Positions 1-64,000 of a stretch of DNA of 64,000 nt are shown here, in pieces (positions within the stretch are counted from its first letter, which is position 1; the number at the start of each line of letters is the position of its first letter). The notes under the pieces are model-generated. The model was not told the origin of the DNA. It saw only the letters and a program-made list of their open reading frames with translations, and searched no databases. Position numbers and translations under genes: made by a program. The stretch spans positions 1 through 64,000 of the IMG/VR virus record IMGVR_UViG_3300033997_000136; one strand, written 5' to 3'. This DNA comes from a virus.

Positions 1-34
1 CGAGAAGGGGTAACCCCCTTCTCTTATTTTTTGA
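1..34 (+). terminator. Intrinsic terminator at window start
   Basis: A GAGAAGGGG stem pairs with CCCCTTCTC across a short loop and is followed by TTATTTTTTG. This is the hairpin plus interrupted T tract seen after many genes in this window. It probably ends a + strand gene lying left of the window. Confidence 0.75.
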
Positions 35-46
35 CGGGACATGAAC

Positions 47-442
47 ATGGCGAAGTTATTAGCAACATTGGATACAGGTGGGTGGGTGCGAGACCCATTA
101 ACAATTGCAACGAAGTTAATGGATTATTATAAAGCAACAGAACACTCACAGTCCAATGAGTTTCAAGCAACAACGTATTCGTTGGCGTATTTAGTCCAAC
201 AGTACGGAAATAAACCTGAAGACTTTGCCAGTAATATGGAACGAGAGTTGCAAAGCATATTCGGTTCACATTTTGAAATGGCGACCGTAAGTGTTAGACC
301 CAATAAAGAAGGTGACGAAAATGGATATTTTGGTGTAGATATTGATGTAAAAATCCAACAGGGTGGAGAAAACTATTCCCTCGGTGCTTTACTCATTACA
401 TCGTCCAGTAACGTCATTAGTTATCAAATCAAAACTGCTTAG
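47..442 (+). CDS. Hypothetical protein, 132 aa
   Basis: I do not recognise this small soluble protein. The N-terminal half looks helical and the C-terminal half alternates hydrophobic and polar residues, as in a beta sheet. There is no signal peptide, membrane segment or catalytic motif. ATG codons occur at 41 and 47. I chose 47 because the purine-rich ACGGGA just upstream lies at proper ribosome-binding distance from it but only two bases from the ATG at 41. It follows a terminator directly and precedes another small gene by 18 bases, so the two are probably co-transcribed. The spacing and composition say it is real; the function is unknown. Confidence 0.75.
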   Translation: MAKLLATLDTGGWVRDPLTIATKLMDYYKATEHSQSNEFQATTYSLAYLVQQYGNKPEDFASNMERELQSIFGSHFEMATVSVRPNKEGDENGYFGVDIDVKIQQGGENYSLGALLITSSSNVISYQIKTA

Positions 443-460
443 TAAAAGGTATTAAAAGTC

Positions 461-1042
461 ATGCAAATTAATTTAGATTTACGGAACCATTTGATTACTC
501 GTTTAAATCAGTTACAAGCAAATGCGAATGATCTTGCTCATCAGCTTGAACATATGGTTACTGAAATTCGAGAAATCAGTAAAGTGATTATGACTATCCC
601 AGCGGTGATGTCTGAAACTCAGATGCAACAAATCATAGACAACATTCAACAGAATGGTGATATTGTTTTCTCAACTGACTTTAACCGAGCCACAGCTTTG
701 GGTTTTATTACTCACCATATTGAAGATGGTTCGCCGGTTTATACATTTGAATCAGTTCACGCTGAAATCACCGTAGAGACTGCTCCAATCTATCAACGTC
801 TGACCGAGATCTATTCTGCTGACGTTAAAGCAATTATGGACGCAACAGGCAGCACAACGGTCTGGTTCTATGTAAAACCAAAACCAGTCCCTGTTGTGGA
901 TGATACCCACGTAGTACAACAAACAACTGAACAGGTTGCTGTTGAAGCAGTGAAGACCGAAACAACCAATGTGGTTGTTGAATCTCAAAACGTAACGGAC
1001 CCAGTCCAAATTAACACAGCCGATGGCGGCACATCAGAATAA
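461..1042 (+). CDS. Hypothetical protein with N-terminal coiled coil, 193 aa
   Basis: The first 45 or so residues have a leucine and isoleucine heptad-like pattern that suggests a short coiled coil. A compact middle region follows. The last 45 residues are rich in V, T, Q and E and probably disordered. No enzyme motif is visible and I do not recognise a family. An AAAGG-like ribosome site precedes the ATG, and a strong hairpin terminator begins 8 bases after the stop. It sits with other short unknown genes ahead of the nuclease and SSB-like genes, which fits an early or replication-related block, but that is context only. Confidence 0.75.
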   Translation: MQINLDLRNHLITRLNQLQANANDLAHQLEHMVTEIREISKVIMTIPAVMSETQMQQIIDNIQQNGDIVFSTDFNRATALGFITHHIEDGSPVYTFESVHAEITVETAPIYQRLTEIYSADVKAIMDATGSTTVWFYVKPKPVPVVDDTHVVQQTTEQVAVEAVKTETTNVVVESQNVTDPVQINTADGGTSE

Positions 1043-1049
1043 ATAATAC

Positions 1050-1073
1050 GGACTCAGAGCATCCTCTGAGTCC
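1050..1073 (+). terminator. Hairpin terminator
   Basis: GGACTCAGAG and CTCTGAGTCC form a perfect 10 bp stem around a CATC loop, right after the 461-1042 gene. The T tract behind it is weak (CCTTAACCTTG), so it may be only partly terminating or may protect the 3' end. Confidence 0.65.
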
Positions 1074-1099
1074 TTAACCTTGTATGCGAGATTTTAACT

Positions 1100-1624
1100 A
1101 TGGCACATGTAAATCCACAACTTTTAGCAGAAGCCCGCGACACCCAGTTGTTAGATGACATCATTAACATTGGTGAGCGCAATCCACAAGTTCAGTTAGT
1201 CGACTTTAAGAAGTATGTGTTGCCTATGTTGGCAAATCCTGAAACTACCGACTTAAACTGGTATTTGGAAATGGTCGGTTCATGGTATCGTGGTTTAGAT
1301 ATCTATGACGGTGAAACACATGTATTCACAGTACCTCCTTTATTAACCCGCATTGAAACATTAGACAGTGCCGTGGATAAAGGTGAGACCGCCAACATCC
1401 TGGACCGTGCTAACCAGCAAACTCGTACACAACCTCGTGTTGGTATCGAAGCAATGCGAACTGTGCTTATGGAAAAAGTAAAGTTCTCCAGTGACGATGT
1501 TAAGTACAAAGAGATGTGGCGTGAGGTATTAACTACATGTGGCGTTGCATTGCCTGATGCAGCAAGTGAATCTAAAAGCTCGCCCGTAGTTAATCGTGAC
1601 AACTATGACAGCGAAGACCTGTAA
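1100..1624 (+). CDS. Hypothetical protein, 174 aa
   Basis: A mainly helical soluble protein with a serine- and aspartate-rich C-terminus that looks flexible. No recognisable domain, metal site or nucleotide-binding motif is present. Its 3' end overlaps the start of the SbcD-like nuclease gene by about 20 bases, so the two are translated from the same message and may be translationally coupled. That coupling is the only hint of function. An antisense open frame over this gene is a codon shadow. Confidence 0.75.
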   Translation: MAHVNPQLLAEARDTQLLDDIINIGERNPQVQLVDFKKYVLPMLANPETTDLNWYLEMVGSWYRGLDIYDGETHVFTVPPLLTRIETLDSAVDKGETANILDRANQQTRTQPRVGIEAMRTVLMEKVKFSSDDVKYKEMWREVLTTCGVALPDAASESKSSPVVNRDNYDSEDL

Positions 1625-2735
1625 CATCAAAGGGGTTACGTTATCGGATATTCACTTAGGCCACCGAAGAACACCGACTGAGTTCATTGCACGCAACTTA
1701 GAGAAGATGGTATTTACTCGCAATTATGCGGATTTAGATGTCATCTTTATTTCAGGTGATTTGTTTGACAGAACTTTACCATTATCAAGCGATGATTCCT
1801 TTGAGTCTATTCAATGGTTGGGTCGTCTCATTAATTTTGGTAAAGCAAACAAAATAGTGGTGAGGTTGTTAGAAGGGACACCAAGTCACGAGTGGAAACA
1901 AACTCGTATATTAGCCGCCATCAATGAAATTGCAGGCGGTGATTGTGATGTGAAGTGGGTCAGTACACTATCCATTGAACATCATGCTAAACTTGGTGTG
2001 TCTATTTTGTACATCCCTGATGAATGGTCACCAGACCCGGATGATACGTGGAAACAAGTTCAAGCGTTGTTAGCTTCTGAACAAATGACAAGTGTTGATT
2101 TTACCATCATGCATGGTCAATTCCCGTATCAACTTCCAGCTCATGTAAAAGCACCTACTCACGTTCCAGAACGTTATCAATCGATTACGAACTACCTATG
2201 TTTCTGTGGACATGTCCACACACATAGCGTACTCGGAAACATTGTTGTTCCAGGGTCGTTTGATAGACTTGTACATGGCGAAGAAGGTCCAAAAGGATTT
2301 GTAGAATGGACTGTTCGTTCTAAAGACAACTGGGATGTTTCCTTTGTTGAGAACAAAGGTGCAAAACGCTACGTGAATATTGATGTGAAAGGACAATCGC
2401 ATGAAGAGATGTTACTGACTATCGATGCACGTATCGCAGAACTTCCTGACGAGAGTCATATCCGATTAGAGACGTTTAAATCAGACCCAATAGCGGCTGT
2501 TCTTCAAACAGTACGCGTAAATTACCCACAGTTTGTTTGGTCAACACCTAAACTTGTTGATTCAGGAACCGACGTTGCCGAACCTATTATGGATAGGCGA
2601 ATGAAGTTAGAAACTGTGCCTATAAACCCACGCACACTTCCTGATTTGGTGAAAAACGAATTAGTTGCTCGTTCAGTTGATTCGACTACTGCTGAGTTTT
2701 GTTTACACCTGATTAGAGAAGCTTTACCTAAGTGA
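1605..2735 (+). CDS. SbcD/Mre11-like metallophosphoesterase (exonuclease)
   Basis: A calcineurin-like phosphoesterase of 376 aa, probably the nuclease half of an SbcCD/Mre11-type DNA repair or end-processing enzyme. Metal-binding motifs appear in order: SDIHLGH (residues 14-20), GDLFDR (51-56), GTPSHE (91-96) where most relatives have GNHD, MHGQF (H170) and GHVHTH (202-207). The C-terminal third is not recognisable and may hold the capping and partner-binding region. The start is ATG 1605, overlapping the previous gene; GTG 1596 is an alternative. No SbcC/Rad50 ATPase is present in this window, so its partner must be elsewhere or absent. The substituted GNHD motif makes full nuclease activity uncertain. 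Confidence 0.82.
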   Translation: MTAKTCNIKGVTLSDIHLGHRRTPTEFIARNLEKMVFTRNYADLDVIFISGDLFDRTLPLSSDDSFESIQWLGRLINFGKANKIVVRLLEGTPSHEWKQTRILAAINEIAGGDCDVKWVSTLSIEHHAKLGVSILYIPDEWSPDPDDTWKQVQALLASEQMTSVDFTIMHGQFPYQLPAHVKAPTHVPERYQSITNYLCFCGHVHTHSVLGNIVVPGSFDRLVHGEEGPKGFVEWTVRSKDNWDVSFVENKGAKRYVNIDVKGQSHEEMLLTIDARIAELPDESHIRLETFKSDPIAAVLQTVRVNYPQFVWSTPKLVDSGTDVAEPIMDRRMKLETVPINPRTLPDLVKNELVARSVDSTTAEFCLHLIREALPK

Positions 2736-2742
2736 TACACGT

Positions 2743-3600
2743 ATGAGTGATTATCAAACGCGTGAAATAACCACAGTCTCGGGTGTGGTTAGAACAGGAG
2801 GTACTTATGACTTATCGATTGGCACATCACTTGCCATAGAAGGGTTAATGGGTACTCATCCTGATAAACCTGCAAACGAAGCGGATGTACATACGGCGCA
2901 AGTCGTCGCTATTAATATCCGAACGTTAATTCGTAATGCATACGAAGCGTTGGGTGAGCAGAAAACCTACACGGGTTATCGGGATTTAGCTGATATTGTG
3001 TATGGTGAGATGGTGTATATTCAAGCCATCCTAAAAGAAGCCAACCCAAAGCTTACCATGAGCTTTTACTACAATAAACAAGAGACGCTTCTGAAGAAGT
3101 TTAAACCCTTATCGTTCAGGGTCGTTGCTACGCCAAAAGCAAAAGCAACGGAATCAACTTTAGATTCAGCGTTTAAGCACTTGCTTTATTTGTGTGATAA
3201 AAACATCTATGTTGCAGATATTGCTACCAATGAAATAAAAGAACAACCCGGAATAGTGATGCTATCACATTACATTCTGGATTTGTTGTTTATCATTGCA
3301 ATGCCATCTGCCTTTTTGTTGGAATCACATACTGGCGTAATGAAAAAGAAGACAGCGTGGGCAACAAAGCTTGGTGAAAAGGAAGCTGCAACGCTTCCGT
3401 TTTGCTTATTTACCATTCGTGTGTTTGGTGATAAGAGTAATGTACTTATGCCGCTTCCCGTTAAGTATCGTCGTGCTATCCTTGAGTTAGCGAAGAAGAA
3501 TCGGTGGTCAATGATTACCACTGTTGATAAAATGCGAATGAACATCAAAACTATTAATGATCAAGATATCCGTGATTTGTTATTATCTAACCTTGTGTAA
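2743..3600 (+). CDS. Hypothetical protein, 285 aa
   Basis: The gene lies 7 bases after the SbcD-like nuclease and ahead of the SSB-like gene, in the same direction, so it probably belongs to a DNA metabolism unit. The protein is mixed alpha/beta, with a hydrophobic stretch near residues 170-190 that is too weak to call a membrane segment. It has many lysines and a basic C-terminal third, which would suit nucleic-acid contact. There is no recognisable domain. The ribosome site before ATG 2743 is weak, which is common for coupled genes. Confidence 0.75.
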   Translation: MSDYQTREITTVSGVVRTGGTYDLSIGTSLAIEGLMGTHPDKPANEADVHTAQVVAINIRTLIRNAYEALGEQKTYTGYRDLADIVYGEMVYIQAILKEANPKLTMSFYYNKQETLLKKFKPLSFRVVATPKAKATESTLDSAFKHLLYLCDKNIYVADIATNEIKEQPGIVMLSHYILDLLFIIAMPSAFLLESHTGVMKKKTAWATKLGEKEAATLPFCLFTIRVFGDKSNVLMPLPVKYRRAILELAKKNRWSMITTVDKMRMNIKTINDQDIRDLLLSNLV

Positions 3601-3648
3601 AATAATACTATTACGCGCTATCTAATGTATCAAAACGGAGAATACGCC

Positions 3649-4425
3649 ATGAGCGAACAACAATCAGAAAGTCAGGGGTTTTTAGCGATACTGCGAAACC
3701 CGAAGTTTAAGTTACGTGCACCAAAAGTAGATGGGGGTCGCAGTAATCCCACGTTTGGTTTTGATGTCTACAAAGGTATTCCAAGTATCTCTGTATTTAC
3801 CAATCATCCTAACGATGAAGGTAAAAAACCTATTCGCATCGGTTTTTCATTAAACTGGTTTAAGATGTTAGTGAAGACCGTTCAAATGGTTGCCACGAAG
3901 TATGAACCAGGTACATCACGTGCTATCGCTTGTTACAGCGGCCAACCAGGTAACAAACAGAAAGTAGGTGACGTTGACATCGGTAAAGATTCCAACGGCA
4001 TTATGTACGTTGGCATTATTGTTGATGGTTATCACAAACAGCGCTGGCCAATCCAAGGCGACGGTTACCACACTATCCGCGATAGTCGTACAGGTGACAT
4101 CATTAAAGATTCTGAAGAGTCTTGTTTGCTGGCTGTGACCTATTTTGAGATGATTTATGAAATTGTCTTTGAACTGGTAGGTCGCACGTATGAAGAGCCA
4201 CCAAAGCAACAAGGTGGTGGTAAAGGCAACTACGGCGGTAATAAAGGTAATTACGGCGGCGGAAATAAAGGCGGGTACAACAACCGCGATAATCGCAGCG
4301 GTGGTTACAACAACAATGGAAATAACAACAATCGTCCACAAGGTGGCGGTGGTGGTTATGACCAATCAAACGACCGTGGTGGTCATTCGTTTGATGTTGA
4401 AATGGATGATGACATCCCGATGTAA
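3649..4425 (+). CDS. Single-stranded DNA-binding-like protein
   Basis: A 258 aa protein with a folded N-terminal region (about residues 10-180) rich in beta strands and aromatic residues, a G/N/Q-rich flexible linker (about 187-245) and the C-terminal tip MDDDIPM. This layout, OB-like domain, low-complexity linker and acidic DDDIP tip, is that of bacterial and phage SSB proteins, whose tip recruits partner enzymes. Here the last residue is Met instead of the usual Phe. ATG 3649 is preferred over ATG 3625 because CGGAG lies at correct spacing before it. A terminator follows. The N-terminal fold is inferred, not recognised by sequence. Confidence 0.72.
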   Translation: MSEQQSESQGFLAILRNPKFKLRAPKVDGGRSNPTFGFDVYKGIPSISVFTNHPNDEGKKPIRIGFSLNWFKMLVKTVQMVATKYEPGTSRAIACYSGQPGNKQKVGDVDIGKDSNGIMYVGIIVDGYHKQRWPIQGDGYHTIRDSRTGDIIKDSEESCLLAVTYFEMIYEIVFELVGRTYEEPPKQQGGGKGNYGGNKGNYGGGNKGGYNNRDNRSGGYNNNGNNNNRPQGGGGGYDQSNDRGGHSFDVEMDDDIPM

Positions 4426-4442
4426 GATGGTAAGTCCATATA

Positions 4443-4468
4443 AGGAGGAGAGAGAAATCTCTCCTCCT
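4443..4468 (+). terminator. Hairpin after SSB-like gene
   Basis: AGGAGGAGAG pairs perfectly with CTCTCCTCCT over six bases. It lacks a strong T tract, so it may act as a 3' stabiliser as much as a terminator. A promoter candidate follows 22 bases later. Confidence 0.6.
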
Positions 4469-4490
4469 GTATGATGTTGAACAAGATTAC

Positions 4491-4505
4491 AAACATACAT
4501 TATAA
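4491..4505 (+). promoter_or_regulatory. Candidate phage promoter element
   Basis: AAACATACATTATAA is identical to the element at 55953-55967 and close to those at 9501, 23325 and 58900. It lies 40 bases before the gp68-like start and just after a terminator hairpin, the expected place for a promoter. Which polymerase would use it cannot be told. Confidence 0.55.
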
Positions 4506-4544
4506 GAATGATATTCCCCACAGAATTATAAACAAGGACACCTC

Positions 4545-6116
4545 ATGCGATTCATCGATTTGACTTTACCGAATGATCCATTGACTAAAATAGCCATTGA
4601 GCATAATGGTCAGCAAATTCCATGGGATGTAACGTTTTACAATAAATCAAAGAACGTAAACTTTGACGGTATGTTCAGACATATCAACGACTATTTTAAA
4701 ACGCTATCTCCACAACAACAAGACACCATGTTTGAAACCTATCAGTCGATTAAAACAGCGATTAAAACGATGGTAGACGTGTTGGGTTTACAAACAGTGT
4801 TGATTCGTCTTGTTCGTAAGTTGTACGAACACATTGAGTTTAACAAACTACACGAATACGTTCGTGTATGCACAACACGCAGCATTCGTGTTCCATCGAC
4901 CATTAAGCACACGTACGCTGAATTGGAGATTTCTGAACGCAATCAAACGGAAAACAACTACCGCAGTAAAACGTATCTTTACGATGAATACGTAGAGCTA
5001 TTAACGCTGGCGTTAGCTTCTCGTTTGATGGCACCTGTGTGGGCTGAGTACATGACGACGTTGGATTCTACAATAAACAGTAACCACAAAGAGTTACATG
5101 CATTGAGTTTACTAAGTCGCACTGGATTACCGAATACAGCAGCGTATGTTCGTTTGCAGGAATATGTGGGAACCATCACGATTCAACAAAAGTCGCTTAC
5201 ATCAGCCATCATTGAAGGTTTAGGTACGTCACAAATGCCTGAATGGTTGTTAAGTAGTGTACTGGTTCGTAAGTTGACCATTGTTGAACTATCTAGTCAG
5301 CTCACTGAAAAGGCTGATGACAACAACGTAGTGAGTGTGGTTTGGAAGTATGTGAATAACATTATCAAATCCATTGACCGCAAACACACAGGGTACATTC
5401 GTGAAAAAGAAGTACCTCGTGATGATGGTGATGAACCAGATAGTAAATCGATTGTAGAGACGTACAAGATACGTGAAGCATTATCCGTAGGCGATATTAC
5501 AGCACCCTCTGTGTATGCTGAAGACCCATTCCGTATTGCTATTGACATTGACCCTACAATTCCTGATGAGTACATTCATTTGTCTTCAGGTATTTTAGAT
5601 GACAACACTGCACACATTCACTTTAGACCGTGGCAGTTTTACATGATGTCAATGATTATGGATAGTGTCTTATCGTGTCGTGCACCGATTGACATCAATC
5701 GTTTACCTATCTTAAGTTGTTTTGCAGCAGCTCAAGCGTTATTGTTTCATTGGGGGCATAAAGAATTGGCATTGCTCATTACAGCAAAGCAGGATGTTGA
5801 TTCTGAAGGGCGTTTATGTGGTGGGATAGAATCTCGCAATCGGATTCCAAATGAATACGTAGAAAAGTTTAAGCGATTGTACAAGTACAATCGTGTACAA
5901 GGGAGTTCTCGTTCAACGGATAGGCAAACTAACGTTGGATGTCGTTCTGTGGATGCATTTGCGTTAGAGCTGGTTCTTTGTGACTGGCGATTAACATGCG
6001 ATCCATGGTTCATCGAACAAGCTGACTTAGGTCATCACTTGCAACCTGACAATGTGATGATTGTTCCTGCAGACGTGCGGGTTCTGTTAGCTAAGTTTTT
6101 AGAACAAATAGCATAA
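4545..6116 (+). CDS. phiKZ gp68-like subunit of non-virion RNA polymerase
   Basis: A 523 aa soluble protein with no motif I can name. It is assigned from position and length. In phiKZ, gp68 (about 520 aa) is the fifth, phage-specific subunit of the non-virion RNA polymerase and precedes gp69, gp70, gp71-73 and gp74. Here the same order follows, and the last two are recognisable by sequence as beta and beta' pieces. It is mainly helical in the first two thirds. The ATG has an AAGGA ribosome site and a promoter candidate 40 bases upstream. Without a profile search the assignment is inference, though the synteny is strong. Confidence 0.62.
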   Translation: MRFIDLTLPNDPLTKIAIEHNGQQIPWDVTFYNKSKNVNFDGMFRHINDYFKTLSPQQQDTMFETYQSIKTAIKTMVDVLGLQTVLIRLVRKLYEHIEFNKLHEYVRVCTTRSIRVPSTIKHTYAELEISERNQTENNYRSKTYLYDEYVELLTLALASRLMAPVWAEYMTTLDSTINSNHKELHALSLLSRTGLPNTAAYVRLQEYVGTITIQQKSLTSAIIEGLGTSQMPEWLLSSVLVRKLTIVELSSQLTEKADDNNVVSVVWKYVNNIIKSIDRKHTGYIREKEVPRDDGDEPDSKSIVETYKIREALSVGDITAPSVYAEDPFRIAIDIDPTIPDEYIHLSSGILDDNTAHIHFRPWQFYMMSMIMDSVLSCRAPIDINRLPILSCFAAAQALLFHWGHKELALLITAKQDVDSEGRLCGGIESRNRIPNEYVEKFKRLYKYNRVQGSSRSTDRQTNVGCRSVDAFALELVLCDWRLTCDPWFIEQADLGHHLQPDNVMIVPADVRVLLAKFLEQIA

Positions 6117-6138
6117 TAAACCTAAAAAGGTAAACCTC

Positions 6139-7791
6139 ATGAGTCATAGTAACTTTTTAAACCAAAACGATACCGCAACGTTTGTGTGTAATAAGTCAGA
6201 GTGGCAACTCTCTGGTACATACGACGATATTCACTTGCGTCCGTTTGTTCCGCATTTTGATGGTCATATTCAAAACGAACTGGATGAAGCAACCGAAGGT
6301 GGTGCTAACTTCAGCCGTGAAGCATTAGTGGGTGTTGCTCCAAAGATTATTCAAATCTCCAGCGATGTTCACTGTGCAGCTCCTATTGTAAACGGGTTTA
6401 ACGAAGAACGTTACCATTTCTGTATTGACATCAGCCCACGGTCTCGTGGTGGTATTCAGTCAGACATGCGTTACATCTTAACTGGGTATTCGGATTATGC
6501 AGGTGCAAATGACCACGGTACACGCGGTGTCACTATTGACCCAGATTTGCGTCTGTACCTAAATGCAGCATATGTTGTTCGTGATACAGTTGCAGCGTAT
6601 GGTCACGGTGTTCATTCAGTAATTACTGAGTCTCACCAGTTCCTTCACAATCCAAAAGCAGCCAATGACTTCATGGAAAGCATTTCGCTCTTTGCACAGC
6701 GTCCTGAAGATGTGTTCGGTTTGATTGACCAAAACACAAACCCGCTGATGGACCGTGTTAACCAAAACGCAGGGTATCGTGTTGACGACTACAGAAACTC
6801 TGTAAACGTAAGCATGAAACGAAATCGTCGTGATATGAACACCAGCGCAGGTTGGTTATCTAACACGTTAGGTTCGTTTGCAAGTGCTGTGAAATCAAAC
6901 ACAGACACTGAAGACTCAGCGACGTTTGTTGGTGAAGATGATAACGTCTATTCAAAAGCTCGCGATAAAAGTCGTGAACGCAGTTTAGGTTCATCCCCTT
7001 TACTCAGAACGTTAGTTGTTAACTACGACTTAACCAAAAACGGTTATATCACGTACAGTGATTTGTGTGCAGTGATAGCTGACCTAGACCGCGTGACGGT
7101 GATTAACACACCATCGTACGGTTTATACAGTCGTGGTTCTCAGGAACACTGGCATGGCTCGGATGATGGTGCTGTGGCATGTCAAATGATTTTGACGCAG
7201 TTACCTTCTATCCTTCAGCGACACTGTATCGGTGCGTTTAGCTTTCATGCGACAAACACACTAACAAGTGCGCAGATTGCAATGTTACCTCGTGGAACCT
7301 ATGTCGATAGTTACGATGTAAGTTCATCCCACGTGATTACTCCGTTGTCGTTTGATAGCTTTGCAAGCAACGTAGATTTGAGTCAGGATATTTACATTGC
7401 GATGGAATCCATTGCGCGTGAAATCTTGGCACCATTGTCTATGAACCATCAACTGGACTACGATGTAACTGTAAACTGTGATATGTTAGGTGACACCAGT
7501 GTATCAATTAGCATTGGTGATGACAGAGCCATCACAGACAGAACAGCACCTAGCTTCTGCGACCACTTGTATTCGCCTAACTTAACTGACCAGCAATACG
7601 GTACAGAGGACATGTTAAGCGATGTATGCGACATGTTAGGTCATGTTCGTAAACGTGTGACCAGTTGGGAAAGTGAACCGCAAGAAATTATAACGAGCAC
7701 TCGTGATATCCCAGCACGCCATATTGCAGCGCGACAAGACCGTGCTCCAGTTCAAACACCAACACGCCCAGCGCGTCGTTCTTCATGGTAA
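6139..7791 (+). CDS. phiKZ gp69-like protein, candidate phage-nucleus import factor
   Basis: A 550 aa protein located exactly where phiKZ gp69 lies, between the gp68-like and gp70-like genes. From memory, gp69 homologues have been reported as Imp1/PicA, which license protein import into the phage nucleus. I cannot confirm the family by motif. The body looks globular and beta-rich. The last 25 residues are basic and proline-rich and end in RRSSW, closely matching the RRNGW end of the next protein. It is preceded by an AAGGT ribosome site, 22 bases after the previous stop, and is followed by the gp70-like gene after 13 bases. The role is inferred from synteny. Confidence 0.55.
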   Translation: MSHSNFLNQNDTATFVCNKSEWQLSGTYDDIHLRPFVPHFDGHIQNELDEATEGGANFSREALVGVAPKIIQISSDVHCAAPIVNGFNEERYHFCIDISPRSRGGIQSDMRYILTGYSDYAGANDHGTRGVTIDPDLRLYLNAAYVVRDTVAAYGHGVHSVITESHQFLHNPKAANDFMESISLFAQRPEDVFGLIDQNTNPLMDRVNQNAGYRVDDYRNSVNVSMKRNRRDMNTSAGWLSNTLGSFASAVKSNTDTEDSATFVGEDDNVYSKARDKSRERSLGSSPLLRTLVVNYDLTKNGYITYSDLCAVIADLDRVTVINTPSYGLYSRGSQEHWHGSDDGAVACQMILTQLPSILQRHCIGAFSFHATNTLTSAQIAMLPRGTYVDSYDVSSSHVITPLSFDSFASNVDLSQDIYIAMESIAREILAPLSMNHQLDYDVTVNCDMLGDTSVSISIGDDRAITDRTAPSFCDHLYSPNLTDQQYGTEDMLSDVCDMLGHVRKRVTSWESEPQEIITSTRDIPARHIAARQDRAPVQTPTRPARRSSW

Positions 7792-7804
7792 CAAGGAAAA
7801 CCTG

Positions 7805-9076
7805 ATGTCAAAAAGTCAACCGTTACTGGATTTTTACGAATCCTTTGCTGCAGCCATGTTCATTCAGTTTGATGAAGAAGGTTTAGCAAACATTGTTATT
7901 CCTGATGCAAAACCGACACCGATGACCATTGGTGACAATCGGGTTGCATTACCCACGCCGCAAATCTTAAAAGATGGTTTAGGTGCTGCAACAAATCGCG
8001 TTGCATTCCACCCACTGTCTGAAAACATCATGCGTGGTGAATCTGATATATTCAAATTCATTAAGCGCATGGCTGTATTCCGCTTTAACTACACAGCGAC
8101 AATAGTTGCTGAAGAGTTAGCAAAGATTGCAGCAGACCCAGAACTTCAGGCTCCGTTAAATCCAGCACAACAAGCGTTTCTGTTGCACATGGATGAAACC
8201 AAACCTGTGGACTTGACTAAGCTTGATTCAATCAATCAAGCCGTTGTAGGCGGTCGTTCACTGATTAACATGTACATGCAACGTACGTACCCGTTAGACG
8301 GTATTGAGTATCGTCGTGTGTGTATGGTGAACTTCCCTATTCTGGATGAACTGGAACGTGATGATAAGATTATCTTTGATGTAGACACCGGTAGCAAACG
8401 TGCAAAAGGTCAGATTTCTGCATTGTTTAAATACATCATTGGTGATTTAGATTCAAACGCATACAGTGTCGGCGTAGATTCATCAACTGCACCGTATTTG
8501 ACTGCACTGCTTGAATCGTTCTACTTATTAGCGAAACAACTGAACAGTCTTATCAAGTTATTTGGTAAATCTGTACCCCAGTTAAAATCGCTGATTATTC
8601 CTGTAGACTGGTATAAGCAGATGAAGCATCTGGATGCGTATCGTGACCTTATCCGCCCATTGGCAGGTAATGAAGGTACGACCGTTGCTGGCGAAGAAGT
8701 AGAAGAGCAAGTTTCTGAAAAACCAAAACGTCAAGTGAAGTTACCTACAGTAAGTCCATCTAAACCTGCACAAACACAAGCAGATGACGATGACTTACCA
8801 TGGGATGACCCAAAACCACAATCTCGTCGTGTGGTTCGTGATGTTGAACCTGAGCCATCAATCGATGACAATGGTGAACGATTGGCGAAATGGAAATCTC
8901 CTTCTGCTGCACCACGTGTATCACCTTTAAGTCAAGGTGGTCGTCCGGGTTATCAACGACCAGGTGCAAATCGCCCAAGCTACTTACCAGACCCAGACCG
9001 GAATCCATTTCAGGCTAATCAGGTAAGACAACCGCAACGTGGTGGTTATAATCCAAACCGCCGCAATGGTTGGTAG
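7805..9076 (+). CDS. phiKZ gp70-like protein with long disordered tail
   Basis: A 423 aa protein. Residues 1 to about 290 appear folded and helical. From about 293 to the end the sequence is low-complexity, rich in P, Q, R, D and G, with an internal acidic DDDDLPWDD patch. It ends in RRNGW, like RRSSW in the preceding protein. ATG 7805 is chosen because AAGGA precedes it; an upstream start at 7703 would overlap the previous gene by almost 90 bases. The position corresponds to phiKZ gp70. Function is unknown. The acidic patch resembles SSB-type interaction tips and the basic tail could bind nucleic acid, but both are guesses. Confidence 0.62.
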   Translation: MSKSQPLLDFYESFAAAMFIQFDEEGLANIVIPDAKPTPMTIGDNRVALPTPQILKDGLGAATNRVAFHPLSENIMRGESDIFKFIKRMAVFRFNYTATIVAEELAKIAADPELQAPLNPAQQAFLLHMDETKPVDLTKLDSINQAVVGGRSLINMYMQRTYPLDGIEYRRVCMVNFPILDELERDDKIIFDVDTGSKRAKGQISALFKYIIGDLDSNAYSVGVDSSTAPYLTALLESFYLLAKQLNSLIKLFGKSVPQLKSLIIPVDWYKQMKHLDAYRDLIRPLAGNEGTTVAGEEVEEQVSEKPKRQVKLPTVSPSKPAQTQADDDDLPWDDPKPQSRRVVRDVEPEPSIDDNGERLAKWKSPSAAPRVSPLSQGGRPGYQRPGANRPSYLPDPDRNPFQANQVRQPQRGGYNPNRRNGW

Positions 9077-9083
9077 TAAAACG

Positions 9084-9124
9084 GAATAAGAGGAAGGGCA
9101 ATCGCCCTTCCCTTTATTTTTTGT
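9084..9124. terminator. Bidirectional terminator, repeated junction element copy 1
   Basis: GGAAGGGC and GCCCTTCC form the stem around AATC, followed by CTTTATTTTTTG. This 41-base stretch is repeated with one change at 16296-16336 and 27615-27655. Each copy sits where a + strand unit meets a - strand unit. Confidence 0.8.
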
Positions 9125-9477
9125 TAGGTATAGATGTTTGTGTTTGGATAGTTAACTCGATGCTGTCGAAACAACTCTTCCATGACAGTGTCATTTGGTA
9201 CAATGATTCGATTGACGTCACCATTAAAATCCAACGGAGAAGTCATTCCATTGGCTCGCAGAATAACGTAGTGGTAACGTTTAGCGATGTTTAAGTTAAA
9301 CAGAACACTATAGAAATCACCTTGTCTATTTTCAGCAAGTTGTGGTTCTAAGTCAATGTGAAGATAGTTCGATGGTTGTGTTAATAACCATAAATGCGAT
9401 TCAACCAAATGTCTCCAATGGTCCGTATAAAACATATCAGGACCTTGGTCTGGTAGTTGGTTCATCAACGCCACCAT
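9124..9477 (-). CDS. Hypothetical protein, 117 aa
   Basis: A short gene on the opposite strand between the gp70-like gene and the RNA polymerase beta gene. Its stop abuts the repeated terminator and its start has AGAGGA at good spacing before an ATG at 9477. The protein is soluble and mixed alpha/beta, without cysteines, membrane segments or known motifs. Position and signals support a real gene; an overlapping + strand frame of 74 codons lacks a ribosome site. A single-gene inversion here could be an inserted accessory gene, but nothing shows where it came from. Confidence 0.68.
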   Translation of the reverse strand: MVALMNQLPDQGPDMFYTDHWRHLVESHLWLLTQPSNYLHIDLEPQLAENRQGDFYSVLFNLNIAKRYHYVILRANGMTSPLDFNGDVNRIIVPNDTVMEELFRQHRVNYPNTNIYT

Positions 9478-9500
9478 TGGATATTCCTCTATAAAAAAAC

Positions 9501-9515
9501 AAACCTATATCATAA
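9501..9515 (+). promoter_or_regulatory. Candidate phage promoter element with adjacent inverted repeat
   Basis: AAACCTATATCATAA matches the shared element and continues as CTGTGAGT, as at 23325. Just downstream GTTATC (9522-9527) and GATAAC (9533-9538) form an inverted repeat that could be an operator. It lies 71 bases before the RNA polymerase beta gene, in the gap between divergent genes. Confidence 0.55.
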
Positions 9516-9585
9516 CTGTGAGTTATCTTTACGATAACCTAAAGAAAACATCCCCACATATCAGAAATAGAAAATAAGGTTTCAC

Positions 9586-11790
9586 ATGGATACTGAAGAT
9601 TATTATCAACAACTCATGGGTTTACCGGAACGCGATCCAATCAATGATTTTGAATTCATTGAATTGTACCCAACTCGCCCCAATGAGTTACATCCAGAGC
9701 TGATGAATATTGCATCGATTGCTACAAGTCCTGAGCAGTCTTCTATTGCACGTATTCAGATGTTTGGTGGTAGCCATATCAAACAACAATTAAACTGTTA
9801 CAACCTCACTGAGAGCCATATTTTTGCAGGTCCTGAGTATCGGTTAAGTGAGTATTGTTTTAATGTAACGATGCCGAACAAAGGTCGTGTGATTAACGCC
9901 CTACCACGGTATCGTGCAGGATTGGGTGGTTCTGGTGTAAAGGATAATCCTGAAACGATTCTGATTTACGAGTACGACCGAGAAGAGCTGTCTCCAGATG
10001 GTTTTCCAACAGGTCGTCTTATTAATGAATTGGATTATGTTTCGATTCCGTCGTATTTTGAAGCACACCAGCGTTTTGGGTTTATGTTTAACCACAAGTT
10101 CAAACACTACCCTGAACGGATTAATGAAGGTACTATTCTTGCACAAAGCCCAAGTATCAGTGAGACTGGATTTTGGAAATACGGTATAGAAACAAACGTA
10201 TTACCATTGTCATTATCAGGTATCATTGAGGACGGTGCTATTGCATCGAATGAGTGGTGTGAAGAAGCGACAGCGCCGTGTATTGAAACGTATGTGTTTT
10301 CCTTTGGTAGTAAACAGTTCCCACTGGGTACGTACTCAAAAGAAGGTGAGCCGTACAAAATCATGCCAGACATTGGCGAGTATGTCAATGAGGATGGTAT
10401 CCTTGTAGCACTTCGTGATTACCATGAAGAGCTTGCACCGGTACTTATGAGCACTCGTTCGGTTCATGTCATTGACCACAAGTATGACCGCTTAACGCGT
10501 GTTACTGCTGGTGCTAAAGTCATTGACATCAAAGTTCAACACGATACTCGCTTTGATGGTGGTGTGCGTGGTAAGTTTCCTAACACACCAGAGGGGATGA
10601 CTGACCAAGTTCGTTATTACTACGACCAAGGGTTAGAATACTACCGTCGTATCATGGAAACGTACGAACAAGAGCAGAAGAACGGTTACTATCGCGGCAA
10701 AGCCAATTTAACACCAAAGCTATCCCGCTTAATCTTTGAAGCACAAGGGATGTTAGGGTTAGATGGTGAACCTAACAATTATATCCGTACGTTCCGTAAC
10801 GCTGTGATTGATGAATGGCGTGTAGAAGTGACTATTCAGTACGACTATACACCAGGTATCAGTAGTAAGATTACAGGGAAACATGGGAACAAGTGCGTTA
10901 TCGTTGAGAAACGTCCACGTGCTGAAATGCCTATTGACCGTTGGGGTAATCGGGTTGACCTTATTGTAGATGGTTTAGCATTCTTTAAGCGGATGATTAT
11001 GTCTGCTCCACAAGAGCTGTTCCTTAATGCAGCAGGTCGTGATATGTTGTATCGCCTACGTCAGATGGTTGTCGATGGCAGACCGTATTCTGATTTAAGT
11101 AAATATGTGTATCACTATTACTTGATATTAAACCCAACATGGGCACCAAGTTTACTCGATGCAAATGGACTGGTTCGTCAATCGTTTATGGACGCACTTC
11201 TTGAACCAAATCGCGTGTATCCAAAACAACCCATGCCAACAAACAACGTGCAAGAACCGTTGAACATTTTGTACAACATGTGTATCTATTACCGACCGTT
11301 CAGAGCACCGGTAACGTACAAAGGAATGTCAGGTAAGTTTGTTGAAACAAAAGACCCAATGTTCGTAGGTTCAGCCTATATCCTAGTCCTTGAGAAATCA
11401 GGCGACACATGGACGGGTGTAAGTAGTGCAAAACTGAATAACTTTGGCGTACCTGCCAAGATTACCAGTAGCGACCGTTACACTTCACCAGCGCGTAACA
11501 TGCCTATTCGTTTTGGTGAGTCTGAAGGTCGATTGTTTGTAGCGACTGTAGGTCCTCGTAAGACGGCAGATTTGTTTGACCGCACGAACAGTGGTCTTGT
11601 TCGTAAGAACATACAAGAACAAATTTATCGCTCACCAACACCCACTGCGATTGAATCGTTTGTCAACCGCGATGAGTTGTCACGTGGCAATGGACGTATC
11701 CACGCGTTGGTAAAACATTTAGGTCAGTGTGATGGATGGGTGTTATCCCGTGCTGTGTTTAACATCGATGAGGAAGAAAACGATGAATAG
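9586..11790 (+). CDS. Non-virion RNA polymerase beta subunit, C-terminal piece (phiKZ gp71-73-like)
   Basis: A 734 aa protein. Around residues 425-470 it carries the core beta-subunit signature with KHGNK followed by an EMPIDRWGNRVDLIVDGL stretch, equivalent to the bacterial KxGRHGNKG...EDMP...G.PVDIVLNPLG region that contributes catalytic lysines. It is split from the N-terminal beta part, which is at 57192 here, as gp123 is in phiKZ. The next gene is the beta' C-terminal piece, overlapping by 8 bases, the same order as gp71-73/gp74. In phiKZ, as I recall, the equivalent gene is interrupted by a group I intron; here it is one open frame. Confidence 0.88.
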   Translation: MDTEDYYQQLMGLPERDPINDFEFIELYPTRPNELHPELMNIASIATSPEQSSIARIQMFGGSHIKQQLNCYNLTESHIFAGPEYRLSEYCFNVTMPNKGRVINALPRYRAGLGGSGVKDNPETILIYEYDREELSPDGFPTGRLINELDYVSIPSYFEAHQRFGFMFNHKFKHYPERINEGTILAQSPSISETGFWKYGIETNVLPLSLSGIIEDGAIASNEWCEEATAPCIETYVFSFGSKQFPLGTYSKEGEPYKIMPDIGEYVNEDGILVALRDYHEELAPVLMSTRSVHVIDHKYDRLTRVTAGAKVIDIKVQHDTRFDGGVRGKFPNTPEGMTDQVRYYYDQGLEYYRRIMETYEQEQKNGYYRGKANLTPKLSRLIFEAQGMLGLDGEPNNYIRTFRNAVIDEWRVEVTIQYDYTPGISSKITGKHGNKCVIVEKRPRAEMPIDRWGNRVDLIVDGLAFFKRMIMSAPQELFLNAAGRDMLYRLRQMVVDGRPYSDLSKYVYHYYLILNPTWAPSLLDANGLVRQSFMDALLEPNRVYPKQPMPTNNVQEPLNILYNMCIYYRPFRAPVTYKGMSGKFVETKDPMFVGSAYILVLEKSGDTWTGVSSAKLNNFGVPAKITSSDRYTSPARNMPIRFGESEGRLFVATVGPRKTADLFDRTNSGLVRKNIQEQIYRSPTPTAIESFVNRDELSRGNGRIHALVKHLGQCDGWVLSRAVFNIDEEENDE

Positions 11791-13741
11791 ATACCAAGCC
11801 AGAGACATATGTCAATGGTCATTAGATCAATTGCGCGACCTTGAACCTGGAAAGATACTTCTTGAGTTTGATGATGGTGTGATTGAGACCACAGGACGTC
11901 GTACGATGTTTACGTGGTATATTTGGGAACTTCATCGCCAGTACCCTAAAACCCCTATGAAAAAGAACCATCACTACGGGATGGCTTTAACAAACGGGGA
12001 TACACACAGCAATGTGATGAACGCCGTGTATTGGGATTTGTACGATGCGTACGAAGCAAAGGGTCCATTAGAAGAAGTTTTACGATTGGCGTTTTGTATT
12101 ACAAACACTATCTACAACGACTTCAATGAATTCTGTGACCGTTATCCAGTATCTATTGATTCATTCGACATCATTGGTTTGATGGCTTATCCACCGATGA
12201 TGAAGATTATCGTAGGTATCCAAAGAACACAGCGCAGTATCGATGCAGCGTACGATGCATTTGCTCGGATGGTTCGTGAAGATAAGAACCTTCGCAGTAA
12301 TAAAATCGTTGCAGCAACGCGTGCTGGTTTGCTTTCTATGAAGCAGGTTCAGCAATGTTTCGTGTGTCGTGGTTATGCAACAGAAATCCATGGTGAGTTA
12401 TATCCAACCCCAATTATTCATGGGTTAGCACGCGGTATCCGCAGCTTATCTGAATCCATGAAAGAAGCACGTACTGCAACAAAATCGTTGTTGTACAATA
12501 AGTATTACTTAAGCGACTGTGAATACTTCAGTCGTAAGCTTCAATTAGGTGCGGGTGTTGTTGCTCATTTGTACCATGGTGACTGTGGTAGTACCTACAC
12601 ATGGGATTGGCCACTGGATGCTCGTGAGTTCGGTACAATGCAAGGGATGCATTATCTGGACGATGCTGGTGTAGTTAAAACCATTACGCGTGAATCAAAA
12701 GACTTGATTGGGAAAACGCTGCGTTTACGTGTTCCGTTTGGTTGTACACACAAAGACAGACAAACTGTCTGTTCTGTCTGTATGGGGTCTATTGCAGACA
12801 GTATACCAGCAGGTACATCACCAGGCCACATTGCTGCAATCAGTTTGGGTGAGAAGATTACTCAGATTACCTTGTCAACAAAACACGTGGATGGTAACGC
12901 AAACGTAGATGAAATCCAACTGGATGAATTCCAACAAGCGTATTTAGCACCGGGTGCTGAAACAAACACATTGCGACTAGCTTCAACGCTCAATGGTAAG
13001 TCAGTGAAGATTATCATTAACGCAGAAGAAGCCCGAGGTATTCCTTCTATCCAGCAACATCGTGATTTTGAAGGGATAAACATTCAAGACTTAAGCGAAT
13101 TGTCATCCGTTACATTTGTAGTTGAAGACATGGCTGATTCTGAATCTCCTGCGGATATCGCACAAGTGTCATGTTCCATGGGTTCGTGTTTAGCATCAAT
13201 GACAACTGACTTATTGTACTACATTAAGGAAAATAGTAGTCATGTACTGTCAGTATCGTCAAATGGGGATTATATAGTTGATTTGTGTGATTGGGACCAA
13301 GGGTTAACTATGTTTGCCCTGCCGCTTAAACACACAAGTATGATTGATTACATGAAGAGTGTGAGCAGTCATATCCTCTCTGGTGATAATAGCGCGAAGA
13401 GTACAACGGTCACGTTGTCGTCTCGTAAGTTTAAAGGTGAACCAGTTCAAGCTGTTAAATCACTTCTGTTGTTGATTAACAGTAAGATTCAAATCAATGC
13501 ATCTCACATATTCTTATTGGCGTATGCCATGAGTGCTGTTGATGCACGTAACCGCAACTACACACTACCTAGAGGTGGCGAAGCGTTTACGTTCGTTAAG
13601 TATGAAGATGCAATGACCTTCCGTTCTATTGGAACTAAACTTGTGTACCAAGACCAAGCGAAAGTATTAAGTCGCCCAGAGTCGTACACAGTGACCGACA
13701 GCAGACCGGCTGGTTTACTGGATGAAATGATACTAGGATAA
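11783..13741 (+). CDS. Non-virion RNA polymerase beta' subunit, C-terminal piece (phiKZ gp74-like)
   Basis: A 652 aa protein. A cysteine cluster (C321, C330, C333) is followed by a stretch ending ISLGEKITQITLSTKH (about residues 353-369). This aligns with the bacterial beta' region CxxCYG...[21 protein letters not shown], that is, the last zinc-type cluster and the trigger loop. No NADFDGD active-site motif is present; it should lie in a separate N-terminal beta' gene (gp55-like) outside this window. ATG 11783, inside the end of the beta gene and after GAGGAAG, is the start; a frame start at 11729 would overlap more and lacks a ribosome site. The pair is surely translated together. Confidence 0.88.
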   Translation: MNRYQARDICQWSLDQLRDLEPGKILLEFDDGVIETTGRRTMFTWYIWELHRQYPKTPMKKNHHYGMALTNGDTHSNVMNAVYWDLYDAYEAKGPLEEVLRLAFCITNTIYNDFNEFCDRYPVSIDSFDIIGLMAYPPMMKIIVGIQRTQRSIDAAYDAFARMVREDKNLRSNKIVAATRAGLLSMKQVQQCFVCRGYATEIHGELYPTPIIHGLARGIRSLSESMKEARTATKSLLYNKYYLSDCEYFSRKLQLGAGVVAHLYHGDCGSTYTWDWPLDAREFGTMQGMHYLDDAGVVKTITRESKDLIGKTLRLRVPFGCTHKDRQTVCSVCMGSIADSIPAGTSPGHIAAISLGEKITQITLSTKHVDGNANVDEIQLDEFQQAYLAPGAETNTLRLASTLNGKSVKIIINAEEARGIPSIQQHRDFEGINIQDLSELSSVTFVVEDMADSESPADIAQVSCSMGSCLASMTTDLLYYIKENSSHVLSVSSNGDYIVDLCDWDQGLTMFALPLKHTSMIDYMKSVSSHILSGDNSAKSTTVTLSSRKFKGEPVQAVKSLLLLINSKIQINASHIFLLAYAMSAVDARNRNYTLPRGGEAFTFVKYEDAMTFRSIGTKLVYQDQAKVLSRPESYTVTDSRPAGLLDEMILG

Positions 13742-13745
13742 CGTA

Positions 13746-15284
13746 ATGAAACAACAAATCATCATCCGTGTGTTTTCACATGGACTCTCTATCAAAACCT
13801 CTGACTACCGTGTTCGCACGGTGTTAGAAAGCTTCCGTGAGACTGTAGCACAGTGGGACTTTAGAAAAGTCGCACCTTCATACAAAATGAAGCGGGTGAT
13901 GGTTCGTTCTTATTCAGGTCGAACAAATAACCGAATGGATTATCGGTTCCATCGTAATCAATTAAACGAATTGTTAAAACACTTTGACCATAATGGAATA
14001 CCCCGTTCATCTGTCGAAATCGTAAAGATAAAGATGTATGAACCTATCAAGGTGGAAATGAACTTAGAGTTATTTGACCCCTACGACTATCAAGTTCCAT
14101 TAATTGATTTTTGTAGCACCACAGAACAATGTACGCAAGCAATTCACTTGCAAGCAGGTCGCGGTAAAACCCAAGCGGCACTTCACATCGCAAAGCGCGG
14201 TGCAGAACGTACCATGATTCTTTTACGTGGTGGGTATGTAAGTCGTTGGGCACCTGAGATTATCAAAGCATTAAATACAAAACCTAAATCAGGTGAGTTA
14301 TTGATTATTCAAGGAGGGAAAGATTTAAGACGGGTGATTGAAGCGGCAAAGGCTGGACTGATTAGTGAAAACTTAAAGTTTGTTATCATTACAAACAAAA
14401 CAGTCTTTCAGTTGATTGAAGCGTATGAGAATAGTTACGATAAAAACGAGTATGGAATAGAACCTCAGCAACTGTATCGTTTACTGGGGATAGGTCGTGT
14501 TATTGTAGATGAGGTGCATGAAGATTTCCATTTGGTTATGCGCGCTACTATTTACAGTCACGTACCACACCACACCGTGTTATCGGCAACACTGGATACA
14601 GAAGACAGACTGAGAAAACTTCTGTATTCAATTATGTTTCCACCAGAAACGTTTGCTCCAATGGTAGCGTATAAAGCCTATATTGAAGTACGCGCCGTAC
14701 ACTATCGTTTAAAGCAACCCAAACTGTTCCACACGACTCGAAAAGGTCAAAACAAGTATTCACACAGTGCATTTGAAGAATCGCTCCTACGCAATCGTGA
14801 GGCGTTTGACGGCTATATGAAAATTATCTTTGAACGATTAGGTGTCAACTATCTGGAACCTTATCAAGGGGGTCAGAAGGCACTGGTGTTTTGTTCATTG
14901 ACTAACTTTGTAGAAGCAGTCACTACGAGACTTCGTGAAGTATACACTGACTTAGTGATTAACTCTTTTTATTCAGGAATCCCTGATAGTGTTTTAGAAA
15001 AGAGTGATATCATTGTGACTACCATTGAATCGTGTGGTACTGCACGTGATATTCCTGATTTATCGTACACACTACTTACACGTGCTGTTCGTAAATTAGA
15101 AGCCAATGAACAAATCAAAGGTCGCTTACGTGAACTGAAACGTTACCCTGGTCGACATCCTCGTTTTGATTACTTAGTGTGTGACGATATTCCAAAACAC
15201 GTTGAGTATCATAATGAGAAGAAAAATCAGTTCAAAGGGAAAGCGTTGTTTCATATTGACGAGTTTATTAGACAACCCATTTAG
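13746..15284 (+). CDS. Superfamily 2 DNA/RNA helicase (UvsW-like)
   Basis: A 512 aa ATP-dependent helicase. Motif I is AGRGKT (137-142), motif II DEVH (255-258), motif III SAT (280-282). A second RecA-like domain follows, with KALVFCSLTNF (motif IV-like, near 380) and a TTIESCGTARDIPDL stretch (motif V-like, near 425). The N-terminal 110 residues form an extra domain typical of UvsW-type branch-migration helicases. The gene starts 5 bases after the beta' gene, where phiKZ also has a helicase. The likely role is remodelling replication or recombination forks, or R-loops, inside the phage nucleus. The DEVH box and motif order are clear; the subfamily is less so. Confidence 0.87.
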   Translation: MKQQIIIRVFSHGLSIKTSDYRVRTVLESFRETVAQWDFRKVAPSYKMKRVMVRSYSGRTNNRMDYRFHRNQLNELLKHFDHNGIPRSSVEIVKIKMYEPIKVEMNLELFDPYDYQVPLIDFCSTTEQCTQAIHLQAGRGKTQAALHIAKRGAERTMILLRGGYVSRWAPEIIKALNTKPKSGELLIIQGGKDLRRVIEAAKAGLISENLKFVIITNKTVFQLIEAYENSYDKNEYGIEPQQLYRLLGIGRVIVDEVHEDFHLVMRATIYSHVPHHTVLSATLDTEDRLRKLLYSIMFPPETFAPMVAYKAYIEVRAVHYRLKQPKLFHTTRKGQNKYSHSAFEESLLRNREAFDGYMKIIFERLGVNYLEPYQGGQKALVFCSLTNFVEAVTTRLREVYTDLVINSFYSGIPDSVLEKSDIIVTTIESCGTARDIPDLSYTLLTRAVRKLEANEQIKGRLRELKRYPGRHPRFDYLVCDDIPKHVEYHNEKKNQFKGKALFHIDEFIRQPI

Positions 15285-15307
15285 TAGTATAAAAAGGAAA
15301 ACGAAAT

Positions 15308-15856
15308 ATGAGTATTGGTTTAGTTGCTGCTTGTGTACTTATTGCGCTTGCCTACATTGGTATGTGCATCGAACTTACATTTGAAATTATGGAAGCCAAT
15401 AAAGAAAAAGACCCACCTACATCAATGTGGGAATACCGTCTAGGTTGTGTGTTTGTCTTCATTATGGTTTTGTTGTTTGGGTTATTTATGCGCGCTATCT
15501 TTGGCTATGCAATAATCTATACACTCATACGACCACGAGAAAATCAAACACTATCAAATGAACGCAACGTTCGTCGCTTCTTTCCAGATTCTGCAGGCAA
15601 CTACAGAGGAAAGTATACATTGCAAGACGGTGACTTAATTGATGGCGATGCGTTGTTTAAACAAATGCCAGTTCACAGTTTAGTGATGGTTGAAGTACCT
15701 AAAGGTGTAATGGCATATTTACAGTGGCATGGCGATGTTAGACTAATTGAGTCAAACACCTACTACTTAGCACGCTCACCGATTGAAATTGTTTTAACTG
15801 AAGTACCTGATGTATCGTCAGTGACTGAAGAAACCTTGTTCACATTTGCTAACTAA
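15308..15856 (+). CDS. Two-pass membrane protein, 182 aa
   Basis: Two hydrophobic segments are visible, about residues 3-28 and 46-75, followed by a soluble C-terminal domain of roughly 100 residues with a beta-rich pattern. This suggests an inner-membrane protein with a cytoplasmic or periplasmic head. An AAAAAGGAAA ribosome site precedes the ATG. A perfect hairpin terminator directly follows the stop. I do not recognise the family. Its place at the end of the RNA polymerase/helicase unit may only reflect a convenient insertion point before a terminator. Confidence 0.75.
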   Translation: MSIGLVAACVLIALAYIGMCIELTFEIMEANKEKDPPTSMWEYRLGCVFVFIMVLLFGLFMRAIFGYAIIYTLIRPRENQTLSNERNVRRFFPDSAGNYRGKYTLQDGDLIDGDALFKQMPVHSLVMVEVPKGVMAYLQWHGDVRLIESNTYYLARSPIEIVLTEVPDVSSVTEETLFTFAN

Positions 15857-15882
15857 GAGAGAAGGGCAATTGCCCTTCTCTC
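15857..15882 (+). terminator. Hairpin terminator after membrane gene
   Basis: A self-complementary run of 26 bases begins right after the stop codon (GAGAGAAGGGCAA with its complement TTGCCCTTCTCTC). The following tract is C/T-rich but short in T, so termination may be partial and allow the next gene to be read. Confidence 0.7.
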
Positions 15883-15905
15883 TATTCCCCTTTAAGGATA
15901 TAATC

Positions 15906-16301
15906 ATGGTAACAATAGCAACAGATAAGAAAGTAGTGGTGCGACACATTTGTGGACACAGTGTTACTGCTGGGTTAAACGAAAGTGTTCTTCTTGAAGG
16001 GTATTTGATTCGAGAAAGTGAAGACCCATCTTCCGATTTAATAGGTGCCGTAACACCAGTTGGGGTATTGTCTGTAACAAAGACAACCTACCCCACACAC
16101 TCACGTTACTACGTAGGAGTTGATTTAGTTCCACATTCTAAAGAAATGGAACAGTTAGTTGAACCTAGTACATACGCTAAGATTCAATCAATTATTCCTA
16201 CGTTAAAACAAATACCGTGTCCAGTACGACTTGGACACAAAGTATCTGAGTATGCAGAACAAATAGGTCTTCAATTTGAGAAAGAAGAAAAAGACGAATA
16301 A
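15906..16301 (+). CDS. Hypothetical protein, 131 aa
   Basis: ATG 15906 is preceded by AAGGA at 8-10 bases; an earlier in-frame start at 15846 would run through the terminator hairpin and is rejected. The protein looks beta-rich in its first 100 residues and ends in a charged EKEEKDE tail. There is no motif or membrane segment, and I do not recognise it. Its last codons and stop belong to a 49-base stretch repeated exactly at 27607-27655, where the same bases are non-coding. Confidence 0.72.
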   Translation: MVTIATDKKVVVRHICGHSVTAGLNESVLLEGYLIRESEDPSSDLIGAVTPVGVLSVTKTTYPTHSRYYVGVDLVPHSKEMEQLVEPSTYAKIQSIIPTLKQIPCPVRLGHKVSEYAEQIGLQFEKEEKDE

Positions 16302-16336
16302 GAGGAAGGGCAATTGCCCTTCCCTTTATTTTTTGT
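16288..16336. terminator. Bidirectional terminator, repeated junction element copy 2
   Basis: A perfect 20-base palindrome at 16304-16323 (GGAAGGGCAA and its complement) is followed by CTTTATTTTTTG. The 49 bases from 16288 are identical to 27607-27655. The copy serves the convergent genes ending at 16301 (+) and 16339 (-). Confidence 0.85.
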
Positions 16337-16338
16337 CT

Positions 16339-17232
16339 TTAAAGACGATACAGAGCCAGCAAGTTACGTGATGCAGTTTCGCTCAGACCTAAACGATTGA
16401 CTAAACCACGCACATCAAATACAGCCTGTGTTTCAAGAACACCAATGTCTGCCGTGCTGGTTAGTAATGCAATCAGATGCTGATACTTGCGAGCCTTTTC
16501 AGGCGTGTTGTGCATGAAATTACGTTCACGCCAGCCACGATAAACGGCTGTTTCAGAGAACACAGTCTTACGACCTAACTTAAACTCTTCAACCAATGCG
16601 ACCCATGCATTAGAGAAACGTTCCAGGTTTTGTTCACGTAACAATGCATCAATAGCTACACACAGTTGAGTAGCACATGAAACCGCGTCACTTGCATTGT
16701 AGCTTTTGTTCAAAGCCATTTTCTGACGGAATGATACACCAACAGCTTTCACCTGTGCAACTAATGCATCAACGGGTTGTTCTGTAGAAGCACCTGTGTC
16801 AGTTGCGTTTTGGTTTTCAACACCTTCGGTCGTTTTCACTTCCAAAGATTCACCACCTGCCATCTGTTGAGCAGCTTGCGTGATAGCTGCTACAGTACCT
16901 TCAGGGTCTTTGTCATTAGCATCCAATTGGATATCCAGCGTTTTTGCTGCTTCACCAGATTGCTCTTGCGTAGCCTGTTGTTCAGACTGTTCACCAGAAG
17001 ATTCTGGCTCTTTACCATGGTCTGCTGAGTCAACGAGAGTTTGGTCTTCAGCTAAGGTTTCACCGACTAAATCGTTAGATGTAGCACCAGTTTCACCAGT
17101 TGAATCTTGCTGAGTTTGTTGCTCAGTAGATTGTTGCGATTCTTGTTGTTCGGTTTGCTGTTGTTCAGTAACCGTTTCAGTTTGTTGCTGCTCAGTTTGT
17201 GCAGCCGCTTGGTTTTGTTTCTTACTAGCCAT
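16339..17232 (-). CDS. Q/T/E-rich protein with folded C-terminal domain, 297 aa
   Basis: The first 150 or so residues are made almost only of Q, T, E, S, G and A, with repeated TEQQQTE-type units, and must be disordered. Residues from about 155 to the end form a helical domain of ordinary composition. The start has GGAG just upstream. It lies directly downstream of the virion RNA polymerase beta' piece, 17 bases apart, so they share a message and may be made at the same late stage. The function is unknown; long disordered ends occur in several phiKZ-like head proteins, so a virion role is possible. Confidence 0.75.
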   Translation of the reverse strand: MASKKQNQAAAQTEQQQTETVTEQQQTEQQESQQSTEQQTQQDSTGETGATSNDLVGETLAEDQTLVDSADHGKEPESSGEQSEQQATQEQSGEAAKTLDIQLDANDKDPEGTVAAITQAAQQMAGGESLEVKTTEGVENQNATDTGASTEQPVDALVAQVKAVGVSFRQKMALNKSYNASDAVSCATQLCVAIDALLREQNLERFSNAWVALVEEFKLGRKTVFSETAVYRGWRERNFMHNTPEKARKYQHLIALLTSTADIGVLETQAVFDVRGLVNRLGLSETASRNLLALYRL

Positions 17233-17249
17233 GGTTTTCTCCTTTGGCG

Positions 17250-18557
17250 TTAGCGCATATTGACACGGAAGTTATATGGAACTGTCTTCAGGGTTGTACC
17301 ATGCATAGATGCCATGAATATACCCATGAATATACTTGCAGGTCGAGAACCTGCTGAGGCTAATCCAGTTGGATTATTCTCATATTTCTCACCAATACAT
17401 GTTTTACAATAATTGGCGTTTGGTGCTTTGCAAAACGCGGTTGTTCGATACACAATCGATTTACCCATATAGCGAGTAATATTGTCGTTCGTTAAACGAA
17501 CAATATGCTTACCCCCTTCGATAATATTTAAACCAATCAGTTCGTTTTTATTCAAGTCACTGACAATATCATCCATACCTAACGTACTACCGCAATCATC
17601 CATTACTAGCTTAGAGTTTTGAAGTAATTGCAAGATACGTTTCACCGCTTCACCACCGAGCGCTGTTTCAGCACCTCGGTCATAACTACCCTCACGTGAA
17701 GCGTTAATAATGGTGGGGTATTGGTTTACATCAATCCCTTCAATAAGTGGTTTTGCAATCAACGTTTTACGCGTACCATCTGTAAATGCGCTTTCACCAC
17801 CAAATGTACCGAAGAGTTTCTTACGAGAGACATTCCGTAATTTCCCTTTGATAAAGAATCCTTCAGATACATCACCTTTAAGGTGCTCTCCGTCAAACTC
17901 CACGATTTCCTTATCCATCTGAGCCAGTATCGCTGGGTCATGAAGTTGTCCTTCATACTTCTTCATTAACCCTGCTACAAACTCTTTCATCTTTGGATGA
18001 GGCGTCATCGTTTTACGTGAAGCTGATGGCACACATGTCTGTGTCAGTAATGTAGCTAAATAAGACGCTTTTTGAAACTTTAAATATTCCGTTGTGGTGA
18101 TTTCACCATCAGGTGGATTAACTCCAGGTGGATACACTTTGTATAACTTAAGAATAGCGCTCTCAAGCATACCACCAGTGATTCCTTTTTCCGGGTTCAT
18201 AAACTCAATTTTGTCGTGGAATGGGAACACCAGCAAGATAGCGTTCATCAGCGCTTGACCGTACGATGTTTTTACGGTGTCTGTTTTGATATTAGGTAAA
18301 TCCCCTTTCTTTAATGTCGTCAAGTCTTTATTCATTTTAAAGACAGGTTGACATGCATCTTCAGTGGTTTCAAAATCAGAGATATCAATACGAACACCGT
18401 TTTCATCAAATACGTACGCATGAATGCCGTCGTAGTTAACGTAGTAAGGTTCAAGAATTTCTTCCCCACGTGTGTATTGAAAGGCACGTTGTATCCAACG
18501 ATACTTTTTATACAACTGAAGTTGCAATGCTTTTAGAAATAGCGCATGACGTTTCAT
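17250..18557 (-). CDS. Virion RNA polymerase beta' subunit, C-terminal piece (phiKZ gp80-like)
   Basis: A 435 aa protein ending in the beta' C-terminal signature. A cysteine cluster (C376, C384, C387 in an FCKAPNANYCKTC context) is followed by GLASAGSRPASIFMGIFMASMHGTTLKT (given in part; about residues 395-424), the counterpart of the zinc-type cluster plus the trigger-loop region. It is shorter and more divergent than the gene at 11783 and stops soon after the trigger region. In phiKZ the virion polymerase beta' is split between gp180 and gp80; size and position match gp80. The virion enzyme is packaged and transcribes early genes. The start overlaps the upstream gene by ATGA. Confidence 0.82.
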   Translation of the reverse strand: MKRHALFLKALQLQLYKKYRWIQRAFQYTRGEEILEPYYVNYDGIHAYVFDENGVRIDISDFETTEDACQPVFKMNKDLTTLKKGDLPNIKTDTVKTSYGQALMNAILLVFPFHDKIEFMNPEKGITGGMLESAILKLYKVYPPGVNPPDGEITTTEYLKFQKASYLATLLTQTCVPSASRKTMTPHPKMKEFVAGLMKKYEGQLHDPAILAQMDKEIVEFDGEHLKGDVSEGFFIKGKLRNVSRKKLFGTFGGESAFTDGTRKTLIAKPLIEGIDVNQYPTIINASREGSYDRGAETALGGEAVKRILQLLQNSKLVMDDCGSTLGMDDIVSDLNKNELIGLNIIEGGKHIVRLTNDNITRYMGKSIVYRTTAFCKAPNANYCKTCIGEKYENNPTGLASAGSRPASIFMGIFMASMHGTTLKTVPYNFRVNMR

Positions 18558-19411
18558 ACAACACCCTTAGATGCTTTCATAAATTCAAACGAAGAAAGTT
18601 TCTGAATCAAACCAGACAGTACAGACGCATCATGAACAAACGGTTCAATCGTTCTTGAAACAACGTCTATAATGGATTCAGGAGGAATACCCATACCCAA
18701 GTGTGCAGCAATCACATCACCTACAACATCATCCGTAACTTGTGTAATACCATCATCAAAAAACTCACGCAGATAAACACCCACGTCATATCCAAGTTTA
18801 CCACCCTCTTCTCGAATAAAACGAATAAACCGAGAAGGCGTGTATTTTGTAAACCCATCTGTCTTTGTAAGTGCGATAAACGCTTTAATGTGTTTGTTGT
18901 CAAACACTTCTACTGGACGGTATTTGCGTTTGTCTAATTCAACGTTACAGTAGTCACGAATCATGGTCATACAGACTTCAGAAACTGAGGCAATAGAACC
19001 TAAGAGTGCATCAGACTGAACATCAGTTACAAATGTTGTAATTTCAAGTAAACGCTCTTCAGGAGTAAGTTCTGTTTCATCAACATACTCCACTACAGAT
19101 GCTAAATCTTCAAACGCAGTAATCGATAAGAAGACACGAAGATAGGTGATGGCTTGAAATAACGTTGCATCATCCGCTAAACACACACCATGTTCAGATA
19201 GCTTATCTAACGTAATCGATAAATAAACTTCTTCAACAGCATCTACAATACCAGACGTTTCACAACCACCAACCATTAAACTAAAAATGTAATCTAATTG
19301 GTCCAAGTGGTCTTCTATTTTAGCTTCTGCAAATAATTTATCTGCATCTAAAATAGTGTAGCCACGTGAATTAGGGGATGCGTTTTCTACTAGCTCGATA
19401 ATAGTGAGCAT
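18554..19411 (-). CDS. Hypothetical protein upstream of virion RNA polymerase piece, 285 aa
   Basis: The first gene of the - strand unit 19411-16339, with AAGGA before its ATG and an ATGA overlap with the RNA polymerase gene downstream. The protein is acidic and almost entirely helical, with no known motif, membrane segment or cysteine pattern. The tight translational coupling to a virion RNA polymerase subunit suggests a virion or polymerase-associated role, but no sequence feature proves it. Confidence 0.75.
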   Translation of the reverse strand: MLTIIELVENASPNSRGYTILDADKLFAEAKIEDHLDQLDYIFSLMVGGCETSGIVDAVEEVYLSITLDKLSEHGVCLADDATLFQAITYLRVFLSITAFEDLASVVEYVDETELTPEERLLEITTFVTDVQSDALLGSIASVSEVCMTMIRDYCNVELDKRKYRPVEVFDNKHIKAFIALTKTDGFTKYTPSRFIRFIREEGGKLGYDVGVYLREFFDDGITQVTDDVVGDVIAAHLGMGIPPESIIDVVSRTIEPFVHDASVLSGLIQKLSSFEFMKASKGVV

Positions 19412-19550
19412 ATATTCTTTTCCTTATATATGTAAGGGAGTCTATAAGATTGAAAAGTGGTTTGTAAAAAAACACAGAGACTCACCCTAATATAGTCAGC
19501 TATCACACAACAAACCATTACATACATTGATTGAATAAGGATTTTTTACC

Positions 19551-20015
19551 ATGACTAAAGAACGCCAACGTCAACGCAAAGGTAAGTACCAAGCACGACA
19601 GAAGATGAAAGAAACTCAAAACATTCTGCACGACTTGTTTACACTGGATGCCAAAGTAACCAATGCGTTAAATACGCCATCTCGTTTAAACCCACTCATG
19701 TCTGATGAGACGTTAATGGCACATGCAGACAAAGCACGCGTCGTTGAATTAGCAGGTTTCATCGATGCCGATGTGCGTCGCCTAGCAGTTCGGGTTGAAG
19801 TAGTTCGTACCAAATTTAATCCAAAGTCTGTGTTTAACACAGATGCTGAAAAACATCGTGCAAACCAAATCGGTTTAGAGTTTTCTACTATTTTAGAAGA
19901 CTTTGTTGAAACTGTGGATGCTAACATTTCTACGCTGATGGATTTGTTAAATGAAGCAGCGCGTAAACGCGATGAAGCCGCTAAAGCATCACCTGAAGTG
20001 GAGACCGTAGAATGA
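19551..20015 (+). CDS. Hypothetical helical protein, 154 aa
   Basis: The N-terminus is very basic (KERQRQRKGKYQARQKMK), and the rest is helical with heptad-like spacing; the C-terminus is acidic and alanine-rich. Its stop overlaps the ATG of the chaperone-like gene (ATGA), so both are made together. A small helical protein coupled to a tail-assembly-chaperone-like protein could be a tail or head assembly factor, but the family is not recognised. AAGGATT precedes the start; the 140-base gap upstream separates divergent units. Confidence 0.72.
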   Translation: MTKERQRQRKGKYQARQKMKETQNILHDLFTLDAKVTNALNTPSRLNPLMSDETLMAHADKARVVELAGFIDADVRRLAVRVEVVRTKFNPKSVFNTDAEKHRANQIGLEFSTILEDFVETVDANISTLMDLLNEAARKRDEAAKASPEVETVE

Positions 20016-21634
20016 CCGTAAACGAAACCAACGGGATTGGTGAGTACAATCCTAATGAACCTTTTTTGGCAGACACAGACACAACTGTGCAAGCTGTAGA
20101 AGTTCCAAAAGACGAACCGTCACCAGCTCCCGCAGATGACCAGTCTGTTAACACCGAAGTTTCATCAGACTCTGACGATGAAACTACATCAGACGACGAC
20201 AGTGAATCCTCAGTCACTGAAAGACCATCTGTTCTTCGTGCGTATGAAATACCAGCAGGTCGTCATCCATTTGTCTTATCTATTCCATCGGATGGTAAAC
20301 ACGACGAACCATTGGTTGTACTGACCATCAGTAAAACTGACTTTAAAGAAATCCGTGATTTAACGGAAAAGAAAATTGTCAGCGGCGATAAAATCAATCA
20401 ATGGGTTGAAGCCACCACCATTGCATTAGGTCAGTATCATTCGGACGATGTTACTCACCACTTCGAACGTGAAGGTAGTGATTGGACAAACCAAGTAAAA
20501 CACGGTGATGTCACCATTGGTCCAAAACGTTCAAAGTTTAACGTCAGTAAACGCGCAAACTCAGTAGTCAGCGGTGAAGATGCATTGTTATTAGCGCGTC
20601 AATCTGCAAACCTGGGTACAACGTTAGACTTCCCATTATTCCACACTGGGATTCGTTTGGGTATTCGTGCACCACTGGATGCTGAGTTGTTACAGGTTGA
20701 ACAGGCTATCAGTTTAGATAAAATAAACTTAGGCCGTCGTACAGCCGGTGCTTCGTTTGCGAACACCAGTATCTACATGTTTAAACATGCGGTGGATTTA
20801 GCATTACGTAAAGTGTTTCACACCAACTATGAGTCTGTAGTTGCTGAAGACTTGCGTAAAGTTATTCGTGTGACTGACGTACCTCGTCTGTTAGCATCCA
20901 TGATGATTACTGTGTACCCACACGGGTATTACATGGTTCGCCCGTGTGTGTCTAACCCTGAAAAGTGTACACACATTGATGAAGGTACGGTGAACTTAAA
21001 CCACATGCTTCAAACGGATGATGCATCGTTAACAGCTATCCAAAAAGCAATGTTGTTATCTGATGCAGCAATGACAGCAGACCGTCTTGAGACGTATCAG
21101 AACGCACACGTAGCGAAACAAATCGATCGCGTTGAGTTGATGGAAGGTATCTGGTTGCATCTGGAAGTCCCCACCATCCAGACGTTTATGGATTCAGGTC
21201 GCCGTTGGGTAGACGGTATTGTTGAAATGATTAAAGAAACGTTCAAACAAGAACCTTCTGAAAAAGAGCGCGATGCGTTCATCCTTCAACAAGCCATGGT
21301 TACACGGATGCGTCGTTACGCACACTGGATTAAGAAAATCGAGTATGTAGATGAAATCTTTGTTACCGATGTACTTGACATTGAACGTACGCTAAATGAG
21401 TGGTCTGGTGAAGATGATTTGTACAAAACGTATAAAGAGAAAATCGAAACGTTCATTAGCAACGCGACGATTGATGCGTTTGGTATTCCGTACCACACCT
21501 GTACAAAGTGTAAATCTGAACCTCACCCAGCGTTCAAGTTAAAGAACTTAGAACACTTGATTGCAGTGGATGCGTTAGAGTGTTTTTTTACCCTACTGTC
21601 CCGCCGTTCATCCAAGACACTAACCAGAATCTAG
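20012..21634 (+). CDS. Tail assembly chaperone / T4 gp26-type baseplate protein-like, zero-frame product
   Basis: 540 aa. An acidic S/D/E-rich leader of about 75 residues precedes a long mixed domain. The C-terminal part holds CTKC (C497, C500) and, 24 residues later, CFF (524-526). This C..C...FF ending resembles what I remember of T4 gp26-type baseplate/tail-assembly proteins, which finish near the FF. Here the FF is encoded inside a T7 run that forms an in-frame T TTT TTT slippery heptamer. The zero frame adds only 14 odd residues after FF and stops at 21634. A -1 shift continues for 161 residues to 22074, giving a fusion of about 687 aa, as in the lambda G/GT arrangement. The family match is moderate. 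Confidence 0.65.
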   Translation: MTVNETNGIGEYNPNEPFLADTDTTVQAVEVPKDEPSPAPADDQSVNTEVSSDSDDETTSDDDSESSVTERPSVLRAYEIPAGRHPFVLSIPSDGKHDEPLVVLTISKTDFKEIRDLTEKKIVSGDKINQWVEATTIALGQYHSDDVTHHFEREGSDWTNQVKHGDVTIGPKRSKFNVSKRANSVVSGEDALLLARQSANLGTTLDFPLFHTGIRLGIRAPLDAELLQVEQAISLDKINLGRRTAGASFANTSIYMFKHAVDLALRKVFHTNYESVVAEDLRKVIRVTDVPRLLASMMITVYPHGYYMVRPCVSNPEKCTHIDEGTVNLNHMLQTDDASLTAIQKAMLLSDAAMTADRLETYQNAHVAKQIDRVELMEGIWLHLEVPTIQTFMDSGRRWVDGIVEMIKETFKQEPSEKERDAFILQQAMVTRMRRYAHWIKKIEYVDEIFVTDVLDIERTLNEWSGEDDLYKTYKEKIETFISNATIDAFGIPYHTCTKCKSEPHPAFKLKNLEHLIAVDALECFFTLLSRRSSKTLTRI

Positions 21635-22074
21635 AGGCTCCTGACAGTCATGTGCTGTCTCCTCAGTTTGGTCAGAAGGAATTCTTTAACACACCTCAGG
21701 TTTCAAATACGTTACGACACTATCACACGCACGATTCTGTGCTTGCTGGACAAGTGCTCGGGATGGCGTATGACATGGACTACGGAATACATGACCACAC
21801 CAAAGACCCACATCCATGGTCTGGTATCATCCTTCACCCAAAAGAGGATATTCGAAAGATAGATCCATTTCGTTTATCCCTTGATAAGTTTTTAAAGAAC
21901 AACGTCAAGGAACTCACAGGGTATACACATCGTGAATTCACGATGTTAGAACGAAGCCATCAACAATTAATTATTGATGCGTTAGTTCACTACAAGGATT
22001 ATGTTGCACGTCTTCAAGAAGAAGCCAAACGTAAAGCTGAGGCTGAGAAAGAGAAGAAAGGTAAGGACAGGTAA
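21580..22074 (+). CDS. -1 frame extension of the chaperone-like gene
   Basis: An open frame of 164 codons overlaps the end of the preceding gene by 55 bases. It has no good start: GTG 21580 has no ribosome site and GTG 21652 lies 14 bases from an AGAGG. Codon use looks like the neighbours, so the frame is coding. It enters naturally by a -1 slip at 21583-21589, adding YPTVPPFIQD and onward to the upstream protein. The product is rich in H and D in the middle, and ends in a charged helix of E, K and R. A terminator follows. It could instead be an independent gene or the result of a homopolymer sequencing error. Confidence 0.7.
   Translation: MFFYPTVPPFIQDTNQNLEAPDSHVLSPQFGQKEFFNTPQVSNTLRHYHTHDSVLAGQVLGMAYDMDYGIHDHTKDPHPWSGIILHPKEDIRKIDPFRLSLDKFLKNNVKELTGYTHREFTMLERSHQQLIIDALVHYKDYVARLQEEAKRKAEAEKEKKGKDR
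21583..21589 (+). other. Candidate -1 ribosomal frameshift site (T TTT TTT)
   Basis: Seven T bases lie in the X XXY YYZ register of the upstream frame: TGT TTT TTT ACC. A -1 slip yields TTT TTT TAC, the frame of the 3' extension. I did not identify a convincing downstream pseudoknot by eye. Confidence 0.6.
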
Positions 22075-22081
22075 TATTGAT

Positions 22082-22110
22082 GTCGTAGGGTCATCCCTAC
22101 GACTCTTTTA
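22082..22110 (+). terminator. Intrinsic terminator
   Basis: GTCGTAGGG and CCCTACGAC form a perfect 9 bp stem with a TCAT loop, followed by TCTTTTA. It ends the chaperone-like unit. Confidence 0.75.
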
Positions 22111-22121
22111 TATGTTTTTTC

Positions 22122-22141
22122 AAATATATATCATTGTTGTG
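22122..22141 (+). promoter_or_regulatory. Candidate promoter, weaker match
   Basis: AAATATATATCATTGTTGTG resembles the shared AAACMTAYATYATAA...GTG element and lies 40 bases before the next gene, just after a terminator. The match is less exact than the others. Confidence 0.4.
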
Positions 22142-22180
22142 TAGACCCGTAGTAACAATGATACTTTCATAAGGACCATC

Positions 22181-23263
22181 ATGGAACACTTTAATCAGTT
22201 ATATCGCAATAAAGAAACAGGTAAATTAATCGCTGTACTTCGCAGCCAACCAGTTATGAATCAAGACGCTAGTGCGTTATTGGTTTACGCAGATAACTAC
22301 CCAGCAGTGATTAGTCGCGAACAGTTCGCTGCCGATTATGAGTTCTTTGAAACTCTGATTCCAATCACTATTCAAAACGCCGTGGGTATTCCGGTAAATC
22401 CACCACCAGGCAAATCGGTTGAAGAGCACCGTGAAGTCATCAATGGTTTGTACGATAGCATTTTACAAAGTGCTATTAACATCACAGCTATTTCATGTAT
22501 CCCATTTGAAATAGATACAAATGCCACCAACAACAAACTGGGACACACTCAGTTAAACGATACTAACTTTATCGGTTACTGGGTGACTGCGCATGTATCC
22601 AGCGCCAGCTTAAGTAAAGAAACTAACATGTGGCATATCCCTGTTGAGCTGGGTGGCTTCCTGTGTGAGTCGAAGTATCGTGAATTAAACAATATCGCTG
22701 ATTCTGTGACTACAGATGAGCTGTTTAACCACATCCTTCCACCTAACTTGAAAATTATGGTGCCAGATACCAATGGTGAAGCATGGCAACCTCCTGTGGC
22801 AATTACATGGGATATTCCTGTGTTTATCCCACAGATGTTTGATGAAGCGTTGCACAATGAAGCAGCGTCTGCAACAGACATGAATCAAGCGGTACTGGCT
22901 GCGTTATCAGGTGGTGAAGAGCAAGACATTGGCGAATTGGATGGTCATCAAGACCCACAGTTAGACCAACGTCACTTAGACCGTTCGGGTGATGCTGAAC
23001 ACAGTTTAGACCCAGCTCTGGTTGACGCAGTTCACGGTTTATCCGATGAGACAAAAGCTGCCTTAAAGGAAGGGTTACCTGAAGTGCTGGGAACTCTGGA
23101 AGGTGTCATAGCCAAACACACCACGGATGATTTTGATTTGGATAATTTTAATCCAGATGAATCTCAGTTGCAGTCTATCGCTGAACAACAGGCTGTTGCA
23201 GTTGATTCTGAAGAAGCCATTGAAGCATCTAACGATTGTGAAGATGGTGCGTGTAAAATCTAA
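22181..23263 (+). CDS. Hypothetical protein with acidic C-terminal half, 360 aa
   Basis: The first 230 residues appear folded (mixed alpha/beta). From about 245 onwards the sequence is rich in D, E, Q and H, and it ends in DCEDGACKI. No family is recognised. The gene stands alone between two strong terminators with a promoter candidate 40 bases upstream, so it seems to be its own transcription unit. Acidic C-terminal halves occur in scaffold-like and head-assembly proteins, and it lies among morphogenesis-type genes, but that link is only contextual. Confidence 0.72.
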   Translation: MEHFNQLYRNKETGKLIAVLRSQPVMNQDASALLVYADNYPAVISREQFAADYEFFETLIPITIQNAVGIPVNPPPGKSVEEHREVINGLYDSILQSAINITAISCIPFEIDTNATNNKLGHTQLNDTNFIGYWVTAHVSSASLSKETNMWHIPVELGGFLCESKYRELNNIADSVTTDELFNHILPPNLKIMVPDTNGEAWQPPVAITWDIPVFIPQMFDEALHNEAASATDMNQAVLAALSGGEEQDIGELDGHQDPQLDQRHLDRSGDAEHSLDPALVDAVHGLSDETKAALKEGLPEVLGTLEGVIAKHTTDDFDLDNFNPDESQLQSIAEQQAVAVDSEEAIEASNDCEDGACKI

Positions 23264-23269
23264 GTAGTC

Positions 23270-23303
23270 AGATAGAGAAGGAGCACACGCTCCTTCTCTA
23301 TCT
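23270..23303 (+). terminator. Strong intrinsic terminator
   Basis: AGATAGAGAAGGAGC pairs perfectly with its complement over an ACAC loop (15 bp stem), followed by TCTTTGTTTT. It lies 6 bases after the stop of the 22181 gene. Confidence 0.82.
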
Positions 23304-23324
23304 TCTTTGTTTTAAAACTTTTTT

Positions 23325-23339
23325 AAACCTATATCACTA
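23325..23339 (+). promoter_or_regulatory. Candidate phage promoter element
   Basis: AAACCTATATCACTA, continuing into ACGTGAGT, matches the element at 9501 in 12 leading bases and in the GTGAGT that follows. It lies just after a terminator and 72 bases before the next start. Confidence 0.52.
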
Positions 23340-23410
23340 ACGTGAGTCTATATAGGCATTGAGATAAATCTCTATGTCTTTCATTCATAAAAAGTAAAGA
23401 GGAATATCCC

Positions 23411-24700
23411 ATGTCAACAGAAATTGTAAGACAGTTCTTAGTCGAACGTATGTCATTACGTTGGGCAATTATGGCGTGCTTTAAAAAGCATGTTAAAGAT
23501 AGTCAAGAACCACTACGTCCAGAACAGGCATTGATTCTTGCCGATATCGTGGACCAGCGAGAATTCACACGTGAACAGTTCGTTCACTTAGTCAAAACGC
23601 TGAATATGGATTGGTGGACTGAGTACGGTGTTCGTGTTCAATTAGTTGCAGAGAACTTACTACGTCAATGCACGTGGCGTTCATTGCAACCAAGTAAAGT
23701 TCACTACTTCTTAAGTAACTATGGGTTTCCAGATATGTTCATGTGCATCAGCGCACACTGGATGGAAACAGCGTCCATAGAACAGAAAGTGCACTTAGCT
23801 CGCGATTTGTTTTTATGCTTAAAGACAGCGCGTAAGTTTAAAGGGTATGTGGATGCACGTACCGTGTTTCGTTTAGAAGAAGACAATCAGCGCATGTTGC
23901 AGTATTGTCAGTGGATTGACGTTGAACGTCTAAAAACCGTTGACCGCCTGCACACTGTATTAAAAGAAAACCCGGAGACAACAATGGAAACTATGGAACA
24001 AACTAAAACAACAGAAAACACCACTGAACCAGCAGCTCAGGTTGACCAATCAACACAACCTACTGATTTTGGTGGTTTGTTTAACTGTGTAGCTGAGCAG
24101 GTCGATGAAATGATTGGTTCGTCATTAGGACAAACCTATTTGAATATCATGGGTATGGGTCGTCATAAATTTGATACACCAACCCCTGAAGGTGAAATCA
24201 CTGTAGAACAAACGGTTGAACAGCAGATTCAATCTCTGTTAATCAACTGGCCATCACTACGTCTTTATTCAGCTACATTGTGGCCATCGCTGTCTGTCTT
24301 TACAGGCGAGTCAGAAAATCCACTGGTTCAATTCCTACTGGAAGTTTCTGATGTGTTGGTAAAGAAAGAACAGTTGGTTGCAGATGACGTGTTTGTTGTG
24401 GTAGCACAACTGCAAGCATTGTTTATACAGTACGTCTACCCTGACTACACACGTGTGGTTGATGGACAGGTCGTTGTCTCATCAGATTTTATTGAAGCGT
24501 TAAAAGCGATTCAACCAAATGAAATGGAAGACCTGACTACAGTGACTACCTTTGTCGTGAATTTATGTCAACACTATACGGTGTCGCTGGATTCACTTTC
24601 AGATGCAGTCATGAGCACTGGCATCGCTATCCTTCAAAGCAAACAACCCGCTACTGAAAACCCGCTTCAATCTGGCTTAGATACGCTGGCGAATCAGTAA
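23411..24700 (+). CDS. Two-domain hypothetical protein, 429 aa, with possible internal start
   Basis: Two helical domains (about 1-190 and 225-425) are joined by a T/E/Q/P-rich linker. No motif or membrane segment is visible. Precisely at the linker, an in-frame ATG at 23984 is preceded by CCCGGAGAC with six bases spacing, a better ribosome site than that of the annotated start. A second product of 238 aa made from the same frame is therefore possible. It is flanked by its own promoter candidate and a terminator. It lies among head/tail genes; the function is unknown. Confidence 0.75.
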   Translation: MSTEIVRQFLVERMSLRWAIMACFKKHVKDSQEPLRPEQALILADIVDQREFTREQFVHLVKTLNMDWWTEYGVRVQLVAENLLRQCTWRSLQPSKVHYFLSNYGFPDMFMCISAHWMETASIEQKVHLARDLFLCLKTARKFKGYVDARTVFRLEEDNQRMLQYCQWIDVERLKTVDRLHTVLKENPETTMETMEQTKTTENTTEPAAQVDQSTQPTDFGGLFNCVAEQVDEMIGSSLGQTYLNIMGMGRHKFDTPTPEGEITVEQTVEQQIQSLLINWPSLRLYSATLWPSLSVFTGESENPLVQFLLEVSDVLVKKEQLVADDVFVVVAQLQALFIQYVYPDYTRVVDGQVVVSSDFIEALKAIQPNEMEDLTTVTTFVVNLCQHYTVSLDSLSDAVMSTGIAILQSKQPATENPLQSGLDTLANQ

Positions 24701-24707
24701 GTGTAAA

Positions 24708-24750
24708 AAGTAACCTACATGCACTATTGTGTAGGTTACTTTATTTTTTA
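24708..24750 (+). terminator. Intrinsic terminator
   Basis: AAGTAACCTACA and TGTAGGTTACTT form a 12 bp stem with a 9-base loop, followed by TATTTTTTAATAAAAAAG. It separates the 23411 gene from the dCTP deaminase gene. Confidence 0.8.
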
Positions 24751-24772
24751 ATAAAAAAGTTAGGGGACAATA

Positions 24773-25444
24773 ATGTCAGATGAAAATAACGATGTAGGAA
24801 TTAGTCTAGAGCTTCTGGGTGAAGAAAACGCACTTAGTCCACTTAAAATGCGCGAATACAACTATCCGGGTATTCTGCCAGATTCAGAAATACGTCGTAT
24901 GTGTTTTCCATTCAACGACAATGAGAAACCATTGTTAACACCATTTGCTGAACGTACATCAGTGAATGATAAAGGTGCGCGTATCCCAAGCTACGGTATT
25001 TCATCAATGGGGTATGACATTCGTTTAGCACCTGAGTGGAAGTTGTTTGATAGACCTGAAGAAGGGACGATTGACATTCTCAATCCACAACCAGGTCGTT
25101 ATGTGACAGAATCCTCTGGGGAATGGATAATCATCCCACCAGGTACAACGGTGTTGTCGCGTAGTGTTGAATACTTTAACCTTCCTAACGATGTGTTTGG
25201 TATTTGTACAGGTAAATCCACATTGGCTCGTTTAGGGTTAGATGTGTTGGTTTCTCCTTTGGAACCGGGTTGGTCAGGTCATCTCGTGGTAGAGATTGCT
25301 AACAACACCCCGAATCCAATTCGTATGTATGCAGACATCGGTGTGAGTCAGCTTGTCTTCTTCCGTTCACGGTATGCTCCTGATAAAGCGTACACAGGCG
25401 GAAAGTACGATAAGCAAGAAGGGATTACTGAATCCCTTTTATAA
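24773..25444 (+). CDS. dcd: dCTP deaminase / dUTPase family protein
   Basis: 223 aa. Family motifs are clear: SSMGYDIRL (77-85), matching the nucleotide-binding SYDLRLG region; GKSTLARLG (147-155), equivalent to GKSSLARLG; PGWSGH (165-170); LVVEIANNTPNPI around the likely catalytic glutamate E174; and a C-terminal GKYDKQEG like the GxYQgQ lid. It should convert dCTP to dUTP, or to dUMP if bifunctional, feeding dTTP synthesis; a thymidylate kinase gene lies at 48209. It is longer than the E. coli enzyme at the N-terminus. GGGGA precedes the start. The gene is followed after 13 bases by a membrane protein gene. Confidence 0.9.
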   Translation: MSDENNDVGISLELLGEENALSPLKMREYNYPGILPDSEIRRMCFPFNDNEKPLLTPFAERTSVNDKGARIPSYGISSMGYDIRLAPEWKLFDRPEEGTIDILNPQPGRYVTESSGEWIIIPPGTTVLSRSVEYFNLPNDVFGICTGKSTLARLGLDVLVSPLEPGWSGHLVVEIANNTPNPIRMYADIGVSQLVFFRSRYAPDKAYTGGKYDKQEGITESLL

Positions 25445-25457
25445 AGTGAGGATAGGT

Positions 25458-26129
25458 ATGGATTCACAATTACTCATATGGACATTGATTTCAATGGGAA
25501 GTCTTCTTGCTGTTATTTTATTAATTGCATTTGAGACATCTAACCATTCGAAGTTTATTTATCACGTTCGTTTAATGACGATACAAGTCATCTGGTTCGT
25601 TTGTATTAAGCATCCGTACCTTTGGGGCTTTGCATCGAGAAACACGCTTAGAATCGCTCTGAAGCTATTTGAGAGCCGTCCACTACATGAAGGTTCAGTT
25701 ATTGAATCACTTCATCGTGTTTTACCTGGACCTTTTGCATTTGGTCGTTATAGTGCTGAGCTATTTCAGATGCAAACCAGTACATGTCCTCAAGTTAGTG
25801 AGATGATGGGTTTTTTAGATGTGACTAAACTACCTAACTTTGTTCTTGTTAGTGTAAAGACGGTGGATGGACATTCGGGATTTGTTGTAAAGACAACCCG
25901 AAGTCTTCAAAGTAGTTGGGTGGACCGCGATGGGTTTGATGTGCATCTTGTGTACGCACGTAGAGAGTACAGCAATATAAAACCATTGCCTTCGTTTAAT
26001 ATCATCTCAGAGATGGACACAAAGCGTTTAAACATACCCGGAGCTACACGTTCTCGGTATAGTTACATCGAACCTATGCTTAAAGATATTTTACTATCCT
26101 TTAAGTCGAGTGATTTGTTTAAATCATAA
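25458..26129 (+). CDS. Membrane-anchored hypothetical protein, 223 aa
   Basis: A hydrophobic segment (about residues 5-26) and a second shorter one (about 40-52) lie at the N-terminus, followed by a soluble domain of about 170 residues. ATG 25458 is chosen because GTGAGGAT precedes it; an earlier frame start at 25353 would overlap the deaminase gene. The layout, N-terminal membrane segments plus a beta-rich soluble domain, is like that of the 15308 gene, although I see no clear sequence similarity. A terminator follows. The family is not recognised. Confidence 0.72.
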   Translation: MDSQLLIWTLISMGSLLAVILLIAFETSNHSKFIYHVRLMTIQVIWFVCIKHPYLWGFASRNTLRIALKLFESRPLHEGSVIESLHRVLPGPFAFGRYSAELFQMQTSTCPQVSEMMGFLDVTKLPNFVLVSVKTVDGHSGFVVKTTRSLQSSWVDRDGFDVHLVYARREYSNIKPLPSFNIISEMDTKRLNIPGATRSRYSYIEPMLKDILLSFKSSDLFKS

Positions 26130-26135
26130 AACCAC

Positions 26136-26165
26136 AGAAGAGGGAAGTTCCCTCTTCTTTTCTAT
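26136..26165 (+). terminator. Intrinsic terminator
   Basis: AGAAGAGGGA and TCCCTCTTCT pair around a three-base loop, followed by TTTCTATCTCTTTTTT, 6 bases after the stop of the membrane protein gene. Confidence 0.75.
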
Positions 26166-26197
26166 CTCTTTTTTATTTACAAGGAACAAAAAATAAA

Positions 26198-27607
26198 ATG
26201 TCAAAGTCAAAATCATTTCAACGTGTTACTATCTCCGCATATTTAGCCCGTGCTTTATTTGGTGAACAAATCCTGTCATGGATGTTTCCAAAACCGTTTA
26301 CATATTCAGAACACACTGCAAATCGTTATTTAACACACAACGACGACGCTGCATTGACAGATGTCTTCTTTGATTGGATGAATCGCTTCTTTAAAGAACA
26401 AACGATTACTGCTCCTAAAGAGAAGTTGTATCCATATACGCTGTTCCCAGCAGACGTTATTGTGACAGGACTACACAAAGATTTACCGATGCACATTGCA
26501 GTTGATGTTGCGTATTACAACACCAATCCGTTAGATACGCTAAAAGAGACGGTAGATTTTATATCGTTACATAAAGGTGAAACTCTGCAAAGTGTATTGG
26601 ATTTATCCTTTTTCCATGAACCGGGTATTGCTGCTGCTAAATCACGTGAAACTACATCAAACGGTGGTCGCGATGAACGTCAATTTAGACAACGTGTTTT
26701 TAGCAGTTTAGTTTCTGGACTTAATGAAGCTAAACGTATGCCTACAATTAAAGTTGGAACAAACCTTCAGGACTCGCTAAATGCAAAAGTGGATAAGACT
26801 ATCTACCTTGCAGCCGTCTCACCTGAATGGTTTGAATTGAACATGCGTAATTTGTACCTTGCAGCGTGTCGAGAAGTGACGTTCGGTGGTTTGAAACCAC
26901 GCAAAAGCTCTGATGTTATTAATTGGTTACAGAAGTACATTTCAGCGACTGATGTTCTTCACTCAATAGTTGACCATGTAACAACTCAGACGTTTAAAAT
27001 TGTTTGGATAGATACTAAACGTAGCGATATGGAAGTTATCTACGTAGGTACAATATTGGAATCACAACTTCAACCCAAGCAAGAAGAACCAATCGGAACT
27101 TCAACGCTTAATCGCTGCTGTGAAACCGCTGTAGGTCTTGATAAAATGTTAACTGAGTTTAAGAGCGAATTTTCAGATATTACACTTGAACAAAAGTTAA
27201 CAGAAATGTCAGATGCGGTTAAACAATGGTTATCAGCTAGTCGTCGTTTTCAGGTAAAACAATTTGCACACATTAAAGGGTGTGAGTTTAAATTGTCTAT
27301 GGATGATTTTAAACGAACGTTTGGTGCTGACTTTCCACAGATAGTCTCGTTGCGTACACCTAGTAGTTTGTTTAGCTTTTTGCAAGAACTAGATGGGCAC
27401 TCAATGACACTATTGCGTGGTGGTATTTTACTTGAAGGTAAATTAGTGGGTTCTGGATTTCCTCGTGAAACCACAGTTATATTTACCAATGAGTCTAAAC
27501 TAACATTCAAACCCAAAGGTTTTAGTAATGAACTTACGGTAGATGTTACGGATAAACGAAAGCGCCTGTTAAGCGATTACTTTAACCTATTTAACAGTAG
27601 TAAATAA
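26198..27607 (+). CDS. Hypothetical protein, 469 aa
   Basis: A large soluble protein between a terminator and the repeated junction terminator. AAGGAAC precedes the ATG. The first half is mixed; a central helical region (about 290-355) is followed by a beta-rich C-terminal domain. No catalytic motif, membrane segment or repeat is visible and I do not recognise the family. In phiKZ the corresponding region holds virion proteins, so a structural role is plausible but unproven. Confidence 0.75.
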   Translation: MSKSKSFQRVTISAYLARALFGEQILSWMFPKPFTYSEHTANRYLTHNDDAALTDVFFDWMNRFFKEQTITAPKEKLYPYTLFPADVIVTGLHKDLPMHIAVDVAYYNTNPLDTLKETVDFISLHKGETLQSVLDLSFFHEPGIAAAKSRETTSNGGRDERQFRQRVFSSLVSGLNEAKRMPTIKVGTNLQDSLNAKVDKTIYLAAVSPEWFELNMRNLYLAACREVTFGGLKPRKSSDVINWLQKYISATDVLHSIVDHVTTQTFKIVWIDTKRSDMEVIYVGTILESQLQPKQEEPIGTSTLNRCCETAVGLDKMLTEFKSEFSDITLEQKLTEMSDAVKQWLSASRRFQVKQFAHIKGCEFKLSMDDFKRTFGADFPQIVSLRTPSSLFSFLQELDGHSMTLLRGGILLEGKLVGSGFPRETTVIFTNESKLTFKPKGFSNELTVDVTDKRKRLLSDYFNLFNSSK

Positions 27608-27655
27608 AAAAGACGAATAAGAGGAAGGGCAATTGCCCTTCCCTTTATTTTTTGT
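27607..27655. terminator. Bidirectional terminator, repeated junction element copy 3
   Basis: Identical over 49 bases to 16288-16336, including the AAAAAGACGAATAA that is coding (KDE-stop) there but lies outside the gene here. The palindrome is at 27623-27642. It separates the convergent genes ending at 27607 (+) and 27658 (-). Confidence 0.85.
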
Positions 27656-27657
27656 TT

Positions 27658-29376
27658 TTAATGAAGCGTGTGTTGACGTTCAAACTCTTTACACAACATA
27701 TCAAACGTAGGCGCACCTAACACTGAACAACAAATCTGTACTGCATTCATTGTCCCTGCTGTTAAGTTAACACCTGCTGCACGTCTGGTTTCTTCAGATA
27801 CACCTTGTATCTTTGAAATCTCCCCACGTGTAGTTGACTTGGATGCATTCATCGTGTCTTCTCCGGTAGGATAAGCACCGGTTACATCCAAATCATAGTT
27901 TGCTACCGAAATCCCCGTTCTGTAATTAGGAAGCTCTTCAATACAACGCAAACCATTGATGACTTTGTTGTGCGTAGCTAATGTTACAATCCATCCATCG
28001 ATGTGTGAAACCATTTTATCAAATTTAGATTCAATAGTCTTTGGTGTCGATGCAATGACATACCCATGTTGCAAACAGAAGAAGTGTAACTTGTCACATG
28101 TTCTTCTAGGTTGCTTAGAGAAGTTTGCATAATCACTAAATCCGCACTGAGAATAGATGGTACTCGCTAAGTCCATAATCTTAGGTTGTTCATCCAGTAT
28201 CTCAGCACGCACACAGTCGGCGATGTTATATACACCATACTCTACTTTAAACTTAGCCTGCATGACCATGTGACGACGTAAACCTTCTACATCTTCACCC
28301 ACATCGACATGAAGCTTTTCAGTCTTCGTGTATTTTTTAAGTAATGCATCTAACGACATAGAGGGTTCTTTACCATCCCCTAAACGCACACGTCTGAAAC
28401 AACACGCTTGGTCTAACGTATACCACGTGGCTGGTGCAATCAACGTATGCCATTGGTCATACCAATCCAAAGACGTCTCATCCCCTGCAGCAGTTTTCTT
28501 AATTCGCTGACCTTCTTGGTAGTATGCGTATTTAAACTCTTGAGGAACATCTGGGTCTGACATAATCTCATGTTCATTACCCCCATACTTACGTATCGTT
28601 TTCATAATCTCAACGATATCGAAGTCGATGTTAAAGATAGCGATAACATCAGGCATCCATTGATGTGCTTCTTTATAAATGAGTTCAATTGCATGGAGTG
28701 GACTATTTGCCACATCACACACAATCTTAATCCCGCGAGAGTCTAACTGGTCACCCATAAGTTCACGTGCTTTTTGCTGAAGTCGTTCAGGGTAATCTTT
28801 CATCCCATCTAAGAACTGTTTAGTCACCACATGGTACACACGCTCTTTCATGGTAATAGATATCATGATAGGGTCTTTTGTACCCTTATTTACATCCGTT
28901 TCGATATCCAATAAACATACACTGTTTCTTGATACACAGTTTGGCCACGTCTTCATGTACCACTGCTTAATAATTGCAGTTGGTGTGATATCCGTTCCGT
29001 ATAAATACGGATTCATGGCTATCTCTTTCATGTTTAACGTAGGACTATGTATGTTCAGTGCTTTCTTTGCAGCATATGGAAGTTCAGCCTGTGTGCAAGT
29101 AAAACGCATTAGACGTTCTACTTTTTCCCAATCTTTCTTTTCCTGATGTTTTCTAAAGCCTTCTTTAGTCACCCAGAAAGGACGTTTAAAATTAATCACC
29201 CATCGTTTATGCGGTATCTTGCGACCATCTTTTAAATGCACAACTTCTTTAATGAAAATAAGGTCGTCACGAATACCATCTGCACGTTTATAATTACTGG
29301 TTACGTAAACTGCATGTTTACATTCATACCCTAAAATATCTTCTTCCGATATTCCAGATGGAGGTGTTAATTTCAT
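27658..29376 (-). CDS. B-family DNA polymerase, exonuclease domain and start of palm only
   Basis: 572 aa. Proofreading exonuclease motifs are present: LLDIETD (Exo I, D157/E159), AIFNIDFD (Exo II, 247-253) and YNIADC (Exo III, 383-388). A polymerase motif A-like YDLDVTGAYP (494-503) follows, with D497 as the likely metal ligand. The protein ends about 70 residues later, without motif B (KxxxNxxYG) or motif C (DTD). The polymerase is thus split, with the rest encoded elsewhere in the genome, or broken. No other gene in the window carries motif C. GGAG precedes the ATG. It is a lone - strand gene ending on the repeated terminator. Confidence 0.82.
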   Translation of the reverse strand: MKLTPPSGISEEDILGYECKHAVYVTSNYKRADGIRDDLIFIKEVVHLKDGRKIPHKRWVINFKRPFWVTKEGFRKHQEKKDWEKVERLMRFTCTQAELPYAAKKALNIHSPTLNMKEIAMNPYLYGTDITPTAIIKQWYMKTWPNCVSRNSVCLLDIETDVNKGTKDPIMISITMKERVYHVVTKQFLDGMKDYPERLQQKARELMGDQLDSRGIKIVCDVANSPLHAIELIYKEAHQWMPDVIAIFNIDFDIVEIMKTIRKYGGNEHEIMSDPDVPQEFKYAYYQEGQRIKKTAAGDETSLDWYDQWHTLIAPATWYTLDQACCFRRVRLGDGKEPSMSLDALLKKYTKTEKLHVDVGEDVEGLRRHMVMQAKFKVEYGVYNIADCVRAEILDEQPKIMDLASTIYSQCGFSDYANFSKQPRRTCDKLHFFCLQHGYVIASTPKTIESKFDKMVSHIDGWIVTLATHNKVINGLRCIEELPNYRTGISVANYDLDVTGAYPTGEDTMNASKSTTRGEISKIQGVSEETRRAAGVNLTAGTMNAVQICCSVLGAPTFDMLCKEFERQHTLH

Positions 29377-29458
29377 TGCCTAACTCCAAGATATCAAACT
29401 CTATCGTAAGATAAGTATCCTATGTAAATAAACCCTCAAATATCGCAGGATGTCGATT

Positions 29459-30757
29459 ATGACCAGCCTTTTTCAGCAAGCGTTTTCATCAGATTTAACG
29501 CTTCAAAACCTTCGTTATCAACCTAACCGTGATTTCTTCATTGCACTTACTGCTTGTTTTAAAACAATGAAAGAGATGGTGAGTAAAAAGTCATCTGTCA
29601 ATGAAGATGCGTTAAGCGTCGGTAGTAATATCGAAAAGGTTGTGTTTGATTATACAGGGATGCAGATTGATTTTAAATCTTCAGAAATGTATGGTTATAA
29701 CGCCTATGTTATCCCTGCTGACTTAGACAAAAATAATGTGTTATTAGCAGGACGTAACCCAGAATGGTGGGCGACTTCTAAAGAAGCAAAGAAGCATCTG
29801 AAAAAAGCAGATGAACAACCAGTCATTGGTGTTGTCAACACATCTACAGGAAAAGTATCAGGTGTGTACAGTCAAGTAACCGCTGAAGTATTTATTGCTA
29901 AACAAATTTTAGCGGATGAACGATTCACTCCTGAACTTTGTGCTGCTATCTTTGCGCATGAGTTAGGACACAACTTCACGTACTTCCTTTACATGGGTCG
30001 AGTGTTAACTGCATCTCACGTCATGGCTCAATTAAGTTCTGCGTTTAAAGAAATAGATTCAGAACAAGAACGTGCTGAGTTTATTCTTGCAGCAGCTAAA
30101 AAGTTAGATGTTGAAGTAGATGTGTCGGGGCTTGCTAAGTACGATGATGTGTCTATTACACAAACAGTGCTTATTACTCAATACCAGCGACAAGTGTGTA
30201 GTGCAACAAATACAGAGTTCCATGATGAACGGACATGGGAAGCGTTAGCTGACCAGTATGTATCTCGTTTAGGTGCTCCTGTTGAGCTTGCAAAAGGCTT
30301 AGACCTTATTATGCGTATGTACGGTGACCCATCCTACCGCACAACGTTTAAACACATTATGTTAGAAACTGTAGCTGTGACGGCAGTCACGTTGCTAACT
30401 GCTGGAATTTTACCGCTATTACTTATCATAGTGGGAGTTACAGGTGGTCGTTCAACTGAACTGTACGACAGCACACCAAAACGATTTGAACGTATTCGTT
30501 TAGATATTGTTCAACAGTTAAAGCAAAAGAAACTACCAGCCGAATTACGCGAACGTCTGCTCAATGAATTAAAAGACATGGATAAACTTATGTCTGCTGT
30601 CACTGAAAGACAACATGCGTTTGATGCGATGTTTGAGTTCTTCTCAAGCAATACCCGCAGAGGTAGAGCGCGTGCTGGAGTCATTCAAGACCTTGAGAAG
30701 CTTGCAAACAATGAACTGTTTGCGTTTCATCACAGGTTCAATCAATTAAATAAATAA
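29459..30757 (+). CDS. Zinc metallopeptidase (M48-like) with internal-head-type N-terminus
   Basis: 432 aa. HELGH (167-171) is the zinc site and EALAD (261-265) supplies the probable third ligand, as in M48-type gluzincins. A hydrophobic segment (about 304-328) follows, then a charged helical tail. The N-terminus MTSLFQQAFSSD closely resembles those of the internal-head-type proteins at 40541 (MTLFAQAFSQQ) and 31295 (MIYLRQAFTQQ), which suggests a common capsid-targeting signal and packaging. ATG 29459 is favoured over 29450 because AGGA lies 8 bases before it. Substrates could be phage head proteins or host proteins after injection. The enzyme class is well supported; packaging is inference. 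Confidence 0.8.
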   Translation: MTSLFQQAFSSDLTLQNLRYQPNRDFFIALTACFKTMKEMVSKKSSVNEDALSVGSNIEKVVFDYTGMQIDFKSSEMYGYNAYVIPADLDKNNVLLAGRNPEWWATSKEAKKHLKKADEQPVIGVVNTSTGKVSGVYSQVTAEVFIAKQILADERFTPELCAAIFAHELGHNFTYFLYMGRVLTASHVMAQLSSAFKEIDSEQERAEFILAAAKKLDVEVDVSGLAKYDDVSITQTVLITQYQRQVCSATNTEFHDERTWEALADQYVSRLGAPVELAKGLDLIMRMYGDPSYRTTFKHIMLETVAVTAVTLLTAGILPLLLIIVGVTGGRSTELYDSTPKRFERIRLDIVQQLKQKKLPAELRERLLNELKDMDKLMSAVTERQHAFDAMFEFFSSNTRRGRARAGVIQDLEKLANNELFAFHHRFNQLNK

Positions 30758-30768
30758 AAGGGTTTGTT

Positions 30769-31227
30769 ATGAAACAACGTGAAATTGTAGGTGCTATTAA
30801 CTCATTAGTGAGTGCAGCAAAACAAAACATGGGTCAAGACTTTGACGCTAAAAGTGCAGTAACTGGTTTCGTAGCACACTACGTCTCTATTCAGTTGGCG
30901 TTACCCACTGAAGCTGTAGGTAATCCGAAAGATTACTATATCCAAAACGTATTTATGCGTGCTGTGGATATGCTTGGTAAAATCAACGAGTGCTATGCAA
31001 TCAACATCAATGCTGCTCGCGACTGCGTGTACAACATGTGGTTATTACGTTACAGCATCGTCCATCAACCGTTTTCAAATGAAGGTCTTGCTGCAATGAC
31101 CTCTGCATTACAGGAATCGCCATTGACTGTTGCAGACGCATATACTGCGGTAGCCAAGTCATGTGGTAATCAGTACGTGTCTTATTTGAAGTTTGCGTTA
31201 GACCAAGCTGCTGAACTGCATCAGTAA
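30769..31227 (+). CDS. Hypothetical protein, 152 aa
   Basis: A small helical soluble protein starting 11 bases after the metallopeptidase gene and followed by a terminator, so the two form an operon. No motif, membrane segment or signal peptide is seen. Because it pairs with the peptidase, it could be an accessory factor or inhibitor, but nothing in the sequence shows that. Confidence 0.72.
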   Translation: MKQREIVGAINSLVSAAKQNMGQDFDAKSAVTGFVAHYVSIQLALPTEAVGNPKDYYIQNVFMRAVDMLGKINECYAININAARDCVYNMWLLRYSIVHQPFSNEGLAAMTSALQESPLTVADAYTAVAKSCGNQYVSYLKFALDQAAELHQ

Positions 31228-31240
31228 TTTTATCTATACA

Positions 31241-31276
31241 GAGAAGTGGGGTTCCACTTCTCTTATTTTTTGTTTT
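31241..31276 (+). terminator. Intrinsic terminator
   Basis: GAGAAGTGG and CCACTTCTC form a 9 bp stem around GGTT, then TTATTTTTTGTTTTTG. It ends the peptidase operon, with the next start 19 bases later. Confidence 0.8.
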
Positions 31277-31294
31277 TGAAAATAGGTAACCACT

Positions 31295-33883
31295 ATGATT
31301 TATCTTCGTCAAGCTTTTACTCAACAAAACCATTTACCCGATGAAGCGGAGTATCTGGATGAAATGTTTCCATCTGACGATTTACTGCATCATGCGGATG
31401 AAATTAAAGACTTGGTTGCTGAGACTATCACCCCTGATGAATTCACAACAAAGGTTCCCGGTGTTTATCGTGTCAGTGTTGAAGACGGTGACATCACACT
31501 TCAAGCAGATTGGGGTCGTATCTTAGCGATTGGTGTATTGATTGCTGGTGCGATTGCAATTGCAATTGGTATCATGCGTTCTCGCGAAGAAAGAAGCCGT
31601 GCAGAAGCATTAGAAAATGCAATTAATAAAACTGCTGATGAATTGAATAACATGTTCAAGGACTTAGGTACACAATACCACATGCAGGAGAGTGAACTTA
31701 AGGCGGCAATGGAAACCACAAACGATGCTTTAAATGCTGCGTTTAAACGTGCTACAGCAACACAAGGTGATGCGTACATTACGTATGTCAGAACATTAGA
31801 AAAAGGGAACTCGTTTAATGGTGTGATTAGTGATGTTAACACCAAAATTAGACAAGGTCTTGAAACCGTAAAGAAAACGCTTGACAAACAAGCACAAGCA
31901 AGTAGTGTATCTCAATTAGATGCATTAAAATCAGCCGAGAAGACGTTAGAAGATTATCGTCAAAAGCTGTTTGCGCATCAAGCGTGGCCTGAAGGCAATA
32001 CTCAAACTACAGATGATTTTAAATCGTTCTTAAAGAAAGCAATGACTGACCCATTGGTTCGTCGTTATTTGTTAGGAATGGATTTAAACTCATTAGTAAA
32101 ACCGCTGAGTTTATTTGACCAGGGTGATTCTAAGCAAATCAAAAAGTTACTTGACGATTGCGATATTACCTTAAAACGAATGAAGGATAAGAAAGTCGCA
32201 GATGGTGTGATGGACGACTTCAGAGAAACTAAAGACGCAATGACTCGTGTAACAGCACTGTGTTCTGAGCTTCAAAAGTTCCGTGATTTACACGTTAATG
32301 CGCTTATTGCGCTTGTAACTCAAATGGGTCGTGAAAAGAAAGACGCTTTACGTACCCAAGCGCAAATCATTCAATACGGTACACAGTTAGCCAAAGCGCA
32401 GACTCCAGAACAGCGTCAGGAAATGTTAGACGCTTTAAAGGGTCGTGAGTTATCTGAACTGTCTGATGATGAATTTGCAGAGATGGTGAAAAAGTATGCT
32501 GCGTTTCGTATCCGTAAAGACGGTACGATGCAGTCTGAACATCCAGAAGCCTCATTGCAAAGTACACGCACTGGGTTCTTTTATGACCCAGATACAAGTG
32601 TTGGTTCGATGTTAAATGACGCTCAAGCGTTTGATGAACTAGGTTCTGAAGAGCAGTTAAATATTGCTGATGCGCAAAGTAAATCAGAAATTGCGTGTAA
32701 CCATTTAACTCATTTAGAAGCGATTGTTCAAAGTGCGTTTGAAAAAGGTACAGTGTGTCGTCAAACGGTTGAATTGTTAACTGAAACTCACGGTGCATTC
32801 TTACCACCTTCTTACCCAGCAAAATCGTTTACGCTTCAGGAAACTGAACAAAACATTGATGTATTTAAAGAAGCAACCCTTCTGAAAAAGAACTCAGTGT
32901 TGACGGCTCTCATGGGTACAACGGCGTCGATGTTAGGTGCTATTCAATCGTACATGACAAAGAATCAATACGAGCCTTTGTTAAATGCCATTGAAGATTT
33001 AAACAATCAATGTACCGATGCCTTGGGTAGTGTTGTGGATTATGAAGTTGTTGCGGCGACACTGTTTACTCAATTCAATGGAATGTTTGAGAAATCAGCA
33101 GTGGCTAAATCCGTGTTCTCAACGTACCACCCTATGGCAAGTACCGCATACACAGGTAAACTGTTATCTGCTCGTGAAAAAGTGGTGGATGCACTCAAAG
33201 ACTTAATTGAAGTTGGTGAAGATTTGATTAAGTTAGCAGAAGGAATTGATTCAGGTAAATACCTGAAGAATGTTCCACTGTTAGATATTCCTAACAGTAC
33301 GCGTGAAGTGGGTAACTTATCACTGGTTCGTGAAAAGGATGCGGGATTTGTTGAAGAGCTAATCGACGTTCGTGACGACTTTGGTGATATCGACACCAGT
33401 TCATTAGAATCTGATGTGACTGCGTTAGATGTACATCTTCCGTTTAACAACACAGAATTGTCTATAGTTCGTGAACAGCTAATGACTGATGTTCTGCCGT
33501 ACGAAGAGTGGGCTGAATATGTGATGGCAAGTTTAACGTTAGATGTGATGATGCCTCGTCGTTTAGTCGACAGCGGTACGTTACAACAATCTGACTACTT
33601 AAATGAAGTAATCACAAAGTTAAACGATTTAGCGTTCAAAGGGAAAAAACCTCACTACGCACTTGCAAACGACATCCATGATTTTAGCTTAAAAGCAAAA
33701 GAGTTATCTATCTTCTGTGTTAAGTTAGAGAACCATGTGAAAGTTGCTTTAACGGTGTACACGAAGCTTATTAATACAAAAGCTTCTGTAGTAGATGTGC
33801 TTTACAAAGAAAAGGACAATTCAATTAAAGCACTTGACGTAAGAACCTTAGCAACACTTGTAAAAGCTGTGATTAACAAATAG
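31295..33883 (+). CDS. Large internal head (inner body) protein
   Basis: 862 aa, mostly long helices. The N-terminus MIYLRQAFTQQ matches that of the protein at 40541. A strongly hydrophobic segment (76-94, ILAIGVLIAGAIAIAIGIM) is followed by a charged RSREERSRAEALENAI helix, like the amphipathic region plus KKRAEALRKKI in the 40541 protein. phiKZ-like phages carry several such paralogous helical proteins in an inner body around which DNA is wound, and trim their N-termini with the prohead protease; A-x-E sites occur in the first 60 residues of the 40541 paralogue. Assignment rests on these shared features and location. Confidence 0.68.
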   Translation: MIYLRQAFTQQNHLPDEAEYLDEMFPSDDLLHHADEIKDLVAETITPDEFTTKVPGVYRVSVEDGDITLQADWGRILAIGVLIAGAIAIAIGIMRSREERSRAEALENAINKTADELNNMFKDLGTQYHMQESELKAAMETTNDALNAAFKRATATQGDAYITYVRTLEKGNSFNGVISDVNTKIRQGLETVKKTLDKQAQASSVSQLDALKSAEKTLEDYRQKLFAHQAWPEGNTQTTDDFKSFLKKAMTDPLVRRYLLGMDLNSLVKPLSLFDQGDSKQIKKLLDDCDITLKRMKDKKVADGVMDDFRETKDAMTRVTALCSELQKFRDLHVNALIALVTQMGREKKDALRTQAQIIQYGTQLAKAQTPEQRQEMLDALKGRELSELSDDEFAEMVKKYAAFRIRKDGTMQSEHPEASLQSTRTGFFYDPDTSVGSMLNDAQAFDELGSEEQLNIADAQSKSEIACNHLTHLEAIVQSAFEKGTVCRQTVELLTETHGAFLPPSYPAKSFTLQETEQNIDVFKEATLLKKNSVLTALMGTTASMLGAIQSYMTKNQYEPLLNAIEDLNNQCTDALGSVVDYEVVAATLFTQFNGMFEKSAVAKSVFSTYHPMASTAYTGKLLSAREKVVDALKDLIEVGEDLIKLAEGIDSGKYLKNVPLLDIPNSTREVGNLSLVREKDAGFVEELIDVRDDFGDIDTSSLESDVTALDVHLPFNNTELSIVREQLMTDVLPYEEWAEYVMASLTLDVMMPRRLVDSGTLQQSDYLNEVITKLNDLAFKGKKPHYALANDIHDFSLKAKELSIFCVKLENHVKVALTVYTKLINTKASVVDVLYKEKDNSIKALDVRTLATLVKAVINK

Positions 33884-33890
33884 AAATAAA

Positions 33891-33917
33891 GAGAAGGGTG
33901 GCAATGCCACCCTTCTC
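33891..33917. terminator. Bidirectional terminator
   Basis: GAGAAGGGTGGC and GCCACCCTTCTC form a perfect 12 bp stem around AAT, between the convergent genes ending at 33883 (+) and 33922 (-). Confidence 0.82.
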
Positions 33918-33921
33918 TTCT

Positions 33922-36867
33922 CTATACGTTGATTTGTTCTTGATGTGGTAAGAACTCAACAATCACACCATCGATAATACTAATCGTACCATCACCTAAT
34001 AAGGTTAGTGATTTTGCTAAGTTAATCTTACTATCAACATCGACAACAGTGACAATCTCAAAGTTGTTATCTGCACCACCTAAACCTGTAACCAAAACAT
34101 CGATAATCTCTGTTGTGGTTCCATTTCTTATTTCAGACACAATGTCGTTGATACGAATTGTTGTCTGTTGTAAGACCTTGGCGATTGCAGTACGAGCTAA
34201 TCGAGCTAATGGTTCACGCAAATCAAGATTCTTTAAATTCTCTTCTGTTAAGTAAAACGCAACAGAGAAGTTTTGTCGAGAATCAATCGTTGTAATGACA
34301 CCTTCTTTTACTCGAACACGCACATCACCGGCTGTGGTTTTTGGTGTATACCAAAGCTTCGTGTTTTCTAACAAATCTCGATTGTAACGAGGTATCTCAG
34401 ATGTGACCCACGCAACAAGTGTGTTGATAGAATCATCACGGTACAAGTTTGCAGCAGCATCCGTTGTAATCGTAAACAATCCTTCAAACAACACGACGTC
34501 CACTTGAACCATCATGCTACGAGAATGTTCATAAACAATATCACCGTTATCATCGTACTTGATATCACCAATCTCGTGTTCAAAGATAACGTGACCATTC
34601 TCATCCAACATCACATCGCCTTGATTGTGTTTTATTTGTCGACTGAGCTTTTGCGTAGCCGCATCGTAATACACAATATCAAAACCACGTTCATCGGTGA
34701 CATAAACCGTCCTATCCCATACCTTCGGAATATTCTCAGTATAACGTCGAGGTTCGCCACTACCCACAACAACACGACTACGATTCCACAGGTAATCCAG
34801 ATAACGACCAAATTGTATTGTCAGACGTTCCTGCACAACACCATACGCAGTTTCAGGGAGTAAGAAATACTTAGAGATTGTATCAATCTCTGAACGCGTC
34901 ATTCCTGTCACATTGTAATCACTGACACTGAATATCAGTTCAAACGAGGTGATAAGTTCAGCTAAGAAATTTCTATCCGCAGTATCTGCCATAAAGAAGT
35001 TCTTTACAGCAAGTTGATGTGTGGTGTTGATATCAAAATCAGTAACGACTCTAAATTCATACACACGTTCACCTTCCGCTGTTTTAGCAAGAAGCGTACC
35101 ATTTACGCCAGCGTACGATACATCGTTGCGCGGTTTAAATAATAACTGTGCATGGACTTGAGTATCCGCCATTGCTTTGACTATATCGCCAGAGATGGTA
35201 GCAACCACTAAGCGATAACCGTATGCCGTTTTCTCAATAGCCAGCGCACCAGATGCTAGTTGAAGTTGTAATGTTTCATTTTGTTGAATGAACTCACGAC
35301 GAACAACAGATGGTTTGTCCATGTAGTACGCACGACTGGTAAATTCGTTATCTGTTAAATCAAGAACCATGTGAAATGGATTGTAGTAATAATCTTTCGT
35401 TGAGTATTCATTGATAAGACTATCACCTTGCAACTGAGAAAGTCGGTCTATTTCAAACTGACTGACTAAACGAAGCACACCATCTTCTATGGTAAACAAA
35501 CTTCCTGATTTCATAACTAGCTTCTCACCCACGTCAATCACCGTAGGAGCACTTGCAATCGTCTCATACGTCGCTTGAAGCGTTTTAGCAACCACACCCA
35601 TAGGTGAGTTCACAATCGTCGAAGCAGGAGCAGGGAGCGCCTTTGTAGCTAAGAATATACGGTTTGTTAAATTATCTACATGACGAATCAGTTGATAATC
35701 ACGTTCCGCTAAATCCAATTCCAACTGTTTAAAGGATTTCTTCTCAGAGTTACCCACAGCACCGTATATCACTTGCTCGCGAAGCTCTTCAAAGGTTAAA
35801 CCGTTTGTACCACCTGTTAATATCGAATCAGAGAAATACGTCTTTGTTGGAATAGCTCGCCATGCATTGACGTAATTGTTGCCAAGTGCACTTAAATCAT
35901 TCCATGTGACATCAAACATACCAGGGCTGTAACGTTGTAAGTTAACGGTCACATCACCTAGCGTCGTATAAATGTCAACACGAATGTTACTCTTCACCAA
36001 CCCTTTCGTTAGATACACCTGAGGGATACGAACGTTAAGTTGACCTTCAAGTACACGAAGCACTGCAGTCACTCGGTTTTCATCATACACTTGGTCTGAA
36101 TGCGTCGTGTACATCTCAACCCACTCATCTGTATTGGTCCGATGGTAGACTCGTGCGTAGAAGAATTTATCAACCAACGTATAGGTTTTATTAAACCCTG
36201 TTGAAAGATTCATTTGGTCTGAAAAAGACGCATTGTTAAATTGCAGCAGTGGAATTTGAATGGCAATAATTTCTTGACCAACAAACGCAGTCATTGCTTC
36301 GGGTGCAATAAACGTGTAACTGTCTACAATGTTACTTTCGAGCGTTTGAATAGGCGATGGCTTCTCATTGTCATACATGACTTGAATAGCACCATGTGGC
36401 ATTACACGGATATCAATCGGGTATTGCAACGACAACACAATGTTGTCTACTCGAAAGAATGTATCTCGTGGTATGGTCACTTTACGAATACCACCATCAG
36501 CAATCGCCGCTTGTCGCACTTCTTGTGCTGGAACCATAATGGTAATAACCGTTTGACCTGGTGTGTCAAAACGGTCTTTGTAGTTTACATCACTCATGTG
36601 ACCATACAAGTCAGTCATGGTTTGAGATAAACTTGGATAGATGCGACGAGCAACGACTTCACCTCGCACAAGCGCAGCACAACTTGTCGCTGTAATCGCT
36701 TCAATACAAAATGGGAAAGGAGCTGCTGCTGATAAAACATCATATTCCGCATCAGACGGAGTTTGTGTGTTGTAGTGGTCAATAGCTCCATAAATCACAC
36801 GCTTTACAGCAGCAGGATTTGCACGCAAGTCAATACTTGCTTTAATAAGGTCAGCAACAGTTGTCAT
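33922..36867 (-). CDS. Large virion protein, probable baseplate wedge component
   Basis: 981 aa. The N-terminal 100 residues (helix, then a beta-rich part) and the many repeated beta-rich segments look like contractile-tail baseplate proteins of the T4 gp6/J type; the match is by overall character, not a decisive motif. The start is ATG 36867, overlapping the upstream stop by one base (TAATG); the GTG at 36879 lies inside the previous gene. Two-gene unit with 36867-37844. The size, lack of enzyme motifs and place among head/tail genes support a structural role. Which part of the virion is uncertain. Confidence 0.6.
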   Translation of the reverse strand: MTTVADLIKASIDLRANPAAVKRVIYGAIDHYNTQTPSDAEYDVLSAAAPFPFCIEAITATSCAALVRGEVVARRIYPSLSQTMTDLYGHMSDVNYKDRFDTPGQTVITIMVPAQEVRQAAIADGGIRKVTIPRDTFFRVDNIVLSLQYPIDIRVMPHGAIQVMYDNEKPSPIQTLESNIVDSYTFIAPEAMTAFVGQEIIAIQIPLLQFNNASFSDQMNLSTGFNKTYTLVDKFFYARVYHRTNTDEWVEMYTTHSDQVYDENRVTAVLRVLEGQLNVRIPQVYLTKGLVKSNIRVDIYTTLGDVTVNLQRYSPGMFDVTWNDLSALGNNYVNAWRAIPTKTYFSDSILTGGTNGLTFEELREQVIYGAVGNSEKKSFKQLELDLAERDYQLIRHVDNLTNRIFLATKALPAPASTIVNSPMGVVAKTLQATYETIASAPTVIDVGEKLVMKSGSLFTIEDGVLRLVSQFEIDRLSQLQGDSLINEYSTKDYYYNPFHMVLDLTDNEFTSRAYYMDKPSVVRREFIQQNETLQLQLASGALAIEKTAYGYRLVVATISGDIVKAMADTQVHAQLLFKPRNDVSYAGVNGTLLAKTAEGERVYEFRVVTDFDINTTHQLAVKNFFMADTADRNFLAELITSFELIFSVSDYNVTGMTRSEIDTISKYFLLPETAYGVVQERLTIQFGRYLDYLWNRSRVVVGSGEPRRYTENIPKVWDRTVYVTDERGFDIVYYDAATQKLSRQIKHNQGDVMLDENGHVIFEHEIGDIKYDDNGDIVYEHSRSMMVQVDVVLFEGLFTITTDAAANLYRDDSINTLVAWVTSEIPRYNRDLLENTKLWYTPKTTAGDVRVRVKEGVITTIDSRQNFSVAFYLTEENLKNLDLREPLARLARTAIAKVLQQTTIRINDIVSEIRNGTTTEIIDVLVTGLGGADNNFEIVTVVDVDSKINLAKSLTLLGDGTISIIDGVIVEFLPHQEQINV

Positions 36868-37844
36868 TATATCCACCACGTTATTTCACGAGTCACTAAG
36901 TCAATATGCGGATAACCACGCATACTCCCAGTTGTTGCTAATTCAAACGGAGTCATTTTACGATACGTTGCTTGACGAGAACCATCTCGCATTGCACCGT
37001 TAAACATACACACCGTTAAATTAAATTCTTCAAGCAATACAGGAACGTCATACTCCGCCCATAAACAATGGAATGGGATGGAGATTTGGTCCATGTTACG
37101 AATACCACCATCTTCACGGTTGTAATCCATAAACGCACCGGTGCTATCTGCCATTGGCACAGCACCAATCATGCAACCTATTTTAGATACATACCGTTTA
37201 TCTTCAGACAACACAATTCGCCAAATACGACCCCAGTAATCCATCTCACGAAGCATAGAGTGTTCTGGGTAAGGTGTCATGTCTCCTGTATACACTGCAC
37301 CTTGGTACGTCACCCAAGGAAGCATTAACTTACTTACTGGGTCACCACGTGTATTGGCAAAGTTCATGGTTAGCTGATACGTGCCATTTAGTTCAGCAAC
37401 GTCATCTGCCATAGACCACACTTCTTTACGAATCCCTTCTGGTGAAGTGTAATAGTTCATTGTCGCTTCAGGCCATCCGGTGCAGGAGATACATGTGTTG
37501 GTGATAATAGGAATAAAGGCTTGTTTGATGTCAAACAAATCACTCCCTATTTGTGCACCAATAATAGGGTCTAGCATACATCTTATAGCCCTGTATATCG
37601 ACTGTCGGTCGTCAGATAAAAGTGGCGTTAATTTTTGAACACCAGTGACATTGTCATGCGATAAATTCATACGAGGACGCGTTACCAACAACATCCCTTG
37701 CTCATCAGAGTTTTTTGGGAATAAAGTACCTACTCCTTGGTGGTCTAATCCCCAGAAAATATCTGTCAGTGCGGAATTGGGTCGACCAATGCCACTGGCG
37801 GAGACGATATCGTCTAGAATTGTTCTGTTGTCTACGTTACTCAT
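36867..37844 (-). CDS. Virion-associated hypothetical protein, 325 aa
   Basis: The first gene of the - strand pair ending at 33922; it shares its stop with the next start (TAATG), which implies coupled translation. The protein is beta-rich with many W, Y and M residues and looks globular. No recognised family. The ribosome site ATGAGG lies 11 bases before the ATG. Because of the tight coupling to a large structural protein, it is probably another baseplate or tail component. Only 29 bases separate it from the divergent 37874 gene, so promoters for both must overlap coding sequence. Confidence 0.62.
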   Translation of the reverse strand: MSNVDNRTILDDIVSASGIGRPNSALTDIFWGLDHQGVGTLFPKNSDEQGMLLVTRPRMNLSHDNVTGVQKLTPLLSDDRQSIYRAIRCMLDPIIGAQIGSDLFDIKQAFIPIITNTCISCTGWPEATMNYYTSPEGIRKEVWSMADDVAELNGTYQLTMNFANTRGDPVSKLMLPWVTYQGAVYTGDMTPYPEHSMLREMDYWGRIWRIVLSEDKRYVSKIGCMIGAVPMADSTGAFMDYNREDGGIRNMDQISIPFHCLWAEYDVPVLLEEFNLTVCMFNGAMRDGSRQATYRKMTPFELATTGSMRGYPHIDLVTREITWWI

Positions 37845-37873
37845 TTATTTTTTAACCTCATATGGAGTCTGTG

Positions 37874-39007
37874 ATGAGCACCAATAAAAGTACCTACGAG
37901 ATAGTGACTGACTTGGCTTATTTCTTAAGTCAACACTCAGGAAACTCGTTAATCGAATATACAGCCCCGGCGCGCGCTATGCCCATCACACAAGTGGATA
38001 CTCGCGCAGGCCAACTTCCTTACATTGAATCTGTTCTTCATTCGATGGTTAGCATTTATGCAGGATATTACTTACAAGCATGGCAGTTGTCATTGAATGT
38101 AGGTAATGTGGATGTAATTCGTACACTGGATAAACTGAATCCAAACCGTGACCCACTGTCTGGTGTAAAAGGTGGTCGTTTAGGTGGCTTTACGTTACAA
38201 CACGACATGTCAGCGTTACCGTTTGGCGTCGAGTCTGTTTATCCACCTAAAGCAGATAACTACACTCAGAAAAATCAATCACTGGCCGCAACACTGGGTG
38301 AAGCCGGTGCACAAGAACCACAGTCTGCTCAAATTGACCGTGACTTCTTAAAACAGCATAACGAAAACGCAAATCTATCGGTAGGTAAGATTTTATCTTT
38401 AACGGTAGAAAGTGAAAACGGTGCTAAAGCGGCTATTCCTGTGTTGGTTCAGTTGCAAGTTAGCAACGTTCAACCTGCTCTGATGGTTCATACATTAACG
38501 CTGAGCTATAAAGAAGATAAGACGCTGACAAGTCGTTTCCGCGAATGGCGTGCAGGTATGATTTCAGGCATCAACGATTTATTGTTCTGTGATGACTTGA
38601 TTCTTGAATACCGTAAAAATCTTCATGCAGATAAAGATGGTCATTTCCGTCAACGTCAACGTGCTTCGTCAAAGAACACAGCTGCTGCTATTTTAAGTGG
38701 CACACCATCTGTGGGCACTGCATCGTCTATTTATGTGATGGTTCAACAAACTGCATCTGAGTTAGAATTAAAACTCAAAGGCCGTTTGTCTGATTTCAGA
38801 ACACGTGAAAAGTTATTCGATGAAACCAAAGGTATGTTGTTGGTTGTTATCGATGACGAGTGGCAACGTGTTACGGTATACCATCGTTCTATTGAACGTC
38901 CGACTGAAGTCAGCGTCAAAGAAATTCAACGCAAGAACAAACAAAACGGTCCTGACATTCTGGAAGTATTGAATCAATACAACCAGCGTCAAAGTCCTGT
39001 GATTTAA
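37874..39007 (+). CDS. Probable virion protein, 377 aa
   Basis: The first gene of a long + strand unit running to 51125. ATG 37874 is chosen, with TGGAG 8 bases before it, over ATG 37862. The protein has a helical N-terminal region, a polar middle with many Q and N residues, and a beta-rich C-terminal part. The family is not recognised. The three genes 37874, 39019 and 39903 are tightly packed (11-base gap, then a 4-base overlap), directly before an internal head protein gene, so a head or neck role is likely but not shown. Confidence 0.65.
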   Translation: MSTNKSTYEIVTDLAYFLSQHSGNSLIEYTAPARAMPITQVDTRAGQLPYIESVLHSMVSIYAGYYLQAWQLSLNVGNVDVIRTLDKLNPNRDPLSGVKGGRLGGFTLQHDMSALPFGVESVYPPKADNYTQKNQSLAATLGEAGAQEPQSAQIDRDFLKQHNENANLSVGKILSLTVESENGAKAAIPVLVQLQVSNVQPALMVHTLTLSYKEDKTLTSRFREWRAGMISGINDLLFCDDLILEYRKNLHADKDGHFRQRQRASSKNTAAAILSGTPSVGTASSIYVMVQQTASELELKLKGRLSDFRTREKLFDETKGMLLVVIDDEWQRVTVYHRSIERPTEVSVKEIQRKNKQNGPDILEVLNQYNQRQSPVI

Positions 39008-39018
39008 CGGAGTATCTC

Positions 39019-39906
39019 ATGATTCAAGCATTTATCAGCACCATCCTCCCTGTCATCGATAAACGGAAGTTTTTAAGTGACATTGAAGATGCTCGCAAAA
39101 TTGTAGAAGACACCGTTGCTGTTCTTGCGATGGCTTCGTCTACCTATGCAAACTACCGCTTTGCAAGTAAACCAGTGGCTCAGTTTGAACGTGTATTCCA
39201 AGCACAGGTGAAAACCAAACTGCGTGGTAACCACATTCAGTTGGTGCATCAACTGTTAACAAAAACAAAAGCATGTTTAGCAGTTGTTGAACGTTTAGCT
39301 AAAGAGAGCAATAGTGATATTGTTCGTGCTGAATTGTCCTTCGCTAAATTGCAATTAGTTCAGTATGTATCGGCTACGACATTTGCCTGTCGTTATATCC
39401 GTAAGCATGTGCTTTGGGTAACACATGCTGAAACAAACCTAATTCGTCAATCGACGTTAGTCGGTAAAGAGTTGACGAAAGGTGAAGCGGAGTGGCTACG
39501 TACCAACGAAGGTAAATTCATTCAGGTGATGAACGCGTTTGATCACTCTCCATCTGAATTGGAATCTATCTTAAAAGCTATTCCAGATGTGACAGCAAAC
39601 GAAGACAATGCGGATGCGGTTGCAGCATCAACGGGTCGTAGTTTGTTAGACCCACTGAATCTGGTGCGCGTAGGGTTTACATTTAACCCAATCTATCACT
39701 TGCGTTTAGCCTGGGAAGATTACAAGTTCACTCAGTACGAAGAAATGAAGGAAGACCGTCGTCTTCTGGAGTATCGTTTAGAGGACTTGCGTAACGCCAA
39801 AAACGGTGAAGAGAATCCTACGCTGGATAAAGCTATTGAGCATTATCAAGAACTGGTGTCCGACCTCACCTTTAAGATTAACAAAATGGAGAGGGATGCA
39901 GCATGA
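39019..39906 (+). CDS. Probable virion protein, 295 aa, helical
   Basis: A largely helical, lysine-rich protein with a C-terminal heptad-like region (about 240-295) that may form a coiled coil. CGGAG precedes the ATG and its stop overlaps the start of the following gene by ATGA. No family is recognised. The helical, basic composition is like the internal head proteins nearby, but it lacks their N-terminal QAF motif. Confidence 0.65.
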   Translation: MIQAFISTILPVIDKRKFLSDIEDARKIVEDTVAVLAMASSTYANYRFASKPVAQFERVFQAQVKTKLRGNHIQLVHQLLTKTKACLAVVERLAKESNSDIVRAELSFAKLQLVQYVSATTFACRYIRKHVLWVTHAETNLIRQSTLVGKELTKGEAEWLRTNEGKFIQVMNAFDHSPSELESILKAIPDVTANEDNADAVAASTGRSLLDPLNLVRVGFTFNPIYHLRLAWEDYKFTQYEEMKEDRRLLEYRLEDLRNAKNGEENPTLDKAIEHYQELVSDLTFKINKMERDAA

Positions 39907-40454
39907 GCCAAGTGATGTATCCTACTGGTTACGTCGCGACCCCTGAAGTTAATCTTCGTCCATTTCGTAAGATGGACATTCCATTAAACCAAGATGGTGA
40001 TGAAGGCGTTAAGAAGTTATTTAACGCTTGGCAATCTAAAGAGTCGCTTCACAGTGACCGTTTAGAATTTGCTCGTCAAGCTGTTTTGTGTTTTAATCGT
40101 TTAGTGGGTCACTTCCCGTTTTTCTATGGTGTACAGGTCAATACCTATGGGACCAATGATTACCGTGCGAAGTTCTTAAACGACGTGTTAGAGTTTGTAG
40201 AAACAGGTGCGTGTAAAATGCAACCTATTAACTACATTCTATTGATAGGTGAACCGGTTCGAGATGGGCGCATTGTAACACCAAATGCATCTATTCGGTT
40301 ACCCGGTGCATTGACAACGGTCAAATACCGTCAGAATAAGTTTATTGCAAAATGGCTTAGTCATGATATGGGTTTAGACCACTTTATCCAAACACTGTAT
40401 GTCTGGTTTGGTAATACGGTTAGTAAATCAGATGTAGGTCCAAAGAATCTTTGA
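39903..40454 (+). CDS. Probable virion protein, 183 aa
   Basis: Starts inside the previous stop (ATGA) and has GAGGGA upstream. The protein is compact, mixed alpha/beta, without membrane segments or catalytic motifs. A translational coupling chain links it to 37874 and 39019. It precedes a short palindrome-rich gap and an internal head protein gene. Neck, tail or head completion proteins have this size, but the sequence gives no proof. Confidence 0.65.
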   Translation: MSQVMYPTGYVATPEVNLRPFRKMDIPLNQDGDEGVKKLFNAWQSKESLHSDRLEFARQAVLCFNRLVGHFPFFYGVQVNTYGTNDYRAKFLNDVLEFVETGACKMQPINYILLIGEPVRDGRIVTPNASIRLPGALTTVKYRQNKFIAKWLSHDMGLDHFIQTLYVWFGNTVSKSDVGPKNL

Positions 40455-40457
40455 AAT

Positions 40458-40502
40458 CTCATGATGAGATGACATTGATAGTATGTTGAACATTCGAATG
40501 TT
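40458..40502. promoter_or_regulatory. Palindromes ahead of internal head protein gene
   Basis: TCTCATGATGAGA (40458-40470) and the perfect palindrome AACATTCGAATGTT (40489-40502) lie in the 86-base gap before the 40541 gene. They could be a terminator and operator, or RNA structures controlling a highly expressed gene. Confidence 0.45.
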
Positions 40503-40540
40503 GTTTCAACTTTAAATTGCAATTTACTGGAGTAAAATTT

Positions 40541-41833
40541 ATGACATTATTCGCACAAGCGTTTAGCCAGCAATCTGCTGAACCGGAACTGGTTGAAGGT
40601 CAAGAAGATTTAGCAACTGTTGCCCAGCTGGAAGAAGACAATGGCGAGCTGGTTGAAGCCGCTGCCGAAGTCGAAAAAGAAGCCAACATGCAATCTGACC
40701 TGGAAGAGCGCGTTGAAGTTGCTGAAGAAATCCAAACTACACTGCAGGGCATGGTTTCTGCTGGTGAAGGTATGGACCGTCGTACTGCTTTGGCCTACCA
40801 ACAAGCCTTTAAAGGTCTGATTGGTACTGTGTTACCTAACCCGGTCGGTACTGTTGAAAACTTTGGCGGTGACGCCCAGCGTTTAGAAGCTACTAAGCGC
40901 ACTCTGCAAGGTATCGCTGATACCCTGAAGAAAATCTGGGAAGCCATCAAAGCTGCCGTAGTTCGTGGTATCGCTGCCATTAAAGATTTCTTCGCCAAAC
41001 TGTTCGGTGGCACTGACTCGCTGAAAAAGCGTGCAGAAGCTCTGCGTAAGAAAATCGCTGATGCTAAATCTGAAGGTAAAGAAGCTCCTTCTGAGAAAAT
41101 CAAAGTGTCTGGCGGTGTACGTCTGCACGTTAGCGGTTCTATGGAACCAAGCGCAGTTAAAACTGGTTTAGCATTGGCTGCCAACGAAATCTCTGAAACA
41201 GCCAACAAGTTGTTAGAAGGTGCTGGTGATTATTACCAAACCCTGGCCAAAGATTTGAAGTCAACCAACGAATCAGTGGTTGAAAAGTTCATCAGCAAAG
41301 GCACTAAGAACAACATTGATAAATCAGTTGCTTCTCTGGGTTCAGCTGTATCATTGGCTCTTCGCATGAAAGGCAAACCATTGCCAGGCGGTAAGGCTAT
41401 CATTGTTGAAGTAGGTTCAAACAGCGAAGAAGAGAAATCTTTAGCTGGCAAAATCTACATCGGCGATGCACCGAAGGCTGAGTGGAAAGAATCTACCGAA
41501 GTAGCTGCACCATCTCTGGCTGATTTAGAAGCGATGTTAACCAGCATCGAATCGATGATCGCTAAAATGGAAGGCGAGAAGAAAGATGCTGAGAAATTAG
41601 CTTCTGACCGTGACGCCGCCATCAAAGCTGGTGACGAACTGATCAAAGCTGGTGAAGCTGGTAAGTTATCTCAGTCATGGGACCAGGCTAAACTGTCTGC
41701 TGCTCTGCGTCTGACTAACATGTCTTTCAACCGCACTCTGTCTTCTCTGAACAGCTACCTGTTCGGTGTGAGCCGTGCTGGTCTGCAGTACGTTGATAGC
41801 TGTGTATCTTCTTACAAGAAGAAAGCAGCTTAA
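40541..41833 (+). CDS. Internal head protein, codon-optimised
   Basis: 430 aa, acidic N-terminus then helical. MTLFAQAFSQQ at the start is shared with the 31295 and 29459 proteins. TTLQGMV (66-72) recurs in the next protein (58-64). An amphipathic stretch (about 130-156) precedes KKRAEALRKKI. A-x-E sites (for example AEE at 61-63) could be prohead protease cuts. Unlike most of its neighbours the gene uses many CTG and GCC codons, as the capsid gene does, indicating very high expression. ATG 40541 has GGAG before it. It is followed by a terminator. Confidence 0.72.
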   Translation: MTLFAQAFSQQSAEPELVEGQEDLATVAQLEEDNGELVEAAAEVEKEANMQSDLEERVEVAEEIQTTLQGMVSAGEGMDRRTALAYQQAFKGLIGTVLPNPVGTVENFGGDAQRLEATKRTLQGIADTLKKIWEAIKAAVVRGIAAIKDFFAKLFGGTDSLKKRAEALRKKIADAKSEGKEAPSEKIKVSGGVRLHVSGSMEPSAVKTGLALAANEISETANKLLEGAGDYYQTLAKDLKSTNESVVEKFISKGTKNNIDKSVASLGSAVSLALRMKGKPLPGGKAIIVEVGSNSEEEKSLAGKIYIGDAPKAEWKESTEVAAPSLADLEAMLTSIESMIAKMEGEKKDAEKLASDRDAAIKAGDELIKAGEAGKLSQSWDQAKLSAALRLTNMSFNRTLSSLNSYLFGVSRAGLQYVDSCVSSYKKKAA

Positions 41834-41874
41834 GTAACGACTTACTGATTCGGTAATACGAAGAAGTGTAAGAG

Positions 41875-41904
41875 CACTCAGGGGCAACCCTGAGTGTTTT
41901 TATT
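41875..41904 (+). terminator. Intrinsic terminator
   Basis: CACTCAGGG and CCCTGAGTG form a 9 bp stem around GCAA, followed by TTTTTATTCG. It ends the internal head protein message. Confidence 0.82.
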
Positions 41905-41935
41905 CGTCATTTTAGTTGACTTGGAGTTTAGTGCG

Positions 41936-43177
41936 ATGACATTTTCTACTGACGAATTAACACATGCTGAACTAATAGCTCCTCAAGTGCAGGGTGCTGT
42001 TCATGAGGCAGACATGTTATCAGAAACATTTGAGCAAAGCTGCACTGTGTTGTCTGAATTAAATACCCCTGATGAATTGTCTCTGCAATCACGTCGTCTT
42101 TGTCACACTACTCTGCAAGGTATGGTTCATCATCACGGTTTAGATATAACACTGCAGTTTGAGAACACAGACGGTAGTTTAAAAGAAACAGCTACTCGTA
42201 TCAGCATTAGTGCAGCAAAAGCAATCGTCGCTGCAGGTGAGATGGCGTGGGGTAATCTTGCAGACATGTATGTTCGTAGTCTAGCAGATACAACAACAAT
42301 TCGTGGTTACTTGAGTAAATTAAATAATCGCATGGATTATACTCAAGGAAAAGAACAAGGCGATGAGGTGTTAACCTTTAAAGGGTTATGGTACACGTTA
42401 AGCGTAGATGGTAAGAATCCACGTGATGCTCGTGATATTCTACTTAACATCAATCGCATGACAGAAACATGTGATGCAGTTCTTAACAAATGGACTAAGG
42501 AAATTGAAACGGCTGGTAATTTATTTTTAAAGGTAGTAAAGAAATACGACCCTGCTGAAATGAATAGCGAGTTAGTTTTACGTGACTTAGTACAAGCTGC
42601 TGAGAAGTTAGACTTTGGTTATCTGCAACGTATTTTAAAAGTAAACAAAATCACAGACCCTCGTTATGAAGGTCATGTGTACAAGAGTGAACCTTTAAGT
42701 GGTGATTACTCATTGTTTATTTATCGTCCTGATTTATTTGTGTCTACTAAAGCAGATACTGTAAAACGCGCTGTATCGCTTCGTCGTCGCACATTTAAAA
42801 TACAGCGAACTCATCCCACCTATCGTGTAAAACTCGATGAGGTGAAGATACAGGCGCTTTCGGTGGATGATGTCGCAGAGATACGTGAATCGATTAAAAA
42901 GCTAATGGATGTGTTAGAAAGTTATGACCGCAGTGGACGTGGTAAGGCGATAGTGAAGATTGGTGAACAGATTCAAGGTCATCTTAAGAACGAGATGAAT
43001 TTCCTTGAACGAAATGTAGAGTTTCTTTCTGGGAACTACACAGCCAGTGTGTATCGTTTTTCAAATGCATACATGCGCTGGGCATCCGACCCAATGAGTG
43101 GATTGATTTCACAAGCCATGGCATTAAGTCGTGCCGCAATTAAAGTGTGTAACGCAAGTTTATCAGCTTATCAATAA
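41936..43177 (+). CDS. Internal head protein paralogue
   Basis: 413 aa, helical. TTLQGMV (58-64) matches residues 66-72 of the 40541 protein in a similar position, and a SAAKAIVAAGEMAWGNLA helix follows, comparable with the amphipathic region there. It lacks the QAF N-terminus. ATG 41936 follows TTGGAG; an earlier start at 41894 is inside the terminator tail. Codon use is ordinary, so it is probably made in lower amount than its neighbour. Flanked by terminators. Assignment as an inner-body protein is from the shared motif, helical content and position. Confidence 0.65.
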   Translation: MTFSTDELTHAELIAPQVQGAVHEADMLSETFEQSCTVLSELNTPDELSLQSRRLCHTTLQGMVHHHGLDITLQFENTDGSLKETATRISISAAKAIVAAGEMAWGNLADMYVRSLADTTTIRGYLSKLNNRMDYTQGKEQGDEVLTFKGLWYTLSVDGKNPRDARDILLNINRMTETCDAVLNKWTKEIETAGNLFLKVVKKYDPAEMNSELVLRDLVQAAEKLDFGYLQRILKVNKITDPRYEGHVYKSEPLSGDYSLFIYRPDLFVSTKADTVKRAVSLRRRTFKIQRTHPTYRVKLDEVKIQALSVDDVAEIRESIKKLMDVLESYDRSGRGKAIVKIGEQIQGHLKNEMNFLERNVEFLSGNYTASVYRFSNAYMRWASDPMSGLISQAMALSRAAIKVCNASLSAYQ

Positions 43178-43181
43178 AACT

Positions 43182-43211
43182 AAGGAGGGCGTTTGCCCTC
43201 CTTTTTATTTC
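43182..43211 (+). terminator. Intrinsic terminator
   Basis: AAGGAGGGC and GCCCTCCTT form a 9 bp stem around GTTT, followed by TTTATTTCC. Confidence 0.82.
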
Positions 43212-43261
43212 CGATAGGTGGGCGGGATGGTATGTAATCGACTTAAACTGAGGGATTGTTC

Positions 43262-44782
43262 ATGGCGAATTTAGTCATTGATTTGGCAGATATTGATGAG
43301 TTAGTGACACGTCGCATCGCTATGGATGTCGTGCGTGGATTCATCAACAAATTTAATCTACCTCATAACACCACTATTTTGTTACCCAATAGCGAACAAG
43401 AAGATGTGTTGTTAAATGTAGAGAACACAGATAAAAACGTTCAAGGGTATTTCTCTCGAATGAAGTTTAAACTGTCTATTGAAGATGTGCATAAAGAAGA
43501 CAAGATTGGGTCAAGTTACGTTCAACGTCATGACTACAAACCTTTGTTTGTTGATAACGAGTTAGGTATCGTTGCGTCTCCGTTGTATGAATACAGAACC
43601 ATGACGATTAACTTTGAAGTGATTACGTCTGACAAAGTAGTGTCTGAAAAGCTTCGTACTCAAATTCAAGAGAAGTTTAAAAATGGTGCTCGTGGGTTTA
43701 TGCATGAAGCAGCGTACAGCTATCCACTACCACTAACATTGTTAGGTATTTTAACACGTATTTACCGTACCACTCGTTTTGATCAAAGTGCTGCTGCAAT
43801 GTCTGCGTGGTTGTATACACACTTAGATGAACAGGTGGCACAAGTCAGTACATCAGCCACAGCAACACCACAGCTGTTTAAGAATGAGGCACAACAGTTA
43901 ATTCAAGGGAAGTGGGATTTCGTTGGTGCTCCTCAAAAGGGTCAGAGTCAGCGAGATGGTACACAACAAACCATCAGCTTCTCGTATGAATTAAACTACG
44001 AGCGACCTTACCAAATTGCGTTAGACTATCCTGAGATAGTTCACAATAAATGGATACCCGCAGAGCTGCGTCCAAAAGAACGTAAGTACAGTTGGTTAGA
44101 AAAGTTATCTATCCCAAGTCGCTTCATTCATTGGATTCACAGCTTCTCGTTTTTAAGTGGTGTTGATTTAAGAGACCAAGGCGTTGCGGTCCCTTACTTT
44201 GTTCAGTGGTTTCCACGGTATTACTTTCCGTACACAGAATCACTATTTCGCATCAACATGATTGTCAATGAAAACAATCTTCGTGAAGTAGGTAATTTAG
44301 GTGACTTAGGTGAAGTTAACTTTAAACCAATCGTTCTTGATTATATTCGGTCGTGTGGGCAAGATATTTTTACCCATCGAAGTTCATTTATTCATGTAAC
44401 GTTATTTGAAGATAACTCATTAAAAGGTCCTGAATCATTAGTCATTGATTCTGACTTGAATGTAAGTACAACGTTCGATATGGATATTAACAAACGGTAT
44501 AATCTCCACATCACTGCGTATTTCTTCTTAAGACACATTCAACCTGCAGCACAAACTGCGATTCGTCGTAACCCAGATTTAGGTCATTTAATTTTAGGTG
44601 GTTTAGATGAACGGTTAAAGACAAACGGTATTCTACCGCTACCTGTGTTTTCAGGTGAGATTGACAAATACGCATTTGACCAGTGCTGTCAGTGGATTGA
44701 ACGTAACGGTACAATCTCCATTGACACCCGTCACACATTGAGTCGTTTTATTGTGGGTGACTATGTATTGATTTCACCGTAA
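43262..44782 (+). CDS. Probable tail/baseplate protein, 506 aa
   Basis: A soluble, beta-rich protein starting at ATG 43262 with GAGGGA before it (the TTG at 43256 is rejected). No catalytic motif; the content is that of a structural protein. It opens a run of four genes (43262, 44811, 46196, 46814) with 28-base or smaller gaps, the last of which looks like a baseplate hub protein, so a tail or baseplate role is likely. Sequence alone does not identify it. Confidence 0.65.
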   Translation: MANLVIDLADIDELVTRRIAMDVVRGFINKFNLPHNTTILLPNSEQEDVLLNVENTDKNVQGYFSRMKFKLSIEDVHKEDKIGSSYVQRHDYKPLFVDNELGIVASPLYEYRTMTINFEVITSDKVVSEKLRTQIQEKFKNGARGFMHEAAYSYPLPLTLLGILTRIYRTTRFDQSAAAMSAWLYTHLDEQVAQVSTSATATPQLFKNEAQQLIQGKWDFVGAPQKGQSQRDGTQQTISFSYELNYERPYQIALDYPEIVHNKWIPAELRPKERKYSWLEKLSIPSRFIHWIHSFSFLSGVDLRDQGVAVPYFVQWFPRYYFPYTESLFRINMIVNENNLREVGNLGDLGEVNFKPIVLDYIRSCGQDIFTHRSSFIHVTLFEDNSLKGPESLVIDSDLNVSTTFDMDINKRYNLHITAYFFLRHIQPAAQTAIRRNPDLGHLILGGLDERLKTNGILPLPVFSGEIDKYAFDQCCQWIERNGTISIDTRHTLSRFIVGDYVLISP

Positions 44783-44810
44783 GATTTTCTTATTTTTAAC
44801 GAGGTAATTT

Positions 44811-46199
44811 ATGGCTTTTGCAACAGATGACGAACAACCTGTGCAACCAGCACCCGTTCCTGCTGTTCAAGATGTACCGACGTATCAGTCAAGTATTATC
44901 CAAACTGCAGATACACCATTAAGTAGCATTTTGCAATACGCAGAAGGCTCACCTACTACGGTGGATTATTATTCACAGATATTAGGTCCTGACCAAGCAC
45001 CTCGTGTGTTTAGTCCTGAATCAAGTAGCGCTGCACAGCACTATCATGAAATAAAAGGATTGCGGGTTTTATTTAACGATGGATTTGACCCACAAAACGT
45101 ACCTGACCAAAACAGCTTTGAAATTGAAGGAACGATTACATTTACACCGGGTACTGTGATACCAAATACGGGTGATGTGGTTGCAGGTGATTTTGGTGAT
45201 GGTCGTGAGTATCTTGCCAGTGTGGGTTTAGTGCGACCACTTAGTGTCACACTCCAAACTGGTTACACGGCTCCTATTCGTATCATTCACTTACAAGAAC
45301 CATTGGTAAAGAAAGAACTTCTTTCACGTGTTAAACGGCGTAGTGTATTTCGTCAAGAACTTTTGACGATGAATCGCAATCCAGTGATAAGCGAAGTCAT
45401 TAATGATTTTATTAGTGAATCCCAACTTATCATGACACGTTTAAAAGCACAGTGGTGTCGTCAGTTTATTTCACGCGATACGCAGTTTATTCTTGTTCCA
45501 GAGCAATCTCAATTAACACATGACCGGTTCATCACCATGGCTGTGTTGCGTGTATTTGGCGTATGGGATAATAGTGAACTACGACACATGTACAATCCGT
45601 CTATGGATAGTCATGGTGTGTTCTCATCGCGTTCACTGTGGAACGTGATTATTGATGGCGATGATTTAGGGAATCAAATTTTTAAACGTGCAGGGTTAGG
45701 TACAACACAATTACTCCGCACACATCCTACAATGCGTTCGCTGTTCTACAGTTCAATCCAGCGTATTGTCGTACCAAAAGACGACCCGTACGATGTTGAC
45801 GATGAATTATCATCACGGAAGTTTCAAGGGTTGGTTGCATTTACAGATAAAACCAATAACCCAATTACATCTGCATTGTTAGGTGAAACGCCAGAAACAT
45901 CAGCAGACGGTGATACTCCTGTATTTGTAGATACAGCACTTCAAACACTCGTTCCAATTAAACCTGTAGTGGTGGACGATTACTACGTTTTATCGTCTGC
46001 ATTTTACGAAGGACGTTTAACTGAGATGTCTCAGTTGGAATACTTTGTGACCATGATGATACGTGGAAAAGACATTCACTACGAAGACGTCTTACCGCTG
46101 TTACGTGCAGCAGGTACATGGGACCCATTAGAACGATTCTACTATCATCCACTTCTAGTGATGTTGGTTGTGTATCTTCAACGGAGAGTGTACTCATGA
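44811..46199 (+). CDS. Probable tail/baseplate protein, 462 aa
   Basis: ACGAGGT precedes the ATG. The first 60 residues are P/Q/T-rich and probably flexible; a beta-rich domain (about 80-170) and a mixed domain follow. Its TGA overlaps the next ATG (ATGA). There is no recognisable motif. Place in the tail gene run and composition support a structural role, possibly in the baseplate. Confidence 0.62.
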   Translation: MAFATDDEQPVQPAPVPAVQDVPTYQSSIIQTADTPLSSILQYAEGSPTTVDYYSQILGPDQAPRVFSPESSSAAQHYHEIKGLRVLFNDGFDPQNVPDQNSFEIEGTITFTPGTVIPNTGDVVAGDFGDGREYLASVGLVRPLSVTLQTGYTAPIRIIHLQEPLVKKELLSRVKRRSVFRQELLTMNRNPVISEVINDFISESQLIMTRLKAQWCRQFISRDTQFILVPEQSQLTHDRFITMAVLRVFGVWDNSELRHMYNPSMDSHGVFSSRSLWNVIIDGDDLGNQIFKRAGLGTTQLLRTHPTMRSLFYSSIQRIVVPKDDPYDVDDELSSRKFQGLVAFTDKTNNPITSALLGETPETSADGDTPVFVDTALQTLVPIKPVVVDDYYVLSSAFYEGRLTEMSQLEYFVTMMIRGKDIHYEDVLPLLRAAGTWDPLERFYYHPLLVMLVVYLQRRVYS

Positions 46200-46786
46200 A
46201 CGTTCCAACGCACCGCAAAGATATGTCACTTGCACAGCGCCTCTGTTTCATCTATTACATCGTAAAGATACCAGAAGCCTTTGTAGATGACCCTATTACA
46301 CAATTGGTAGGTCGTCGAAAAACAGGGAACTCAAAACGTGATGCTGAACTGTCTAAACACATGCGCCCTCGTCAACTGACTATAGCTGAGATGACAAAGC
46401 TCTACTCGGAAGGTTGTCGTCCAATGGATTTTCATCGTCCTAACGATGTAGTTCAAGCGTATGAAGATGTGGTAGATTACTTAGCTGATTTACGCACCCA
46501 GTTTGAAAGCCCTTTTCATAAACCATCGGTTCCTACGGAATACATTGAAAATTTAGATTTGTTTGCAGCCTTTCTTTTTGAAGGCGTTCGTCGCATCGAT
46601 CCAAAATATCAATACCGTGGGAACGCTGCACCTGTGCTTGGTAAGTTTATGGCACGTCGAGCCAATAAACATAAACGGTATATGGATGCATTACAGAAGT
46701 CTATTCGTGATGCAGAAGGGAATCGTGTAGTTCCACAACACCAACCTATCACAGGGTCTATTCTGGAAGCATTAGAAAACAAATAG
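46196..46786 (+). CDS. Hypothetical protein, 196 aa, in tail gene run
   Basis: ATG 46196 overlaps the upstream TGA and follows ACGGAGAG; a frame start at 46118 inside the upstream gene is rejected. The protein is helical and basic, especially at its C-terminus. It is translationally coupled to the preceding structural gene. The family is not known; a small helical protein in this place could be an assembly factor. Confidence 0.65.
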   Translation: MNVPTHRKDMSLAQRLCFIYYIVKIPEAFVDDPITQLVGRRKTGNSKRDAELSKHMRPRQLTIAEMTKLYSEGCRPMDFHRPNDVVQAYEDVVDYLADLRTQFESPFHKPSVPTEYIENLDLFAAFLFEGVRRIDPKYQYRGNAAPVLGKFMARRANKHKRYMDALQKSIRDAEGNRVVPQHQPITGSILEALENK

Positions 46787-46813
46787 TGCTACTTTATTAG
46801 AAAGGTATACTTT

Positions 46814-48196
46814 ATGCGTATCGTTGATACTCCTATTTATTCAGAGTTTTTACAAATATCAAAACAGGGTGAAAAACCTGTTCATTTTGAGAATACGTTT
46901 GAACTCTTAATTGATGGCGAACTTATTAAACCGTTTAAATTACTTTCTGTAGAGATATCTCGCAGATACTGCCCACTTCCATCATCACCGCGTGCTCGCT
47001 ACACGGATAAAATCCAAGTAACTGCACAATTTGGTGAAGGAACCATGCAGCATAAAGTATACCCTAACAAAGAGCGCTTAATCGCAGTATTAACCAAGAA
47101 ATCAGTTGGGGAGGGTGGTACTACCAATAACGCCTCAGAAACGACTACAGAGCGTTACAGAGCGTTTTTATTGGATGGTAAATCTTCTATCTTAGAAAGT
47201 AATGTAACCTTCTCAGATGACGAAGAGACGATGGATAGAGGCGGGTATAAAGTAGTTTATTTTGAACTACTGAATTTATCTGTAGAGCAGTTACGATTGA
47301 TGTCTGCACCTGGACCTTCATTTCGTGACATGAAACTTCAAGACATCTTGTTAGGTGTCTTAACTCTTTCAGCAGGACAGATTGAGTTGCCAGATGAAGA
47401 TAGATTGGAAGGTGTGACTGTAGAGAAAACAAACCATGTTGATGTACGCGACTATGTGTTTGTAGAACAGGGATTACCTTTGATGGATTTTCCAGGTCAT
47501 CTGCAACAATCCATTGGTGTATATTCATCTGGTCTTGGTCACTATATCCAAGGGAAGCGCTGGTATGTGTATCCTGAATACAATTTAAAGCGATATGAAA
47601 TCGCTAAGAAGCGTATGACTGTTTTAAACGTACCTCGTACAGAACTTCCCATGGTTGAGCGCACGTATTTAGACCAAGGTGGAAACTTACTTATTCTGGC
47701 TACAGGGCAAGTAGACCACATTGATGATACGGATTTGCAACAAGTCAACTTTGGTAATAGCGTTCGCTTATTAAAAGGGGATGCTGCATTTAATGGGTTC
47801 TGGGAAATTAAAGACGACAAGGTTGTTGTCGATAAGAGTAAAAACATACATGAAGTCGCTATAGGACAGAGAGAGACTGGAATTAACACAACGTTTATGA
47901 GTGGTGCTAAAACCACCAGTAATATCTTAAACGAAGAATCTAAAGTCGCTCGTCGAATGGGTAGCTTCATTCGCTTCACATGGGAAAACGCAGATGCTGA
48001 TTTAATCACACCTGCGATGCCCGTACGTTACATTTTCATGGTAGGACAAGAACTCGTTACTCTGTATGGAACGTGTGTCTCTGTTGAATGTAAAAAGATT
48101 AATATCAATCAAGGGTCTCAAGCCAATCGATTTATTCAAATGGCAAGTGTGACCTTATTTGTTGAAAAATACACCCTTAAACCAAACAAGGGTTAA
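46814..48196 (+). CDS. Probable baseplate hub protein (gp27/D-like)
   Basis: 460 aa, beta-rich. The N-terminal part resembles hub proteins in which two related barrel domains surround a linker. LMDFPGHLQQSIGV, then GHYIQGKRWYVYP (about 215-255), looks like the hub pattern of a short helix followed by a strand with WYVYP, as I recall it from gp27-type proteins. The C-terminal region is beta-rich again. AGAAAGGT precedes the ATG. The thymidylate kinase gene follows after 12 bases. The match is by eye and could be wrong. Confidence 0.5.
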   Translation: MRIVDTPIYSEFLQISKQGEKPVHFENTFELLIDGELIKPFKLLSVEISRRYCPLPSSPRARYTDKIQVTAQFGEGTMQHKVYPNKERLIAVLTKKSVGEGGTTNNASETTTERYRAFLLDGKSSILESNVTFSDDEETMDRGGYKVVYFELLNLSVEQLRLMSAPGPSFRDMKLQDILLGVLTLSAGQIELPDEDRLEGVTVEKTNHVDVRDYVFVEQGLPLMDFPGHLQQSIGVYSSGLGHYIQGKRWYVYPEYNLKRYEIAKKRMTVLNVPRTELPMVERTYLDQGGNLLILATGQVDHIDDTDLQQVNFGNSVRLLKGDAAFNGFWEIKDDKVVVDKSKNIHEVAIGQRETGINTTFMSGAKTTSNILNEESKVARRMGSFIRFTWENADADLITPAMPVRYIFMVGQELVTLYGTCVSVECKKININQGSQANRFIQMASVTLFVEKYTLKPNKG

Positions 48197-48208
48197 CCGG
48201 AGTTTCTT

Positions 48209-48985
48209 ATGTCAAAAACATCACACGGTAAAATCATTGCATTTGAAGGCCCTGATTTTGTTGGTAAAACAACACTGATATCTGTGGTAAGTGAACATTT
48301 AACAAGTTTAGGTTTTATTGTTCGCGTATTCAGACAACCCGGTGGTACACCGTTTGCTGAAAAATTGAGAACTCTGATGTTAGAAAAGTCAGACACACCA
48401 GCGAACGCTATCGAAATGGCAGCGTGCATGGGTGCATCTCGAATCATTGCAGGACCAACCATTCATGAGTTCGTAAGTGAAAGTGAATTTCATATCGCAT
48501 TAGTTGACCGTTGGTCACTATCAAATCGCATTTATCAATTGTCGCAACAAATAGCTCGGGTTAAACTTAACCCTACGTTTGAAGAATGCAGCATTTTGCA
48601 ACACTTGGCTAAAATCATTACTGATTTAAACCACTGTACGCAACTTCACAGTGATGCGTTAGTGACTATCGTCTTAGATGAAGACGATGCGATTTTAGAT
48701 GAACGTAAAGCGCAAAGCACTCGCACTGATGTTCGGATGAAAGCCTTGGGAGATGTGTTTACAAAAACAATGCGTGAAATGTATCGTGCTTCGTTTAAAG
48801 AACCAGATTCCCACACATTTGACGACGTATTCTTAGGTTCTCCACATCACTTGTTTTTAGGTAATGCGATTCATGTCCACAGCGGTACACGCGGACTGAT
48901 GGAAGTACAATACACTGAGCAGTGGAATGAAAATACTCAGTGGGTGATTCAATTACTTAATCAGGTCAAGTTACTCAACAAATGA
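48209..48985 (+). CDS. tmk: Thymidylate kinase
   Basis: 258 aa. FEGPDFVGKTT (12-22) is the P-loop in the typical FEGxDGxGKTT context, RQPGG (42-46) matches the family R-(E/Q)-PGG loop that binds dTMP, and DRW (100-102) stands where most have DRY/W. A QSTRTDVRMK stretch is a likely lid. It phosphorylates dTMP to dTDP and works with the dCTP deaminase at 24773 towards dTTP supply. The gene sits oddly in a tail gene run, sharing a message with structural genes. CGGAG precedes the ATG. Identification is firm. Confidence 0.9.
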   Translation: MSKTSHGKIIAFEGPDFVGKTTLISVVSEHLTSLGFIVRVFRQPGGTPFAEKLRTLMLEKSDTPANAIEMAACMGASRIIAGPTIHEFVSESEFHIALVDRWSLSNRIYQLSQQIARVKLNPTFEECSILQHLAKIITDLNHCTQLHSDALVTIVLDEDDAILDERKAQSTRTDVRMKALGDVFTKTMREMYRASFKEPDSHTFDDVFLGSPHHLFLGNAIHVHSGTRGLMEVQYTEQWNENTQWVIQLLNQVKLLNK

Positions 48986-48995
48986 GGTCTTACGA

Positions 48996-50369
48996 ATGTT
49001 TTCAAGTATTGAAGCATTTCTACGTAATCAACCGCATAAAGGGCTTCACACAGAAGCCCTTGTTACGATTACTTACAATCAACCTAAAGTAAACAGGTTG
49101 TATGAATCTATCGCGCAACTTCACAGTGAGATTGATTGGTTGTGTACAAAACCATCGTACAGCAACGGATTAAGTTTACAGAAATTTGGATGCACTGTAA
49201 ACGAGTTCGAATGTGCAAGGCAGTATGAATTTGGTTCAAGCTTTGAGAGACGTCCTTTAGTACAGTTTCAAAAACCTGAACTAACTTCAATGGATATCTA
49301 TCCACAGATTCCATATCACGAAACACATCATGTGCTTCAGTATTCAAAAGAGACACTTCACGATATGTATTTGGCGTATCGTTCCCAAGTGTACACAACA
49401 CGACACCCTCACGATTGGAAAGAAGCGTTGTGGGTGCGATTACTTGATGCAAATTTCCATGCGTACAATAATGCTGAATACGCGTTAGCTGATATCTTAG
49501 TTAAAGGGTCAGTACGAGGAATGGTGTGTGAATGGTTTGACTATGATGTCTATCGTGAGTACATGGATTCACCCAATACAGTTTCAAACCTGAAACTCGT
49601 AGAGAAATTCCTATCTGGTGAAAACCCATCTCTTTCATGGGTAGGGTCGTTGTTTCCTACTGCTATTTATAGTGGACATTCCATTGTAGGTCCAAACCGT
49701 CTGGATTTCTTAACCGATAAAGAGATTGAACTGTATCGATTATTAAATCGCACTGGGTATCGTCAACTTACACTGCAAAACACATTGATGTTAACTACGT
49801 TTCCCTATGAAGCGATGCTAAACGTTATTTGTATTGGTGAACGGGATGATAAGTTCTTTGCATCTCATTTAAAATGCGTAGATGAATCTATTGCAGATAA
49901 CAGCAGTGATATTCTTGTTCGTTATGACAAATCACTGGGTGTTATTGATGGGGATTGGTATCTAGACGTAACTCGCTTACAAAGCGCTGTGCTAGTCCAT
50001 GGTGTTTATAAAACGACACTAGGTAAGAAACCATTCAATTGCTTTGACTACACATTTACTCTAAAAGGTGACGTTCTTTATTTGGAAGTTCAGTTACCTA
50101 ATGGATTTGATGATATCTCATTATTTCATCACGTCTATCGAGCAAATGTGTTACTTCATCGAATCACACAATACTTAGGGTTAGTGTTTGGTGAATCTAC
50201 GGTAGTCGCACGTGGTGTCACTGTAGATTACTCAGTCGAATGGAATCTTTTACATGAGTCTGCTGAGCTTTTGTTAAAGCCTTTAGAATCCTCTGTAACA
50301 AGTTTCTATGAAACAAGTACAGTGTGTTACCCTCCTTCTGATAACTTAACAAATGTAGAATGTGAATAG
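48996..50369 (+). CDS. Hypothetical protein, 457 aa
   Basis: A soluble protein of ordinary mixed composition, rich in H, Y and F, starting 10 bases after the thymidylate kinase gene. No motif, membrane segment or repeat is recognised. GAGGT precedes the ATG. Two hairpins follow its stop. Being co-transcribed with tail genes and tmk does not point clearly to a role. Confidence 0.72.
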   Translation: MFSSIEAFLRNQPHKGLHTEALVTITYNQPKVNRLYESIAQLHSEIDWLCTKPSYSNGLSLQKFGCTVNEFECARQYEFGSSFERRPLVQFQKPELTSMDIYPQIPYHETHHVLQYSKETLHDMYLAYRSQVYTTRHPHDWKEALWVRLLDANFHAYNNAEYALADILVKGSVRGMVCEWFDYDVYREYMDSPNTVSNLKLVEKFLSGENPSLSWVGSLFPTAIYSGHSIVGPNRLDFLTDKEIELYRLLNRTGYRQLTLQNTLMLTTFPYEAMLNVICIGERDDKFFASHLKCVDESIADNSSDILVRYDKSLGVIDGDWYLDVTRLQSAVLVHGVYKTTLGKKPFNCFDYTFTLKGDVLYLEVQLPNGFDDISLFHHVYRANVLLHRITQYLGLVFGESTVVARGVTVDYSVEWNLLHESAELLLKPLESSVTSFYETSTVCYPPSDNLTNVECE

Positions 50370-50434
50370 GGAGCTTCGTGCTCCCTCCTCATATGACGGA
50401 AACGTCATTCACTTTTATTTTTTGTTTATTTTTT
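50368..50434 (+). terminator. Double-hairpin terminator
   Basis: AGGGAGC/GCTCCCT (50368-50386) with a TTCGT loop overlaps the end of the gene. ATGACG-GAAA-CGTCAT (50393-50408) has a stable GNRA tetraloop. TTTTATTTTTTGTTTATTTTTTG follows. The repeated T tracts suggest a strong stop. Confidence 0.78.
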
Positions 50435-50450
50435 GCATAAGGAGATTCTT

Positions 50451-50792
50451 ATGCTTTTTTGGCGGGATAACACTTTGTTCGTAATACGCACATTTGATGG
50501 GATATGCACGTGGTTGTTCCTTGTGTTTACACTTGGATTAACAATCACCTATGTGAACATTATTAGTGCAGAGATAGCTCACGTTGTAACTGCAATGTGT
50601 GCCATTGTTTATTTCTCTGTTCGAATGATTATTCACACCTATCGATTGATATTTGTCCTTTATGGCACAAGTTACCCACGTGAACGTTTATACGTCATGT
50701 TGTCGTTACTTGTGTATCCATTTTTATTGTATTCAACAATCATTAAGCGAGTAACGAATACTCGAAGGATGAAACATGAGCACTCTCCCTAA
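50451..50792 (+). CDS. Small multi-pass membrane protein, 113 aa
   Basis: Three hydrophobic segments are visible (about 18-38, 42-62 and 80-98), separated by short basic loops; the tail is basic. ATG 50451 follows AAGGAG; an earlier start at 50433 has none. It is the first of three small overlapping genes (50451, 50776, 50982) after a strong terminator. Holins and other lysis or superinfection proteins have this size and topology, but no sequence match supports any of these. Confidence 0.68.
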   Translation: MLFWRDNTLFVIRTFDGICTWLFLVFTLGLTITYVNIISAEIAHVVTAMCAIVYFSVRMIIHTYRLIFVLYGTSYPRERLYVMLSLLVYPFLLYSTIIKRVTNTRRMKHEHSP

Positions 50793-50985
50793 TTCAACGA
50801 CTCCAGCAAAAACAACTGCACCACCGACCACAACGTCTGCGGAGACTCAGTTCCCCAAAGCAATCAGTGATGCACAGTTTAAAACGGCGTTACCTGTTGT
50901 CGATGTAGGTAAGTTACGCAAACTCACACAGAGTGCGTTTAATTCATCACCTTACGTTAATTCAGTGATGGGAAACACCAAGTGA
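50776..50985 (+). CDS. Hypothetical small protein, 69 aa
   Basis: T/P/A/S-rich N-terminal half, then a short folded-looking segment with KLRKLTQSAFN. GAAGGA precedes the ATG, which lies 17 bases before the end of the membrane protein gene. The ribosome site and overlap support a real gene. Function unknown. Confidence 0.6.
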   Translation: MSTLPNSTTPAKTTAPPTTTSAETQFPKAISDAQFKTALPVVDVGKLRKLTQSAFNSSPYVNSVMGNTK

Positions 50986-51125
50986 AACAAAGTGAAAAGA
51001 AACGACGCGAATTACAATCCACACTGGCTAAGCTTCAAGCGATTAAGCCACGTACTGACTCTGTCGTTGAAAGTATACGTATGGTTCAGATGGAAATCCA
51101 ATTGTTAAGACAACGACGCATATAA
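50982..51125 (+). CDS. Hypothetical small basic helical protein, 47 aa
   Basis: Starts with GTG at 50982, overlapping the previous TGA (GTGA), and reads MKQSEKKRRELQSTLAKLQ onwards, to RQRRI. It has a basic N-terminus and heptad-like L, I and V spacing, so a small coiled-coil helix. TGATGGGA lies before the start. A perfect bidirectional terminator begins two bases after the stop, so it fits neatly as the last gene of the unit. Confidence 0.55.
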   Translation: MKQSEKKRRELQSTLAKLQAIKPRTDSVVESIRMVQMEIQLLRQRRI

Positions 51126-51126
51126 C

Positions 51127-51178
51127 CATGACTGTAGTGGCAAATGCCACTACAGTCATGTATGCTCATTATGAGCAT
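51127..51178. terminator. Bidirectional double hairpin
   Basis: CATGACTGTAGTGGCA and its exact complement (51127-51160, 16 bp, loop AA) are followed by ATGCTCAT/ATGAGCAT (51162-51178). It separates the + unit ending at 51125 from the - strand helicase gene. Confidence 0.82.
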
Positions 51179-51182
51179 TTTA

Positions 51183-52700
51183 TTAATCCCAACTAATCGC
51201 TCCAGCAGAGGCGTTTTCTAATCGATAGATACCACGGTCTTCACCATTGATGTCATCAGGAATATACCCGACTTCAGCAAATGGTAAGAAGAAATGACGA
51301 TGTTCAACAGCGGTGTCTTTTGGTGTACGGTGTTTACCACGATGCACTGCAAGATACGCTTTATTGTTGTGCCTTACAATATCTAAGAAAATCTCTAAGT
51401 CAGCTTCGTTAGCAATCCGTCGTGAAGCATCCCAGTAGTTCTTAGACGCAATCTCCGCTACAAAGTTAGCAACCCCACTACGTTTTACTGTCATCGCTTC
51501 TTGTGATAACTGGTGTGGTGTTACAAACAGAATATCACGAGCCAACATAAAGAGACGTACAGTTTGGAATAACATACGAACTTCTTCACCAGCTACACCA
51601 CCTTGCATTCCTTTCTTATTAATAAGTGCTAAGTAGTCAAAGTAGATGGCTTGTACATCATACCCTTCAGATTCTTTCTCAATGATGAAGTTAAACAAAT
51701 CCATCGCTGTGAAGTTATTCGAATCCAGTAAGAACATCTCCACATGAAAACCAGTAGCCTGTAAACGACTACTAATGTAATCCGCAGCTTCTTGTGGGTC
51801 AATGTCACGTAGATTAACCGCAACACCTGTTTCATTCTCTTTCAGAGCAATGTACATCCGAACTAAATCTTCTTCTGCACGGTTTTCTGATGAGAAATAA
51901 AAGATAGCAGGTTTCTTTTCTGGGTCTTCTACTTCTGGTGTATTGTAGATACATGCATGACGGAATAAGTCATGAACAAAACCTGATTTGTAGTTGTGCG
52001 TTAACGCACCCACAAGTACAGTCATCCCGCGACGGAAGTTGCCAGCATCACCCAACATCTTGTTGACTTTCTGCCACCCTGATTTAAAACCACCCTTACC
52101 TGTATTCTCTTCTTTTGCTTTAGCGATGATATCTGCAAGTGAAGAGGGGTCAGACATGCTGGCTTGGTTTAGAATAAAACTTTTAGCCTGTGGAGACATC
52201 TTGTTTGAATAACTTTCAATTTCCACTAAAACTTCTTCACGAAGTGCTTGCCAATTCTGTTCAGCACCTTGGTAGAACAATTTGCGATAGGCTTTATTGA
52301 TAGCGTCTTTAAATCCCATCAAATCTAAGTACGCGTGCAGCTCTTCACGAAGCTTCTTTGCTATCCGCTGTAAGTGAGCAGGTTCTAATTCTAAATACTT
52401 CTGGATAGGTTCTAATGCTTCGTACAACGTCAAATCCTGACCAACGTCTACACGAAGTTGTTGCATCACTAACTCAACCTCAAACCCTTCTCGGCTTTTA
52501 TTGGTGGCTAGTTCATAAATGGTTTGACGGATATTCATAATGGCGAAACGACCGACATCCGTTTCACTCACTTGCTCAGGTAGTTTTAATTTTTCTAAAC
52601 AGCGAAGAATAAGGTCTGTGGATTTGAATTCACCACCTGTTAATTTGTTCTCACAGATAAGAAGAGTAGCTGCTTTGACAAGAATCGATTTGGTATCCAT
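51183..52700 (-). CDS. DnaB-like replicative helicase with altered P-loop
   Basis: 505 aa. The N-terminal 170 residues are helical, as in DnaB-type proteins. The RecA-like domain begins near 200 (GKGGFKSGWQKVNKMLG). The P-loop reads GALTHNYKSG (231-240): the usual Gly before Lys is Tyr. FYFSSENRAEE (267-277) corresponds to motif H1a, IYFDYLALI (352-360) to Walker B, and TPHQLSQE (394-401) to the QLS/R motif H3. It should unwind DNA ahead of the phage polymerase. ATG 52700 has TGGA at 8 bases; ATG 52709 is possible. It stands alone on its strand. Confidence 0.83.
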   Translation of the reverse strand: MDTKSILVKAATLLICENKLTGGEFKSTDLILRCLEKLKLPEQVSETDVGRFAIMNIRQTIYELATNKSREGFEVELVMQQLRVDVGQDLTLYEALEPIQKYLELEPAHLQRIAKKLREELHAYLDLMGFKDAINKAYRKLFYQGAEQNWQALREEVLVEIESYSNKMSPQAKSFILNQASMSDPSSLADIIAKAKEENTGKGGFKSGWQKVNKMLGDAGNFRRGMTVLVGALTHNYKSGFVHDLFRHACIYNTPEVEDPEKKPAIFYFSSENRAEEDLVRMYIALKENETGVAVNLRDIDPQEAADYISSRLQATGFHVEMFLLDSNNFTAMDLFNFIIEKESEGYDVQAIYFDYLALINKKGMQGGVAGEEVRMLFQTVRLFMLARDILFVTPHQLSQEAMTVKRSGVANFVAEIASKNYWDASRRIANEADLEIFLDIVRHNNKAYLAVHRGKHRTPKDTAVEHRHFFLPFAEVGYIPDDINGEDRGIYRLENASAGAISWD

Positions 52701-52800
52701 GAATAACATCCATTGCGTTCAGATAGTAATTAGTATGAGTCTATGACATTTACGTCTATAAAATCATCTGGGTGTGTATTTTTTTAAATGGAGCAACTTT

Positions 52801-53598
52801 ATGCGTCTTCTTTATATACCGTCCTGGCTTGCTGATACGCTTCGAAATGCAGAACAACCCTTAAGTGTGTTGTTAAACCCAGCTGAGATAACAAAGTACG
52901 TTTCTCGCTCTGATTTGATTCAAGTGTATTCTGCCACCAGTTTTTTTGACCACTACATCTATCACAAAGGATTTAGTGATGCAGTTCGTCATGAGTATTC
53001 CTATTCACCTGGGAATGTGAATCACGCAGCAGAACAAAACTACTTATCAGATTCAAGTGCAAATAGTTGCACACTGGTTCATCCTTCTGGTGTTCGTAGT
53101 GAAATCAATCGTGTTTACGCACATGCAATTAACAGAGCATTTAACGTACCTCTTTATTTTGGTGGTATGTTGGTTGATACACCGTACTACAATGATTTTA
53201 TAGTAGCAGATAAACGCCTTCACCATGAATATGAAGATGTGTTTAATTACGAACCCCATTTTCGTGGTGGTGCTCGTTTTGTTGCTAATCTGTTCAAATT
53301 ACTTACCGCTGACGTAGTTGGTTTTAATTTAGATACAGATACCTTTTATTATGACATTGTCCAACTTTCAGCAGACACGTTTGGTATTGTACCTAAACGT
53401 AAACTGCGAGAAGCAGACGGTGGCGTGGTGAAGCATGTGTCACTTTTCGACATGGAAAAAGTAAGCTTTGCTTTACTTGTCGATGAATTGACACGTTTAT
53501 CATATGTTCATAAACCCTCACTCTCAGCTTTACATGAAGTTGAGATGTTAAGTTTATGGATTGAACAGTTACCACTCGTTAGCCAACTATCAGCTTAA
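52801..53598 (+). CDS. Hypothetical protein upstream of major capsid gene, 265 aa
   Basis: TGGAG precedes ATG 52801. The protein is soluble and mixed, with many Y, H and D residues and no known motif. It is followed by a small hairpin and then the capsid gene, the place phiKZ gp119 occupies. No function is visible; expression with the capsid gene would suggest a head role. Confidence 0.68.
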   Translation: MRLLYIPSWLADTLRNAEQPLSVLLNPAEITKYVSRSDLIQVYSATSFFDHYIYHKGFSDAVRHEYSYSPGNVNHAAEQNYLSDSSANSCTLVHPSGVRSEINRVYAHAINRAFNVPLYFGGMLVDTPYYNDFIVADKRLHHEYEDVFNYEPHFRGGARFVANLFKLLTADVVGFNLDTDTFYYDIVQLSADTFGIVPKRKLREADGGVVKHVSLFDMEKVSFALLVDELTRLSYVHKPSLSALHEVEMLSLWIEQLPLVSQLSA

Positions 53599-53624
53599 GT
53601 GGGTAACTACTGTAACCAATGGTA

Positions 53625-53651
53625 TAGTGGGTTATCCACTACGATATTTTT
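53625..53651 (+). terminator. Hairpin upstream of capsid gene
   Basis: TAGTGG and CCACTA pair around GTTAT, followed by CGATATTTTTAC. It could end the 52801 message or form part of the capsid leader; the capsid ATG is 25 bases further on. Confidence 0.5.
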
Positions 53652-53675
53652 ACTTTTCTGCGCAAGGAAAATAAC

Positions 53676-55859
53676 ATGAGTACAAAACAACGTTTCTCCA
53701 AAGCTTTATCAGCAATGCTGGGTCGAGTGGAAGAATCCCTGAAACAAAATGCACCGCAATTCCAGGACAAGTTTTACAGTGCAATGACACTGCAAAGCGA
53801 CGCCGCCAACTTCGACGATGAAGAGCTGAAAAACACTCAGACTTCTATTGCTGAAGAGCTGGTGACTATGGCCAACGAAGTCGATGCCGAGTTAATCGAA
53901 AAAGACGAACTTGAGCCACTGACTGTTCAATCTGCCGCTATCAAAGCTGGTCTGATGATTTCTGCATTATACGGCAACACCAACGCTGCTGGTAAATATG
54001 CTAAAGCCGCATTAACCAACAGAAAGACTGGTGATGACGTTATCACGTTACAAAGCATCCAGTTTGGTCCTGGTGGTGAAGTTGAAGTAGCACGTCATGG
54101 TGACTACACGCAACAATCATTCGACAACAACGAACTGGGTAAATACATTCCACGTTCAGTATTGTTTAACGTGTTAGCCAGCCGCCAAGACCGTTTCGGT
54201 GAAGCATGGTTCCCAACTCACGTTATGGCTCCATCAGAATCAGGTTTAGCGATCACTGTTGAGCGTCAGGAAGTCATCAGCTTCGCTACTCGCGATGCCA
54301 ATGGTAAGCCAATCTCTATCCCGCGTAAATCGCTGGTGAAAGCATTTAAAGACCACAAAATTTTAAGCCGCCCTTCTACTGAGCTGGTGCCGTTTGTTTC
54401 TGCTGAAAACGACGTGTACATGATTGACGAAGCGCTGGTCGGTAACCGCAACTTCCCAGTTGGCGATGCGAACATCGTAACTCGTCCGCTGAAAATCGGC
54501 ACTGAAGTAAACATGTTGGGTGTGTCTAACTCTCCAACTCTGTTACAAGGTGGTGTGTTAAACACGACTGACGAAATGGCCGTGGGTGGTGGCGTAAAAG
54601 CACTGTACGTATCTTTCACAGATGGTACTGCTACTGAAGTATTCAGCTTCAACACTGAAATGGCTTCACGTAACCAATTCAACCCAGCGCCGCAAGGCAA
54701 AGACCGTGACATTCAGTTAATGATGCCTGCGGTAACGTTGATTCTGGATAAGAACAGCAAACTGCACAGCGACGTTGACTCTACTTTGTTAGCCCGTATC
54801 AAAACGGATGACCTGGTTGTTAAGTTAACTGTAGCAGTCACTGGTTACGGTTCTCTGCAAACTTCAAACGTTGTGGTCAACGCTGCCAAAATCAACGTGG
54901 TTGAAGTGGTCAACGCTGCCAAAGAAAGCCTGCCTCTGGGTGATGGTGTAGGTAAAGAAATCGCTGATTTAATCAACGGTTTAGCACCACAAGCAATCGC
55001 ATGGGACCCAATGTTCCGTCGTTCAAACACCAACTGGCGTACTCTGGGTGACTTAGTTGATGTATCATCTTACAGCATGATCATCGACGTACAACCAGGC
55101 TACCCACTGGCAGTTATCAGTTCTACTGAAGAAGAACAACACGGTATGAAGTTAGCTGGTATCATTAACGCTAACCGTGCTCGTACTTCAAACTCAGCAG
55201 TAACTACACTGATTAACTACGTAGACCACTTAGGTGCACAAACCGAAGCTCTGCGTCGTGGTGTGGATGTTGATATCGCAGGTCAAGGTAAGTGGTTAAT
55301 CACTCCGTACCATGCTGAAGTGAACTGTGACGTTGTAGACCGCGTTCGTAACCGTCGTAGCGGTGAGTTAGTGCAAGATATTTGCTGGGTACTGGTAGAT
55401 GCTATCCGTGACGCAGCGTATCAGATGTACACTGAATCACAATACGGTACTGTGTTGGAAATGGTGACTGGTTCTCCAGACATGAAACCAACTATCGTTA
55501 TCGGTTGTGACCCAATCACTGAACGTTACTTAAACATCGCTGGCGATACTCGTCTGCTGGGTGATAAGTTTGATGTTCAGGTTGTGTCTACTTACGACGA
55601 CCGTATGTATGACAACGCTGTCGACGAACGTACTCTGTACATGTCATTCACTCGTAAACAGCCAGGTCACTTAGACTGCGCTGGTTTTGGTACTTTCGCT
55701 ATCATTCCTGAAATGATGCAGAAGATCACCATGGACCGTGATGGCACCACTTATACGCAAGACCGCGTGATTCCTCGTCAAATGCACGTACCGGTATTAC
55801 CGTGTGCAACCAAAATGACGATTAAGAACCTGTCTGCTGCTGTAAACGGTCAGATTTAA
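53676..55859 (+). CDS. Major capsid protein (phiKZ gp120-like)
   Basis: 727 aa, close to the phiKZ capsid protein (747 aa). The N-terminal 110 residues are acidic and helical, typical of a delta domain removed by the prohead protease; A-x-E candidates lie at 59-61 and 66-68, and the mature part probably begins before the beta-rich DDVITLQSIQFGPGGEVEV stretch (120-138). The rest is a HK97-type pattern of beta and alpha segments. The gene uses CTG, GCC and other strong codons far more than most neighbours, as expected for the most abundant protein. AAGGAAA precedes the ATG and a terminator follows. Confidence 0.88.
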   Translation: MSTKQRFSKALSAMLGRVEESLKQNAPQFQDKFYSAMTLQSDAANFDDEELKNTQTSIAEELVTMANEVDAELIEKDELEPLTVQSAAIKAGLMISALYGNTNAAGKYAKAALTNRKTGDDVITLQSIQFGPGGEVEVARHGDYTQQSFDNNELGKYIPRSVLFNVLASRQDRFGEAWFPTHVMAPSESGLAITVERQEVISFATRDANGKPISIPRKSLVKAFKDHKILSRPSTELVPFVSAENDVYMIDEALVGNRNFPVGDANIVTRPLKIGTEVNMLGVSNSPTLLQGGVLNTTDEMAVGGGVKALYVSFTDGTATEVFSFNTEMASRNQFNPAPQGKDRDIQLMMPAVTLILDKNSKLHSDVDSTLLARIKTDDLVVKLTVAVTGYGSLQTSNVVVNAAKINVVEVVNAAKESLPLGDGVGKEIADLINGLAPQAIAWDPMFRRSNTNWRTLGDLVDVSSYSMIIDVQPGYPLAVISSTEEEQHGMKLAGIINANRARTSNSAVTTLINYVDHLGAQTEALRRGVDVDIAGQGKWLITPYHAEVNCDVVDRVRNRRSGELVQDICWVLVDAIRDAAYQMYTESQYGTVLEMVTGSPDMKPTIVIGCDPITERYLNIAGDTRLLGDKFDVQVVSTYDDRMYDNAVDERTLYMSFTRKQPGHLDCAGFGTFAIIPEMMQKITMDRDGTTYTQDRVIPRQMHVPVLPCATKMTIKNLSAAVNGQI

Positions 55860-55897
55860 TTATCTAACCGCAACACATGAATCCATGTGTGTATAAG

Positions 55898-55942
55898 GAG
55901 GAGGGCTAACGCCCTCCTCTTTATGCGTCTTTTTTTTTTTCG
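55898..55942 (+). terminator. Strong terminator after capsid gene
   Basis: GAGGAGGGC and GCCCTCCTC form a 9 bp stem around TAAC (55898-55919), followed by TTTATGCG and ten or more T bases. A smaller ACACATG/CATGTGT hairpin lies just upstream. Confidence 0.82.
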
Positions 55943-55952
55943 AAAGTTTTTG

Positions 55953-55967
55953 AAACATACATTATAA
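55953..55967 (+). promoter_or_regulatory. Candidate phage promoter element
   Basis: AAACATACATTATAA is identical to 4491-4505 and is followed by AGGTGACA. It lies 57 bases before the next ATG and directly after the capsid terminator. Confidence 0.56.
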
Positions 55968-56023
55968 AGGTGACATTAACAATAATAAACCCTTCGTTTA
56001 TTTTAGTATTCAGGATTCAGGCG

Positions 56024-57136
56024 ATGGAAGATGATGCGCTATTAACCGAATTTAATCTAACGTACAGATTAGCCACAACAATTACAGGTTATTCAACGGT
56101 AGATGCAAAACAAACACAAGTCAGTAAAACCGTCAATTATCACAACCACAGCACGGAGATAGTAAACGTTGTAGAACGTTCAGGGCTTCATTTTAGATTA
56201 TTACCAAGCGACGTCTGTACAGGTCGCTTCATTGTGACTATCACCTACATGGTCACGGCACGTGCACATATTGACCCAACGCACGATATTTCTGAAGAAT
56301 TACTTTCCAAAAAGAAAAACATCTCTGCTGAGGAGGAAGCTTTATTATCACCTGTTGAACATGCACGTAAATCACACAACCATGGTCGTGGTGGTCGTTC
56401 ACATACGTTTACTGTAGAGTACACGTATTCATTGACAGACTTATTACGAAATACAGTCAAAGGGTTGTACCTTGATGAGACTGACCTTGTTGTAACGGTA
56501 GGTGACTTTACAGAAGACTCACCACGTCATCCATTCTCAACAGAAGGACGTCGACGTGAATTAATCTGTACAATGTCTTACCAACACACACAACGTTCTA
56601 TGTACCATGTTGTGCGACTTGTATGTAATTCAGGTGAATTCACTGGGCAGTACATGAACATCGCAGGAGACATTTGCTTTGTTCCTTCGATTAAATCACC
56701 GACTGAACAAAATGGTGTGTACATCTACACAGGTCAAGAAGTTCATTCTGTTGTACGTCCAAAAATAGAATACTACACGTATGAGGAAGCGCGTAAGAAA
56801 TTTGGAATGTATGAAACACGTGAGCTTTGTGAGAACGTTCAGAAAATGCTTACTGCTGAACATGAGCTTCGCATGTCGGAACTTAAAGTTCAGTTAGAAG
56901 AAACTAAAATGAACGCGGAACAGCAAAAGCAGAAATACGAAGCTGAGTCGCTAAAGCGTAAACAGGAACATGAGGAGTATAAAGAACAACTTGAGAAAGA
57001 AGCTGCTCGTCGTAAAGATGAATACGAGCGTCGGTCTGTTGTTCGTAAAGATGATTCTGAAACTTGGAAAATGACCACGGTTGTTGTAGGTAGTGCGTTA
57101 GCAATTGGTGGGCTTATTTTCAAAGCAATGAAATAA
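56024..57136 (+). CDS. Coiled-coil protein with C-terminal membrane anchor
   Basis: 370 aa. The first 260 residues are beta-rich. Residues about 285-345 form a long, highly charged coiled coil rich in E, K and R. The end, MTTVVVGSALAIGGLIF plus a basic AMK tail (about 350-370), is a single membrane segment, so the protein is tail-anchored with its bulk in the cytoplasm. ATG 56024 is chosen; GTG 55970 overlaps the promoter element and has no ribosome site. Located right after the capsid gene. In nucleus-forming phages, capsids assemble on the inner membrane before migrating, so a membrane docking role is an attractive guess. Confidence 0.72.
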   Translation: MEDDALLTEFNLTYRLATTITGYSTVDAKQTQVSKTVNYHNHSTEIVNVVERSGLHFRLLPSDVCTGRFIVTITYMVTARAHIDPTHDISEELLSKKKNISAEEEALLSPVEHARKSHNHGRGGRSHTFTVEYTYSLTDLLRNTVKGLYLDETDLVVTVGDFTEDSPRHPFSTEGRRRELICTMSYQHTQRSMYHVVRLVCNSGEFTGQYMNIAGDICFVPSIKSPTEQNGVYIYTGQEVHSVVRPKIEYYTYEEARKKFGMYETRELCENVQKMLTAEHELRMSELKVQLEETKMNAEQQKQKYEAESLKRKQEHEEYKEQLEKEAARRKDEYERRSVVRKDDSETWKMTTVVVGSALAIGGLIFKAMK

Positions 57137-57191
57137 ACATTTACATGGGATGATAATATTCTGCAACCAGTATAATGAAAGAGAGCAACAC

Positions 57192-58841
57192 ATGGATCAA
57201 ATAGGACTACAGACTTATCTTGAAGGGGTTCCCCATCTAAACCCCCGAATTGTGAAAGGTATTGCTACTGAACAAATGCGTCAAGCGGTTCACACCATTG
57301 ACAGTGCGATTAGTAGTATTGCCCCATCATTCCCTGATGGTCTTAAGTATGTCGGCTACAAAGTGTGCGACCCAAAGACAACGTTTTTGGAATTAACAAA
57401 GCAACGTGACGGTAATCGTCGTCGTGTGGAGTTGTCACGCAGCGATTTCTTTTTGGTGCGTTATGATTTTACGTATGACGATGGACACGGTCCTGTAAAA
57501 CTACGTCCGTGTTATTTCTGTTTACCGTTTACTGATGACCAATCGCCTATCATGTTTATTCGTGGTAAACGTTACTCCATCAGTCCAGTGTTAGCTGACC
57601 CAGCGTTTAGCATTGGTACGGATTATGTATTTGTGCCTCTGAATAAAAAGCGGGCTAACTTTGAACGAACGTATCAACATTTCTATTTAAATGGTACGAT
57701 GCATACCACGTACGTTGTATGGGCATGGCTTCACGCAAATGCCAAGCGTCGTACTGGAACAAAGAATGTGATATACAGCACCATAGCACATTACTTGTTT
57801 GCACGATACGGACTCACTGAAACCTTTAAACAATTTGCTGCGTGTGATGTCGTTGTCGGTTATGAGGAGATTAACCACACCAACTATCCAGCGGAAGAAT
57901 GGTTCATTTGCCAAAGTGCTGGCATTCCACCAAAATCAGCGAAGACGGTTGATTACAAGCCTTTCAAAAAGGGTACGTATGAATCCAGTAAACTTCGCAT
58001 TGCTATTCCTGTATCACAATACAGTCAGATGGCAATTAGTCTTGTTGGCGGTTTCTTTTACATTGTGGATAGATTCCCACAAAAAGTAGAAGCAGCATTC
58101 GTAGACAATACAGATTTGTGGATGTTGTTGCTTGGCGTAGTGATTAATGGACCAGGTGCGAGTATCGGTCTTCTTATCAATGAAGTGAAAAACCACTTAC
58201 AGTCGTTAGACGAATACGTGGACCCTATTGATAAAAAGAACTTTGAAATGGCAGGGTTAATGAACTGCGAAGATGTGTATCAACTATTTGCACACATTGT
58301 TGAGTTACTCTCACACCAACAGATGAATCGTGACCGTCGGTTGAGTAATTTGATAGGAAAGCATTTGGTGACACAACGTTATGCATTGTTTGATGTCATT
58401 AAACAAATTAACTATTTAAACTTTGCATTACGTAATGCGCAGCACAAAAAGCAGCGTTTAGACGAGATGGAATTGAACAACATTTTGCAGAAGTGGTTCA
58501 AACCAACGACCGCGTTTAAAATGACAAACGGTCATGGTGAGATTACACCAATTTCTACAGCAAGTGATAACTTGTATGTAGGGGTTACATCCTCCATGGT
58601 CAGTCAAGAGAACGCAGACCCACACAGTGGTGAGAAGTCTCGTATCACGTTAAACAACCCAGCTCGCCATTTAGATTCATCTCTACCGGTTGTGGCGACG
58701 TATAACGCCATGCGTAAATCAGACCCAACAGGACTTGACGTGATTAGTCCTTATGTCGAAATCTCCGACGATGGTCGTATTCTTCCATGTACAAAGCACG
58801 AAGCTTTATTGGAACGAGTACAGCGTGAGATATGGACCTAA
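57192..58841 (+). CDS. Non-virion RNA polymerase beta subunit, N-terminal piece (phiKZ gp123-like)
   Basis: 549 aa. In phiKZ, gp123 (similar length) forms the N-terminal half of the non-virion polymerase beta subunit and lies a few genes after the capsid gene gp120; this gene has the same place, two genes downstream. MFIRGKRYSISPVLADPAFS (about 124-143) resembles the beta GTFIING...SQLHRSPG region. The rest is too divergent to align by eye. ATG 57192 with GAGAG before it is preferred over an earlier frame start at 57150. Its partner, the beta C-terminal piece, is at 9586, almost 46 kb away. Confidence 0.68.
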   Translation: MDQIGLQTYLEGVPHLNPRIVKGIATEQMRQAVHTIDSAISSIAPSFPDGLKYVGYKVCDPKTTFLELTKQRDGNRRRVELSRSDFFLVRYDFTYDDGHGPVKLRPCYFCLPFTDDQSPIMFIRGKRYSISPVLADPAFSIGTDYVFVPLNKKRANFERTYQHFYLNGTMHTTYVVWAWLHANAKRRTGTKNVIYSTIAHYLFARYGLTETFKQFAACDVVVGYEEINHTNYPAEEWFICQSAGIPPKSAKTVDYKPFKKGTYESSKLRIAIPVSQYSQMAISLVGGFFYIVDRFPQKVEAAFVDNTDLWMLLLGVVINGPGASIGLLINEVKNHLQSLDEYVDPIDKKNFEMAGLMNCEDVYQLFAHIVELLSHQQMNRDRRLSNLIGKHLVTQRYALFDVIKQINYLNFALRNAQHKKQRLDEMELNNILQKWFKPTTAFKMTNGHGEITPISTASDNLYVGVTSSMVSQENADPHSGEKSRITLNNPARHLDSSLPVVATYNAMRKSDPTGLDVISPYVEISDDGRILPCTKHEALLERVQREIWT

Positions 58842-58873
58842 CTGCACGATAAGCTAAACGTGTGTATAAGTAC

Positions 58874-58921
58874 ATCACAGTTATATTGAATAAATAAAGA
58901 GATATACATTATAACTGTGAT
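58874..58921. promoter_or_regulatory. Inverted repeat around promoter candidate
   Basis: ATCACAGTTATA (58874-58885) and its exact complement TATAACTGTGAT (58910-58921) flank 24 A/T-rich bases. The right arm overlaps the promoter-like ATACATTATAA (58904-58914), 36 bases before the next ATG. It may be a bidirectional signal, an operator pair, or a long hairpin. Confidence 0.5.
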
Positions 58922-58949
58922 ACAATCCCCCACAGGAGTCGTTCTAACT

Positions 58950-60902
58950 ATGTCACAAAATTTACCAGCATTACCGGATTATCCGATAGACGAGCAATAC
59001 GTCTCTCAGCTCCCTCGGATTAATTACCAGAACTACGGTGTAGACCGTAAATTAGGTGAAGCTGTCACTGCATTGGTTGTTGATGAAATTCAACGTCGTA
59101 CTGAGCAGGAAGACAATCTTGCCTTCATGTGTTTTAACTATTACAGCTACAGCGGCTTTGAGAACAATGAGTTTGATGAACTGTTAGAAGCTGTGTTTGA
59201 TTATTTACTGGCGTATTCAGATGTAAACAACGTCGACCCGTATGAATTACTTCCTGATTTGGTGGTTGATGCGGTGACTGCAAAGTGTGCGCAATTAGCA
59301 CAAACATGTGGTTTCGACCGTTACTTCCCAGCATACCGTCAAATGGTCAGTGAAGGGATGCGTCTTGCTAATGAAATCATTAACTTCATGCGTTCAGTTT
59401 CCGCACCAGCTCCAGCACACCAGCGTGGTCCACAACAACGTACAGCACAACGTTCAGCCTATAACGGTCCTGTTCAACAAGGTCGTCAAGCGCAACAACA
59501 GCGTCCAGTAGTGCGTAGTGGTGTAGGTAATCAGATTCGTAGCGATGTTCAACAACATACGTCGATTAACCGTGCGTATACTGCACCTACAACACACGTT
59601 ACTCGTCCAGGTATCGGTGCAGTAGGTCAAGGTAATGTTACACGACCAGAGCGCGAAGTTGCTCAGCGTCCTGCAACTAATAGTCGCACATTTGTACCAA
59701 CAGGTACTGGTGCGCTTAAGACTAGCAGCTATGCTCGACCAGGTAACGCAGTACAAGCTCAATCTGCACAAAGACCAGCAGCCATTCGTTCAATGGCATC
59801 TGCTGATGCGTTTAGTAATGCGGTGCGTAAGCATTTGAATTACGACACACCAGAAGTGTACAATGTACCACTTGCTGTGTTACCAGACCACACCATTTTG
59901 TATCGTGAACAAGATGGTACAAGTCAATTAGAATACTACGGTGTCCCCACTAACCAATTAGAAGGAGTTCCAGGCGTGGACTATTTAAAACTCGAAACCG
60001 ACCCACGTGCTTTAGCGCGCGCAACGCAATCTCAAACCAAAACCAAACTGGCTGATTTACCAGCAGAAGCTCCAGCAGTACCTACTGCTGATACCAAAGA
60101 AACGTTTGTGAAAACGCTGGCACCGATTGTGTTACCTGAAACTATCCAGGCCAACACATTGTCGCAAGCTATTGCTGACGCTCAGTCTATTCTGTTCTCT
60201 ACGTTTGATATTGAACCAAACGAAAACAGAATCCTGGAATTTAAAGTGGACATGATTAACGAGCATCTGTATTGCAGTGTAGAAGATGCCGACCACATCC
60301 GTTCACTTAGCCGTAAGCAGGAATTCCACACACTTCGTGATTTGTTAAAGACTGTTCGCAGTGAAGTGGATGAAAGCGTGTACTGGGCGATTGAAGACCG
60401 TATCACGATGATGTTTAACAACACCATCGAAAGCAGCTTAGGTTTGAAAGTTAAGATTGATTCGTTCAGTCAAGACTTCGACGAGCTGATTCCTTATCTG
60501 GGTAAAAAGTATCCAAACATCAGCGAAACTGCGGTGCAGAAGTTCTTAGCTACTGCACTCTTTGCGATGACTCGTTCATTAACTGACAAAACACCAAAAG
60601 ACCCAACGAAGTACGATGGTATCTTGCGGTTATCAGTTCCTATGTACGTTGCTTTATTACCCGTTCCTGCTGGCAATTTAAACATTGCATTGATTGAACG
60701 CTTCTCGTTGTTAAGTTCAGAAACACATCCTGAGCTGCACAACATCCTGACTAACCTGATTGAACGTACTACAGATGCAAAAGGTGCAACCGTTGTATCT
60801 CGTATTGTTCGTACCATCGACGGTATCTATCTGGAAGTCAGTCAGAACGCGTTTGCCAATGACCAGGTGATGATTCGCCAGTATAAACCAAGACCGTTTT
60901 AA
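58950..60902 (+). CDS. Hypothetical protein with Q/R/P-rich central region, 650 aa
   Basis: An acidic helical N-terminal domain (about 1-148) is followed by a low-complexity region rich in Q, R, P, A and T (about 150-285) and a folded C-terminal half (about 290-650). ATG 58950 has CAGGAG upstream; GTG 58917 lies within the promoter motif and is rejected. The size is near that of the phage nucleus shell protein, but the large disordered region and the position (after gp123) do not fit. No enzyme motif. The basic, Q-rich region could bind nucleic acid or drive condensation. Confidence 0.7.
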   Translation: MSQNLPALPDYPIDEQYVSQLPRINYQNYGVDRKLGEAVTALVVDEIQRRTEQEDNLAFMCFNYYSYSGFENNEFDELLEAVFDYLLAYSDVNNVDPYELLPDLVVDAVTAKCAQLAQTCGFDRYFPAYRQMVSEGMRLANEIINFMRSVSAPAPAHQRGPQQRTAQRSAYNGPVQQGRQAQQQRPVVRSGVGNQIRSDVQQHTSINRAYTAPTTHVTRPGIGAVGQGNVTRPEREVAQRPATNSRTFVPTGTGALKTSSYARPGNAVQAQSAQRPAAIRSMASADAFSNAVRKHLNYDTPEVYNVPLAVLPDHTILYREQDGTSQLEYYGVPTNQLEGVPGVDYLKLETDPRALARATQSQTKTKLADLPAEAPAVPTADTKETFVKTLAPIVLPETIQANTLSQAIADAQSILFSTFDIEPNENRILEFKVDMINEHLYCSVEDADHIRSLSRKQEFHTLRDLLKTVRSEVDESVYWAIEDRITMMFNNTIESSLGLKVKIDSFSQDFDELIPYLGKKYPNISETAVQKFLATALFAMTRSLTDKTPKDPTKYDGILRLSVPMYVALLPVPAGNLNIALIERFSLLSSETHPELHNILTNLIERTTDAKGATVVSRIVRTIDGIYLEVSQNAFANDQVMIRQYKPRPF

Positions 60903-60919
60903 ACGACAGTGGGGTCGTT

Positions 60920-60960
60920 AGTGGGATAGGGGTACATTTGTACCCCTTCCACTTTTTTAT
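60920..60960 (+). terminator. Intrinsic terminator
   Basis: AGTGG...GGGGTAC pairs with GTACCCC...CCACT around ATTT, with a small internal bulge, followed by TTTTTTAT. Confidence 0.75.
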
Positions 60961-60977
60961 GCCCACTAAGGACATTT

Positions 60978-61205
60978 GTGAACACTCTATTGTTTTTAGT
61001 TGAAGCATGGTTATCGTTTGCAATCACAAAGCAAGCCGTACCTAAGCTAAATCGAACTGCTTACTTTCGCGACTATTTAAGACTGTACGATGTTTCAACA
61101 CTTGATGAAGAAACAAAAGTATTTGTACATGAGTGTTTATCGCATTCATCTGACGATGCATTTTATCAGCATCTCTTAACACGGACAAAACAAGTGACAC
61201 GTTGA
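60978..61205 (+). CDS. Hypothetical small protein, 75 aa
   Basis: Starts with GTG at 60978, AAGGAC before it. The protein is helical with a weakly hydrophobic N-terminus (LLFLVEAWLSFAI) that might touch the membrane. The last codons form the left arm of a 14 bp hairpin. The ribosome site, spacing after a terminator and clean end favour a real gene. Function unknown. Confidence 0.58.
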   Translation: MNTLLFLVEAWLSFAITKQAVPKLNRTAYFRDYLRLYDVSTLDEETKVFVHECLSHSSDDAFYQHLLTRTKQVTR

Positions 61206-61226
61206 GCGATGTGCTCAACGTGTCAC
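61194..61226. terminator. Hairpin overlapping small gene end
   Basis: GTGACACGTTGAGC and its exact complement form a 14 bp stem around GATGT. There is no T tract after it; it includes the stop codon of the small gene. Confidence 0.6.
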
Positions 61227-61303
61227 TATGTATCGATTTTACTCTGACATCACTTGATGTCTAAAAAAATGGCAGGAAGTACCACTTCGGTGGACGTAAA
61301 AGT

Positions 61304-61342
61304 AAGGGGTGTTATCACCCCTTCTTTTTTTGTTTATTTTTT
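61304..61342. terminator. Bidirectional terminator
   Basis: AAGGGGTG and CACCCCTT pair around TTAT, followed by CTTTTTTTGTTTATTTTTTG. It serves the end of the - strand gene at 61350. The 77 bases between the previous hairpin and this one hold only a short CCAC-TTCG-GTGG hairpin. Confidence 0.75.
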
Positions 61343-61349
61343 GTACACA

Positions 61350-63437
61350 CTATTCATTTGGGAATGAAGCAAGTACCTTAGGACGCATTGATGGAATAGG
61401 CACAAAGTAGCGAGCACTCGATTCTGTAAAGAACCGCACTCCAATGGTCATCTTCACATCGTGACGCGACACCCCTTGACGAAGTGTTTTGTCTTCCCAT
61501 CGGTTTAAGTTCACGACATCAAACTTAGCAGATACACCCAATCCTTTTACACTGATAGGTGCAATAGTTGGTATCTCTACTCGATGGAATGCTTCCCCTT
61601 TTGTATCAATATTACCCGGCTTAATAAACGGGATATCAAGTACACGGTACGCAGACGAGTTGATGGTTTGAATGTATTGCACAGAGTAGCTACTTAAATC
61701 ACGCATGATGTTAAGCATCGCGCGTTGTAACGCTTCAAGTGACGTTACTTTCTGTGCACTGGACTGAGTTAATTCACTTAAGATACTTGCGTAAAATAAA
61801 TCCGCGTTGTAATCATTAAAGTCTAAGAAATCAAATCCACGCTCTTGCATCCACTCTTCTAAGTTCTGTCCAGCATTAATATCACAGAACACCCCCATGT
61901 GAAAACGACGACTTGCATTCTTAAGAACACCACGACGCATGTAGTGACCTTGTTTTGCATAGTACAATCGTTTATTATTTTGATACGTGTAAATAGTGCG
62001 AACCTGTTCATAAAACGCAGCAATGGATAAATACAATCCTGTTTGAGGTGTATTGTCACGAAGCATATTGAGTTCCGCATCCGTCACATACCCAGGTATA
62101 CAGACTGCTTTTAATTGAGCTAACGTGGGTATTTGTGGATTCAACACAAAGTTGACTTTAAAACGAGGAATACGTTCTATGTTCAACCCGTTACGTCGCG
62201 CCACAATAAACCAAGCCGTTACCCATGCTTCTCGTGCAGACAAGTTAATCCGTTGACCAGTGATAGGGTGTGTGACGTTAACAAACGCGTTTAAGCGATT
62301 TGTAGCTGCGTAATACTGCCAGTGTTCTAACAACAAATCCTCAAACGAATGAGGTACACTATCTGTTGCATCAAGAAGCGCTGATTCATACACCTTTGTA
62401 TCTAACCGGTTAATCTGCGAATACGCAAATGCTGTTTCAGCTTCAACGATAGCTGTATCCACAACCCGTGGATTGTGGCGTGCCATGGAGTTCTCTAAAC
62501 GCATCACGTAATCTACTGACTTCTCTGGATTACTACCATCACCAGGGTGGTCGTTGACCGGTTCTCTAAACACCTCTATCATTGGGATAAGTTCATCCGG
62601 CATGTTGTCTAAACGATGCTTAATGACATACCGAGCCAATGGTAAGTTTCTGTCATTGATAATGTTTTGCAAGAGCAATTCAAAGGTGCTTTGTTTACCG
62701 ATGTGTTGCATGATGTATCGTAAATTACGATACAAGAACAGTTGTTGTTTTAAAGTTAAAAACGACATGTATTTATCAAGTCGACCATTGGAGGCTAAGT
62801 ATTCACGAATGTGAAACGAGTGCACCATTGGTGTACCACAGTTCTCCACACGTAAGTTTAGAATCTCAGCTAAAATGGCACCATACAAGATACCTTGCGC
62901 AACTGCAGGGTAATAGTCGTCTGTGATTTCATATCCTGTTACATTCCAACGCGTTGATACGTTGTAAATGTGTTGTTGCAACCGAGGAATTAAATTCTCT
63001 TCTTGTGGTTCAACTAATGTTCTATCGTAATAAAGAATAGTACCATCAGGTGCATCAATGGCATATTGTCTATCAATAGGGTTTAATATCCCTTGAATCA
63101 AATCTTCTTGCAATGGAAATTTTTTGACTAAATCTCTGTAATAAAAACTACCATACGCGTAGGCGCGTGCTGTCGCTTTATGTATCTGTAAATTCTCTTT
63201 AGTGAACTGAATAGTTTCTAAAGTATCTAATGAGACTACTTCCATCATGCTGTCAGTGATATGGTAGTCACCTGCTAAATTCGCATAATACTTATATTGA
63301 CGAACGTCTTCTTCAGAATAGCCGTGTGAGATTAACATGTACTGATTAACACGTTCAGCAGTGATTGTTGATTTTACTATCATGGTAAATGCAAGTTGTA
63401 GACATTTAGCACGGTATACGTTAAAAAAGCTTGACAT
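61350..63437 (-). CDS. Probable virion structural protein, 695 aa
   Basis: A large soluble protein, helical for the first 550 residues with many Y and N, ending in a beta-rich domain. No catalytic motif, signal or membrane segment is visible. It is divergent from the portal-like gene that follows, in the phiKZ region of capsid, portal and other head genes, so a neck, head or baseplate role is likely; I cannot name the family. GAGGGA lies before the ATG at 63437. Confidence 0.66.
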   Translation of the reverse strand: MSSFFNVYRAKCLQLAFTMIVKSTITAERVNQYMLISHGYSEEDVRQYKYYANLAGDYHITDSMMEVVSLDTLETIQFTKENLQIHKATARAYAYGSFYYRDLVKKFPLQEDLIQGILNPIDRQYAIDAPDGTILYYDRTLVEPQEENLIPRLQQHIYNVSTRWNVTGYEITDDYYPAVAQGILYGAILAEILNLRVENCGTPMVHSFHIREYLASNGRLDKYMSFLTLKQQLFLYRNLRYIMQHIGKQSTFELLLQNIINDRNLPLARYVIKHRLDNMPDELIPMIEVFREPVNDHPGDGSNPEKSVDYVMRLENSMARHNPRVVDTAIVEAETAFAYSQINRLDTKVYESALLDATDSVPHSFEDLLLEHWQYYAATNRLNAFVNVTHPITGQRINLSAREAWVTAWFIVARRNGLNIERIPRFKVNFVLNPQIPTLAQLKAVCIPGYVTDAELNMLRDNTPQTGLYLSIAAFYEQVRTIYTYQNNKRLYYAKQGHYMRRGVLKNASRRFHMGVFCDINAGQNLEEWMQERGFDFLDFNDYNADLFYASILSELTQSSAQKVTSLEALQRAMLNIMRDLSSYSVQYIQTINSSAYRVLDIPFIKPGNIDTKGEAFHRVEIPTIAPISVKGLGVSAKFDVVNLNRWEDKTLRQGVSRHDVKMTIGVRFFTESSARYFVPIPSMRPKVLASFPNE

Positions 63438-63559
63438 GAGGGAACTCCGTTCAAGTCGTCATTCAATGGCTATATTATCCCCGATTAATGTTTATAGTAA
63501 TCACCAATAATCTGAGCCTATCTTATTTTTTAACCACATCGATGTGAGTAGGGATTTTT

Positions 63560-64000
63560 ATGACTAAAAGAGCCGATATTCGGACAGCTGATCACCGTCG
63601 ACGTGTTCAAGCATCGATTATTCGTAAGCTAGTGGCAGACCCACAGCTAAACCCGTCGTATGACAGCGAAGGGAACCGTAGACTTGGCCAACCACCGACA
63701 ACGTTAGCTAACACTATTTCAACGACAACAGCGCAGATATTGGATGATGTAGAATCGTTACGTCAGCTATTGCCTGACGTTGAAGTTGTAGACCAAATTT
63801 TGATTAGCAGTATCTTATCACCCAAAGATTTGTCTACACCTCATTTGACGTACTCTGCTGAGATTGAATCAGAATCCACAGAGTTATTGGGGTTAATGTT
63901 AAATTACGTGGAAGACTTTTTCACTAAAACATATCAGATTAACAAGAAGCTTCCTACGATGCTTCGTGATATGTTGTTTAAAACAGGTAGTCACATTAGT
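63560..64000 (+). CDS. N-terminus of probable portal protein (partial)
   Basis: An open frame from ATG 63560, after TAGGGA, runs off the window end; 147 codons are visible. It begins MTKRADIRTADHRRRVQASI, with a basic helix, and goes on to a region resembling portal N-terminal domains, with LPDVEVVDQILISSILSP. In phiKZ the portal (gp129) lies shortly after gp120 and gp123, which fits. Only the N-terminus is seen, so the call is mainly from position. Confidence 0.5.
   Translation, partial: MTKRADIRTADHRRRVQASIIRKLVADPQLNPSYDSEGNRRLGQPPTTLANTISTTTAQILDDVESLRQLLPDVEVVDQILISSILSPKDLSTPHLTYSAEIESESTELLGLMLNYVEDFFTKTYQINKKLPTMLRDMLFKTGSHIS

What the first reader, a model, noticed from the sequence alone, without database searches (positions are those of the whole stretch)
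21560..22074. Candidate programmed -1 frameshift in a tail-assembly-chaperone-like gene
Seven T bases lie in the T TTT TTT slippery register, exactly at the FF that ends a C..C...FF region resembling T4 gp26-type proteins. The -1 frame then stays open for 161 codons, has no good start of its own and shows normal codon use. The result would be a 540 aa and a 687 aa product, like lambda G/GT. I recall no description of this in phiKZ-like phages. A homopolymer error is the main alternative.
Basis: partly seen in the sequence, partly recalled or inferred. Interest (0 to 1): 0.75.

Follow-up and report, generated by a model that had tools for sequence, protein, structure and literature searches.

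The report
Conserved ribosomal frameshift in phiKZ-like phages
A short run of T bases near the end of one gene almost certainly makes some ribosomes slip back one base and build a longer second protein; the same switch sits at the same place in every intact relative examined across the phiKZ-like giant phages, yet no examined genome record annotates it.

Summary
T7 at 21583-21589 lies in the T_TTT_TTT register, 42 nt before the frame-0 stop. The -1 frame is open 21520-22074, and a slip gives 526+161 = 687 aa beside the 540 aa product. It is not a sequencing error. In 74 distinct homologous loci (phiKZ, PhiPA3, 201phi2-1, Goslar, SPN3US, Erwinia, Vibrio, Aeromonas and metagenomic phages) the same FFxL site carries N_TTT_TTY/G, and the downstream domain is always in the overlapping -1 frame (in RVTF4 it is later interrupted). 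It is never fused in frame and never a separate gene. The first Phe codon is TTT in 71/71 sites (23.7 expected). Only one other T6+ run occurs in these 74 genes. Frame-0 third-position divergence falls from 45% before the site to 12% after it. Most loci have no start codon between site and conserved domain. I conclude that this is a deeply conserved programmed -1 ribosomal frameshift, unannotated in the records seen and absent from the papers I could search. The function is less certain. The fold resembles T4-like baseplate-hub assembly proteins (gp26/gp51), so a G/GT-like tail-assembly chaperone is likely but unproven. No general RNA stimulator was found.

The parts
19551..20015 (+). upstream 154 aa ORF of the same unit, overlapping the next start by ATGA
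   Evidence: similar to LucasX_93 (blastp E 2e-5), the syntenic gene upstream of the LucasX homologue
20012..21634 (+). frame-0 ORF (540 aa), homologue of phiKZ gp77, PhiPA3 gp074 and 201phi2-1 gp136; predicted T4 gp26/gp51-like hub-assembly fold
   Evidence: tblastn against 204 phage records; PHROG 4585, E 4e-96; AlphaFold2 pTM 0.77; Foldseek
21583..21589 (+). slippery heptamer T_TTT_TTT (codons TGT TTT TTT)
   Evidence: conserved position in 74 loci
21590..21634 (+). overlap read in both frames after the slip, up to the frame-0 stop
   Evidence: dual-coding constraint in relatives
21589..22074 (+). -1 frame extension (161 codons plus stop): all-helical domain, PHROG 12109, separate 'hypothetical protein' in other records
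22082..22103 (+). intrinsic terminator-like hairpin followed by a T-rich tail, closing the unit after the -1 stop
   Evidence: (z -5.4)

Best explanation
This is a programmed -1 ribosomal frameshift. Most ribosomes read the gene to the frame-0 stop and make a 540 aa protein. A minority, with two Phe-tRNAs on TTT TTT, slip back one base on T_TTT_TTT, read TAC onward in the -1 frame and make a 687 aa protein with an extra 161-residue helical domain. Shown by sequence comparison: layout, conservation, dual coding, and the lack of another start in most loci. Inferred: the slip event, its low efficiency, and the function. The two products most likely act like lambda gpG/gpGT: the shared part is a T4 gp26/gp51-type tail or baseplate-hub assembly protein, and the extension adds a second binding site, so a fixed ratio matters. 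The confidence below is for the frameshift; I put the chaperone role at about 0.6.
For: In 74 distinct loci the downstream domain lies in the overlapping -1 frame and the site reads T_TTT_TTT (34), T_TTT_TTC (18), G_TTT_TTT (9), A_TTT_TTT (7), G_TTT_TTC (3) or T_TTT_TTG (3). The first Phe codon is TTT in 71/71 regex-located sites against 23.7 expected, even in GC-rich genes that otherwise use TTC. The 74 genes hold only one other T6+ run. In 14 disjoint pairs divergence is 21.6% in the 300 nt before the site, 8.1% in the overlap and 26.8% after the frame-0 stop (Fisher p 1e-17). Frame-0 third-position divergence drops from 45% upstream to 12% after the site. The -1 domain evolves with -1-frame third-position bias. 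In 43 of 73 loci there is no ATG/GTG/TTG between the site and the conserved block, and only one locus has an ATG with a Shine-Dalgarno-like match. Function: Foldseek hits to T4-like baseplate hub assembly proteins at probability 1.00, E 4e-4 and 1e-3. In the 201phi2-1 record gp138 and gp139 are marked as found by mass spectrometry but gp135-137 are not, as a non-virion chaperone would be.
Against: There is no direct protein evidence. 16 of 74 sites, mostly in phages of Pseudomonas and relatives, lack a perfect X_XXY_YYZ heptamer (A/G_TTT_TTT, G_TTT_TTC) and would need a slip with a first-base mismatch or a single-tRNA slip. No conserved downstream structure or internal Shine-Dalgarno was found. 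U_UUU_UUU is a weaker site than A_AAA_AAG in E. coli (PMC5009743). The gene is not next to a tape-measure-sized ORF. The gp26 relation is not significant by sequence.
Confidence: 0.94

Rival explanations
1. Homopolymer sequencing or assembly error: the true gene is one continuous frame or has a stop.
For: T7 is a classical error site. One relative, RVTF4, does seem to carry a further frame break inside the second domain.
Against: The same two-frame layout occurs in 74 distinct loci, from many separate isolates and assemblies, with T-runs of 5 to 9. No relative has a fused frame. A second contig is identical.
Confidence: 0.01
2. Two separate proteins: the second domain is made from its own internal start by translational coupling or reinitiation, and the overlap is only compact packing.
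For: Genome annotators call it a separate gene with various starts. Some loci have an ATG/GTG/TTG before the conserved block (30 of 73).
Against: 43 of 73 loci have no start codon there and only one has ATG plus a Shine-Dalgarno-like match. Annotated starts in phiKZ and others cut into the conserved domain. Dual-coding constraint begins around the slip site, and TTT is retained against codon bias.
Confidence: 0.04
3. Transcriptional slippage on the T-run (by the phage's own RNA polymerase) gives a mixed mRNA population, rather than ribosome slippage.
For: These phages carry multi-subunit RNA polymerases, and the run is a homopolymer.
Against: 22 of 74 runs are only 5 or 6 bases, short for polymerase slippage (general knowledge). 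Sites with TTC or TTG at the last codon fit tandem-tRNA slippage.
Confidence: 0.04
4. The frameshift is real, but the protein is not a tail or hub chaperone; it could be a structural, head or regulatory protein of unknown kind.
For: There is no tape-measure neighbour, the neighbours are RNA polymerase subunit genes, the 540 aa domain is far larger than lambda gpG, and the PDB library gives no match.
Against: Foldseek matches to T4-like hub assembly proteins, collinear weak gp26 matches ending at the FF, and no mark as a virion protein in the 201phi2-1 record.
Confidence: 0.35

Closest known systems
Phage lambda G/GT tail assembly chaperones, -1 frameshift
   Same: A -1 slip near the 3' end of an upstream ORF appends a further domain; both forms share the N-terminal part; the layout is conserved while sequences diverge.
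   Different: Slippery site is poly-U, not lambda's; the N part is about 540 aa instead of about 140 aa; the gene is not next to a tape-measure gene; sequence similarity to gpG/gpT was not tested directly and no chaperone family model matched.
Phage T4 gp26 / gp51 (Pfam PF12322 T4_baseplate, baseplate hub assembly)
   Same: Predicted fold matches T4-like hub assembly proteins. T4 gp26 ends in a CPxC...EFFELL stretch like the CPxC...FFTL stretch at the slip site.
   Different: T4 uses two separate genes without a frameshift. The family's Pfam model does not match the window protein. The jumbo-phage protein is more than twice as long.
E. coli dnaX-type -1 frameshift (A_AAA_AAG)
   Same: Tandem-tRNA slip on a homopolymer-like heptamer with a stop codon nearby.
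   Different: Here the slip yields the longer product, and no Shine-Dalgarno or general hairpin stimulator was detected.

Membership tests
Programmed -1 ribosomal frameshift genes | Slippery site in the correct codon register inside the overlap of two ORFs | tested here: met
   a canonical heptamer is present in 58 of 74 loci, the rest are N_TTT_TTY
Programmed -1 ribosomal frameshift genes | Conserved selection for slipperiness and dual coding across relatives | tested here: met
Programmed -1 ribosomal frameshift genes | Stimulatory element (hairpin, pseudoknot or Shine-Dalgarno) | tested here: inconclusive
   stem-loops in some loci only; no pseudoknot test done
Programmed -1 ribosomal frameshift genes | Fusion product detected | not testable with these tools
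   needs mass spectrometry or a reporter
Lambda G/GT-type tail assembly chaperones | Two products with a shared N part by -1 frameshift | tested here: met
   at sequence level only:
Lambda G/GT-type tail assembly chaperones | Gene directly upstream of the tape measure gene | tested here: not met
   no ORF above 600 aa lies within about 6 kb either side; neighbours are RNA polymerase subunits and small genes
Lambda G/GT-type tail assembly chaperones | Absent from the mature virion | tested here: inconclusive
   201phi2-1 gp138 and gp139 marked as found by mass spectrometry, gp135-137 not marked
T4 gp26/gp51 (PF12322) | Match to the Pfam model above its cut-off | tested here: not met
   none for the window protein, best E 0.071 in one of 47 relatives
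T4 gp26/gp51 (PF12322) | Same fold | tested here: inconclusive
   Foldseek probability 1.00, E 4e-4 to 2e-3 to T4-like hub assembly and baseplate proteins, but TM-scores only 0.24-0.51

The most novel reading that the evidence does not exclude
The gene is a single frameshifting version of T4's hub-assembly pair: the 540 aa form would correspond to gp26 (which ends at EFFELL) and the long form to gp51 (the same domain plus a C-terminal extension). T4 would then have replaced an ancestral frameshift by gene duplication, unifying T4 hub assembly factors with G/GT chaperones.
Probability: 0.15. Interest if true: 0.75.

Novelty: new variant of a known kind. Interest (0 to 1): 0.62.

Why it matters
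A conserved gene of the nucleus-forming jumbo phages, including phiKZ, appears to make two proteins by recoding, and none of the annotated records examined shows this; the second domain is annotated as a separate or truncated hypothetical gene. It gives a first functional lead (tail or hub assembly) for a family mostly labelled 'hypothetical', offers a natural poly-U frameshift series tuned over many GC contents, and can be checked in phiKZ proteomic or ribosome-profiling data.

Tried and rejected
Sequencing error: rejected by conservation and a second contig. Own start for the second domain: rejected as a general explanation. Upstream internal Shine-Dalgarno: depleted, 7% against 20% in controls. 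Downstream RNA stimulator: mean z -0.69 against -0.41 in controls, none in the window. I thought weak heptamers might be compensated by structure; the test gave p 0.86. T4 gp51 C-terminal extension as homologue of the -1 domain: 65 of 200 column shuffles score as high. A first profile search of IMG/VR with all 14 sequences failed for lack of a conserved stretch. PDB fold search of the N part gave nothing. PF12322 in the window's own genome gave nothing, but its controls also gave nothing, so that is uninformative.

Full report
Observation. The window carries T7 at 21583-21589 in the context GAG TGT TTT TTT ACC, so frame 0 reads T_TTT_TTT. The frame-0 ORF is 20012-21634 (540 aa) and the -1 frame is open 21520-22074. 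After a slip, decoding resumes at TAC 21589, giving 526 + 161 = 687 aa. The window is part of a 213,150-base virus record. A second IMG/VR contig is identical over 9,620 bases including the T7, though it may come from the same sample.

Relatives. No phage record matches at DNA level, but the frame-0 protein is a homologue of phiKZ gp77, PhiPA3 gp074 and 201phi2-1 gp136, with matches in 204 records. The -1 extension matches the gene that follows in 19 records. Neighbouring genes are similar to phiKZ gp80 and, more weakly, gp79, and a gp75 relative lies at 13737-15281. I fetched 25 phage loci and two sets of IMG/VR loci, which reduce to 74 distinct loci with a readable site. In 72 of the 73 loci where the second domain was detected by profile it lies in the overlapping -1 frame. 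The exception, RVTF4, starts in the same -1 frame and breaks later, inside the domain, in a way that looks like an indel or error. Aeromonas D9, below the profile threshold, has the same layout on inspection. None of the annotated phage records fetched shows a joined CDS here.

Selection on the site. The heptamers are TTTTTTT 34, TTTTTTC 18, GTTTTTT 9, ATTTTTT 7, GTTTTTC 3 and TTTTTTG 3. The first Phe codon is TTT in 71 of 71 regex-located sites where gene-wide usage predicts 23.7; related loci are not independent, so I give no formal probability. Some GC-rich genes hold almost all their TTT codons here. Only one other T6+ run exists in these 74 genes. In 14 disjoint pairs, divergence is 21.6% upstream, 8.1% in the overlap and 26.8% beyond the frame-0 stop, and frame-0 third positions fall from 45% upstream to 12% after the site. 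This is what dual coding from the slip point predicts. The downstream region has third-position bias in the -1 frame.

Alternatives. A separate start for the second domain fails as a general explanation: 43 of 73 loci have no ATG/GTG/TTG between the site and the conserved HV..FG block, and only one has an ATG with a Shine-Dalgarno-like match. Polymerase slippage is less likely because 22 of 74 runs are only 5 or 6 T; it is not excluded. 16 loci lack a perfect heptamer; their mechanism may be a one-tRNA slip, which is my inference. No conserved stimulator was found. A strong terminator hairpin follows the -1 stop.

Function. Pfam gives no match to the window protein. T4 gp26 ranks first among eleven T4 proteins in profile comparison, aligned at CPxC...FF, but weakly. 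The AlphaFold2 model of the N part (pTM 0.77) matches T4-like baseplate hub assembly proteins in BFVD at probability 1.00 and E 4e-4 to 1e-3, with modest TM-scores; the PDB library gives nothing. The -1 domain is all-helical, and its best-scoring matches that carry a name are equivalent jumbo-phage proteins. Record annotators have also called some homologues baseplate or hub assembly proteins. The gene is not adjacent to a tape-measure-sized ORF. A chaperone-like role is therefore likely but inferred.

Known literature. Searches of the held library for phiKZ, Chimalliviridae, PHIKZ077 and frameshifting found no description, and the reviews and tool papers checked do not mention it. Most subscription papers and all preprints on bioRxiv were not searchable, so prior description cannot be excluded.

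Verdict. This is a real, deeply conserved -1 frameshift in an unstudied gene: a new variant of the known G/GT kind of recoding. The frameshift is near-certain from comparison; the protein product and its role remain to be shown at the bench.

Noticed in passing
L007 (Pseudomonas phage RVTF4) about 5350-5410: The -1 ORF ends early and the homologous sequence continues in the third frame; probably an indel or sequencing error in that record.
   Followed up: partly
L002 5398-5640, L009 5464-5691, L011 5506-5712: Annotated starts of the second gene (such as PHIKZ076.4) lie inside the conserved domain, so these records give truncated proteins.
   Followed up: yes
L013 5143-5691: Erwinia phage Simmy50 gp271 is annotated overlapping gp272 by 136 nt, probably an artefact of placing a start upstream of the slip site.
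   Followed up: partly
L069, L074, L064, L067 downstream of the slip site: Some metagenomic loci have a strong stem (such as TACTCAGCG...CGCTGAGTA) a few bases after the slip site, a possible local stimulator.
   Followed up: partly
L015 gp51 residues 200-249: T4 gp51 carries a C-terminal extension beyond the gp26-like domain whose ISKMIPxER stretch falls in register with the SxxEFLxLPR motif of the -1 domain; not significant in a shuffle test.
   Followed up: partly
window 33925-36885 (-) and 61353-63458 (-): Large conserved ORFs matching unknown-function PHROGs 3248 and 3222.
   Followed up: no
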